NCBI GenBank assembly: GCA_946536315.1
Contig: CAMNEH010000007.1
Span: forward strand, 1 to 50,032
Source: an uncultured Clostridia bacterium
Lineage (GTDB): Bacteria > Bacillota > Clostridia > Christensenellales > Aristaeellaceae
Length of the DNA stretch: 50,032 bases
Direction: 5' to 3'
Under the pieces are notes generated by a model. It ran no database searches. It worked only from the letters and a program-made list of their open reading frames with translations, and was not told the DNA's origin. How positions within the stretch are numbered: position 1 is the first letter of the stretch; each line of letters opens with the position of its first letter. This document shows positions 1 to 50,032 of the stretch, one piece after another. The translations under genes and the position numbers were made by a program.

Positions 1-103
1 ATCAGCACGGAAAAGACATTTGCCAGACATGCCGCTGAATTAATCAGCGGTTCCCAAGGAAAACGTTGTGCCGCACTTTTCCGTCGCGGCGCTGAACCTT
101 CTC

Positions 104-132
104 TTGCGGATTTGAAGGATTTGTCGTATAAT
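104..132 (+). promoter_or_regulatory. Sigma-A-type promoter: TTGCGG - 17 bp - TATAAT
   Basis: -35 TTGCGG at 104-109, -10 TATAAT at 127-132, upstream of the CDS at 188 that has an aggagg RBS. Confidence 0.7.
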
Positions 133-187
133 GCTCCTGACAGGGGAAACGGATAATCACCCAAACCACCAGCAGGAGGCGATCAGC

Positions 188-796
188 ATGAGCAAACGCA
201 TCATCACCATCAGCCGTGAATTCGGCGCAGGCGGGCACACTCTGGGGAAGATGGCGGCAGAACGGCTCAATATCCCGTTTTACGACCAGGCGATCATCGA
301 TTCGGCCGTCGCCGATACCGGGTTTTCACCGGACTTTGTCCGCGAAGCCGGGGAATACGCTTCTTCCACGCACAGCTTTCTGTTCAACCTGGTACTTTCG
401 CACAGCGTCACCGCGGCGCCCGGCGGAGAGCTTTCCAATTACGACAAGATCTACATTGCCCAGGCGAAAACGATTCAGAGCCTCGCAGAGCAGTCGCCCT
501 GCGTCATCGTCGGCCGCTGCGCGGATTATATCCTGCGTGAGCGCCGCGACTGCCTGAACATTTTCGTGCATGCCGACACCGCCTACCGCCAGCAGCGGAT
601 CCTGCAGGAATACGGCGAGCGCGAGGGCAAAACCATCGCCGAACGCCTGGACGAGAAGGACAAGAAACGCATGCTGTACTACCGTCACTATACCGACCGC
701 GAATGGGGCGATATCAAGAACTATCACCTGACCATCAATACGGCCGTGATCCCGCTGGAAATGGCGGTCAACTGGATCGTGGATGCCTTCTGCTGA
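188..796 (+). CDS. Cytidylate kinase-like family protein
   Basis: N-terminus MSKRIITISREFGAGGHTLGKMAAERLNIPFYD is typical of the cytidylate-kinase-like P-loop family; ATG at 188 is preceded by caggagg, so the ORF-track start at 131 is too early. Confidence 0.85.
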   Translation: MSKRIITISREFGAGGHTLGKMAAERLNIPFYDQAIIDSAVADTGFSPDFVREAGEYASSTHSFLFNLVLSHSVTAAPGGELSNYDKIYIAQAKTIQSLAEQSPCVIVGRCADYILRERRDCLNIFVHADTAYRQQRILQEYGEREGKTIAERLDEKDKKRMLYYRHYTDREWGDIKNYHLTINTAVIPLEMAVNWIVDAFC

Positions 797-2024
797 CCGC
801 TCCGTTCGGGGCCGGATCATAGACTGCCTGCCGCAGTGCTGCGCCGCAGGCTGTTTTCTGCTGGCGCTGACCGTCACCGCGGCCCTGACCGGCCAATGGT
901 GCTGGCTGCCCAACGGCTATAACAGCTATGCCCTGCAGGCGGACGCCTGGCTGCACGGCCGGCTGGACCTCGGGCAGGATTATCCCTGGCTGGAGCTGGC
1001 AATTTATCAGGGCCGGTACTATGTCAGCTTCCCGCCGTTTCCGTCGATCGCGCTGCTGCCCTTCGCACTCTTCCTGGGGCCCAATACGCCCGACGGCATC
1101 ATCAGCGTGCTGTTCAGCCTGGCCGGCGTATGGACCTGTGTCAGTATCGCCCGGCGCTGCGGCAACGGCAGCGTGCTGGCAGTGCTGGCCACCCTCTGCC
1201 TGTATCTGGGCACCGGATACCTGTTTATCGGCCTGACCCCGGGGGTATGGTTTTTCGCGCAAACGCTGTGCTTTAACCTGTGCGTGTTCGCGCTGTACTT
1301 TGCCCTCACTGTCCGCGGGGGGCTGAGCCTGACCTGCTGGGCCTGCGCCGTCGGATGCCGGCCGATGGTCATTCTGTATCTTCCGGCACTGTTGCTGATC
1401 CTTTGGCGCAGCTATCGTCTGAAGCATCCCCGGGACAGCCTTCTGAGCGCCGTGCGCAAGCATCTGCACTGGGCCTTGGGTCCGCTGTTTTTCGGCGGCG
1501 TCTACATGCTGCTTAACGTCTGTAGGTTCGGCAATATCCTTGAATTCGGGCATAACTACCTGCCGGAGTTTCAACGCGAAGCGCAGGGGCAGTTCAGTTT
1601 CAGTTATCTGGCTGATAACGTACCCATGCTGTTCCGGCTGCCCGTATGGGATCCGGAAACTCACGCGATCCGCTTTTCCCCCTTCGAAACCTACCTGCTG
1701 CCCCTGATGAACCCCTTGGGGGTATACGCGGCGGCGCTGTGCTGCAAAAACGCCATCAGTTCCAGAGAACGGCAGGAGCGCACGCTCTGCCGGCAGTTGC
1801 TGGCGATGACGGCGGTTTATATCATCATTCTTTGCTGTCACCGCACGCTGGGCGGCTGGCAGTTCGGCAACCGCTATCTGAAAGACGTGATGCCGTTTCT
1901 TTTCTTCGGGCTATGCCAGGCCAACGCACGCAAAAAAAGCCACGCGCCCCTGGCGATGATCGCCGCGTGGAGCATTCCTCTCCACCTGATCGGGACCGTG
2001 GCCACCTGGAATTACTGGTGGTGA
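783..2024 (+). CDS. Polytopic membrane protein, possible GT-C-like glycosyltransferase
   Basis: Many hydrophobic segments; N-terminal loop NSYALQADAWLHGRLDLGQDYPWLELAIYQGRYYVSFPPFPS resembles uncharacterised GT-C-like proteins; overlaps the upstream stop by 14 bp. Confidence 0.6.
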   Translation: MPSADRSVRGRIIDCLPQCCAAGCFLLALTVTAALTGQWCWLPNGYNSYALQADAWLHGRLDLGQDYPWLELAIYQGRYYVSFPPFPSIALLPFALFLGPNTPDGIISVLFSLAGVWTCVSIARRCGNGSVLAVLATLCLYLGTGYLFIGLTPGVWFFAQTLCFNLCVFALYFALTVRGGLSLTCWACAVGCRPMVILYLPALLLILWRSYRLKHPRDSLLSAVRKHLHWALGPLFFGGVYMLLNVCRFGNILEFGHNYLPEFQREAQGQFSFSYLADNVPMLFRLPVWDPETHAIRFSPFETYLLPLMNPLGVYAAALCCKNAISSRERQERTLCRQLLAMTAVYIIILCCHRTLGGWQFGNRYLKDVMPFLFFGLCQANARKKSHAPLAMIAAWSIPLHLIGTVATWNYWW

Positions 2025-3191
2025 TCAGACACCGGCAGGAATATGCTCAAACAGATCGTTCTTCGCCTCGTCCGGGCCGACAGATGAATAATACAGTCCG
2101 AACCTGGAGCAGTCAAACCGCCCGCTGTCCTTGACCGAATACTTGCCGTTCTGCTGGCTGACATGCTTCATGAACGCTGCCTTCGCGACCTCGAGCGCCG
2201 TCCGGCCATGAAACGCCTCCAGCGGCTGCTGCCAGTCAAAAACGATCTCGTTCTCTTTCCAGAGGTGAATATACAGCTTCTTCGGCGCCGGGCCGCCACA
2301 CGCCGACGGGTCCTCGGCCAGCCGGTCGAACACGTTCATGACAGCCCGGACCGTCACCACATGCGCGCCATGTCCGTATTCGCCATGAACGTCCTGCGTC
2401 AGCACGACGTCCGGACGATAGCGCTGAATCAGCGACTGGATCCGCTCTTCCGCCGCCGTGCGTCCCCAATGCTGGTAGACGCTGCCCACCGAGTCCTTGC
2501 CGACGTCCTGGAAAGCGCCGATATCAGGATACCAGGTCACGCCCATCGTCCACAGTCCGTCGAGCAGCTCCAGCGTACGGACGGCATTCAGCGCGCCGAC
2601 CATATAGGCGACCATCACCTTCTGTTGGCGCTCGCCGGCGTAATAAGGCAGGATGCCGCCAAACCAGAGGATTTCATCGTCAGGATGGGTGGCGATCACC
2701 AGCAGCTCCGCTTGCGCATCCGGCGCCTGCCAGCGCTGTACCCAGGCGGGCAGGCGGCCAGGCGACAGCACATGCAGCCGCGCGATCTGCACGGAAGCGG
2801 CCGCGTCCAGCCTTCTCAGTCGGAACGCTTCGACCTCCCGGTCAAACGGGATCCATTCCGTTCTGAAGCGCCCCTCGCTGACGCCGATGCGCGTCCCTTC
2901 AGCATCCAGCGCTTCCATCGCGGCCGCTTCGCCGAAAAATGAGATCATGACGCCCTGACACGACGCCGGGGCAGGCGCCGCGATTTCGAGCTCCCCGGCT
3001 TTCCCCGCGGTCCAGTACTGCCGGTAATTGTCGGAGAGCAAGTAGCGTTTGTGCGACGCGTTTTCCGTCGCCGTGATCCTGCATTGTCCGGTCATATCAT
3101 GGGCCTCGCGTTCGTCCGCGAAGGCGGATGCCATATAAAGCCCCGCCAGAAGCAGCACAATGAATAATCCCGTTCTGAAATACACCCGCAT
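2025..3191 (-). CDS. Exported PIG-L family deacetylase
   Basis: N-terminal hydrophobic signal; metal motif VIATHPDDEILWFGG and HGEYGHGAHVVT. Confidence 0.85.
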   Translation of the reverse strand: MRVYFRTGLFIVLLLAGLYMASAFADEREAHDMTGQCRITATENASHKRYLLSDNYRQYWTAGKAGELEIAAPAPASCQGVMISFFGEAAAMEALDAEGTRIGVSEGRFRTEWIPFDREVEAFRLRRLDAAASVQIARLHVLSPGRLPAWVQRWQAPDAQAELLVIATHPDDEILWFGGILPYYAGERQQKVMVAYMVGALNAVRTLELLDGLWTMGVTWYPDIGAFQDVGKDSVGSVYQHWGRTAAEERIQSLIQRYRPDVVLTQDVHGEYGHGAHVVTVRAVMNVFDRLAEDPSACGGPAPKKLYIHLWKENEIVFDWQQPLEAFHGRTALEVAKAAFMKHVSQQNGKYSVKDSGRFDCSRFGLYYSSVGPDEAKNDLFEHIPAGV

Positions 3192-3216
3192 CCCGTTGAC
3201 CGTCCCTCAAGGCCTG

Positions 3217-3813
3217 TTATTTGCCGATGATCTGATACAGCCAGTACTTTCCCCAGCCAAGGGCTTCCCGCCCGCGATTCTTCAGCCAGTATTCCGGCAG
3301 CGTGGCCGCGGGCATGCCGTAGGCGTCCAGTCCCTGGTCCCTGGCGATCCGCACCGCACGCGCCACATGGTAATCACTCGTCACGATCAGTACCTTGTCC
3401 GGCCGGCGATCCAGCATCGATACTGCGTTCCGGATGTTTTCCCGGGTATCCGCGGAAGTGGTTTCCGCCAGCACGTCGGATGACGGCACGCCGCGCGCGA
3501 TGAGCCATTCGGCCATGACCTGCCCCTCCGGCGCCGGCTCCTGCCCGGCCTGGCCGCCGCAGCAGACGATCAGCTGCGGCTGGCGCTGATATGCGCTGAG
3601 CGCCGCCTCCAGGCGGAATTCGAGCTGCACGCTCGGCGTGCCGTCCGGTTTCACCTGCGCGCCGAGTACGATCATAACGTCGGTCGCGGGCGGTTCCTCA
3701 ATATGGCTTTCCGCGTAGCAGACCCATGCGAACAGGGCGGCATACACGAGCATCAGCAGGCCGATGCCGATCAAAGCCCACAGGATCAGGCGATGGAATA
3801 CAGTATGTTTCAT
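3217..3813 (-). CDS. YdcF/SanA/ElyC-like DUF218 protein
   Basis: N-terminal TM followed by TDVMIVLGAQVKPDGTPSVQLEFRLEAAL, E-T-S-A-D-T-R-E-N motif, and VTSDYHVARAVRIARDQGL. Confidence 0.85.
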   Translation of the reverse strand: MKHTVFHRLILWALIGIGLLMLVYAALFAWVCYAESHIEEPPATDVMIVLGAQVKPDGTPSVQLEFRLEAALSAYQRQPQLIVCCGGQAGQEPAPEGQVMAEWLIARGVPSSDVLAETTSADTRENIRNAVSMLDRRPDKVLIVTSDYHVARAVRIARDQGLDAYGMPAATLPEYWLKNRGREALGWGKYWLYQIIGK

Positions 3814-4541
3814 TCGTTTTTCTCCGGATCTGGATTCAGCATGCCCGTCTGGGCAAAGCTGTAGGTGCCGTCCGTGCCGACGATCACATGATCATACAGC
3901 ACGATATTCAGGTCTCCCATGATTCGCTTCAGCTGATGCGTCAGTCGTATGTCCTGCGCTGAGGGCGCGGATGTCTGGCCCGGATGATTGTGAGAGATCA
4001 CCGCACCGGAGGCGTTCTGCCTGAGCAGTGTCGCGATCACCTCGCGGGGATACACCGGTACTTCGTCCAGCGTGCCCTCGGCCAGAACGCGCGCGTCAAT
4101 GAGCTTCAGCTGGCTGTCGAGACTGATCAGATAGAATTTTTCGACGGTCACGCCCCTGAACAGCGCCCAGCAGTAATCGCGCACCCGCCTGTAGCTGTCC
4201 AGCGCCGTGCGCGGCTTCAGCCGGTCGTTTTCATACTGCCGGAACATCGGCAGCAGCATGGCGATCAGCTGCGCTGTCCTGAGGCCGATTTCATCCACAG
4301 CTGTCAATTCGTCCACCGGCGCCTCCAGAACGGCGTGCAGCGAGCCGAAATGATCCAGCAATCGGTGTGCGATCGGATTGGTATCCTTTCGCGGAATCGC
4401 GTAGGTCAGCAGCAGTTCCAGCGCCTCGTGCGGGGCAAAGCTGTCCATGCCCCTGTCGCGTTCGAAGCGCTGCCGAAGGCGTTCCCGGTGCCCGGCATGC
4501 TCCGACATGGGCGTATTCTCTCCCGAATGAAGCGTGCTCAT
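3810..4541 (-). CDS. radC: RadC family protein (JAB/MPN domain)
   Basis: HhH-type N-terminus and AVISHNHPGQTSAPSAQDIRLTHQLKRIMGDLNIVLYDHVIVG JAMM motif; ATGA overlaps with both neighbours. Confidence 0.92.
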   Translation of the reverse strand: MSTLHSGENTPMSEHAGHRERLRQRFERDRGMDSFAPHEALELLLTYAIPRKDTNPIAHRLLDHFGSLHAVLEAPVDELTAVDEIGLRTAQLIAMLLPMFRQYENDRLKPRTALDSYRRVRDYCWALFRGVTVEKFYLISLDSQLKLIDARVLAEGTLDEVPVYPREVIATLLRQNASGAVISHNHPGQTSAPSAQDIRLTHQLKRIMGDLNIVLYDHVIVGTDGTYSFAQTGMLNPDPEKNE

Positions 4542-6109
4542 GTGTCCTCAAAGGAACGGACTTCGGTCTGTTCCGTCCGTTCGCCCGTGATGCCCTCGAT
4601 GCTGACCCGATGCAGGATGAGCCTGTCCACATACCGCGCCACAATGCCCTTGCCGGCGCAGGGCTCGATCCCGCCCGCCATCGCAGGCACAAACGGCTTG
4701 GCCGCCGGATCGAAGGAGAAGCGGCAGTCATCCAGCTCGACCCGCGCTACCGGCCGCTCCGGCAGGCCCAGGATATAGGCGACGCACGCAGCGCAGCCTG
4801 TCGCTGTGACTGATTTGTAAATGACGCTTCCCACAGTTGGCGTTGTATCGTCGACCGGCTGCGGATCGCAGCTCTGCACATAGGGCGTTTTGCCGTCCGG
4901 ATCGCAGTGGTACATGGCGTTCACCACCAGAGGCACCTTAACGCCCTCCATGACAACGTTTTCAAACAGAATACGGTCTGCAACGGCGTCCTTGCCGCGT
5001 CCGCGCCGGGTTTTGATGCGCAGACCGCGGTCGTTGCCGATCATCCGGCAGTGGTGGACCCGCACGTCCAGGACGCCGCCCGCCATTTCACTGCCGACGG
5101 TCACGCCGCCATGCCCGTCCTTCATCAAACACCATGCGATCTCAATGTCCTGGCAGGGCGTGCGGTAGGTCCTGCCCATATAGATCTTGCCCGACTTCAG
5201 CGCGATACAGTCGTCCCCGACCGAAAACACCGTTCCGTACATCCGTACATGAGCGCAGCTTTCCGGATCGAAGCCGTCGGTGTTCGGGCTGATGGCCGGT
5301 GCTTCGATCCTGAGGCTAAGGAAGGTCAGCTCCTCCGAAAACGTGGGGTGGAGATTCCAGGCAGGGCTGTTCCTGAACGTGAGCCCCTGAAGCGTGATAT
5401 GGTCGCAGTCCCGCAGGTAAAACAGCCTGGGCCGGTAGGGGCCGACGGGTTTCCGATGGTGTTTTGACCACCACTCTCCCTGATCAGCGCAGCCGTCGAT
5501 CACGCCTTCCCCGATGACGCAGACGTCGCTGACGCCAATGCCTGTGAGCGCCGCCGCGTACATATCCAGCGGATTGCCCTCCCAGGTCCCCAGCAGCACC
5601 TCGCCCGTCTCATCCGTGGTCCTCGTCATGCCCGGGAGCACGGGAAAGCGCGGGACCTCGGTGGTCAGCCTGAGCGTGGCCTGCTTTTTAAGCTCAATCA
5701 TGATATGGCTCTTCAGGAACAGCGGCCCCGTCCGATACTCGCCCGGCGGCAGGAGCACACGCCCGCCCGCCGGACAGCACAAAATCGCCGCCTGGATCGC
5801 CGCGGTATCGTCCGTCTGCCCGTCGCCTTTCGCGCCGAAGCGGCGCACGTCCATGGTGCAGACATCCGGCGGCGTCGTGAACGACAGCGTCTCCGCTGTC
5901 CCATCGGTCTCGAAGACCAGCGTATACGCGGTTTGCGGCCAAAGCCCGAATACTGAAACGACAGACTCACGCCCGTGCGGCAGCTCCTGCCCGTTCAGCG
6001 TCAGCCGGTAAGGCTGCCGGGCATAGTAATCGCCCTGTTCGTCGACCAGGATCGCACAGCTGCGGGCGGAAACGAAAACCAGTCGCATACCGATCCTTTC
6101 CTGGGTCAT
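4538..6109 (-). CDS. Glycoside hydrolase family 28 (polygalacturonase-like)
   Basis: FGAKGDGQTDDTAAIQAAI, SPNTDGFDPESC, GDDCIALKSG and RIKTRRGRG motifs. Confidence 0.92.
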   Translation of the reverse strand: MTQERIGMRLVFVSARSCAILVDEQGDYYARQPYRLTLNGQELPHGRESVVSVFGLWPQTAYTLVFETDGTAETLSFTTPPDVCTMDVRRFGAKGDGQTDDTAAIQAAILCCPAGGRVLLPPGEYRTGPLFLKSHIMIELKKQATLRLTTEVPRFPVLPGMTRTTDETGEVLLGTWEGNPLDMYAAALTGIGVSDVCVIGEGVIDGCADQGEWWSKHHRKPVGPYRPRLFYLRDCDHITLQGLTFRNSPAWNLHPTFSEELTFLSLRIEAPAISPNTDGFDPESCAHVRMYGTVFSVGDDCIALKSGKIYMGRTYRTPCQDIEIAWCLMKDGHGGVTVGSEMAGGVLDVRVHHCRMIGNDRGLRIKTRRGRGKDAVADRILFENVVMEGVKVPLVVNAMYHCDPDGKTPYVQSCDPQPVDDTTPTVGSVIYKSVTATGCAACVAYILGLPERPVARVELDDCRFSFDPAAKPFVPAMAGGIEPCAGKGIVARYVDRLILHRVSIEGITGERTEQTEVRSFEDT

Positions 6110-6163
6110 TGCCAGTTGATAATGGGAACATCAAAGAGCCGTATGCGGCTTCAGCGATTCCAT

Positions 6164-6207
6164 AAAAGACGAGGAGGAGATCCGTCAGATTTCCTCCTCT
6201 CTGCGTC
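6164..6207 (-). terminator. Rho-independent terminator downstream of the 6224-6697 gene
   Basis: On the minus strand GACGCAGAGAGGAGGA...TCTCCTCCTCGTC forms a hairpin followed by TTTTAT. Confidence 0.55.
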
Positions 6208-6223
6208 TGGGGAATCGATTGCT

Positions 6224-6697
6224 TCAGTCCGCCCGGCGGTTCAGCACTTCACTCATGATCACGCCGTTCAGCACGCGATCCGCCGTAAAGCTGACCGCGA
6301 TGGCCGGCGCGGCCTGCGCCACGGATTCGTCAGCATCAGAAAGACGGGCTTCATACAGATCGTCATGGCACGGGTCTACACCTTCATCGCCAAAGGACGT
6401 TCCCTGATAAAACGCGGGCTCCTCCGTGGCAGGCGTCTGAGGCTGAGCCGGCGCCGCCTTGACGCTGGGAGCCTTGCCAGCCGCCTCATCGGCGAACAGC
6501 ACGCTGACCACTTTCTTCAGCTGCTCCTGGGTCAGTTTCCCGGCGGGCTTTTCGGGCTTCTTCGCGGAAACCGCTGCGGAAACGTGCGGTTGCTGCGCCT
6601 GACGCTGCGTGGAAGGCGTCTTCCCGCGCTGCTTTTTGTTTCCGCCGATAAGCCCGAAGATCACCCACAGAATCACGATCAAATAGAAATATTCCAT
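6224..6697 (-). CDS. Small single-TM hypothetical protein
   Basis: N-terminal TM MEYFYLIVILWVIFGLIGG, Lys/Gln/Pro-rich linker; GGGAG RBS upstream of the ATG. Confidence 0.6.
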   Translation of the reverse strand: MEYFYLIVILWVIFGLIGGNKKQRGKTPSTQRQAQQPHVSAAVSAKKPEKPAGKLTQEQLKKVVSVLFADEAAGKAPSVKAAPAQPQTPATEEPAFYQGTSFGDEGVDPCHDDLYEARLSDADESVAQAAPAIAVSFTADRVLNGVIMSEVLNRRAD

Positions 6698-6753
6698 GTG
6701 AATCTCCCGTTCAATGCGCGAAATCGCCGCTTGTCAGGCAAATGCCGGAAGGA

Positions 6754-7749
6754 TCAGCCTTTCTTGTGCGGATCCGCGCCGGCAGGCGCCGCCGGCTGCG
6801 CGGCGTGCGCGATGCCGTTCCGCATTTCCGTATCCGCGATGGTGTTCTGCATTTTGTAATAATCCATCACGCCCAGCTTGCCGGATTTCAGCGCCTCTGC
6901 CATTGCCAGCGGCACCTGCGCTTCCGCCTCGACGACCTTCGCGCGCATCTCCTGCACGGCCGCCTTCATTTCCTGCTCATGCGCGACTGCCATCGCCCGG
7001 CGCTCCTCCGCCTTGGCCTGGGCGATGCGGCGGTCAGCCTCCGCCTGATCCATCTGGAGCTGCGCGCCGACGTTGCGGCCGACGTCCACATCAGCGATAT
7101 CGATGGACAGGATCTCATAAGCCGTGCCGGCGTCGAGGCCCTTGCCCAGCACGGTCTGGGAAATCAGGTCAGGGTTTTCCAGCACCGCTTCGTGGGAGAG
7201 CGAAGAGCCGATGGTCGTGACGATGCCCTCGCCGATACGCGCGATGATGGTCTCCTCACCAGCGCCGCCCACCAGGCGGTCGATATTGGTGCGCACCGTC
7301 ACACGCGCCTTGGCGCGCAGCTCGATGCCGTCCTTCGCGATCGCGGCCACGGGCGGCGTTTCGATAACCTTGGGCACGACGCTCATCTGAACCGCCTCCA
7401 GCACGTTCCTGCCGGCCAGGTCGATCGCGCAGGAGGTTTTGAAGGCGAGATTGATCCCCGCCTGATGCGCCGAAATCAGCGCGCTGACCACTCGCTCGAC
7501 GTTGCCGCCGGCCAGATAGTGGTTCTCAAGCTCGTCGGTCGTCAGTTCCAGGCCGGCCTTGCGGGCGCGGATATAGCTGTCCACGATTTTGGGCGGCGAG
7601 ATGTGCCTGAGCCGCATGCCGATGAGCGCGGAGATGCGCACCGGCACGCCGGACGCGCGGGCGCGGATCCACAGCCCGACCGGAAAAATGGCAAAAAAGA
7701 GAATCAAAACGAAGAAAACTACGACGACTGTAAATACATAGGGTATCAT
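6754..7749 (-). CDS. floA: Flotillin-like protein FloA
   Basis: [69 protein letters not shown] and the SPFH region match FloA; GGAGG sits 8 nt before the ATG at 7749. Confidence 0.93.
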
Positions 7750-7801
7750 GATATCCGCCTCCACATTCTCAGATTATGCAGAAACACTGTACCGCATGTT
7801 A

Positions 7802-7830
7802 TTTATACCATTTATTTTGCGGCATGTCAA
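7802..7830 (-). promoter_or_regulatory. Promoter for floA: TTGACA - 17 bp - TATAAA
   Basis: Reverse complement of tgtcaa (7825-7830) and tttata (7802-7807). Confidence 0.65.
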
Positions 7831-7857
7831 TCTTCCTGTAAACGTTTCCGCTATTTA

Positions 7858-7886
7858 TTGACGAAAAACAGTTTTCGTAATAAAAT
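7858..7886 (+). promoter_or_regulatory. Promoter for the envelope cluster: TTGACG - 17 bp - TAAAAT
   Basis: -35 at 7858-7863, -10 at 7881-7886; the spacer contains the inverted repeat acgaaaa-acag-ttttcgt (7861-7878). Confidence 0.65.
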
Positions 7887-7921
7887 TGAGACGATTCATT
7901 TCAACGGGAGTGATTCTGACG

Positions 7922-9280
7922 ATGATCAGCGTACGGAAATGCCTTGCATTCACGATACTTTTGATGATGATGTCCGTCAGCGCCATGGCGCTGGAGGTGA
8001 CCGTGCTGGACGAAGACGGCCGAGAAGCCGTCATGACCGGGTTTGAGCATGACGGACTGCCCGCGTGGTGGGCAGAGCTGCCGGAGGGCAGCGCCTTTGA
8101 CGGGCTCAGCGTCCGGCTTTCTGATGACAGCGGCGAGCCCGCCTCATTCACCGTCTCTCTGCCCGACGCCGGCGCAGATTATGACAGTGGGGCATATGCG
8201 GTGTTTTCTTTTCACGAACAGGAAATCCGCCTGTTTGCCAGCCACCTCGCCTACGCCCCCGCCGCTGACGGCGTGCGCAGCGTCCGCGCCGTCGGACAGT
8301 GGGCGCGCCTGCTGACCAACGCGCAGCTGCTCGCCCGACCGGACGCTCAGGCCGACGTCCTCGGCACCATCGACAGCTCGACGCGGTTCTTCCTGCTGTA
8401 TACATGCAGGAACAGGGGCACCGAATACGCCTGCGTCCGCGTCGCGGGCCAGACCTGCTTTCTGAAATCCGAGGATGTGCGCGTGCTGAGCGAGGCCACT
8501 TCGCTCAATCTGGACGCGCGGCTCCTTTCCGAACGCCGAAGCGCCGATGATGTGCGCTTCGCGCGCGCCGCCTATCAGGCCAATATCCGCTCCGCGATCG
8601 GCACCTCAAAGGACGCGATCATCGGTACAGTGCCCATCGACAGCCTGCTGCTGGTCCTGACCAGCGTCACGCTGGACAGGGTCGTCTATGACCTGGTCTA
8701 TGTGCCTGAAACCGCCGCCGTCGGCTTTGCGCATGACACCCAGCTGGCCGCGCTGACCGACGCGGAAGCCGCTGCCCTGCTGGCGGACCGGGAGTCCGGC
8801 GGGACCGACGCCCCAAGAGCCGGCGCCACCAACCGGGCGGTGCCGCTGCTCGCTTACCCCGCCTCGGACGCCGGCATCATCCAGTCCCTTGCGTCCGGTA
8901 CGGGCGTCACGGTATATGCCGCGGTGGATTCGCCTGAAGGGCGTTTCTGGCTGGCGGAAGCCGGGGAACAATTGGGCTATCTGCCCGACAGCGCGCTGAC
9001 CCTGACCGGCGGCACGCCGGACACGCAGAAGTCCCTCACTGTCCAGGCCAGCCTGGAAGACGCCTTGTACAGCCAGCGCATGACCGTCGCGGTGCGTGAA
9101 GCGCTGCTGTACCAGCAGCCTTCCTATACCGCCGCCTGCGCGGCGCGTCTGTCCGATGGTGCTGTGGTCACCGTGCTGGCCGGAGAAGCCGGCTGGCTGC
9201 AGGTCAGCGCTGCGGATCAGATCGGCTGGCTGCCCGCCGAATACGTATCGCCTGTCCGTCTTGGCGCCATGGAGGAATGA
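7922..9280 (+). CDS. Exported protein with several SH3-like modules
   Basis: Signal peptide MISVRKCLAFTILLMMMSVSAMA; about four degenerate SH3b-like modules such as AVREALLYQQPSYTAACAARLSDGAVVTVLAGEAGWLQVSAADQIGWLPAEYV. Confidence 0.7.
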   Translation: MISVRKCLAFTILLMMMSVSAMALEVTVLDEDGREAVMTGFEHDGLPAWWAELPEGSAFDGLSVRLSDDSGEPASFTVSLPDAGADYDSGAYAVFSFHEQEIRLFASHLAYAPAADGVRSVRAVGQWARLLTNAQLLARPDAQADVLGTIDSSTRFFLLYTCRNRGTEYACVRVAGQTCFLKSEDVRVLSEATSLNLDARLLSERRSADDVRFARAAYQANIRSAIGTSKDAIIGTVPIDSLLLVLTSVTLDRVVYDLVYVPETAAVGFAHDTQLAALTDAEAAALLADRESGGTDAPRAGATNRAVPLLAYPASDAGIIQSLASGTGVTVYAAVDSPEGRFWLAEAGEQLGYLPDSALTLTGGTPDTQKSLTVQASLEDALYSQRMTVAVREALLYQQPSYTAACAARLSDGAVVTVLAGEAGWLQVSAADQIGWLPAEYVSPVRLGAMEE

Positions 9281-9284
9281 GGAC

Positions 9285-12200
9285 TTGAACACCCGAAGAT
9301 TCTTCGCCGTTTTGCTCCTGCTCCTGGCCGTTTCCGTCAACGCTCTGGCGACGGACGCAGGCCAGGAGGCGCAGCTGGCGGCGGTATGGCTGGATCAGGA
9401 CGCCATTGAGCGGCGCGTCACCGCCGCGCTGGTGACAGCCGAAGCGTCACAGGACGCTGTGTGCGACATTGTTTTACCGCTCGAAGCGCTGCCAGAGCTG
9501 ACATTCTACCTGTCGGACGGTCCCCTGGCGGCGGACGAAGTCCTGCCCCAGCCCCTGACCGTCATCACTTATGAGCATACGGACGCGCTTTCGACCCTGT
9601 ATATTCTGCAGGACGAGGTGACCGGCCGGCTCATCTCGGCCAATGTCCGCCTTGGCATCGATCCCGGGAGCGGTGACGTTGCGTTCTCTGCGCCGGACGG
9701 GGATGCCGGTGAGCAGTCCGTCCCCGCGCCGGACACATCCGTCACCCCCGGCCCATCCGCGACGGTGACCGTGATTGCCCACTACCAAACGGCCGATGGC
9801 GTCAGCATTGCTGACGACGACCAGTATCAGGCGCAGCGGGGCACCACCTTTTCCGTGTACGCGCACACGATGGGCGAAGGCTGGATCAGCCAGAATGATC
9901 AGATCCAGTTTGTTGATATTCCCATGGACGCGACCGGACCGGTCGAGGTCACCTTTCTTTACGCCCGTCCGACGCCGACACCGCCGCCGCCGGACGTCCG
10001 CATCACCGTCCATTACCGCGACATCGGCGGCATTCCCGTCGCCTCCGATACGTCACTCATGCTGGCCGGCGGTACAGAGGCGGACGTTTACGCCGCGCCG
10101 GAGGACCTGAAGGAGCATTACGTCCCCACCAGCGAATCAGTGCAGCGTATTTCCGTCAATGCTGCCGGAGAGCCGCAGGAAGTCATCTTTTTCTACACAT
10201 TTGAAACACCCGCCACGCCCGCGCCCGCTTACGTCCGTGTGCAATACCTGAACGCGCAGGGGGACGCCGTGGCGGCGGACGGACAGCTCAGCGGGTCCCC
10301 GGGGCAGCAGATGACCATCTTCGCCGCGCCTGAACAGCTTGAAGCATATTATGTGCTTGCCGACGAAGAGTCGAAACCCGTGACCCTGTCAGAAAGCGGG
10401 ACCACTGTCACTGTCAGCTTCCTCTATCGGTATGAGCCTCCGGAAACGCCCGCGCCCTCCGATACGCCGCTGCCCACCGTCACCGCGACGCCCCAGCCCG
10501 CGCCGGTGCTCGGATTTGTACAGGTTTCCTACGTGTATCAGGGAAACGATTCCCTGAATTATTCCGCGCCGGAGACGGTCTACATGGGTGAGAACGTTCT
10601 GAGCGGCGCGGAAGGGCTCCGTACCGGATATCGCCTGGTTTCTGCCGAAGAGGTCACCGTTGATGTGGACGAGAACGGCCAGGTATCCCCCAACCAGGTC
10701 ACCTTCCTCTACGCGCCGGAAAACAGCGCCGTCAGCATGCCTGAGCTGATCGTTCAGTATTTTGCGGAAAACGGCGCTCAGGTCGCCACCTCCACCCTGC
10801 TTCAGCTGCAGCCGGGCGAAAACACCGTATACGCGACGCCGGTGGATCTGATGGAAGGCTATGAACAGATCACGCCCTCTTATACCGTGACCGTCAGCAA
10901 CGACGGCGTCGCCAGCGACGAGGTCGTCACCTTCTACTACAAGCCCGTTCAGGACGGTCAGACCACGGCCGGCGGTTATCAGGTGCTGCCGGCGAACGGA
11001 TACGCCCGTTCGAAGAACGATTCGGTCAATCTGCGCTCAGAGCCCACGACGGATTCGGATGCCAACATCATCGGCAAAATCAGCAAGACGGACCTCATCC
11101 AGATCCTGGGGACCGCGACCAATCACGGCAAATGGTATTACGTCAGCGTCAACGAACGGCAGGGCTACGTCAGCGCCAGCGTCGTGACCGAGCTGTCTGA
11201 CGCCGACGCGCAGGTCCTGCTCAGCCTGCACGGCGCCGACACCGGCGACGATACGCTGGCCGACCCCGAAACCGGTCTCATCGAGCGCTGGGCGCAGATC
11301 AACAAGCGCGTCTGGTTCAGGGATCAGCCCAACGGAAAAAAGATTCAGGAGCTGCGCGGTTCGGCCCGCGTCTTCGTGGATGAGGCGACGGACGTCGACG
11401 GCACGCTCTGGTACCAGGTCCGCTACAACGGAAAGCGCGGGTACGTGATGGCTGAATACCTGAATGTCTATTCGGCCGCGGAATCCCAGAGCCTGCAGTT
11501 TTCGCTGCCCAGCGCGGTGCCGACGCACACGCCCGCAGCGACCCGCGTCCCCACCTCGACCCCGACGGCCTTCGTGCCGACCCCTTCGCCCACCCCGGTG
11601 CCGGTGACTCCCACGCCTGTCAGCAGCGCCACGCCGCTGCCGTATTCAGGCTACGCCGTCACCAATACGCGCGCCGTCATCCGCTCCGGCCTGAGCACCG
11701 ACAACCCCGCGCTGGTGACCCTGAACGGGGAAACGCTGGTCATGATACAGGGACAGACCTACGTCAACGGCGTATGCTGGGATTCTGTCCGCGTCATTTC
11801 CAGCGGAATCACCGGATTTGTGGAGGACGACCGCCTCTACCACGTGACCAACGACGTCGCGCAGGAGTATCTTGAAACGCAGTCCACCCCCACCCCCGTC
11901 CCCACGCCTGAAAATACGCCCCTCCCGTTTACCGGCTATGCGCTGATCCTGGTGGACGGCGTGCCGCTGCGCCAGCAGGCCAACAGCAACGCGTCGTACC
12001 TGTCCATCCTGTCCGAGGGCGCGGTCATCAGCGTGCTCAGGCAGTCCACCTCCGACGACGGCAGCAGCTGGTGCCTGATCCAGAGCGGGATGTATTTGGG
12101 ATATGTACGGCGGGACCTGCTCCGCGCGATGACGGACGAGGAGATATTCGAATACCTTGAATCCATCAAGTCCAGGCCCACGCCCACTCCGGCCGTCACG

Positions 12201-13214
12201 CCGACCCCCCGCGCGCAGAGCGCGATGGACTCCTGCTGGGGCATCGTGAAGCCGGATCACGTGCAGCTGCGCTCTGAGCCCAGCATGACCACGGGTACTG
12301 CGCTCAGACTGATGAGCCGGAATGAGTTTCTGCAGGTACAGGGCAGCTTTTTAGGCGAGGACGAGCAGGTCTGGCACCTGGTGCAATACAATGGACTGAC
12401 AGGATACATTCGCGCGGATTACGTCCAGATCCTGGCCCAGGGAGAATTGACCAGCGTGGTCACCAGCGACGATTTCAAGAGCGCCAACACCACCGAGACC
12501 ACCGTCACCGGCGTGGACTCCATCCAGTCCTATGAGACCTTTCTCGTCAACCAGTGGACCAATCCGTCGCTGAGCGCGTCTTTCCAGCCCTTTGACCCCT
12601 ATACGACGCCGGTGGCCGTTCTGTCGGTACAATCCTCAGAAACCACGGAAACAGCGGCGAACCCGACGCCGACTGTGACGTATCCGCCGACGCCGCAGGC
12701 GACCATCATCGTGAACCCCGACAGGACGCCATTGCCCAATGCGGAGGGCGGCAGCCATTTCGGCACCGTGCTGATCGGCGCCGGCGTGATCGCGGCGCTC
12801 GGCGGCGCGGGCTTTGCATGGGCCTCGATCCGCGGCAAAAAGCGCCGCCAGGCGCTTCAGCGCGCGCAGGCCATCCAGCGCCGGCAGCGCAGGGCCGCCG
12901 GAGAAGCCGGATCGGACACCAAAGCGCCGTCTGTCTCCGCTTACCGCCGTGACGCGACGGAAAGCTTTGCACTGAAGGGCACCGCGCGCCCGATTCCCCG
13001 CGACGGGAACCGCTACGCAGAAAACCCGCGTTCCCCCGCGCCGGAAAGCAAGCCGGACACGCCCCCCGAATCCGCCCGGTTTCGCCGCCCCGAATCGACG
13101 GCTGCATTTTCACCCGCTCACGCGGCGAGCGCCGCGCCCGCGTCTGACACGCCGCAGCGTCCCGGCCGTCAGCGGCGCACTGAACGAAATCATTACGATG
13201 AGGATGGAAACTGA
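9285..13214 (+). CDS. ~1309-aa surface protein: MucBP-like repeats, SH3b-like repeats, C-terminal TM and cytoplasmic tail
   Basis: TTG start at 9285 preceded by ggaggaatgagg and followed by a signal peptide (NTRRFFAVLLLLLAVSVNALA); about five MucBP-like and five SH3b-like modules; TM FGTVLIGAGVIAALGGAGFAWASIRGKKRRQ. Confidence 0.75.
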   Translation: MNTRRFFAVLLLLLAVSVNALATDAGQEAQLAAVWLDQDAIERRVTAALVTAEASQDAVCDIVLPLEALPELTFYLSDGPLAADEVLPQPLTVITYEHTDALSTLYILQDEVTGRLISANVRLGIDPGSGDVAFSAPDGDAGEQSVPAPDTSVTPGPSATVTVIAHYQTADGVSIADDDQYQAQRGTTFSVYAHTMGEGWISQNDQIQFVDIPMDATGPVEVTFLYARPTPTPPPPDVRITVHYRDIGGIPVASDTSLMLAGGTEADVYAAPEDLKEHYVPTSESVQRISVNAAGEPQEVIFFYTFETPATPAPAYVRVQYLNAQGDAVAADGQLSGSPGQQMTIFAAPEQLEAYYVLADEESKPVTLSESGTTVTVSFLYRYEPPETPAPSDTPLPTVTATPQPAPVLGFVQVSYVYQGNDSLNYSAPETVYMGENVLSGAEGLRTGYRLVSAEEVTVDVDENGQVSPNQVTFLYAPENSAVSMPELIVQYFAENGAQVATSTLLQLQPGENTVYATPVDLMEGYEQITPSYTVTVSNDGVASDEVVTFYYKPVQDGQTTAGGYQVLPANGYARSKNDSVNLRSEPTTDSDANIIGKISKTDLIQILGTATNHGKWYYVSVNERQGYVSASVVTELSDADAQVLLSLHGADTGDDTLADPETGLIERWAQINKRVWFRDQPNGKKIQELRGSARVFVDEATDVDGTLWYQVRYNGKRGYVMAEYLNVYSAAESQSLQFSLPSAVPTHTPAATRVPTSTPTAFVPTPSPTPVPVTPTPVSSATPLPYSGYAVTNTRAVIRSGLSTDNPALVTLNGETLVMIQGQTYVNGVCWDSVRVISSGITGFVEDDRLYHVTNDVAQEYLETQSTPTPVPTPENTPLPFTGYALILVDGVPLRQQANSNASYLSILSEGAVISVLRQSTSDDGSSWCLIQSGMYLGYVRRDLLRAMTDEEIFEYLESIKSRPTPTPAVTPTPRAQSAMDSCWGIVKPDHVQLRSEPSMTTGTALRLMSRNEFLQVQGSFLGEDEQVWHLVQYNGLTGYIRADYVQILAQGELTSVVTSDDFKSANTTETTVTGVDSIQSYETFLVNQWTNPSLSASFQPFDPYTTPVAVLSVQSSETTETAANPTPTVTYPPTPQATIIVNPDRTPLPNAEGGSHFGTVLIGAGVIAALGGAGFAWASIRGKKRRQALQRAQAIQRRQRRAAGEAGSDTKAPSVSAYRRDATESFALKGTARPIPRDGNRYAENPRSPAPESKPDTPPESARFRRPESTAAFSPAHAASAAPASDTPQRPGRQRRTERNHYDEDGN

Positions 13215-13217
13215 ATC

Positions 13218-14174
13218 ATGAACGTCAAGCTTATCCCACTGCTCGCGCTGCTGATCCTGTGTGTCAGCGGCTGCGCCGTGAGTCTGGCCGCGCCGGATTG
13301 GATCGACCTGCCGGAGGACCTGCTGACCAGGCTATCCGCCGGCGGTGAAACCATCGTAGACCCGGTGCTCCCGGTCCCCCAGCATGTCCGCGCGCTCCTG
13401 CGGATCGCCCGGAACGAGCTCGGCTATCAGGAGGAACGCGGCAACGTGACCAAATACGGTCAGTGGGCCGGCAACCCATCGGCCGAGTGGTGCGCGGAAT
13501 ACCTGTGCTGGTGCGTCGACCAGCTCGATCAGCAATCGGGCACGCAGATACTGACGACCTATTACCCGCGTTACAGCAGCAAGAATATCGGCATGCGCTG
13601 GTTTCTGAAGGAAGGGCGCTACATCGCCCGCCGGGGCACCGTGCCGGGCTGGGGCTCGCAATGGTATATCAGCAGCGGAGAGAGCATCGGCAAGAACGGT
13701 TATATTCCCCAGCCCGGCGACTGGGCGTTCTTTGCCCAGTCCTCCGCCGGCGATACCACCCACGTCGCGATGGTGGAATTCTGCACGCAGGACAGGGATG
13801 GCGTCGTCCGCGCCTATATGCTCGAAGGCAATAAACCGGACAGAGTCCAGGAAACCGCTTACCGGATCACTGAGGAAACCATTCTCGGCTACGGCACGGT
13901 GTTCGACCTGGCCGACATTGTCATCAAAAGCGGCTGCGAAGGCAAGAAGGTGGAAACCCTGCAGCGCAGGCTGCACGACGTCGGGCTGCTCTCAGACGCA
14001 TATATCACCGGCACGTATGGCACACACACTGCCGACGCCATCCGCGAATTTCAGAAATCCCAGGGCATAGAGACCACCGGCGTCGCCGCCCAGCAGACGC
14101 AATTAGCGCTGCAGCGCTATATCGACCGCTATCAGGCCGAGCACCCGGAGTACTGGGAAGTCGTCGAAGAATAA
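13218..14174 (+). CDS. Lipoprotein with CHAP-like amidase domain and C-terminal peptidoglycan-binding domain
   Basis: Lipobox LCVSGC; AEWCAEYLCWCVD with later HVAMVE as candidate Cys/His; PG_binding_1-like VETLQRRLHDVGLLSDAYITGTYGTHTADAIREFQKSQGIETTGVA. Confidence 0.8.
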   Translation: MNVKLIPLLALLILCVSGCAVSLAAPDWIDLPEDLLTRLSAGGETIVDPVLPVPQHVRALLRIARNELGYQEERGNVTKYGQWAGNPSAEWCAEYLCWCVDQLDQQSGTQILTTYYPRYSSKNIGMRWFLKEGRYIARRGTVPGWGSQWYISSGESIGKNGYIPQPGDWAFFAQSSAGDTTHVAMVEFCTQDRDGVVRAYMLEGNKPDRVQETAYRITEETILGYGTVFDLADIVIKSGCEGKKVETLQRRLHDVGLLSDAYITGTYGTHTADAIREFQKSQGIETTGVAAQQTQLALQRYIDRYQAEHPEYWEVVEE

Positions 14175-14213
14175 TCCGTTATCCGTGTCAACGCGCACCC
14201 GGAAGGAGATATC

Positions 14214-15749
14214 ATGCCGTCCTATCAGGATGAACAACCATATTTTACCCCTGTCGGCGGGTCAGGCCAGCCGCAGCGGGCCATGGGCAGCGTGCCCCCG
14301 CCCGTTCAGCTGGACCCGTCGCTGTTCGGACCGGATATTCCGCCCAACGGTCCCGCCCCTGCCGGGCCCGGCTACGCGCCGGCGCAGGGAAACGGCCCAT
14401 ATCAGGCGCCCGGGCAGCCACAGCGCGCGGCCGGACAGGCCCCGCCCGTATTTCAGGAGGAACCGCCGCCCGAGCAGGCGACGCCTTCTTCCGCCGGCGG
14501 GCAGGGATCGCCCGGCAAGCCCGGCTATCACGTGCCCCGGACGGGGGTCGTCAGCCGTCCGAAAAGGTCCGGACTCCCCTACGTACTGCTCGCTGTACTG
14601 ATCATCGGCCTGACCGCGTTCGCCGCCATCCGCCATTTTGCCCCTCAGGAGGCGATGTACGGCTACGTTTCCGCCGGCGTGCTGTCCTCCAGGTACACAG
14701 GCAGCGCCATGCTGGTGCGCGACGAAACGGTCTACACACAGGAAAGCATCTCGCAGATCGATTACACCGCCGAGGAGGGCACCGAAGTCGACCGTACCAC
14801 CGTCGTCTGTACCGTGTATACGTCAGGCTTCAACACCCGTGAGCTGACCACGCTCAAGCGTTACCGCGACCAGATCAAGGAATACCACAAGCAGCTGATC
14901 GCCACCTCCGGCGCCGCGCGCGACGCGAGGCTGACCACGCTCGACACGCAGGTCCGCGACCTGGCCAAAACCACGCGCATGATGATCCAGGAGGGACGCG
15001 GCAATCTGATCAACCAGGAAGCGCTCATGACTGAAACCCTCCAGGCGCGCCAGTCCTATCTGCGCCAGAAATACCCGAACGACCAGAAGCTGTCCCGCCT
15101 CTATGACGACGAAAACAACCAGCTGCAGCGCATTTCAAGCTGGACCAAGCAATACGCCGCCGCCTCCAACGGCATCGTCAGCTTCTATATCGACGGATAC
15201 GAACCCGTCCTGAACCTGAATACCTACCTGAATTTTTCTCCGTCAGAAGTCCGCAGCATGTACAACGGTCAGATCCCCTCCAATCCTTCCGCGACGCGCA
15301 ATACCGTATCCATTTACCGTCTGGTGAAGGACGGCGCGTGGGCCGCGCTGATGCTGTGCGACGATACCGACTGGACGCCCGTCGTCGGACAGACCTATAA
15401 GCTGCTGATCGAGTCCTTCGAAAATACGGTCGTAGACGCGACTGTCGACAGCTTTACGCGCGCGGGCGGCGAGCTGCTGGTCCGGCTGAGCGTCAACGCC
15501 GGCAGCGTCCGCGATATCCTCTATATCCGTTCCTGCCAGGTTCAGCTGGGCGAAAACGTCGACAGTCTGACCGTGCCCACCCGCGCGCTGTACACGCAGA
15601 TGGGCCAGACCGGCGTCGTGATCGTCGATGAATACGGGAATAATTACTTTACCCAGGTTTCCGTCATTTCCACCCAGGGCGACATCACGCACATCATTCC
15701 CCGCAACGCTGGCGTGCTGTACGAAGGCATGCTGGTCAAGCTATTTTAA
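14214..15749 (+). CDS. HlyD-like membrane protein with Pro/Gly-rich cytoplasmic N-terminus
   Basis: Single TM YVLLAVLIIGLTAFAAIRHF; downstream barrel-sandwich/coiled-coil pattern like uncharacterised Gram-positive HlyD-type proteins; aaggaga RBS. Confidence 0.6.
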   Translation: MPSYQDEQPYFTPVGGSGQPQRAMGSVPPPVQLDPSLFGPDIPPNGPAPAGPGYAPAQGNGPYQAPGQPQRAAGQAPPVFQEEPPPEQATPSSAGGQGSPGKPGYHVPRTGVVSRPKRSGLPYVLLAVLIIGLTAFAAIRHFAPQEAMYGYVSAGVLSSRYTGSAMLVRDETVYTQESISQIDYTAEEGTEVDRTTVVCTVYTSGFNTRELTTLKRYRDQIKEYHKQLIATSGAARDARLTTLDTQVRDLAKTTRMMIQEGRGNLINQEALMTETLQARQSYLRQKYPNDQKLSRLYDDENNQLQRISSWTKQYAAASNGIVSFYIDGYEPVLNLNTYLNFSPSEVRSMYNGQIPSNPSATRNTVSIYRLVKDGAWAALMLCDDTDWTPVVGQTYKLLIESFENTVVDATVDSFTRAGGELLVRLSVNAGSVRDILYIRSCQVQLGENVDSLTVPTRALYTQMGQTGVVIVDEYGNNYFTQVSVISTQGDITHIIPRNAGVLYEGMLVKLF

Positions 15750-15779
15750 GCATCAGTTTCCAGATAAGGAGGGATCGGA

Positions 15780-17678
15780 ATGAAAGAGGGACGGCCCGAC
15801 AGCAAGCCCATCATATCCTATTTAGTTATTGTCACACTGATCATCTTTCTGGCGAATGCATTCCTGTTTCCCCAGATTTTGAACGAAAGAGTGGAGGAAG
15901 TACCCTATACTACCTTCCTGAAAACCCTCGAAAGTGGAGAAAACGGGTTTTCTATCACCGAAGCCAGCCTGGATGACGAGCACCGCACCCTGATCTACAG
16001 GATGGAGAATCCGACGACCGGCGAATCAAAGTATTATACCACCAATATCTGGCCGGACGACCAGAACCTGCTCGGCCTGCTCACCGCCAACAACGTCAAG
16101 ATCGTCGTCCAGATCCCGACGCAGGCCAATCCGATCATCGCCTTCCTGATTTCATGGTTCCTGCCCATCATCATCTTTATCGTTCTGGGCCAGATTCTGC
16201 TGCCGAAGATCATGAACGGCGCGGGCGGACAGAACGTGCTTTCGCTGGGCAAGGCGAACGCGAAGATCTACATCGAGTCGCAAACCGGCAAAACCTTTCA
16301 GGACGTGGCCGGCCAGGACGAGGCCAAGGAACAACTGAAGGAAATCGTCAGCTTCCTGCACGACGGCGACCGCTACCGTCAGATCGGCGCCAAGCTGCCC
16401 AAGGGCGCGCTGCTGGTCGGACCTCCCGGCACCGGCAAAACGCTGCTGGCCAAGGCCGTCGCGGGCGAAGCCGGCGTCCCATTCTTCTCCATCAGCGGCT
16501 CAGAGTTTGTTGAAATGTTCGTGGGCATGGGCGCGGCCAAGGTCCGTGACCTGTTCAAGCAGGCGACGGAAAAAGCGCCGTGCATCGTTTTCATCGATGA
16601 GATCGATACCATCGGCAAAAAGCGCGACGCCGCCGCGGGCATTTCCGGCGGCAACGACGAGCGTGAGCAAACCCTGAATCAGCTGCTGGCCGAGATGGAT
16701 GGCTTCGACGCCGCCAAAGGCGTCGTGATCCTCGCCGCGACCAACCGGCCGGAAATCCTCGACCCCGCGCTGCTGCGCCCGGGCCGCTTCGATCGCCGGA
16801 TCCCCGTGGAGCTGCCGGACCTGAAGGGCCGGATCGCGATCCTGAACGTGCACGCCCGCGACGTGAAAATGGCTGCCGGGATCGATATGTCGGCCATCGC
16901 GCGCGCTACCTCTGGCGCTTCCGGCGCCGAGCTGGCCAACATCATCAACGAGGCCGCGCTGCGCGCCGTCCGCGAAGGTCACAGCGAAGTGACCCAGGAA
17001 GACCTGATGGAGAGCGTCGAGACCGTCATCGCGGGATACCAGCGCAAGGGCGCGGTCATCTCCGACCGTGAGAAGAAGGTCATCGCGTATCACGAGATCG
17101 GGCACGCCCTGGTCGCCGCGCGCCAGAAAAATGCCGCCCCGGTCACCAAAATCACGATCATCCCCCGCACCAGCGGCGCGCTGGGCTATACCATGCAGGT
17201 GGAAGAGGACGAGAAAGTGCTGTTGAGCCGCGAGGAGGCGATGGTCCAGCTGGCCACCCTGACAGGCGGCCGGTCCGCTGAGGAGATTGTGTTTGGCACC
17301 GTTACCTCCGGCGCGTCCAACGATATCGAAAAGGCTACGCGCCTGGCCAGGGCGATGGTTACCCGCTACGGCATGTCCAGCCAGTTCGATATGGTCGCGC
17401 TCGAAACCGTGACCAACCAGTACCTGGGCGGGGATACCTCCCTGGCCTGCAGCGCCGAAACCGCGGCGCTGATCGACCAGGAAGTCAACAGCATCGTCCG
17501 CGAAGCGCACGAAAAAGCCCGGACGATTCTGAAGGAGAACCGCCAGAAGCTGGATGAGCTGGCCGCATACCTGCTCGACCGCGAAACCATCACCGGGGAC
17601 GAATTCATGGACATTCTCAACCGGCCGGAGCGCCTGGAAGAGGCCGAGGTCCCCAGGCTCGGCGGGGAAACAGCATAA
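15780..17678 (+). CDS. ftsH: ATP-dependent zinc metalloprotease FtsH
   Basis: Walker [29 protein letters not shown] region, zinc motif HEIGH. Confidence 0.95.
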
Positions 17679-17683
17679 CACAG

Positions 17684-17705
17684 ACGGGAGGCGCTCGCCT
17701 CCCGT
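17684..17705 (+). terminator. Hairpin after ftsH (possible weak terminator)
   Basis: acgggaggc-gctc-gcctcccgt perfect 9-bp stem; the T-tract is interrupted (tcgctctttc). Confidence 0.45.
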
Positions 17706-17755
17706 TCGCTCTTTCACCGAAGCAGATTCGTAACATTTCCGTAACGTATAACCGG

Positions 17756-17783
17756 TTGACATTTGCCTGAAAATGAGTATAAT
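17756..17783 (+). promoter_or_regulatory. Consensus promoter TTGACA - 16 bp - TATAAT
   Basis: -35 17756-17761, -10 17778-17783, upstream of the ABC binding protein. Confidence 0.85.
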
Positions 17784-17838
17784 AATGTGAAAGCCGGTAT
17801 TAAACCGACCAAATCATTATCGAAAGGGAGTTGTTTCC

Positions 17839-19125
17839 ATGAAAAAGCTTCTTTGTCTCATCATGGCCGCCGCTTTGCTGCTCTCCATGTGCTCGTTCGC
17901 GTATGCCGAAGATGTCGCCGATGTCATCGCGCAGGCGCAGAACATGACGCTTTCGGAGCTCTTCCAGAAAGCCATCGAAGAATCCAGCGGGAAAGATTTC
18001 TATGCCGTCGGCAATTCCAGCCGTGGCAAGTCCGTGCTGCCGCTCTTCATCGCCGAACTGCAGAAGATCGATCCCAACTATACGCTGAACGCCGACTGGC
18101 AGCAGCCCAAGGAAAACAAGATTTTTGATCAGCTGACCCAGGATGTCAACGGCGCGAATCACGTCATGTCCATGACGCTGATCCAGGACGGCAACCAGAT
18201 CCAGTCCAAGATGCTGGACACCGGCATCCTGCTCAACTTCGTGCCCAAGGACTGGACCGAAGCGGAGGGCGTCGCCAAGGAGAACAACGAGACCCCGCTG
18301 GCGCTGCAGACGCTGAACAAGGTTTTCATGTTCAACAACCTCGGTGACGCCGAGTATCACAACATGTGGGACTTCGTGGCTGAAGGCCAGGCCCCGCTGT
18401 TCATGGGCGTCAATTCCGAGCTGGTCGGCAAGAATTTCCTCTACATGATGACCAACGACAAGTACGCCACCATCGCGAAGGAAGCCTACGAAGCCTGGGC
18501 CGGCAAGAACGAAGAGGACGACGCCCTGATCGAGGATATGAAGCTGGACGCCGAAGAGCTCGGCCTGACCGGCGAGAATGTGCAGTATGGCCTTGCCTGG
18601 GTCTACCTGTGGTGCGAGAAGTATAACGAGCAGACCGACGACGGCCCCATCTGCAATACCCTGGTGACGACCTCCGCCGTGGACCAGACCGGCCTGCTGG
18701 TTTACTCCAAGCTGCGCTCTGTTGAAGAGACCGCTGAATCCTCTGTCAACAACATCACCGTGGCCGCCTATCAGGATGATTATGTCGGCATCGGCGGCTA
18801 TGCCTACAAGCACTACCTGATGCTCACCAAGACCAGCCCGCTGCCCTGGACCTCCTGCGCGCTGATCGCCTACATGACCACCACTCAGGAAGGCTTCGCC
18901 GCCTGGGGCAAGGACATGGGCGGCTATGCGCCTGTTCCGGCCTGCATGCAGGACCACAGCAAGGACGGTTATATCGATGGCGTCAATACCTATGACGCCA
19001 AGAATGACCGCGGCTATGACTGGTGGCTGAACGAGGGCAAGCTGGTCGTGGAAGACCCGGCCTACTGCGCTTCCGTTTCCGGCACCATGAGTGACTGGAT
19101 CGACGGCATCGTGGCCGGCAAGTAA
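17839..19125 (+). CDS. ABC transporter extracellular solute-binding protein
   Basis: Signal peptide MKKLLCLIMAAALLLSMCSFAYA; binding-protein-like sequence; directly upstream of permease and ATPase genes. Confidence 0.8.
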   Translation: MKKLLCLIMAAALLLSMCSFAYAEDVADVIAQAQNMTLSELFQKAIEESSGKDFYAVGNSSRGKSVLPLFIAELQKIDPNYTLNADWQQPKENKIFDQLTQDVNGANHVMSMTLIQDGNQIQSKMLDTGILLNFVPKDWTEAEGVAKENNETPLALQTLNKVFMFNNLGDAEYHNMWDFVAEGQAPLFMGVNSELVGKNFLYMMTNDKYATIAKEAYEAWAGKNEEDDALIEDMKLDAEELGLTGENVQYGLAWVYLWCEKYNEQTDDGPICNTLVTTSAVDQTGLLVYSKLRSVEETAESSVNNITVAAYQDDYVGIGGYAYKHYLMLTKTSPLPWTSCALIAYMTTTQEGFAAWGKDMGGYAPVPACMQDHSKDGYIDGVNTYDAKNDRGYDWWLNEGKLVVEDPAYCASVSGTMSDWIDGIVAGK

Positions 19126-19224
19126 CTGACACAGTAACTCATTTCTCATCAACGATGCGGGCGGCGCGTCGGCTTTCTGTCCGGCACGCCGCCTTTGAAT
19201 TGAACCACAAAAGGGAGGGGTATC

Positions 19225-21111
19225 ATGTCTGTCATTCCCGCGAAGCGGCCAGACGCCTTTCACAGAAAACTGAACAAGGTACTCACCTACCTGTCCAAGC
19301 CCCAGAACACGATCCTGCTGGTCCTCGGCATTGTGCTGACGTTTTCCACCATTTTTCCGATGGTCACCATTCTGCAGGACACGGTCAAAATTCATCCGGG
19401 CAGCATCGACACCAATACCGCCGCCCAGGATTCGCAGGTGGATGTGCTCGGCGGCACATACACGACCTACAACTGGACCAACCTGTTCACTGATACCATC
19501 ACAACGCGCGTCGGCCGCGAGCGCATCACCCGCTCGGTCGCGTCCATCTATCTCTGGACGCCGCTGCTGAACTCCGTGCTGATCAGTATATTCGCCTGCT
19601 TTGGCGCCATCCTGTACGGCGGAATATTCGCCTATCTGGTCACCCGGACCAATCTGAAATTCAAAAAATACCTGAGCTCCATCTTCATTTTCCCCTATAT
19701 CATGCCCCAGTGGACCCTCGCCGTCATGTGGCAGAACCTGTTCAACAGCGCTGCGATCACGGGCGGCAACGACGGTCTCTTCGTCGCGCTGTTCAATGTA
19801 GCCATGCCCAAGTGGTGGTGTGAGGGACTGTTTCCCGTTTCAGTCGTCCTGGCGCTGCACTACGCGCCGTTTGCCTACATCCTGATCGGCGGCATCTTCC
19901 GCAATATGGACGCAAACCTCGAAGAAGCCGCCACGATCCTGAACACGCCGCGCTGGAAGACGTTCCTGCGCGTCACCCTGCCGCTGGTCAAGCCCGCGAT
20001 TCTGAGCACCGTGCTGCTGGTTTTCTCCAGCGCGATGGGTTCCTATCCGATTCCCCATTACCTGAAGCTGGCGACGCTGTCTACACAGTACGTCGGGATG
20101 AGCTCGAACCGCGCCGGACAGGCGAGCATCCTGGCCGTCATCATGATGCTGTTCGGGTTCCTGATCCTGATCGTCAATCAGCGCACCACCTCCGGTCGGA
20201 AGAACTTTACCACTGTGACCGGCAAGTCCGGCCAGACCAGCGTCGTCAATCTCGGCGCCGCGAAGTATCCGCTCAGCATTTTGTTCATCCTGTTCACGCT
20301 GTTCACCGGTATCCTGCCGATCATTCTCTTCGCCATCGAAACGTTCCTGCCAAATCCGGGCGACTACTCGTTCATCAGCCACGGGATCGCCGGACACATG
20401 ACCACCAAGTGGTGGCTGACCTCAGAAAACGTGACCGAAAGCGGCATGTACGGCCAGAAGGGCATTCTGTATAACACCGAAATCTGGAACGCCTTTGGCG
20501 GTACCCTGATCGTCGCCGTACTGTGCGCGCTGTGCGCCGGCACCATCGGCACCCTGATCGGTTACTGCGTCAGTAAAAACCGCCGCAGCAAATGGGCCAG
20601 CTATGTGAATAACATGGCCTTCCTGCCCTACCTGATGCCTTCGCTCGCCGTCGGCGTCGCGTTCTTCATTTTCGGTTCCAACCTGGGCATCTATAATACG
20701 TTCCTGCTGCTGGTGCTCGCCGGTACAGTCAAATACATCCCCTTCGCGAGCCGGAGCGCCCTGAATTCGATGATGCAGCTGTCCGGCGAAATCGAAGAAG
20801 CGGCGATCATTCAGGACATCCCCTGGTGGAAACGTATGACGCGAATCATCATCCCGATTCAAAAAACGTCCATCATCAGCGGATTCCTGCTCCCCTTCAT
20901 GACCTGTCTGAGAGAGCTGACGCTGTTCATGCTGCTCTGCGGTCAGGGCCGCATCATCACGACCATGCTGGGCTACTTCGACGAGATGGGCCTGTACGCG
21001 TTCTCCAGCGGCATCAACCTGATCCTGATCGTGGTCATTCTCGTCTTCAACACCCTTGTCAACAAGCTGACCGGCGCGAGCATTGACTCCGGCATCGGCG
21101 GCGGCAAATAA
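19225..21111 (+). CDS. ABC transporter permease, two fused permease halves (ferric-iron/FbpB-like architecture)
   Basis: Two inner-membrane EAA loops: EEAATILNTPRWKTFLRVTLPLVKPAI and EEAAIIQDIPWWKRMTRIIIPIQKTSI. Confidence 0.88.
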   Translation: MSVIPAKRPDAFHRKLNKVLTYLSKPQNTILLVLGIVLTFSTIFPMVTILQDTVKIHPGSIDTNTAAQDSQVDVLGGTYTTYNWTNLFTDTITTRVGRERITRSVASIYLWTPLLNSVLISIFACFGAILYGGIFAYLVTRTNLKFKKYLSSIFIFPYIMPQWTLAVMWQNLFNSAAITGGNDGLFVALFNVAMPKWWCEGLFPVSVVLALHYAPFAYILIGGIFRNMDANLEEAATILNTPRWKTFLRVTLPLVKPAILSTVLLVFSSAMGSYPIPHYLKLATLSTQYVGMSSNRAGQASILAVIMMLFGFLILIVNQRTTSGRKNFTTVTGKSGQTSVVNLGAAKYPLSILFILFTLFTGILPIILFAIETFLPNPGDYSFISHGIAGHMTTKWWLTSENVTESGMYGQKGILYNTEIWNAFGGTLIVAVLCALCAGTIGTLIGYCVSKNRRSKWASYVNNMAFLPYLMPSLAVGVAFFIFGSNLGIYNTFLLLVLAGTVKYIPFASRSALNSMMQLSGEIEEAAIIQDIPWWKRMTRIIIPIQKTSIISGFLLPFMTCLRELTLFMLLCGQGRIITTMLGYFDEMGLYAFSSGINLILIVVILVFNTLVNKLTGASIDSGIGGGK

Positions 21112-21135
21112 CTGACGAATGAGAGGATCAACCAT

Positions 21136-22482
21136 ATGGCAACGATTGAATTAAAAAACGTGACCAAGCGCTGGGGCGGATATTACGCCGTCGAGCACCT
21201 GGATCTGATGATTGAAGACAACGCGTTCGTCACGCTGCTCGGCCCTTCCGGCTGTGGCAAAACCACGACCCTGCGCATGATCGCCGGGCTGGAGACGCCG
21301 ACAGAAGGCCGCATCACGATCGATGACGTGGTCGTGTTTGACAGCGAGCAGGGCATCAACATTCCGCCCAATAAACGCCGTGTCGGCTTTCTGTTTCAGA
21401 ATTATGCGCTCTGGCCCAATATGACCGTCTTTCAGAACATTGCCTTCGGTCTGTCCAATATTAATGAGCCTGGCGTATCTGTCAATCAAGAGGGGGAAGT
21501 GATCCGCAACCCGAAAGCGGGCGGCGCCCCGAGAAAGCTGACCAAGGAAGAAATCCAGCGCGCGGTCAATCGCGTCAGCGCCATCGTCAAGATCGGCCAG
21601 TTCATGGACCGGTATCCGAGCGAGCTGTCCGGCGGACAGCAGCAGCGCGTCGCCATTGCGCGCACGCTGGCGCCGAGCCCGCGCGTGCTGTTCATGGACG
21701 AGCCGCTCTCCAACCTGGACGCCAAGCTGCGTCTGGAGATGCGTTCTGAGCTTCAGCGCCTGCACTTTTCGACCGGCTCGACCTTCGTATATGTGACGCA
21801 CGACCAGATGGAAGCCATGACGCTGGCCACCAGGATCTGTCTGATCGACAACGGCCGCCTGCAGCAGTACGCGGATCCGCTGACCGTATATAATGAGCCC
21901 AATAACCTGTTCGTCGGTGATTTTGTCGGCAATCCCTCCATCAACTTTATCGAGGCCAGCGGCAAAGAGACGCCAAACGGGCTGAACCTCCGGTTCTTTG
22001 AGGATCAGCAAGGCGTATTTACCCCGAATGGGCAAGTTTCCGTCGCGAAGTGGTATCAGGATGACGCCAAAAAGGAGGAGGAAGCCGAAAAGCAGGCCGA
22101 AGCGGCGCGGCGGCTCCCCGGCTATGTCGAAAAAACCAATAAGGACGTTCCCTTTCCCTATCACATTGCGCGTGTCGAAGAGCCCGAGGTCGAGAATTGG
22201 CCCACGGCTACCCGGGATGATTATGTGCTGGGCATCCGTCCCGAGTTCATCAGCATCGACCCCAACGGCAGTATCGAAGGCGAAGTCTTCAGCGCCATGC
22301 CGACCGGCATGGAGACCACGCTGAAAATCCGCGTCGGCGCTTATCTGCTCACCTCCGTCGTATTTGGCGGCACTGTCTATAAGATCGGCCAGAAAGTGCG
22401 CCTGAGCTTCAACGGCGACAACATCATGCTGTTCGCCCGCGGCAACGGGAAGCGGATAGCCAACGGCCGCTTCTCTGTATAA
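21136..22482 (+). CDS. ABC transporter ATP-binding protein with TOBE-type C-terminus
   Basis: Walker A GPSGCGKTT, signature LSGGQQQRVAIARTLA, Walker B VLFMDEPLSNLDAKLR. Confidence 0.93.
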   Translation: MATIELKNVTKRWGGYYAVEHLDLMIEDNAFVTLLGPSGCGKTTTLRMIAGLETPTEGRITIDDVVVFDSEQGINIPPNKRRVGFLFQNYALWPNMTVFQNIAFGLSNINEPGVSVNQEGEVIRNPKAGGAPRKLTKEEIQRAVNRVSAIVKIGQFMDRYPSELSGGQQQRVAIARTLAPSPRVLFMDEPLSNLDAKLRLEMRSELQRLHFSTGSTFVYVTHDQMEAMTLATRICLIDNGRLQQYADPLTVYNEPNNLFVGDFVGNPSINFIEASGKETPNGLNLRFFEDQQGVFTPNGQVSVAKWYQDDAKKEEEAEKQAEAARRLPGYVEKTNKDVPFPYHIARVEEPEVENWPTATRDDYVLGIRPEFISIDPNGSIEGEVFSAMPTGMETTLKIRVGAYLLTSVVFGGTVYKIGQKVRLSFNGDNIMLFARGNGKRIANGRFSV

Positions 22483-22497
22483 CCGTTCTCTGATTTG

Positions 22498-22532
22498 TCA
22501 CAGAACCGTCTCCACAGGAGACGGTTCTGTGA
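22498..22532 (+). repeat. Perfect 16-bp inverted repeat (stem-loop, 3-nt loop)
   Basis: tcacagaaccgtctcc - aca - ggagacggttctgtga; no T-tract follows; ends ~7 nt before the aaggag RBS of the next gene. Confidence 0.85.
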
Positions 22533-22551
22533 ATATGTGAAGGAGCTTTCC

Positions 22552-23043
22552 ATGACGCCATTGTATGCTGCGGATGAAGCCCGGCGCCTGAAGCGCCGGA
22601 TGTACGGTTTTGCCGTGCCCGCCATCGTGCTCGGCGCGTTGGGGCTGGCCGTATGTGTTTCCCTGTGCGCGCAGGTCCGGCATGACAATATCATGCGCCG
22701 TTACGCCGCGGTCACTCTGGTCAGCACACTGACCGGTTGGGCCGTCATGGGGATGATGCTGATCGGCTATCAGTCCGCCCGGGCCGCGCTCAGGCATTAC
22801 ACCTGGCTGCAGCAGGAGCCGCCGGTCCGCATGACCGGCGTATTGTCCGTTCAGGGCGGCCTGTTTCATATTCCGGGAAGCATCGTGGTGCAGAAAGTCT
22901 CATTCTCTTCCGGGCAGCAGGCTCCGCGCCTGCTCAATGTCAGGGCAGACCGGCGCAGGCTGCTGCCCGGCCGGCCAACGCCGGTCAGCATAGAATGCCG
23001 CAGGAATTTCATCACTTCCTTTGAGGTGATCCCGCATGCTTAA
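22552..23043 (+). CDS. Hypothetical two-TM membrane protein
   Basis: ATG at 22552 after aaggag; two hydrophobic segments. Confidence 0.65.
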   Translation: MTPLYAADEARRLKRRMYGFAVPAIVLGALGLAVCVSLCAQVRHDNIMRRYAAVTLVSTLTGWAVMGMMLIGYQSARAALRHYTWLQQEPPVRMTGVLSVQGGLFHIPGSIVVQKVSFSSGQQAPRLLNVRADRRRLLPGRPTPVSIECRRNFITSFEVIPHA

Positions 23044-23599
23044 ACACCGCCTGTCCCGCCTGATCCCCCTGATGCTCATCTTCATGATCCTCAACCTGCT
23101 GTTGTGGGGATTCATTTTTACCCGGATCACCGATACGCGGCGCGAGGAAAAAATCGTCGTCTTTGTCGACGCTGAAGCTCCGGAAGCGGGAAAGCTCGCC
23201 AACATCTTGGAGGATATGGCGCTGAGCCCGCTCAGAATGGTTCAGGTCCGGCCGTTCAGCTATGCCATGCTGAACAGCGGTACGCTGACGCAGGCGGACC
23301 TTCTGATCCTCCCGGCGTCAGATATGTCCACCTACCTGGACTGGTACGCCCCCTGCCCTGATGAGTATCCAGATGATCCTGATCGATGGACATATGAAGG
23401 CGTCCCCTACGGCGTGCCGCTGGACGGCCTCCCGGACGGCGGCAGCGCGCTGGCAGAATACATTCAGTTCGTCCCCGGGGAGCGCTATTACCTGGTTTTC
23501 GGGCGGCAATCGCTGCACCTGCGGGGCAACGAAGGCGCTGTGGACCACTGGGCCATCGTGTATGCCAATGCCCTGCTGAATGGCCTTCAGCAAAGATAA
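23036..23599 (+). CDS. Hypothetical membrane-anchored protein
   Basis: N-terminal TM LIPLMLIFMILNLLLWGFIF; overlaps the upstream gene by 8 bp; gaggtg RBS. Confidence 0.65.
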   Translation: MLKHRLSRLIPLMLIFMILNLLLWGFIFTRITDTRREEKIVVFVDAEAPEAGKLANILEDMALSPLRMVQVRPFSYAMLNSGTLTQADLLILPASDMSTYLDWYAPCPDEYPDDPDRWTYEGVPYGVPLDGLPDGGSALAEYIQFVPGERYYLVFGRQSLHLRGNEGAVDHWAIVYANALLNGLQQR

Positions 23600-23656
23600 A
23601 ATGAAGAGACGGCCTGATCCGCCGCCAAATCCATCAGCGTATCCTGGGGAAAGTGT

Positions 23657-23692
23657 CAGGGCCTGCCGCATACTCGCGGCAGGCCCTGTTTT
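23657..23692 (+). terminator. Rho-independent terminator
   Basis: cagggcctgccgc-atactc-gcggcaggccctg (13-bp perfect stem) followed by tttt. Confidence 0.85.
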
Positions 23693-23694
23693 CA

Positions 23695-26625
23695 TCACGA
23701 TTCGTCCGGATAATCGCCTTCAAAGATATACAGCTGTGTCGCTTTGTCGGCAATGCCGGTCACCTTGAGGCCGTGATCCTGCTGATAGGCCAGCACGGCG
23801 TTGTGCGTATTCACACCGTAATTGCCGGTCACATTGATCTTATAGTAGCCCAGCTTCTTCAGCTGCGCCTGGAGCCGCTCCACAGGGGCGCCGCTGTCGC
23901 CCATTTTCAGCACGATGTAGCCGGACGGCGGATCGGTGACGGTCACGTAATCCGGCGGGCTGGTTTTCGCGATATTGGGCGTGGACGTGCTTCGCGGTGT
24001 CGCCGTCGGGCGCGGCGTGCGCGTCGGCGCAGCCGTAGGCTCTGCCTGATAGATCCGGCGCTGGACAGAGGACCCGGCAATGCCGTCCTGCTTCAGGCCA
24101 TAATCCTTCTGGAAGGCCATCACCGCCTGATAGGTGGTGACGCCATAGCGCCCGTCAGAATTGCCTTTGTAGTAGCCGAGCTTCCTGAGCGCGGTCTGCA
24201 GCGCCTTGACAGGATCGCCCCGCGTGCCCATCGACAGCGTCGGGAACTGCCCGTTCGGCGCCGCCGTCACGGTCTGGTAGGACGGCGGATTGGTCAGCCT
24301 CGGTGTAGCGGTCACGCGGGGAGTGTTGGTGCGTCTGGGCGTCGCCGTCACGCGTGGCGTGGCCGTTCTGCGCGGCGTCGCCGTGACCCGCGGCGTGGCC
24401 GTTCTGCGCGGCGTCGCCGTGACCCGCGGTGTGGCCGTTCTGCGCGGCGTCGCCGTGACCCGTGGCGTGGCCGTCCTGCGCGGTGTCGCCGTCACCCGTG
24501 GCGTAGCCGTCCTGCGCGGTGTCACCGTCACTCGCGGCGTGACCGTCACCCGCGGACTGGGCGTCGGCGTGCGGTTGTAGTCACCGCCAAACAGCATCCG
24601 CTGCATTTGGGTGCTGGCCACGCCATTTTGCTTCAGGCCGTTATTGGCCTGGAAATGCATGACCGCCTGGTAGGTGGCGCTGCCGTATTCGCCGTCAGCA
24701 GTCCCCTTGAAATATCCGCCTTTTTTGAGCGCCGTCTGCAGCGCCTTCACCGGCGCGCCGCTGTCGCCCATTTTCAGGGAGACATAGGTCGAGCCGACCG
24801 GCGGATTGGTCACCGTACGGTATCTGGGCGGGTTGGTGACGGTTTTCGGCGTCGGCGAGGCCGTCGGCTTGAGGCCGAAGAGCCGCTTGTTCGTCTCGTC
24901 ATTCGCGACGCCCGTCTGCTTCAGGCCATTGGCCTTCTGGAAAGCAATGACCGCGTCATAGGTCGACTTGCCGAACTGACCGTCCGCCTTGCCGGTGAAA
25001 TATTTCGCTTTTTTCAGCGCGTTCTGCAGCTGGGTGACGGGCGCGCCGCTGTCGCCCATGCGCAGCGTGATATAGCTGGAGCCGACCGGCGGATTGGTGA
25101 CCGTGCGGTATACGGGCGGATTGGTGCCGGACCCGGGCATGGGCGAGGGCGTCGCGGTGGGCCTCACGCCGTAAAGCAGATTCAGCGTCGCCAGACCGGC
25201 GACGCCATCCACCTTGACGCCATTTGCCAATTGAAAGGCGCGCACTGCCTCATAGGTGCTGACGCCAAATTGGCCGTCCACCGTGCCGGTATAGTATTTG
25301 GCCCGTTTCAGCGCGGTCTGCATCTGCCTGACCGGCGTGCCGCTGTCCCCCATGCGCAGTGTCGCGTATCCGGAGGGCGCCGCGGTGACGGTTTTCCAGC
25401 TCGGCGGGTTCGTGGCTTTGGACGTCGCGGGCGTCGAACCGCCCGACCGCGGCGTGACCACTGCGACGACGCTTGCCTTCGAGGCGTCATAGCGTTTAGG
25501 AGTCCCCGTAAAGAGCAGCGTCAACGTTCGGCCGCCGGCGACACCGTCCGCCGACAGGCCGTTCTGGGACTGGAACTCCTTGACCGCCACGGTGGTGTTC
25601 GCGCCGAAATCGCCGTCCACGGTCCCGTTGAAGTAGCCCAGTGCCTTCAGCTTGCGCTGCAGGGTCTTGACCGCTTCGGTGTCCTGAGCGCCTTCCTTCA
25701 GGCTGATGCCGATGATGCCGGAGGAGGTCGCGGCCTTTCTGGCGTTCTGACCGTACATGGCCGTCAGGGTTTCGGCCCCCGCGATGCCGTCCGCGGTGTC
25801 CAGATTGCGGCTCTGGAAGGCAATGACCGCCTGCTCGGTGATCTCGTCATACTTGCCCGTCGGCTTTCCGTTCAGATACCCGAGGGATAACAGACGGCGC
25901 TGCATGGTCAGTGTCGCATCGTTATTGGAGCCGCGCTGCAGAATGATGTTTTTGCCGATGCGCGGCGTCGCCGTCGGCCTCGGGGTCGGCGTCGCCGTCG
26001 GACGCGCTGTCATTTTGGCCGTATTCAATGTTTCGAGGGTCTTATCGCCGGCGACGCCATCGGCCGTCAGGCCATAGGCGCGCTGGAAATTGGTCACGGC
26101 CGTCTTGGTGGCCGCGCCGTAATCGCCGTCAATATTGCCGGAATAGAAGCCCAGCGCCTTCAGCTTCCGCTGCAGCTCGCGGACGCCTTCGTTTTTCTTG
26201 AGGCCGAAGCGCAGCACGCTGCTGGTCGGGGTCGGGGTCGCGGTCGGCCGGGGCGTGTTGGTCTGCGGAATCGGCGTCTGGTTCGGCTGTGTCGGCAGGA
26301 CCACGGTCGTGCCGGCCTGCGTCTGGCCATCCTGTGTTCCGGTCTGCGCCTGCGGCGCTGCTGTCATCCCCGCGGCACCGGGCAGCATCACGATCGTGGT
26401 GGTAGCCGGCTCGGCGGTAATCAGCAGCGGTGTGGCCGTGGGCGCCTGAGTGACCGTAGGCATCAGGGAATATTCCGGATACGGGACGTTGTTCCCATAG
26501 CTCGACTCATTGCCGCTCTGGATGATATCCGGCTCCACATAACAGCCGCTGAGCACGATCGCAATCACCAGCAGCAGGGCTGTCAGCGAAATGGTCTGCC
26601 TGTTCACGCGTTTCATGGGTAGCAA
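23695..26625 (-). CDS. 976-aa lipoprotein with eight peptidoglycan-binding (PG_binding_1-like) repeats
   Basis: Lipobox VLSGCYVEPD; eight modules of form LKMGDSGAPVKALQTALKKLGYYKGxxDGxYGxxTYQAVMAFQKxxGLKxDGVA joined by Thr/Pro linkers. Confidence 0.88.
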   Translation of the reverse strand: MLPMKRVNRQTISLTALLLVIAIVLSGCYVEPDIIQSGNESSYGNNVPYPEYSLMPTVTQAPTATPLLITAEPATTTIVMLPGAAGMTAAPQAQTGTQDGQTQAGTTVVLPTQPNQTPIPQTNTPRPTATPTPTSSVLRFGLKKNEGVRELQRKLKALGFYSGNIDGDYGAATKTAVTNFQRAYGLTADGVAGDKTLETLNTAKMTARPTATPTPRPTATPRIGKNIILQRGSNNDATLTMQRRLLSLGYLNGKPTGKYDEITEQAVIAFQSRNLDTADGIAGAETLTAMYGQNARKAATSSGIIGISLKEGAQDTEAVKTLQRKLKALGYFNGTVDGDFGANTTVAVKEFQSQNGLSADGVAGGRTLTLLFTGTPKRYDASKASVVAVVTPRSGGSTPATSKATNPPSWKTVTAAPSGYATLRMGDSGTPVRQMQTALKRAKYYTGTVDGQFGVSTYEAVRAFQLANGVKVDGVAGLATLNLLYGVRPTATPSPMPGSGTNPPVYRTVTNPPVGSSYITLRMGDSGAPVTQLQNALKKAKYFTGKADGQFGKSTYDAVIAFQKANGLKQTGVANDETNKRLFGLKPTASPTPKTVTNPPRYRTVTNPPVGSTYVSLKMGDSGAPVKALQTALKKGGYFKGTADGEYGSATYQAVMHFQANNGLKQNGVASTQMQRMLFGGDYNRTPTPSPRVTVTPRVTVTPRRTATPRVTATPRRTATPRVTATPRRTATPRVTATPRRTATPRVTATPRRTATPRVTATPRRTNTPRVTATPRLTNPPSYQTVTAAPNGQFPTLSMGTRGDPVKALQTALRKLGYYKGNSDGRYGVTTYQAVMAFQKDYGLKQDGIAGSSVQRRIYQAEPTAAPTRTPRPTATPRSTSTPNIAKTSPPDYVTVTDPPSGYIVLKMGDSGAPVERLQAQLKKLGYYKINVTGNYGVNTHNAVLAYQQDHGLKVTGIADKATQLYIFEGDYPDES
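24320..24555 (-). repeat. 36-bp coding minisatellite (12-aa VTATPRRTATPR unit)
   Basis: Five units at 24356-24391, 24392-24427, 24428-24463, 24464-24499, 24500-24535 (first two identical), flanked by degenerate units. Confidence 0.9.
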
Positions 26626-26648
26626 TCCGTCCTTCCTGAAACAAGAAT

Positions 26649-27239
26649 TTATCCTTCGATCGGGGTCCCCTGAAAATGCCAGACGTCAAACCCCAGCTGC
26701 TGCGCGGCCCTGACATTTTCCGGATGATCATCCACGAATAGGGCGTCCTCCGGTTGGAAGCCATAACGCTCGCACAGCAATTCGTATATGCGCGGCATCG
26801 GCTTGATGACGTGCTCACGGGCAGAGACGACGCCCCCGTCAAACAGCTGAAAGAAAGGGAACCGCGCCTGCGTGCGTTCAAACATCGGCGTACCGTAGTT
26901 GGTCAGATAATACAGCCGTTTCCCCGACTGCTTGAGCTGCGGCAGCAGCAGGGAGCCTGAACAGAGCTGCTCATAATCCGGAAAATTCTCCAGCAGGCGG
27001 CACACCTTCAGGTAATCCTCCAGACTGTCCCGGTGCGCCGCGCGGCACATCAGGTCCGCGACCGCGCCGACGGTCATCAGCCCGGTATCCATCCACAGCC
27101 AGATGCCGCTGTCAAACACCGCGTGGTACAGCGCCTCATCCAGCCCGAAGCCGTCCGCGATCCTCCTGCGGTCGAAGCTGACCAGCACATTGCCCACGTC
27201 AAACACGATCACGTCATGGCGGAGCAGCCGCTCATCCAT
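26649..27239 (-). CDS. HAD-superfamily hydrolase
   Basis: DVIVFDVGNVLVSFD, YYLTNYGTP, FVDDHPENVRAAQQLGF; start placed at 27239 because upstream Met codons lie in the predicted promoter. Confidence 0.88.
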   Translation of the reverse strand: MDERLLRHDVIVFDVGNVLVSFDRRRIADGFGLDEALYHAVFDSGIWLWMDTGLMTVGAVADLMCRAAHRDSLEDYLKVCRLLENFPDYEQLCSGSLLLPQLKQSGKRLYYLTNYGTPMFERTQARFPFFQLFDGGVVSAREHVIKPMPRIYELLCERYGFQPEDALFVDDHPENVRAAQQLGFDVWHFQGTPIEG

Positions 27240-27260
27240 CCCTACTTCACCCCATCTCAT

Positions 27261-27289
27261 AGAATAGCACATTTTTGAAGCAATTACAA
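27261..27289 (-). promoter_or_regulatory. Promoter for the HAD gene: TTGTAA - 17 bp - TATTCT
   Basis: Reverse complement of ttacaa (27284-27289) and agaata (27261-27266). Confidence 0.5.
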
Positions 27290-27316
27290 TCGTCAGAACA
27301 TAAATTTACAACGCGA

Positions 27317-28903
27317 TCAGTTGACGCCGATCGTTTCGATGCCCTTCAGCATATCCGGTTCCCGGATATCGCGCACATTGGTGAACAGGTATCGCGTCAA
27401 TACCGCGCCGCCGCGGTAATACAGGCAGATAAACGGACAGTCCTGCGCAAAGATCGTCTGGATCCGGCGAAGCGCCTGCTGATAGCTGTACTGGTTGGTG
27501 CACTTGCGCAGGTCGTTAATCGCGTTGTTCATTTCACTGTTCCTGTATCGCCCGTAATTGCCGGTGTTGGGACCGTACAGCAAAAAGCCTGGATCAGGGA
27601 CGGAATCCATCTGGAACGCCGCCAGACACAGGTCAAAATTCCCTGCCTGCAGCCGTTCCTTGGCCAGCGCAAACGACACCAGGTACACGCGGACCTCGAT
27701 GCCCGCCTTGGCGAGCTGGTCGCGGATTTCGTTGGCCGTTTCCACGCGGACAGAGTTTTCCGCTTCTTCATACACCCACAGGCGCAGCGAAAGGTTGACG
27801 CGCTTACCGTCCCGCATCATGTCGCGGATGCCGTCCTCGTTGGTATCGACCCAGCCGGCTTCCTCCAGCAGGCGGTTGGCTTTCGCCAGGTTGTAGGTGA
27901 AATAATCCTCACCGTTATCGTCGCTGGGATCATAATACATCCACGTGCCGCGGGGAAACGGCGTGTCCGTCCGCGAGGTCATCCCATAGTAGGCATTGTT
28001 CGACAGCGAATCAGGGTCCAGCGCGTAGCGGATCGCCCAGCGGACGTTGACGTCCTCCAATTCGTACGAATTCAGGTTGATCAGAAGCGTCTCCAGCTGC
28101 CGCGTTCGATAGTCCATATTGACGCTGGTGACGCCGCCGCGGTACTGCGCGGTGGTCACCGAGCGCGTGACGATGGCGTCCACGCGGTTATACTCATAGT
28201 CTGCCGTCAGATCACGGTTGGTGGCGGAAAAAAAGGCGTTGATGTTCTTGACGTGCGGTTCCTCCCCCCACCAGTAGGGATTGTACGAAAGGTACAGGTA
28301 ATTTGCCGGACTGAAGCTGTCGGCGCGGTATGGCCCGGACCCGATGGGATACTCGAACTGGACCTCCGAGGCCTTCAGGATGGGGAAGTTCATGGCATAA
28401 ATCACGCCGTAATACGGCCTCGCCGCCGTAATGATCACGGTTTTGGCGTCATTGGCCGACGCGGAGGAGACCACATACCTCAGCGACGCGTAGACGCCGT
28501 GGTTTTCGGCGTTTTCATCCTTGGCCAGGCGCAGGATCTCATTGACTGTCGCGGCGACGTCGTAGGCCGTCAGCTGTGTGCCGTCGCTGAAATAGACGTC
28601 ATCGCGCAGAACGAAGGTCCAGCTTTTGCAGTCGTCGCCATAGCGCCAGTCTGATGCGACATAGGCTTCCGGCTCATACTGATCGTTCAGCCGGATCAGG
28701 CTTTCATACATCAGGCTGTGCAGGGACTGAAAATCCCGCTCGAGCGCCCACAGTGGGTTCAGGTAATTGGTCTTGACGGAGATCATTCCGACAGAAAACG
28801 TGTCAGAGGTCAGCTGCTGCGCCTGACAGGCGCACAGAAGCAGGGCCGCCGTCAGCAGCACTGTGACCAGTATCCGGGTAATAATGTTCGCAATAGATCG
28901 CAT
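27317..28903 (-). CDS. ABC transporter substrate-binding lipoprotein (peptide/nickel type, SBP_bac_5)
   Basis: Lipobox LLLCAC; family patterns such as WTFVLRDDVYFSDGTQLTAYDVAATVNEI, GSGPYRADSF and NPYWWGEEPHVKNI. Confidence 0.88.
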   Translation of the reverse strand: MRSIANIITRILVTVLLTAALLLCACQAQQLTSDTFSVGMISVKTNYLNPLWALERDFQSLHSLMYESLIRLNDQYEPEAYVASDWRYGDDCKSWTFVLRDDVYFSDGTQLTAYDVAATVNEILRLAKDENAENHGVYASLRYVVSSASANDAKTVIITAARPYYGVIYAMNFPILKASEVQFEYPIGSGPYRADSFSPANYLYLSYNPYWWGEEPHVKNINAFFSATNRDLTADYEYNRVDAIVTRSVTTAQYRGGVTSVNMDYRTRQLETLLINLNSYELEDVNVRWAIRYALDPDSLSNNAYYGMTSRTDTPFPRGTWMYYDPSDDNGEDYFTYNLAKANRLLEEAGWVDTNEDGIRDMMRDGKRVNLSLRLWVYEEAENSVRVETANEIRDQLAKAGIEVRVYLVSFALAKERLQAGNFDLCLAAFQMDSVPDPGFLLYGPNTGNYGRYRNSEMNNAINDLRKCTNQYSYQQALRRIQTIFAQDCPFICLYYRGGAVLTRYLFTNVRDIREPDMLKGIETIGVN

Positions 28904-29552
28904 ATGAATTGATCACCTTTCTGGCATATTCCTTCGTGGACTGCGTCGGAATGTCGCTGAAGCGCAGTGTCCGGTGGTCGTCCGAATACTTGTACAGCCA
29001 ATAATCCACATTGTTGGGTCCCGCATGATACGCGCATGCCACCAGGACCGGATCTCCGCCGAACCGGTCGGAAAGGATCCGCACATAGTTGGCGCCGATG
29101 CAGATATTCGTTTCCGGATCGAACAGATCCTCCTCCGTGACGTTCCGACCGTCATATTTTGTCCCCCGGACATACGTCAGCGCGGACGGTATCAGCTGCA
29201 TCAGCCCACGCGCCTGGGTGGAGGCGACGAACGCGTACGGGTCGTAGCTGCTCTCGTTCAAGATGATCGCCGCCAGGAACGCCGGCCGCAGCCCATATTC
29301 GGCCGCATACTGCTCGATCAGGGAACGGTACTTGACCGTCGTGCGGTACACGCGGCGGTCATAGGCGGCCTTTTCCTCGTCGAGCGCCTGGCGCAGGTCG
29401 GCCAGCCTGGCGTCGCTGACCAGCAGCTTCGCGAAGCAGAAGAGCAGCAGCACGCTCATGCCGCAGATGGTCAGCCATTGTCCGCGCGAAAGGCGGCGCT
29501 TTTTCCGCCGGGCCTGCCGCCTGCCGCCCGGCGTCCTGTCATTCTGCTGCAT
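28803..29552 (-). CDS. Lytic transglycosylase (SLT domain)
   Basis: N-terminal TM; AIILNESSYDPYAFVASTQARGLMQLIPSA, ICIGANYVRILSDRFGGDPVLVACAYHAGPNNVDYWL. Confidence 0.9.
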   Translation of the reverse strand: MQQNDRTPGGRRQARRKKRRLSRGQWLTICGMSVLLLFCFAKLLVSDARLADLRQALDEEKAAYDRRVYRTTVKYRSLIEQYAAEYGLRPAFLAAIILNESSYDPYAFVASTQARGLMQLIPSALTYVRGTKYDGRNVTEEDLFDPETNICIGANYVRILSDRFGGDPVLVACAYHAGPNNVDYWLYKYSDDHRTLRFSDIPTQSTKEYARKVINSYAIYCEHYYPDTGHSAADGGPASVRLSGAAADL

Positions 29553-30165
29553 TCGCCGTCTCCCCCGCCCTTCTTTGCTTCAGTTCGCCAAGCAGCCGCA
29601 GCGCCTGGGCTTCGGTATCCGCCATGCTGCCCCGGGTGTCGATCCATCGGTCCGCCCGTCGGCGCTTTTCCAGCGCGCTCATCTGACTGCGTATGCGACG
29701 CAGCGCCTGCGCCCTGCTCAAGCCGTCGCGCCGCATCAGCCGCGCCAGCTGCGTGCTCTGCGGGAGCCAGGTGCACCACACCTCGTCGCAAAGCGTCTCC
29801 AGTCCCGCTTCATACAGCAGCGGCGCGTCCAGCACCATCAGCGGAACGTCCGCCTGCGCGCCGGCCCGCAGACGGCGCTCGATCTCCGCCCGGATCAGGG
29901 GATGCATGATCCCGTTGAGCCGCGAGAGCGCCTGCTGATCGCCGAACACCAGCGCCGCGAGCGCTGGACGGTCGAGGGCATCCCCGGTAAATACACCGGG
30001 GCCGAAGGCCTCCCGGATCAGCGGAAGCGCCATTCCGCCATGCTGCGTGAGCTCGTGAGAAATACGGTCCGCGTCCACGATCATCGCGCCTTCACGCGCC
30101 AGCAGCCCGCTCACAAAGCTTTTGCCGGTCGCGATGCCGCCCGTCAGTCCGATGCACACGCTCAT
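29539..30165 (-). CDS. coaE: Dephospho-CoA kinase
   Basis: MSVCIGLTGGIATGKSFVSGLLAREGAMIVDADRISHEL. Confidence 0.95.
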   Translation of the reverse strand: MSVCIGLTGGIATGKSFVSGLLAREGAMIVDADRISHELTQHGGMALPLIREAFGPGVFTGDALDRPALAALVFGDQQALSRLNGIMHPLIRAEIERRLRAGAQADVPLMVLDAPLLYEAGLETLCDEVWCTWLPQSTQLARLMRRDGLSRAQALRRIRSQMSALEKRRRADRWIDTRGSMADTEAQALRLLGELKQRRAGETANAAE

Positions 30166-32699
30166 TTGGTCTCGTACCAGCTCTTTCCGGTCTTGACTTC
30201 CGCCAGAAGCGGCACGTTCAGCGCCGTCACCTGCTCCATCGTCTCCTTCAGCAGCGCCGCGGCGCGCTCCGCCTGCGCTTCCGGCGCCTCGATCAGCAGC
30301 TCGTCATGCACCTGCAGGATCAGGCGGCAATCTGGCAGCTCCTTTCTGAGGCGTTCCGCCACCCGGACCATCGCGAGCTTGATGATGTCCGCCGCTGTGC
30401 CCTGTACGGGCATGTTCATCGCGACGCGTTCGCCGAAAGCGCGCCGCGGGCCCTTCTCCTGTAGTTCAGGCAGCGGACGGCGCCGGCCAAAGAGTGTTTC
30501 CGCGTAGCCGCGATCATACCCTTCGCGCTTCATGCGTTCCATAAAACTGTGGATACCCGGATACCGTTCCAGATACCGGTCGATAAACGCCTTCGCCTCA
30601 CGCCGGGGCATGTGAATGTTTCTCGCCAGCCCAAAGTCGCTGATGCCATAGACGATGCCGAAGTTGACCGCCTTGGCGTTGGAACGCATTTCGTGCGTGA
30701 CCTGTTCAATGGGCAGCCCGTAAACCTCCGCGGCCGTCCGCGCATGAATGTCCTGGTTCCGGCGGAAGGCGTCCGTCATGGCTGCATCGCCGCTCATGTG
30801 CGCCAGCACGCGCAGCTCGATCTGCGAATAATCCGCGTCGACCAGCAGGCATCCGTCCGGCGCGATGAACGCACGCCGGATTTCACGGCCCAGGTCCGTG
30901 CGCACCGGAATATTCTGCAGATTGGGCTCGGAGGATGAAATCCGGCCCGTGGCCGTCGCCACCTGGTCAAAGTAGGAATGCACTCGGCCGGTCGCGTCGA
31001 TCTTATTCAGCAGGCCGTCGATATATGTGCCGCTGAATTTCACGTACGTGCGGTATTCCAGGATCGCCTCGATCGCGGGATGCTCGTCTGCGAGCTTCTC
31101 AAGCGTTTCCGCGTCCGTGGAATAGCCGCGCTGCGTCTTCCTGCCCGCCTTGAGCCCGAGCACCTCGAACAGCACATGCCCCAGCTGCTGCGGAGAATTC
31201 AGGTTAAACCCGTCCACGCCCGTCAGCCGGTACACCTCCTGCCTGAGGGATTCGATCTTCGCGCGGTAGTCCTCGCCCAGTGCCGTCAGCACCTGCCGGT
31301 CGACCAGAAAGCCCGCCTGTTCCATATCGAACAGCACGGCGCTCAGCGGCAGCTCGATCTCCCGGTACAAATCCAGCATGCCCTCCCGCGCCAGCGACTG
31401 GCGCTGGCGTTCCGCCAGCTGGCAAAGGCCATACGCGTCCGCGGCGGCATAGTTTTCGAGCGGATAGGCGCGCTTCAGAGGGTTTTTCAGGTATTCAGCC
31501 AGCATGGTATCCCACGCGATCGACGGAGCGGAACAGCCTGCGCTGTAAAAGCTGTGCAGCAGGCGCTTTCCATCGTGCGTCTGCCAGGGCTGCGCCGTCA
31601 GCGGCTGCAGCGCTTCGAGCGCCTCCGGCAGGCTGAGACCGTCATCCAGCAATGTCTGCGCCAAAGGGAGCTTCGCCAGCTGTCCGCCCACATACACGCT
31701 GAGCGCCTGATCGTCCAGATAGACCGACGCCTGATCCCCGCGATGACGCTCCGCAAAGGCAGCGGCCGCGTCCCGGGTGGCCAGGCGCTCCGCTTCCATC
31801 TGCGGCGCAGCCGCCTCAGGCTCCTTGGGCTGAACGGAGGGCCAGACCTTCTCTGCCTGCCTGAGCACCGCGTTCAGCTGGTACTTCCGCAGCGTCTGGC
31901 GTCCGCCGTCGCCGCGGGCATAGGCGCAGGCCTCGTAATCCAGCTCGATCGGCACATCGGTGCGGATGCGCGCCAGTTCTCTCGAAAACCGGCCCTGCTC
32001 CGCATATGTGCGCAGGCGCTCCCCCAGCTTGCCGGGCACGGTGTCCGCATGCGCCAGCGTCCCCTCCAGCGAGCCGTATTCAGCCAGCAGCTTCACCGCG
32101 GTCTTTTCGCCGACGCCCGGAATCCCCGGAATATTGTCGCTGGCGTCGCCCATCAGGCCTTTCCAGTCGATGACCTGCTGCGGCGTGATACCATAGACGT
32201 TTTTCACCTCTTCCGGAGTGAACAGGACCGTTTCGGAGATGCCCCTGCGGGTAAACAGCAGCCTGGTATCCTCGCTGACCAGCTGAAGCGCATCCCGGTC
32301 GCCCGTCAGCAGCAGGGTTTCCGTCCCGCGCTCGCGGTTGAGCCGGCTGACGGTGCCCAGGATGTCGTCCGCCTCAAAGCCCGCCAACGAATAGACCGGA
32401 ATATGCATCTGCGGCAGGATCTCGCGGATCAGGCCAAACTGGCTGACCAGGTCGTCCGGCGTTTTCTGCCGCCCGGCCTTGTACTCCTGATACTGTAGAT
32501 GGCGGAAGGTCGGCGCGTGTTCATCGAACGCCGCGGCGCAGTAGTCCGGCGCGTACGTCTCCAGTACCTTGAAGAGCATCATCAGAAAGCCGTGCACCGC
32601 GTTCGTCGGCACGCCGTCCGCGTCCATTGGGGGCAGCGCGTGATACGCGCGATGCATCAGGGAATTGCCGTCTACGATCAAAAAAAGAGGAAGGGACAT
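30162..32699 (-). CDS. polA: DNA polymerase I
   Basis: 5-prime nuclease domain LIVDGNSLMHRAYHALPP; polymerase motifs DYSQIELRVLAHMSGD, RRAKxxNFGIVYG-like and QVHDELLIEAP; ATG at 32699 chosen over 32747. Confidence 0.96.
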   Translation of the reverse strand: MSLPLFLIVDGNSLMHRAYHALPPMDADGVPTNAVHGFLMMLFKVLETYAPDYCAAAFDEHAPTFRHLQYQEYKAGRQKTPDDLVSQFGLIREILPQMHIPVYSLAGFEADDILGTVSRLNRERGTETLLLTGDRDALQLVSEDTRLLFTRRGISETVLFTPEEVKNVYGITPQQVIDWKGLMGDASDNIPGIPGVGEKTAVKLLAEYGSLEGTLAHADTVPGKLGERLRTYAEQGRFSRELARIRTDVPIELDYEACAYARGDGGRQTLRKYQLNAVLRQAEKVWPSVQPKEPEAAAPQMEAERLATRDAAAAFAERHRGDQASVYLDDQALSVYVGGQLAKLPLAQTLLDDGLSLPEALEALQPLTAQPWQTHDGKRLLHSFYSAGCSAPSIAWDTMLAEYLKNPLKRAYPLENYAAADAYGLCQLAERQRQSLAREGMLDLYREIELPLSAVLFDMEQAGFLVDRQVLTALGEDYRAKIESLRQEVYRLTGVDGFNLNSPQQLGHVLFEVLGLKAGRKTQRGYSTDAETLEKLADEHPAIEAILEYRTYVKFSGTYIDGLLNKIDATGRVHSYFDQVATATGRISSSEPNLQNIPVRTDLGREIRRAFIAPDGCLLVDADYSQIELRVLAHMSGDAAMTDAFRRNQDIHARTAAEVYGLPIEQVTHEMRSNAKAVNFGIVYGISDFGLARNIHMPRREAKAFIDRYLERYPGIHSFMERMKREGYDRGYAETLFGRRRPLPELQEKGPRRAFGERVAMNMPVQGTAADIIKLAMVRVAERLRKELPDCRLILQVHDELLIEAPEAQAERAAALLKETMEQVTALNVPLLAEVKTGKSWYETK

Positions 32700-32715
32700 C
32701 GGCGCAAGCCTCCTT

Positions 32716-33870
32716 TCATCCGGCGCGGCCACGCATGGCGCCGCCAAACAGAACCATCATGTAATTCGTGCCCGTGTAGCGCACAAGCAGCCAATACAGC
32801 CCCGCCAGAAACGCGAGCGTCAGCAGGACCGCGGTCAGGACCCGCCAGACGCTGACGGGCGCTTCTCCGCTCACCTTGCCGTTTTCACCGTTGACCAGCA
32901 CGTGGTACACGCGTTTCCTGTGGGTATAGGCGGTCATATACATGGGCAGAAGGAGCAGCTGATAGCGCGCGCCGGTGTGCTCCGTTTCCAGACGGAGCAC
33001 CTGCGCCTCATCCGCGCGCTGAAGGATATCCTCCCGGGCCAGCACCGCCATGCGCCTGTCCACCATGTTCTGCGCCTTGGTCCAGCCTTCGTGGACGTTC
33101 ACCTCAGGCTTTTCACACCCGAAGCCGGCGATATATTCCGGGCTGTAGCGCACCAGGCGGCTGAGGTGATACGGCAGAACACCTGACAGCAGCTTCTCGC
33201 TCAGGCGCTCGCTGCCATCCAGCATCAGGTCATCGAAATCCGCGGTGACCGTGCCTGTGACCGGCTCCCAGCGCGTACGCTTTTGCGGCTGTGTTTCCTG
33301 GCGCTGCTTTCCGTCGCGGTCCGTCACGGTCACGGGCAACTGCACATCATAGCGGCGGCCCTCCTTCCCGTGATATGCCGACACGGCGTGATCGATGTAG
33401 TTCCAATGAGAAAGGTACACACCCATGATATGTCCCTGCGCAGCCTTTTTCCTGAAGGCGGACGGCGCGAACAGCCTGCCGCGCAGCCAGCTGCGAAAGC
33501 GCGCCTTCGCCTGCTTCGGGGTCAGCTGAAAGGCGATGAGGCTTTCCGGCGCGATGCCGGCCTTGCCTGGACCGTCCTGTACACGGGGGCTGCCGCAGAA
33601 GGGGCATTCCTTCACCGAAGTCTCGCCGGTCAGTACGAGCTCCGCTCCGCAGGCGTCACACCTGACGACACGTGTCGCGTCTCCCCACGCCGCGTCCTCC
33701 TCCAGCGGCGCAAAGTGGATGTCGTACTCGTTCGGCGTTTCACGCGCGACATGGAAGGGCTTGAGCGCGCCGCAGTACGGACATTTCAGCTGCTGATCCT
33801 CAGGGGAAAAGATCATCCGTCCGCCGCAGGAGGCGCAGGAAAAACTGTTGGTTTTTTCCGTTTCGTACAT
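32716..33870 (-). CDS. Double zinc-ribbon membrane-associated protein
   Basis: CASCGGRMIFSPEDQQLKCPYCG and CDACGAELVLTGETSVKECPFCG; C-terminal TM VLTAVLLTLAFLAGLYWLL. Confidence 0.75.
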   Translation of the reverse strand: MYETEKTNSFSCASCGGRMIFSPEDQQLKCPYCGALKPFHVARETPNEYDIHFAPLEEDAAWGDATRVVRCDACGAELVLTGETSVKECPFCGSPRVQDGPGKAGIAPESLIAFQLTPKQAKARFRSWLRGRLFAPSAFRKKAAQGHIMGVYLSHWNYIDHAVSAYHGKEGRRYDVQLPVTVTDRDGKQRQETQPQKRTRWEPVTGTVTADFDDLMLDGSERLSEKLLSGVLPYHLSRLVRYSPEYIAGFGCEKPEVNVHEGWTKAQNMVDRRMAVLAREDILQRADEAQVLRLETEHTGARYQLLLLPMYMTAYTHRKRVYHVLVNGENGKVSGEAPVSVWRVLTAVLLTLAFLAGLYWLLVRYTGTNYMMVLFGGAMRGRAG

Positions 33871-33888
33871 GCGTCCTCTCCTGCTGTT

Positions 33889-36800
33889 TTACTCGTTATC
33901 TCCGTTGAGCAGCCCTTCGCTCATCATCTGGACATACTCATCCCGGGAAATGATCGTTTTGCGCGGTTTGCTGCCCTCGGATTCGGAGATGATGCCGCGC
34001 TTGGTCATTTCGTCAATGATTCTGCCTGCCCGCGCGTAGCCGATGCGGAGGGTACGCTGCAGCATGCTGATGGAGGTTTGCCCGTCCTGAACCGCCATGC
34101 GGATGGCCTCGTTCAGAAGGTCTGAGAACTCGTTTTCCCGCACCTCGGACACCGTTTCCGGCGCGTCGTCCTGCGCGGAGGCGGCGCTCTCGCTCTGCGA
34201 CTGCAGCGCGTCCTGAATGGAGGTGTTGTAATCCGGCTGATAGCGGGCCTGAATGTTTTCTGCGATGCGGGCGACCTCGTCGTCGGATACGAAACAGCCC
34301 TGTACGCGCAGCGGCTTGGACGCGCCGACCGGCAGGTAGAGCATGTCGCCCTTGCCCATCAGCTTTTCAGCGCCGTTGATATCGATGATCGTGCGGCTGT
34401 CGACGCCGCTGGACACCGTAAAGGCGATCCGGCTGGGAATATTGTTCTTGATCACACCGGTGATAACGTCGACCGAAGGACGCTGCGTGGCGAGCACCAG
34501 GTAGATGCCCGCGGCGCGGGCGAGCGCGGCCAGACGACGGATGCTTTCTTCCACGTCCTTGCGGCACACTTCCATCAGGTCGGCCATTTCGTCAATGATG
34601 ACCACGATGTGCGGCAGGCGGTCGTCCTCTGGCACCTTCTTGTTGTAGCCCTCCAGCGACCGGACATTCTGCTTGGAAAACCTGGCATAGCGGTCCAGCA
34701 TTTCGTTGACCGTCCAGTTCAGCGCGACCGCCGCCTTCTTGGGATCGCAGACGACCGGGATCAGGAGGTGCGGGATGCCGTTGTACACCTGCAGCTCGAC
34801 CTGCTTGGGGTCCACCATGATCAGGCGCACGTCCTTGGGCGAAGCGCGGTACAGCAGGCTGCACACGATCGAGTTGATGCATACGGATTTACCGCTGCCG
34901 GTCGCGCCGGCGATCAGCAGGTGCGGCATCCTGGACAGGTCGCCGATGATCGGTGTGCCCGCAATATCCTTGCCCAGCGCGACGGACAGCGGAGAGGAGG
35001 CGCTGCGCATTTCCGGACTGTCCAGCACCTCGCGCAGCATGACGGGACTGACCTTGCTGTTCGGCACCTCGAGGCCGATGTACGACGTCCCCGGGATCGG
35101 CGTTTCCAATCGGATCCGGTCAGAGCCCATCTCCAGCATCAGGTTGTCCAGCACGCCCACCACCTGCTTGACCTTGACGCCCTCCGCCAGCTTGAGCGCA
35201 AACCGGGTGATGGCCGGGCCGTGGGTGATTTCACGCACCTGCGCATCGACGTTGAAGGTTTTCAGCGTGCGCTCGATCTGGGCGGCGCGCGACTGGTCCT
35301 CCAGCGTGGATTCGCCCGGGCTGGCTGCCTTGGGCAGCGACAGAAAGCTCACCGGCGGCGGGGTATACGGACCGTTGAACGCCGGGGATTTGTGCTCAGG
35401 CATCACCGGCGTGCTGTCCATTCTTCCCGCGGCGGGATCGGACTGCGGCTGCGGCCGGACCGGCTCATGATTGATCACCGGCAGGTCCACCGGCGCGGTA
35501 TGCACCGGCTCCGGCCGCGACTGGCTCAGCTCCCGCTGCTGCTGGCGTGTCTGGTTCAGACTGGCCTGCAGATCCTTGAGCTGCTTTTGCCATTTGCTGA
35601 GATGTCCGTCGTCCTCCGGCGCGGCCGGCTGGCGCTCAGGCTTCGGGGCGGCCGGCTGTTCGGCGGGAGTGTCAGCTTCCTTCAGCTCAGGCGCCGGCGT
35701 TCTGGATGCGGTGCGGGAGGGCTGGGGCTTCACACTGGGCGGCGGATCGGCAGGCGCGTCGTTTTCCCACGGCACGGGCGCCGGCGTCATGGGCGCAGTG
35801 CGGGAGGGCTGGGGCTTCACACTGGACTGTGGCGGATCGGCAGGGGCGTCTGTCTCCCACGGCAAGGGGTCCGGCGCTTTGGGCGCAGCGACAGAGGGCT
35901 GCGCCGCCTGCGCGGGCGCCTGCCACGGTGTCTGCTCCGGCGAAGCCTGTTCCGGCTCAGAGACGTCGAAAGCGGGAGGCATCCACGGCGCCGGTTCAGG
36001 CGTTACGGCTGCCTGTCCGGAAGGAGTGATGTCCTCCCCGGCATCAGCGGTCACTTCCGGCGTCGCCGGCGCGTCCGTCCAGGGCAAATCGTTGCCATTC
36101 ACCTCGTACGCGCCGTCCGGATGCAGCACAAAGGACTCGTGATACAATTCATTCTGCGTATTCAGCGGCGTGAACGGGCCGTTCTGCGCCAGCGGGGCGT
36201 CCTGCGTCATTTCCGGGCGGCGGAAATCCTGATCCTGCGCAGGCGCGGCGGCGGGCTCAGGCGCAGGCTCATCATACACCCAGCGCACATTTGAATACGG
36301 ATTGCTGGCGTTGGCATAGGCCGGACGCTCCTGCTGGATCGGAGAGAAGGATGGCTGTGGGGCCGGCGCGGGAGCTGGCGCAGGCGCCTCCTTTCGCTGG
36401 CCGCTCCTGCGCTGGCGGAAACGCTCCATGGCGTCCGATGCGCCTCGGATCAGGCGGCTGGGACGAACGCCGAACAGCGCAAAGGCGCACCCGACCGTGA
36501 CCACCACGCCCATCAGCTGGCATAGCACGGCGCCAAAGAGGACATACAGCGGGTAAGCCGTCAGCAGCGACAGCGCGCCGCCGGCGCCGAGCGAATCCAT
36601 CCGGTATCCCCAGTGAAACAGCTGCTGGAAATAGGCAGGAAAGGACGCGGGGCCGTACGAATTCGCGGTGAAGTGCTGGTTATTGTAGATCTTGATGTAA
36701 TCCAGCAGGCTGATCACGCCCTGGGTGCGAACCTTGGTCATGCTGGTCACCAGGCCCAGCACGCTCAGGTACAGCAGCAGCGCGAAGAAGGGCGCGCGAA

Positions 36801-37071
36801 AGGAGACGCGGTGGTAGCAGCTGACGACCAGCGCCGCCCCGCACCACACGACTAAAAAGGGCAGCACGGGACTCAAGCTGCCCGCCAGCCCCCGCAGATA
36901 GGCGCGGATCGCGGTCATGACCACGCTGCCGCCGGCAGCCACCAGGCTCAGCGCGCCGGCTGTGCCCACGGCGATCAGCAGGACGCCCAGCGCGTATCTG
37001 AGCGGTACGCCCGGCGCGCTGGAACGGATGGAGGGAGCCTGCTTTGCGGACTTTTTTTGTTTGTTCGGCAT
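33889..37071 (-). CDS. FtsK/SpoIIIE family DNA translocase
   Basis: N-terminal TMs, long Pro/Ala linker, GATGSGKSVCINSIVCSLLYRASPKDVRLIMVDPKQVEL, C-terminal winged helix ISMLQRTLRIGYARAGRIIDEM. Confidence 0.95.
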   Translation of the reverse strand: MPNKQKKSAKQAPSIRSSAPGVPLRYALGVLLIAVGTAGALSLVAAGGSVVMTAIRAYLRGLAGSLSPVLPFLVVWCGAALVVSCYHRVSFRAPFFALLLYLSVLGLVTSMTKVRTQGVISLLDYIKIYNNQHFTANSYGPASFPAYFQQLFHWGYRMDSLGAGGALSLLTAYPLYVLFGAVLCQLMGVVVTVGCAFALFGVRPSRLIRGASDAMERFRQRRSGQRKEAPAPAPAPAPQPSFSPIQQERPAYANASNPYSNVRWVYDEPAPEPAAAPAQDQDFRRPEMTQDAPLAQNGPFTPLNTQNELYHESFVLHPDGAYEVNGNDLPWTDAPATPEVTADAGEDITPSGQAAVTPEPAPWMPPAFDVSEPEQASPEQTPWQAPAQAAQPSVAAPKAPDPLPWETDAPADPPQSSVKPQPSRTAPMTPAPVPWENDAPADPPPSVKPQPSRTASRTPAPELKEADTPAEQPAAPKPERQPAAPEDDGHLSKWQKQLKDLQASLNQTRQQQRELSQSRPEPVHTAPVDLPVINHEPVRPQPQSDPAAGRMDSTPVMPEHKSPAFNGPYTPPPVSFLSLPKAASPGESTLEDQSRAAQIERTLKTFNVDAQVREITHGPAITRFALKLAEGVKVKQVVGVLDNLMLEMGSDRIRLETPIPGTSYIGLEVPNSKVSPVMLREVLDSPEMRSASSPLSVALGKDIAGTPIIGDLSRMPHLLIAGATGSGKSVCINSIVCSLLYRASPKDVRLIMVDPKQVELQVYNGIPHLLIPVVCDPKKAAVALNWTVNEMLDRYARFSKQNVRSLEGYNKKVPEDDRLPHIVVIIDEMADLMEVCRKDVEESIRRLAALARAAGIYLVLATQRPSVDVITGVIKNNIPSRIAFTVSSGVDSRTIIDINGAEKLMGKGDMLYLPVGASKPLRVQGCFVSDDEVARIAENIQARYQPDYNTSIQDALQSQSESAASAQDDAPETVSEVRENEFSDLLNEAIRMAVQDGQTSISMLQRTLRIGYARAGRIIDEMTKRGIISESEGSKPRKTIISRDEYVQMMSEGLLNGDNE

Positions 37072-37115
37072 GAATGTTCCTTCAGTTTGCAGGTGCTTGA
37101 CGACCTGCGTCTTAC

Positions 37116-38903
37116 TTACAGCAGCGCCTCAAGGCGATCGACCGTATCAGAGAATACCTGCATCGCGCGGTGTACCGGCGCAGGCGAGGACATGTCCACC
37201 TGATCGGTTTTCAGGGCCTCGATCGGCGGTACGCTGCAGCCCAGCGACAGGAAGCGCAGGTGGTCCTGCACAGCCGGCTCGCCCTCGGTCAGAATACGGT
37301 CCGCGATGGTGACAGCCGCGGAGAAGCTGGTGGCATACTTGTAAACATAAAAATCACGGTAGAAGTGCGGAATGCGCATCCATTCCCAGGCGATCTCATC
37401 GTCCACATGGCAAACGCCGCCGTAATAGTGCCGGTTGAGCTCATAATACATCTCGCTCAGGGATTCCTTCGTCAGCGCTTCGCCGCGTTCCGCCATTTCA
37501 TGGCTCTTCTTTTCAAACGCCGCGAACATGGTCTGACGGATGACCGTGGTCCTGAACGACTCCAGCAGGTCGTTGAGCAGATATTTCAGCATGTCGGGCT
37601 GATCCCGGTACTGCTGCTGCAGGTAGCGGTTCAGCAGCATTTCGTTGCAGGTGGAGGCGACCTCCGCGACAAACAGCGAGTAATTCGCCTTGGCGAAGGG
37701 CTGCGTCCGGTCGCTGAAATAGGAGTGCATGGTGTGTCCCAGTTCATGTGCCAGCGTCGACGCGGAATCCAGGTTGTTTTCAAAGTTCAGGAGCACGAAG
37801 GGATGGACCCCGTACACGCCGTTGCTGTACGCACCGGAGCGCTTCGCCTTATTCTCATATACGTCGATCCAGCGCTCGCTGAACGCGCGGCGGAGCACGT
37901 CGCCGTATTCCTGTCCGAGCGGCGCCAGGGCTTTGAGCACCAGTTGCTGCGCCTGCGCGTAATCCATCGGCAGCTCCGCGGTCCCGATCATCGGCACATA
38001 CAGGTCGTACATGTGCAGCTCGTCCACATTCAGCAGACGCCGGCGGATACTCAGGTAACGGTTCAGCGTGGGCAGGGCCGCGTCGACCTCCCGCAGCAGG
38101 TTCTCATACACGCTGACCGGCACCTGGTCCGGGTCGAGCGCAGACTGCAGGGCGCTTTCGTAGTGCCTGACCTGCGCCTCAAATACGTGGCGCTTGACTG
38201 ACCCGCTGTACAGCGCGGCGATGGTCCCGCCAAACGCGCCATACGCGGCATGCATTCCGGTGAAGGCCGCCGCGCGGACCTTCCGGTCCCGGCTGCGGAG
38301 CAGCGTCTGATACTTGCCGTGGCTCAGCCGCGTCTCCCCGCCGTCCTCGTCCGGCACCATCGGCATCGGCAGCTCGACGTCCGACAGCATCCCAAACGCG
38401 TTGGAAGGCGTCTGCAGCGCGTCGGACGCCATAGCCAGCAGCTGTTCCTGTTCGGCGGGCAGGGTATGCGCGCTGGTGCGCAGGATCTCCTGAATGAACA
38501 CGGTATAGTCCTGCAGCTCCGGATCGTCCAGGAGCGCGGTCAGCGCATCGCGCGGCATGGCCAGCAATTCCGGTGTCAGGTAAGCGCCGGCAGCCTCGAT
38601 CGCGGCGGCCAGGGTCTGGATCCTGGCCAGGCGGGCGGTCGCGTCGCCGTCGCTCCCGTCGCTGTCATGCTTCATCATGGCATAGGAATACAGCTTCTCG
38701 ACGCGCTCCATCACTTCAAAATAGAAGGCGATCATTTTTCCGGGACAGTCCGCCACATGGCCCTTTCCGGCGGCGACCTGCGCCGTCAGCGCCTGCACGG
38801 TGTTCATTTCGCTCTCGAAGGCCTCAGCAGATTCAAATATATCCTCAAGCCGCCATTGAAACGCTGCGTCCATTTCGCCGCGCGCTTTCAATTCCTTGCT
38901 CAT
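37116..38903 (-). CDS. pepF: Oligoendopeptidase F (M3 family)
   Basis: STLAHELGHTMHSYFSD (HEXXH) and pepF-like N-terminus; AAGGAGG RBS before the ATG at 38903. Confidence 0.93.
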   Translation of the reverse strand: MSKELKARGEMDAAFQWRLEDIFESAEAFESEMNTVQALTAQVAAGKGHVADCPGKMIAFYFEVMERVEKLYSYAMMKHDSDGSDGDATARLARIQTLAAAIEAAGAYLTPELLAMPRDALTALLDDPELQDYTVFIQEILRTSAHTLPAEQEQLLAMASDALQTPSNAFGMLSDVELPMPMVPDEDGGETRLSHGKYQTLLRSRDRKVRAAAFTGMHAAYGAFGGTIAALYSGSVKRHVFEAQVRHYESALQSALDPDQVPVSVYENLLREVDAALPTLNRYLSIRRRLLNVDELHMYDLYVPMIGTAELPMDYAQAQQLVLKALAPLGQEYGDVLRRAFSERWIDVYENKAKRSGAYSNGVYGVHPFVLLNFENNLDSASTLAHELGHTMHSYFSDRTQPFAKANYSLFVAEVASTCNEMLLNRYLQQQYRDQPDMLKYLLNDLLESFRTTVIRQTMFAAFEKKSHEMAERGEALTKESLSEMYYELNRHYYGGVCHVDDEIAWEWMRIPHFYRDFYVYKYATSFSAAVTIADRILTEGEPAVQDHLRFLSLGCSVPPIEALKTDQVDMSSPAPVHRAMQVFSDTVDRLEALL

Positions 38904-38938
38904 GTGTCTGTCCTCCTTATATATCCTTTCACATTCAG

Positions 38939-39595
38939 TCATTCATTCTCGCTGATACCGCCCGGCTCTTCCCAGGGCTCAAAGCCCTCGCTCAGCCATA
39001 AAAGCTCCGCCATGCCGTTCGTCTGCTCGGTGAGACTGGTTTCTACCGTATCGCGGTCCTGTGTCCTCACCGCCAGCGTCACCTCGACGTCCGCGCCGAA
39101 CGACGTTTCCGCCACGCGGACAGGCAGGCGGCCCAGCGCATACTGCACCTTATCCCACAGCGCGTATGGGACGGACATCATTCCCCTCACGGTCGCCGCC
39201 ATCCTGACGACGCGGGACGCGTTCAGCGCCACCGCACAGGAATGCGAATATGCGCGCACCAGGCCGCCCGCGCCGAGGAGGATGCCGCCGAAATAGCGCG
39301 TCACCACCACACAGCAGTCGACCACCTGGCGCTTGCGCAGCACCTCCATCATCGGCATGCCCGCCGTGCCGGAAGGCTCGCCGTCATCGCTGAAGCGCAT
39401 GATGCCCGCATTCCGGCCGATGATATACGCGTAGCAGTGATGCGTCGCATCGCGGTAGCGCGCACGCTGCGCCTGCAGAAACCGCAGCGCGTCCTCCTCC
39501 GCCGCGCAGGGAGCCGCGGCGCAGAGGAACCGGCTTTTCTGCACGACGTATTCCTCCTGCGCGGCCCTGAGCAGTGTCAGGTATCCGCCGTTCAT
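38939..39595 (-). CDS. YigZ/IMPACT family protein
   Basis: KSRFLCAAAPCAAEEDALRFLQ, ATHHCYAYIIG, FSDDGEPSGTAGMPMMEVLRKRQVVDCCVVVTRYFGGILLGAGGLVRAYS. Confidence 0.93.
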   Translation of the reverse strand: MNGGYLTLLRAAQEEYVVQKSRFLCAAAPCAAEEDALRFLQAQRARYRDATHHCYAYIIGRNAGIMRFSDDGEPSGTAGMPMMEVLRKRQVVDCCVVVTRYFGGILLGAGGLVRAYSHSCAVALNASRVVRMAATVRGMMSVPYALWDKVQYALGRLPVRVAETSFGADVEVTLAVRTQDRDTVETSLTEQTNGMAELLWLSEGFEPWEEPGGISENE

Positions 39596-40776
39596 GCGCG
39601 CCCGAAGGTTTCTTCCAGTAGCCGCATGCCGCGGATGATCTCATCCGGCGTGGATTTTGAAAAATTCAGGCGGAAGGTATTCTCATGTCCCCCCTCCGGG
39701 TAAAAATGCGTGCCGGGAACATAGGCCACGCCCTTTTCCACCGCGCGGGCCAGAAGCTCAGTCGCGTTCAGGCCTTTCTCCAGGCTCGCGAAGATGAACA
39801 GTCCGCCTTCCGGACGGGTGTAGGACGCCACGGTCTTCATGCCCTGCAGCGCGTCCAGCATGGTATTCAGCTGCGCGGCATAATCCCCGAGGATGCCGGC
39901 GACATGCTTTTCCAGCCAGCCTCGGCGGATGTACTCATCGCACATCGCCTGGTTGAGCAGCCCGGTATGCAGGTCCGAGCCCTGCTTGGCGATCACACAC
40001 TTGCGCAGAATGCCCGGCTCCGCGACTAAGAATCCCACGCGCAGGCCGGGAGAAATGACCTTGGAAAAGCTGCCCAGAAAGACGACCCAGCCCTCGCGGT
40101 CGAAGGATTTGATGGTCGGCAGCTCCTCTCCCACGTATCTCAGGTCGTGATACGGATCGTCCTCTGCGACCACCACGCCATACTTTTCGGCCAGCGCGGC
40201 GATCGTCTTGCGGCGTTCCAGCCCGAGCGTACAGCCGGTAGGGTTCTGGAACGTGGGGATCGTGTAGATCATTTTCGGATGATGCCGGACGATCTTCCGC
40301 TCCAGGTCCACGGGGTCCATGCCCTCGCTGTCGCTCTCCACGGGCACCAGATTTGCCCTGAACAGCCGCATGCTCTGCATATTTCCGAGGAAAGTCGGGT
40401 TTTCCACGAGGATGGTGTCCCCCGGATCAATCAGCGCGGACAGGAGCAGCTGCATTCCCTGCGTCGATCCGGTGGTCGGCAGCACCCCATTGGCAGACAT
40501 ATCGACGCCGAAGTGCGCCTGCACATAAGTCCTGAGGGTCTCGACGAAGGGCGGATACCCTTCCGTCGCGCCGTACTGCAGAATCCGTTTGCCGTCGCTG
40601 CGCAGCACCTCTGCGGCGATCTGCGCCATCTCTCCGTCCGGCAGCGCGCTTTCGGAGGGATTTCCGCCCGCGAATGAGATCATGCCCGGCCTGGCGAGCA
40701 GTTTGAAGATTTCACGGATCGCGCTGCCGCTGACGCCCTCAAATCGCGCCGCGTACTTTACCTGGTCCACTTTCAT
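39592..40776 (-). CDS. PLP-dependent aminotransferase (2-aminoadipate/LysN-like fold type I)
   Basis: ISFAGGNPSESALP, LQYGATEGYPPFVETL, GSFSKVISPGLRVGFLVA; GGGGAGGA RBS before the ATG at 40776. Confidence 0.92.
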   Translation of the reverse strand: MKVDQVKYAARFEGVSGSAIREIFKLLARPGMISFAGGNPSESALPDGEMAQIAAEVLRSDGKRILQYGATEGYPPFVETLRTYVQAHFGVDMSANGVLPTTGSTQGMQLLLSALIDPGDTILVENPTFLGNMQSMRLFRANLVPVESDSEGMDPVDLERKIVRHHPKMIYTIPTFQNPTGCTLGLERRKTIAALAEKYGVVVAEDDPYHDLRYVGEELPTIKSFDREGWVVFLGSFSKVISPGLRVGFLVAEPGILRKCVIAKQGSDLHTGLLNQAMCDEYIRRGWLEKHVAGILGDYAAQLNTMLDALQGMKTVASYTRPEGGLFIFASLEKGLNATELLARAVEKGVAYVPGTHFYPEGGHENTFRLNFSKSTPDEIIRGMRLLEETFGRA

Positions 40777-40793
40777 GTAGTCTTCCTCCCCAT

Positions 40794-41219
40794 TCATTCT
40801 GCGCTTTTGGCCTCGGACGACATCAGCAGCCGGTAGGTATCCTCCCCGACGATGCCGTCCGCCTTCAGGCCGTTGGCGCGTTGAAAACTGAGCACAGCTT
40901 CCCTGGTGCCGGCGCCGAATTGCGCGTCCGGTTCATAAGGGTAATAGCCAAGCGCCCTGAGCCGTTCCTGCACTGTGTACACCGCCTGCCCCATCGCGCC
41001 CGTCCCCAGCTGAAGCGCCGTGGGGCTGGGCGTCTGAGCGTCGTAAACATAGGATACCCGCTTCGGCGCCGCGCTGGGCGTCGGGGTCAGCCCCGACAGA
41101 GCGCGGTATTCGCCGTCCCTGCGCGCGGCGGCGGACAGCAGCGCGACGCAGACAGCCAGTATCAGCAGCGTCACGACCGCAAAAACGCCCCATGCCTGTC
41201 CAGAACGTTTTCCTGGCAC
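40794..41219 (-). CDS. Peptidoglycan-binding domain protein
   Basis: N-terminal TM; VYTVQERLRALGYYPYEPDAQFGAGTREAVLSFQRANGLKADGIVGEDTYRLL. Confidence 0.85.
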   Translation of the reverse strand: MPGKRSGQAWGVFAVVTLLILAVCVALLSAAARRDGEYRALSGLTPTPSAAPKRVSYVYDAQTPSPTALQLGTGAMGQAVYTVQERLRALGYYPYEPDAQFGAGTREAVLSFQRANGLKADGIVGEDTYRLLMSSEAKSAE

Positions 41220-41251
41220 CGCCGTTCCTCCCCTCGCGAAAAATACGTCTT

Positions 41252-41281
41252 ATTATATCGCTGACAGAGGGGATATGTCAA
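41252..41281 (-). promoter_or_regulatory. Promoter TTGACA - 18 bp - TATAAT for the 40794 operon
   Basis: Reverse complement of tgtcaa (41276-41281) and attata (41252-41257). Confidence 0.75.
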
Positions 41282-41295
41282 ATCCAAGCAGCTTC

Positions 41296-42726
<1,431 letters not shown>

Positions 42727-42740
42727 TATACCAAAACCAT

Positions 42741-42776
42741 CTGAGCCCCTCCTTCACGGAGGGGCTCAGTTTGTTT
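42741..42776 (+). terminator. Rho-independent terminator after eno
   Basis: ctgagcccctcc-ttcac-ggaggggctcag followed by tttgttt. Confidence 0.92.
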
Positions 42777-42790
42777 GGCGGCGTCCCGGA

Positions 42791-44401
42791 TCAGCCGAGG
42801 TGCCGCTTCAGCGTCGCGCGGACCGCGCCGGGGCCGGCGATTTCCTCCAGGAAGTAGCCCTCGATGCGCGGGCCGAGCGGGAGCGTGGTCAGATCGCTGC
42901 CAAACAGTAGACGATTCGATAGGATCGGTTTCAGGCGATCGCCCACACTGTCAGGATTCCCCAGGGTGATGCCGCTCAGATGCGCCTGCAGATCCTCCAG
43001 CATGGGATCGCTGGACAGGGGCATCGCGTTCCCCTGATCGTCCACGCCCAGGAGATATCGCAGCCATCCCGCGATGGCCAGCGGCAACGCCACCAGATCA
43101 TCCATGGGACGGTTGCCTTCCACGTAGCTTTTGATGGTTTCGCCAAAGCGGATACCGACCTTCAGCGAGGTATCCGTCGCGATGCGCTGCGGCGTATCCG
43201 GCATGAACGGATTGGGAAGGCGCTCGTTGATCACCTCGTCAATGAACTTTTTCGGACTCAGGATGCCAGGATCCGTCACCACGGGCAGACCTTCCTGATA
43301 GCCCAGGCGTCCAACCAGCCTGACCAGGTCCGCGTCCTTCATTTCATCGCAGATCCGCGTATAGCTGAGCAGACAGCCGTAGACCGCCAGGGCGGTATGC
43401 AGCGGATTCAGGCAGGTCGTCACCTTCATCCGTTCGGTGCGGTTGACCGTCGCCCGGTCCGTGAAATACAGGCCCGCCTTCTCCAGCGGAGGACATCCGT
43501 TGGGGAAATGGTCCTCCACGACCAGGTACTGCGGCTTTTCCGCGTTGACAAACGGCGCGACAAACGATCCGCGCGGCGTTTTGATCGGGGCCATGTCCTC
43601 GATGCCGGCGGCTTCCAGCATCTTCTGCACCTCCGCGTCGGGGCGCGGGGTGATTTTGTCGATCATGCTCCAGGGGAAAGCGACCCGGGATTCATCGCTC
43701 AGCCACGCCACAAACGCTTCCGGGACCAGCCCGACGCGCGCCCAGGCGCGGGCGATCTCCAGCACGCTGGCCTGAAGCTTTTCGCCGTTGTGGCTGCAAT
43801 TGTCCATGCTGACCACTGCCAGCGGATGCCCGCCGTTCAGATAACGGTGAAGCAGGAGCGCGGTGACAATACTCATCGCGTGGCGCGGGCGCGCGGGCCC
43901 GGCCGCCAGGTCTTCTGCGACCACCGGCAGGTACTCGCCGTTCATCTGGCGCAGCGCATAGCCCTTTTCCGTAATGGTGAACGACACCATCTGCAGTGAC
44001 GGCGCGGCGAAAATATCCCTCAGGCGGGCGTACTCCTCTGCCGCCTCAGGACTGGCCACGAGCGCCTCGGAGACAGAGGCGATGATTTCCTTGTCGATGG
44101 TCGCGTTGGCGTTCAGGGTCACGCTCATCGTCAGGTTGTCATACCCGCCATAGATCATGCGGATGTTATCCACATCAAACGTATCCGCGGCAATGATGCC
44201 GTATTCGCTTTCCCCGGCGTCCAACAGCCGCTGCTGCAGCACGGCGATGAAGGCGCGGAAGATGTTGCCCGCGCCAAAGTGCACCCAGATCGGGTGCGCA
44301 TACGTCTTTTCGCGCATCGCGCGCACGTCAAACGCGGGCAGCCGGACGCCTGCCTGCCGCCATTCGTCCCGGCGCCCGAGGGAATCCAGACTGACTTTCA
44401 T
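42791..44401 (-). CDS. uxuB: Mannitol dehydrogenase family protein / fructuronate reductase
   Basis: HFGAGNIFRAFIAVLQQRLL, VSMDNCSHNGEKLQ, FPWSMIDKITPRP; adjacent to uxuA. Confidence 0.88.
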   Translation of the reverse strand: MKVSLDSLGRRDEWRQAGVRLPAFDVRAMREKTYAHPIWVHFGAGNIFRAFIAVLQQRLLDAGESEYGIIAADTFDVDNIRMIYGGYDNLTMSVTLNANATIDKEIIASVSEALVASPEAAEEYARLRDIFAAPSLQMVSFTITEKGYALRQMNGEYLPVVAEDLAAGPARPRHAMSIVTALLLHRYLNGGHPLAVVSMDNCSHNGEKLQASVLEIARAWARVGLVPEAFVAWLSDESRVAFPWSMIDKITPRPDAEVQKMLEAAGIEDMAPIKTPRGSFVAPFVNAEKPQYLVVEDHFPNGCPPLEKAGLYFTDRATVNRTERMKVTTCLNPLHTALAVYGCLLSYTRICDEMKDADLVRLVGRLGYQEGLPVVTDPGILSPKKFIDEVINERLPNPFMPDTPQRIATDTSLKVGIRFGETIKSYVEGNRPMDDLVALPLAIAGWLRYLLGVDDQGNAMPLSSDPMLEDLQAHLSGITLGNPDSVGDRLKPILSNRLLFGSDLTTLPLGPRIEGYFLEEIAGPGAVRATLKRHLG

Positions 44402-44415
44402 TTCTGTTTCTCCTC

Positions 44416-45492
44416 TCATGCCCGGGCTTCGCGGTCGATGGCTTCCCACAGACCGTTCAGGTACGCCGCGCCGAGCGCGCGGTCGTACAGGCCGTAGCCG
44501 GGGCGGCCCTGCTCGTCCCAGATCATGCGCCCGTGGTCCGGTCGGATATAAGTGTCCGGGCAGGTATCATAGATGGCCTTCATGATGGCATACATGTCCA
44601 GATCCCCGGTCGAGGAGAGATGCGCCGCCTCGCGGAAGTGGTGATGCCCCAGGTACTTCACATTGCGGACGTGCATCGCCCCAATGCGGTTCATTTCGCC
44701 GAAGTGGCGGATGATGGCGGGGATGTCGTTGTCCGGACTGCTGCCCAGCGAGCCGGTGCACAGGCACAGCGTATTGGCCGGACTGTCATGCAGCGCCACC
44801 ATCTTATCAAAATCGTCCTGGCTGTGCGTGATGCGAGGCAGGCCGAAGATCGGCCAGGCGGGATCGTCCGGATGGCAGGCCATGCGCACGCCGACCTCCT
44901 CGCAGACCGGAATCACCGCGTCCAGGAAATACTTGAAGTTCTTTCGCAGATCGTCCGGCCCGATGTTCTCATATTGTTTGAGCGTCTTTTCAAGCAGGGC
45001 GAGCCGCTCCGGCTCCCAGCCGGGCAGCGTGAAGCCGTGGCTGTCTTCGGCGGTCTTGCGCACGATTTCCAGCGGACCCATTTCTCCCAGGTCTTTTTCA
45101 TCAAAATACAGGCTGTTGCTGCCATCCTCCGGGATCACCCGCGCCAGGTCCGTGCGCAGCCAGTCAAACACGGGCATAAAATTGTAAATAATGACCTTTA
45201 CACCGTTCCTGGCCAGCATGCGGATGGTGGAAATATAATTGGCGATGTACTCGTCCCTGCCCGCGACGCCCATTTTGATATCTTCGTGGACGTTGACGGA
45301 CTCGATCACCTCGATCTCCAGCCCGGCGGCATTGACCTCGTTCTTCAGGGCGACAAACTCGTTCTCCGGCCAGTCCGCTCCTGCAGGCTTGTCCAGAAGT
45401 CCCATCAGGCCGGTCATCCCGGGGATCTGCTTGACGTATTTCAGCGGAATCGGATCGGATTGGCTGCCATACCAGCGGAAAGTCATTTTCAT
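44416..45492 (-). CDS. uxuA: Mannonate dehydratase
   Basis: [93 protein letters not shown]. Confidence 0.96.
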
Positions 45493-45536
45493 AGTGCATC
45501 GTTCCTTTCAGAGTGTTTGATCAGGCAGACTCTAAT

Positions 45537-45566
45537 CAGCGCCGCCGTGATGTCGCGGCAGCGCTG
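45537..45566 (-). repeat. Hairpin/inverted repeat between the SH3 gene and uxuA
   Basis: cagcgccgccg - 8 nt - cggcagcgctg, 10/11 complementary plus one possible G-U pair; no T-tract. Confidence 0.55.
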
Positions 45567-45597
45567 TCATCTCAGAATTCGTTGCGTATCAGGCGCA

Positions 45598-46092
45598 TTA
45601 CCTGGGAATCTTGATCAGGTCACGATATACAAAGCCCGTTTTGCCGTCATACCTGACTTTGTACCACGCGCCTGTCCGGCCCACCACCTGCATGGTTTTG
45701 CCCCGGCGCACGGTCAGGATCCGGTCATAGTTCTTGCCCGGTCCCCGGCGCATATACACGTTTTTCAGCGCGACCGCCGTGCCGCTGGCGGATTCGGCTG
45801 CCTTCACGACCGGAGCGACCGTCTTTTTCAGGTAGCGCGGATGCATCCAGCCCTTGGTGCCGTCCTTGGTCTTCACGTAGTACCAGCCCCTGGAAGACCT
45901 GAGCAGCGTGACCACCGTGCCCTTTTTATACCTGGCCTTCACGGTATAGTCCATGCCCGGCCCGGTGCGCATGCGCAGGTAATTGGTCGTCACCTTCAGC
46001 AGCGTGTCCGCGCAGGCGGTCATCGGCGCCATCGACGTGAACAGCGTCACGCTCAGCAGAAGCAGCGCCAGCATTGAACGGAAGCGTTTCAT
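45598..46092 (-). CDS. Exported protein with two SH3b domains
   Basis: Signal peptide; NYLRMRTGPGMDYTVKARYKKGTVVTLLRSSRGWYYVKTKDGTKGWMHPRYL and NVYMRRGPGKNYDRILTVRRGKTMQVVGRTGAWYKVRYDGKTGFVYRDLI. Confidence 0.88.
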   Translation of the reverse strand: MKRFRSMLALLLLSVTLFTSMAPMTACADTLLKVTTNYLRMRTGPGMDYTVKARYKKGTVVTLLRSSRGWYYVKTKDGTKGWMHPRYLKKTVAPVVKAAESASGTAVALKNVYMRRGPGKNYDRILTVRRGKTMQVVGRTGAWYKVRYDGKTGFVYRDLIKIPR

Positions 46093-46253
46093 CAGTTCAT
46101 CCCTCCCAAAGCTGATTTTTGCATAAAAATCTGCTGTCTACATCATAGCATAACAGTACCGAAATGCAACGAAGGAACTGTGACAAACCTATTACAATTT
46201 GATGACAGCCCGGTCCGGATCAATGGGGGGCGTCCGTATGCCGCAAACCTCCT

Positions 46254-47555
46254 TTATCGCAGGATTTCCGTCACGACGCGGCCGTCCGTGTCGGGCATTC
46301 CGAAGCCAAGGCTCGCGGCGACAGTCGGCGCGATGTCGACGATGCTCGCCTTTTCCACCACCGCTCCCGGACGGATATCCGGCCCGAACGCCATCAGGCA
46401 GGGCTGCGGTCCCTTGTCCGGGCGGTAACCGTGCGTGCCGTGCGCCAGCTTGTAATCGCTCACGTCGATCGGCCGGATCACCGGCTCGCGCCAGTCGTTG
46501 CCAAAGGAGTAGGTGCCGTTGGTTTCGAGCACGAAGCTGAAGCCGCCGCTGAGGCGCTCTTCTTTCCGCGCTTCCTCGGTGGTCATGACGCGTTCGATGC
46601 CATATACGCCTTCCCGGACGGCCGCCTCGAGCACGCCCTGCACCTCGCGGCGCACGCCCTCGTCCTCCGGATGCTTCAGCCAGACCTGGCAGGAAGCGCC
46701 CATCGACTTGCACATGGCCCGGTAATCCCTGACCGACCCGTCCGGATTCACGTCGATCAGTCCGGCCCGGCGGAGCAGAACGTTGGGCAGCACACTGCCC
46801 CTCACGTCGATCTGGCCATGGTCACTGACCACAAAAAAATTGGTCTGATCGCGGATCCCGGCGTTCTCCAGCGCCTGAAAGATGTCCGCCAGCCATACGT
46901 CGCACTCATGCAGGCCGTGGATCACCTTGTCGGAAAAGACCCCGGTCTCGTGCCGGTACCCGTCGATATTGGCAGGGTGCAGCATCAGCAGGTTGGGCCG
47001 AAAACGCTCGATCATGTCACAGGCGCAGGCGTTGACGAACTTCTCGCCCCAGGGATGCTGGCGCACATGTCCATGGAGCAGGTGAATGTTTCTGTACACG
47101 ATGTCCATGGTCTCGTCGCTGCTGCCGGACGCGCGGTAGCATTCCGCCTCATCCTCGCCGGGATTCTGCGGCCAGTACTCGTTCACCAGCCAGTCGATAT
47201 GCGGGTGATTTCCCGTCACCGGCCAGTACACCGCGGCCGTCGTCAAGCCCTGCGCCTTGGCGCGGTCAAAGATGTCCGGCACCTTCACGATATCATTGAA
47301 ATGCTCCCACTTGGAGGAAACCTCCTCCAGGATCGTCTGCTCGTTATTGACGACGCCGTGACGGTCGGGATAGCAGCCCGTGCGCATGCTGGTATGGCAC
47401 GGGTAGGTGATGGTCGGATAGATGGAACGGTTGTGCCTGATCACCGCCGCCTGCCGCCACACGCTGCCAAAGGCGGGCAGCGTCTTCAGGACGTCCAGAT
47501 CCTCGCACACCAGCGCGTCCTCGCTGATGACCACCGCGTATTTTGCTTTTGCCAT
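46254..47555 (-). CDS. Type I phosphodiesterase / nucleotide pyrophosphatase (alkaline phosphatase superfamily)
   Basis: SIYPTITYPCHTSMRTGCYPDRHGVVNN and FFVVSDHGQIDV. Confidence 0.9.
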   Translation of the reverse strand: MAKAKYAVVISEDALVCEDLDVLKTLPAFGSVWRQAAVIRHNRSIYPTITYPCHTSMRTGCYPDRHGVVNNEQTILEEVSSKWEHFNDIVKVPDIFDRAKAQGLTTAAVYWPVTGNHPHIDWLVNEYWPQNPGEDEAECYRASGSSDETMDIVYRNIHLLHGHVRQHPWGEKFVNACACDMIERFRPNLLMLHPANIDGYRHETGVFSDKVIHGLHECDVWLADIFQALENAGIRDQTNFFVVSDHGQIDVRGSVLPNVLLRRAGLIDVNPDGSVRDYRAMCKSMGASCQVWLKHPEDEGVRREVQGVLEAAVREGVYGIERVMTTEEARKEERLSGGFSFVLETNGTYSFGNDWREPVIRPIDVSDYKLAHGTHGYRPDKGPQPCLMAFGPDIRPGAVVEKASIVDIAPTVAASLGFGMPDTDGRVVTEILR

Positions 47556-47591
47556 TGCGTCCGCTCCTTTTTCATGCCTGACCAGGCTTGC

Positions 47592-48635
47592 TTAATCGAT
47601 GGATTCAAACTCAAAGCTGGTCCAGGGCACGCTGACCGGCTTGTTTTCGACGATGATTTCGTAAATGTGCCTGAGCAGCGGGAAATCCTCCGCCTTCAGT
47701 GCCCCCTGCGCGATCTTCTTCTGCACCGCGCGCGCTGAGCGCGTGGCGATCACGATGGATTCCAGCGTCACGCCCTTCAGCTCGGCCATCGCCTCGTCAA
47801 ACGAAAGGCCGCGGCCCAACAGCGTGCCGATGCGGCGGGTGCGTCCGCCGTACACCGTGACATACAGGTCGCCGATCCCCATCAGGACGCTTTCCTCCCG
47901 CGCGCCCATATACTCCAGCAGGCGCTTCATTTCCTTCGCGCTCTGCCCGAACAGCGCCGCCTGCGAATTGTAGTGCAGCGCGCCGATCCTTCCGTCCCGC
48001 TTTTCGGCCAGACCGACCGCCAGGGTCACGCAGAGCGCATAGGCGTTCTTCATTGCCACCGCCGCCTCGATGCCGACGACATCCGTGGAGATGCTGATAT
48101 GATAATAGGATGTTTCAAAGAGGCCCTTGATCCAGCGAAGCAATTCAGGGTCCTTCCCGCAGAAGGCCACCTCAGTGTCATCCAGGTCGGCCAGCTCATA
48201 GCTGGTGCAGGGCCCGCCGACCGCATTCAGCCTGAGCCCCCGGTAGCCCGACCGGGCTTCAAACAGCTCCGGGTACACGTGCAGCCCGCCATCCTCGTCA
48301 TCCATCATCCCCTTGGTGACCGTCAGGACCGGCAGCCGCGGATCGATCACCTTCAGCACATATTCAGAAAACCAGTCCACGCCGAACGAGCTCACACCCC
48401 CCACCAGTAGATCGGCCCCGTCAAGCGCTTCGCTCATCTGCTCAAACTGGTAATACCGGTAGCTATCCGGCAATCGGCGCTTTAATGTCAGGTGTTCGCC
48501 GGTCGCCCCCGCATGATCGATGATGTCCCGGTCCAGCGGCGTGCCCACCAGGCGGACCTCATGCCCGTTGTGCGCGGCGGGAATCCCGATCGCGCTGCCC
48601 ATCATGCCCGCGCCGACGATCGCAATGATACTCAA
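47592..48635 (-). CDS. Divergent glycerol-3-phosphate dehydrogenase (GpsA)-like NAD(P)-dependent protein
   Basis: Rossmann motif IAIVGAGMMGSAIGIPAAHNGHEVRLVG; AVAMKNAYAL and GIGDLYVTVYGGRTRRIGTLLGRGLSFDEAMAEL; probable TTG start at 48635 with AAGGGG RBS. Confidence 0.75.
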   Translation of the reverse strand: MSIIAIVGAGMMGSAIGIPAAHNGHEVRLVGTPLDRDIIDHAGATGEHLTLKRRLPDSYRYYQFEQMSEALDGADLLVGGVSSFGVDWFSEYVLKVIDPRLPVLTVTKGMMDDEDGGLHVYPELFEARSGYRGLRLNAVGGPCTSYELADLDDTEVAFCGKDPELLRWIKGLFETSYYHISISTDVVGIEAAVAMKNAYALCVTLAVGLAEKRDGRIGALHYNSQAALFGQSAKEMKRLLEYMGAREESVLMGIGDLYVTVYGGRTRRIGTLLGRGLSFDEAMAELKGVTLESIVIATRSARAVQKKIAQGALKAEDFPLLRHIYEIIVENKPVSVPWTSFEFESID

Positions 48636-48686
48636 ATACAGCATCCCCTTTCGGCATAATCAGACAAAGCCGGAAAACCTGCTGTC

Positions 48687-48715
48687 ATTATATCGTCTCC
48701 GTATGGGCATGTCAA
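48687..48715 (-). promoter_or_regulatory. Consensus promoter TTGACA - 17 bp - TATAAT
   Basis: Reverse complement of tgtcaa (48710-48715) and attata (48687-48692), upstream of the GpsA-like gene. Confidence 0.85.
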
Positions 48716-48808
48716 TGGACTCGCCTGTTTTTTCAGGTCATAAAAGCACCGTATCAGACACAGCGTCTTCCTATCCCGTTCCGTCGATCCGTGATTCGGC
48801 TAAAATAC

Positions 48809-48837
48809 TTGCATTCTCAAAGCTTTTGTGATATTAT
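48809..48837 (+). promoter_or_regulatory. Promoter TTGCAT - 17 bp - TATTAT
   Basis: -35 48809-48814, -10 48832-48837, upstream of the CDS at 48918. Confidence 0.65.
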
Positions 48838-48917
48838 ATCCAGCGGTGCGGACGCACCGTGCCGAATCATATCAAACGCGCAGTTTCCGGCGCGCAGATG
48901 AAGTGAGGAGTCAGATT

Positions 48918-49145
48918 ATGAAGAAAGTGATTGCAAAGGTTGAGTATGATACTGAAACCGCCGAATTCATCCAGAAAAAGACTTTTGGCGCTTTCGGCGA
49001 AGCGAGCGGCTATGAAGAATGCCTGTTCAAAACCCCGGACGGAAAACTCTTCATCTACGGCAACGGTGGTGAGGAATCCCCCTATCCCGAGGAGAACATT
49101 AAGCGCGTGAGCGCCGCCAAAGCCGCTGAATGGCAGGCTGAATAA
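48918..49145 (+). CDS. 75-aa hypothetical protein
   Basis: MKKVIAKVEYDTETAEFIQKKTFGAFGEASGYEECLFKTPDGKLFIYGNGGEESPYPEENIKRVSAAKAAEWQAE; own promoter, gaggag RBS region and terminator. Confidence 0.75.
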   Translation: MKKVIAKVEYDTETAEFIQKKTFGAFGEASGYEECLFKTPDGKLFIYGNGGEESPYPEENIKRVSAAKAAEWQAE

Positions 49146-49155
49146 CCTCTGCCCC

Positions 49156-49187
49156 AAAAGACCGCCGGCAAGAGTCGGCGGTCTTTT
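49156..49187. terminator. Bidirectional Rho-independent terminator between convergent genes
   Basis: aaaagaccgccg - gcaagagt - cggcggtctttt; A-tract and T-tract on opposite sides. Confidence 0.9.
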
Positions 49188-49213
49188 CATATCTTCATCT
49201 GGTGTTCCGCTGA

Positions 49214-50032
49214 TCACGCATCGCGCCAGGGCATGCACGGCGCACGGCATTCGACGAACGGCTGCCGGACCGCGTCCTGTACCAGCAGCCAGAAGCGCGC
49301 GTCGTCCAGCGCGTCGGGCAACGGATAAGGGGTCGGTCCGCCCTGCACGTACCTTGTCATGTCCAGCAGCATGGACGCGATGGCGAATTCGTCCTGCGCG
49401 GTATCCAGAAACAGCTCCTGCGTCCAGGTTTTACGCACATCGCGCAGCGCCTGTGTGTCCAGGGCGCGGTAGGCTTCAGGAATGTCCGGCATCAGCGGCA
49501 GACGCGCGGGCAGGCCGTGTTCGTCCGCATAACAGACCAGCCGGTCGGACCATTCTCCCCGCGTGCCGCGGACCACGACGTGCCGCGAGCGGATAAAGGA
49601 GCGGTACTGCGCCGGTGAAAAGTCATACACCGCCGTTTTGCCGGATTCAAACGTGATGAAGACTGTATCGCGCGCCTCGTCGGTCTCGCTGCCGTCCATG
49701 ATCGCGCCATAGCGGGAATCCGTGACCAGGACTGGCGTCTCCTGGCGCACTGCCCGGAGCGAATACGCTTCGCCCACAGTGCCCAGCATCCGCGTGATCA
49801 GGCTGAAGCCATGATAGTCGTGCGCCAGCGAAACATAGGCGGACACAGGTGTGCCGATCAGCCCCGCCTCAACCGCCCGAAAGCCGTGCATCATGACCGG
49901 ATAACGGTGGTACTGCTCCGCCGAGGTGATCCGCGCGCCGCGCTGGCTGGCCAGGGCCCAGACGCGGTCCAGCTGCTCAGGCGACGCGCCCACCGGCGTT
50001 TCCGCCAGCACCGGCATCCCGCGCTCCGCCCA
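49214..50032 (-). CDS. Gfo/Idh/MocA family oxidoreductase, 5-prime truncated by the window edge
   Basis: Contains the E(T/K)P-like GMPVLAETPVG and downstream C-terminal domain; reading frame stays open to the window edge and the N-terminal Rossmann part lies outside. Confidence 0.75.
   Translation of the reverse strand, partial: WAERGMPVLAETPVGASPEQLDRVWALASQRGARITSAEQYHRYPVMMHGFRAVEAGLIGTPVSAYVSLAHDYHGFSLITRMLGTVGEAYSLRAVRQETPVLVTDSRYGAIMDGSETDEARDTVFITFESGKTAVYDFSPAQYRSFIRSRHVVVRGTRGEWSDRLVCYADEHGLPARLPLMPDIPEAYRALDTQALRDVRKTWTQELFLDTAQDEFAIASMLLDMTRYVQGGPTPYPLPDALDDARFWLLVQDAVRQPFVECRAPCMPWRDA

Follow-up and report, generated by a model that had tools for sequence, protein, structure and literature searches.

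The stretch of DNA considered here (50,032 nucleotides, in what follows the window) carries on its plus strand five genes in tandem, denoted A, B, C, D and ftsH, that are separated by gaps of 4, 3, 39 and 30 bp, Table 1. An earlier note on this DNA had described the first four genes, with ftsH following 30 bp on, and a single predicted promoter; both descriptions are borne out by the coordinates, and a consensus scan finds no further promoter-like site on the plus strand from position 7886 to the end of ftsH, the next one starting at 17756. Position 7858, given in that note as the start of the cluster, does coincide with the promoter-like site but not with a start codon, which for gene A lies at 7922 or, possibly, at an in-frame TTG at 7886. 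The host of the A-B-C-D-ftsH cluster is an uncultured gut-type Clostridia bacterium.

Table 1. Features of the A-B-C-D-ftsH locus, in window coordinates
Feature	Position	Strand	Remark
Promoter-like site TTGACG-17-TAAAAT, 5' of gene A	7858..7886	+	Consensus scan, 10/12 matches, by which function is not proven
Gene A, predicted secreted or N-anchored protein of 452 aa, C-terminal SH3_3	7922..9280	+	ATG start
Gene B, predicted single-pass membrane protein of 1309 aa, signal peptide, MucBP-like units, four SH3_3	9285..13214	+	TTG start
Transmembrane segment of B, residues 1162-1180	12768..12824	+	Hydropathy; shared with the B orthologues that were examined
RQRRTERN, a docking-type motif close to the end of B; consensus RxRR[ST][DE]R[YFHN]	13167..13190	+	
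Gene C, predicted secreted CHAP-type peptidoglycan hydrolase of 318 aa, PG_binding_1, signal peptide	13218..14174	+	
Gene D, HlyD/MFP-like single-pass membrane protein of 511 aa	14214..15749	+	
ftsH	15780..17678	+	Probably closes the transcription unit in three species of the genus; outside the conserved units
GC-rich inverted repeat of 9 bp after ftsH	17684..17705	. (listed on - strand)	Likely end of unit
Promoter-like site downstream of ftsH	17756-17783	+	Consensus scan, 12/12 matches

With a sole promoter-like site upstream of A, and with ftsH followed by an inverted repeat and then by a site matching the promoter consensus at all 12 positions, the genes from A to ftsH are likely to form a single transcription unit that ends at the repeat. 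The same order is kept in two other species despite identities of just 60% for B and 41-44% for A, which argues that it is more than a product of chance.

The protein predicted from gene A has a hydrophobic segment at its N-terminus and one SH3_3 domain (9e-11); full-length relatives were found only in genomes G062, G063 and G006 (29%), and A would thus be a genus-specific, further SH3 protein of the B-C unit. Gene B codes for a much larger product that also starts with a hydrophobic segment and contains four SH3_3 domains (2e-26) and a weak match to MucBP (28.4 bits versus a cut-off of 23), and in which the transmembrane segment is followed by a basic, predicted cytoplasmic tail of 129 residues. 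B resembles the sortase-anchored MucBP surface proteins in being a giant exported protein with MucBP-like units, but it lacks a terminal LPXTG-type sorting signal with a short basic tail, the tail being 129-229 residues long in all of the orthologues examined, so that sortase anchoring can be ruled out. The tails diverge among orthologues, yet nearly all of them carry R-x-R-R-[ST]-[DE]-R-[YFHN], or something close to it, some 10-17 residues before the C-terminus. A literature search on MucBP together with SH3 and CHAP returned just a general review.

Gene C, whose product likewise begins with a hydrophobic segment, matches PG_binding_1 (3e-12) and, barely over the Pfam cut-off of 26, CHAP (27.3 bits). 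The conserved catalytic Cys, His and acidic residue expected of a CHAP hydrolase are present, as Cys92, His182 and Glu203, and are unvarying in an alignment of 20 relatives (20/20). In the AlphaFold2 model (mean pLDDT 88) the C-terminal part resembles the peptidoglycan-binding domain of SleB, and with Foldseek CHAP endolysins and NlpC/P60 proteins score weakly. C looks much like the CHAP / TIGR02594 peptidoglycan hydrolases, with which it shares the Cys-His-Glu residues, PG_binding_1 and a signal peptide, and it may well be active on peptidoglycan; unlike them it is paired with a membrane-spanning SH3/MucBP protein. The assignment of export or membrane signals to all four products in the earlier note is confirmed by the segments described above and by one at residues 121-139 of D, and that of wall-binding or wall-cutting modules by the SH3_3 domains of A and B and the PG_binding_1 and CHAP domains of C. 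The description of C as a lipoprotein does not hold for the family, since the lipobox, VSGC, is confined to the window species and missing from the closest relatives.

Gene D encodes a disordered cytoplasmic N-tail, a transmembrane segment at about residues 121-142 and an extracellular hairpin and barrel. It matches HlyD_2 (4e-24), and Foldseek retrieves CusB, MacA, AcrA, EmrA and Spr0693 (E 4e-12, probability 1.00), with a low TM-score since the domains are placed differently; the two results together establish an MFP fold. In common with the periplasmic HlyD/MFP adaptors MacA, EmrA, CusB and Spr0693, D has a transmembrane segment, a lipoyl-like half, a helical hairpin and a beta-barrel, and it differs from them in its disordered cytoplasmic N-tail, in the absence of a pump from the cluster and in being a sepF-linked, single-copy gene. 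An alignment with TIGR02828, 'putative membrane fusion protein', extends over 170 residues but scores 29.5 bits against a curated cut-off of 154.4, which leaves D outside that family.

In order to place D it is instructive to consider its neighbors elsewhere. Of 60 family genomes 56 have a match to D, almost invariably in a single copy, and at most of the family loci examined D heads the series yggS-sepF-(yggT)-(ylmH)-divIVA. At the level of the phylum the D profile matches 86 of 200 genomes, and of the 61 other Bacillota genomes for which coordinates of both D and sepF were listed, 58 have D immediately 5' of sepF, in the same orientation and within 1.7 kb, with another at 4.8 kb. Given this linkage the annotation of D as an efflux adaptor is probably misleading, and D is better regarded as a putative division-cluster protein for which a role in division or in the septal envelope is the better inference. 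A 2025 localization screen of morphogenesis proteins in C. difficile finds SepF, DivIVA and YlmG at midcell, and its main text makes no mention of any HlyD protein (PMC12548448). The open-access literature that we searched contains no paper linking HlyD and SepF, and that the HlyD-like gene heading sepF operons across Bacillota specifies a division protein is a testable claim.

A comparison of eight genomes of the genus, the window genome (G000) included, indicates how the cluster came about. The complete series A-B-C-D-ftsH occurs in G000, G062 and G063 only. In G006 one finds A-B-C, and in G054, G061 and G064 B-C, followed in each case by GuaA-like and GNAT genes. In G006 and G054 D comes after parA-parB plus one more gene, and in G061 it accompanies yggS. 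In G000, G062, G063, G054 and G006 sepF and divIVA are clustered as well, with no D among them. B and C are adjacent in seven members of the genus; of the other genera inspected, g5, g9, g15 and g30 have them side by side too, as does one unplaced MAG, so that the pair is spread over about six genera; A is restricted to the window genus. Relatives of C are present in 91 of 150 family genomes (genus included), and where no B precedes it C has as neighbors GuaA-like/GNAT genes or else VanW-SfsA plus a phosphatase-like gene. Because B-C and D are each found apart in most relatives and in other genera, we read the window cluster as a recent joining of two older units, B-C and D, plus ftsH. The four-gene co-occurrence that the earlier note had put forward as a check is thus observed, in order, in three species, but it is not deeply conserved, and the genus and family comparisons rule out an ancient four-gene system. 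The association with ftsH did not survive: ftsH adjoins D in these three species only and a second FtsH, 48% identical, is encoded elsewhere in the window genome, ruling out FtsH as a partner. FloA, encoded upstream, was likewise discarded as a component, as it is not 5' of A in the other two species. Since B-C and D are unlinked in most relatives, the arrangement hints only weakly at a functional coupling between them. The trans-envelope complex that had been suggested is accordingly retained in one part, B being predicted to span from wall to cytoplasm, and lost in another, the conserved partner of D being sepF and not A, B, C or ftsH.

We have also asked how often the peptide at the end of B recurs. 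Among 1279 distinct genes from neighborhoods picked for C and D, RxRR[ST][DE]R[YFHN] is present in 14, of which 12 are B orthologues and two encode BamB-like propeller proteins, compared with 0.075 genes expected from residue shuffles and a mean of 0.07 (maximum 7) for 392 permuted motifs; as the motif was defined on B, only the cases other than B count as independent evidence. A search of 100 family genomes with the corresponding DNA pattern gave 121 matches versus 149 for a reversed control, so this degenerate raw pattern is not enriched; it was dropped as support and only in-frame matches at the protein level were taken as informative. Of 40 matches with fetched flanks, 14 are in frame within called genes, and each of the 14 products is predicted to cross the membrane once and to carry the motif on its cytoplasmic side, the baseline for a single segment being 23% of the sampled genes. 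Besides a B-like SH3 protein, the carriers comprise at least six other families of single-pass envelope proteins: a BamB-like PQQ propeller, an SLT transglycosylase beside CoaE, a VanW/PG_binding_4/G5 protein, a 194-residue FtsL-like protein between MraZ-like and MurE-like genes, an FHA-like protein 5' of RodA/FtsW-like and PBP-like genes, and a small membrane protein behind CdaA/CdaR-like genes, where names lacking a Pfam match were read from the sequence by eye. Conservation within a family is partial. The strict motif occurs in 10 of 28 BamB-like orthologues, the strict or a relaxed form in 17 and neither in 11, with the copy in the window genome reading RHRRMSRY; the window's own lytic transglycosylase (SLT, 28803-29552) lacks the motif.

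A precedent for such a peptide is available. GpsB uses Tyr25, Asp31 and Asp35 (B. subtilis numbering) to bind Arg-rich peptides of bitopic wall enzymes, and the consensus for pneumococcal PBP2a is (S/R)RS(R/G)(K/S)xR (PMC6335420), while the GpsB docking consensus is given as (S/T/N)-R-x-x-R-(R/K) (PMC11062636). The motif described here has in common with these the R-x-x-R core, the RRS run and the charge, and differs in full consensus; the tail of B itself, RQRRTERN, contains the R-x-x-R core of the GpsB consensus only. Of 25 distinct sequences of the sepF-adjacent DivIVA all have the groove Tyr, and 24 have the Asp at each of the two positions; the search expression itself contained the Tyr, so that the second Asp alone is a fully free count. 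The sepF-linked DivIVA of the window genome, GYKRKEVDMFLDE, contains the Tyr and both Asp residues of the GpsB groove, and a candidate hub having an acidic groove with equivalents of Tyr25, Asp31 and Asp35 is thus encoded in the same genome as B. On the basis of this conservation the sepF-linked DivIVA is a plausible hub for the tail motif. To our knowledge, B. subtilis DivIVA itself lacks the two groove Asp residues. The parallels to the GpsB network are bitopic wall enzymes and divisome proteins with Arg-rich cytoplasmic tail peptides, a DivIVA/GpsB-family protein with an acidic groove, and clients of several unrelated folds; the differences are the consensus, RxRR[ST][DE]R[YFHN], and a hub that is a candidate only. 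We know of no SH3/MucBP scaffold, BamB-like propeller, VanW or FHA protein among GpsB clients.

The reading of the locus that we favor, at somewhat short of an even chance, is that of a B-C scaffold-hydrolase pair tethered to a DivIVA/GpsB-type hub and joined with the sepF-cluster protein D. C, once secreted, would cut peptidoglycan, while B would serve as a membrane-spanning scaffold gripping the wall with its SH3/MucBP domains; docking of the terminal peptide of its cytoplasmic tail on the cytosolic hub would then confine wall cutting to sites of growth or division. In this genus alone A would add an extra SH3 protein to the unit. D, as an HlyD-fold member of the sepF-divIVA division cluster, would act without an efflux pump, and its move beside B-C and ftsH in three species would probably lead to co-expression. 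What the sequences show is the anatomy of the proteins and their conservation, the catalytic residues of C, the linkage of D to sepF, and a motif that recurs in other envelope proteins on the side predicted to face the cytoplasm; enzymatic activity of C, contact between B and C, docking of B on DivIVA and a part for D in division would follow from the reading.

A simpler view, which we consider somewhat unlikely, is that the neighborhood is fortuitous, an ordinary secreted SH3/CHAP pair, a relocated sepF-cluster gene and ftsH having come under one promoter with no joint function and B being a passive surface protein. The arrival of ftsH in three species only would fit, as would the presence of D in at least three different settings within the genus (yggS type, parAB and B-C). 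It is harder to reconcile with an order and short gaps that persisted as protein identities fell to 41-88%, with the recurrence of the B-C pair in other genera and with the conserved peptide in the tail of B. Instead of docking constitutively, that peptide could be phosphorylated by a Hanks-type Ser/Thr kinase at a basophilic site, R-x-R-R-[ST], and the Arg-rich run immediately before Ser/Thr in most cases is what one would expect; however, several orthologues have Gly, Ala or Met in place of the Ser/Thr while R-x-R-R-x-x-[RK]-[YH] is retained, and we regard this possibility as improbable. MFP-like proteins serve exporters in Gram-positive bacteria, and D, with its HlyD_2 match and MFP fold, might be the adaptor of an ABC or MFS exporter in a cluster dedicated to secretion of C or A. 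In the window D has no transporter gene next to it, the conserved neighbors of D elsewhere are yggS, sepF and divIVA, and A, B and C each have their own N-terminal export-type segment, all of which makes an exporter very improbable.

The scaffold-hydrolase reading can be extended beyond the locus, to a proposal that we advance tentatively, as a possibility short of even. RxRR[ST][DE]R[YFHN], counting at least seven unrelated single-pass envelope proteins (B and the six further families above), may be a cytoplasmic docking code by which the machineries of wall synthesis, wall cutting and division would gather on one hub, the sepF-linked DivIVA being the probable one; D would be a general component of the Bacillota sepF division cluster that has so far escaped study. 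If so, sequence alone would predict which wall proteins gather on one cytosolic hub in a large, mostly uncultured family of Clostridia, and the recurrent docking-type peptide would represent an unrecognized way of assembling wall machinery in these bacteria. As for the undescribed system announced in the earlier note, the phrase is half right: it suits the B-C pair with its tail peptide and the sepF-linked, HlyD-like D, where the interest lies, and the ordinary part is the recent gene cluster. Most informative are two features that the note missed, the linkage of D to sepF and the peptide conserved at the cytoplasmic end of B.

The disordered cytoplasmic tail of gene D, which encodes an HlyD/MFP-like single-pass membrane protein, retains two short conserved stretches in related genera (alignment A1), [WF]TxV close to the start of the protein and PxTG[VIM] ahead of the transmembrane segment. 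In two species of the genus (L061, L062) gene D lies directly downstream of parA-parB and a third gene.

The docking-type motif RRRRSDRY is present in orthologues, from other genera (L191, L200), of the membrane-anchored SLT transglycosylase that CoaE and PolA adjoin in the window, while the window protein, unlike these orthologues, is without it. In L200 (2251-3705) CoaE and then the SLT transglycosylase domain are found within one open frame. The gene for an FHA-like membrane protein is followed by RodA/FtsW-like and PBP-like genes, an order that recalls the actinobacterial fha-rodA-pbpA arrangement.

Coordinates of the features
Feature	Location	Strand	Remark
FloA (flotillin)	window 6754-7764	-	divergent from gene A
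Gene D N-tail	window 14214-14570		disordered, cytoplasmic; short conserved stretches (A1)
PG_binding_1 protein	window 23695-26616	-	973 aa; 8 repeats
SLT transglycosylase	window 28803-29552	-	membrane-anchored
FHA-like membrane protein	L231:700-1599		C-terminal end RRRRSDRYL

Neighbourhood comparison showed FloA to be absent from the position beside gene A, the SH3_3 gene heading the cluster, in both other cluster-bearing species. All eight PG_binding_1 repeats tabulated belong to one protein.
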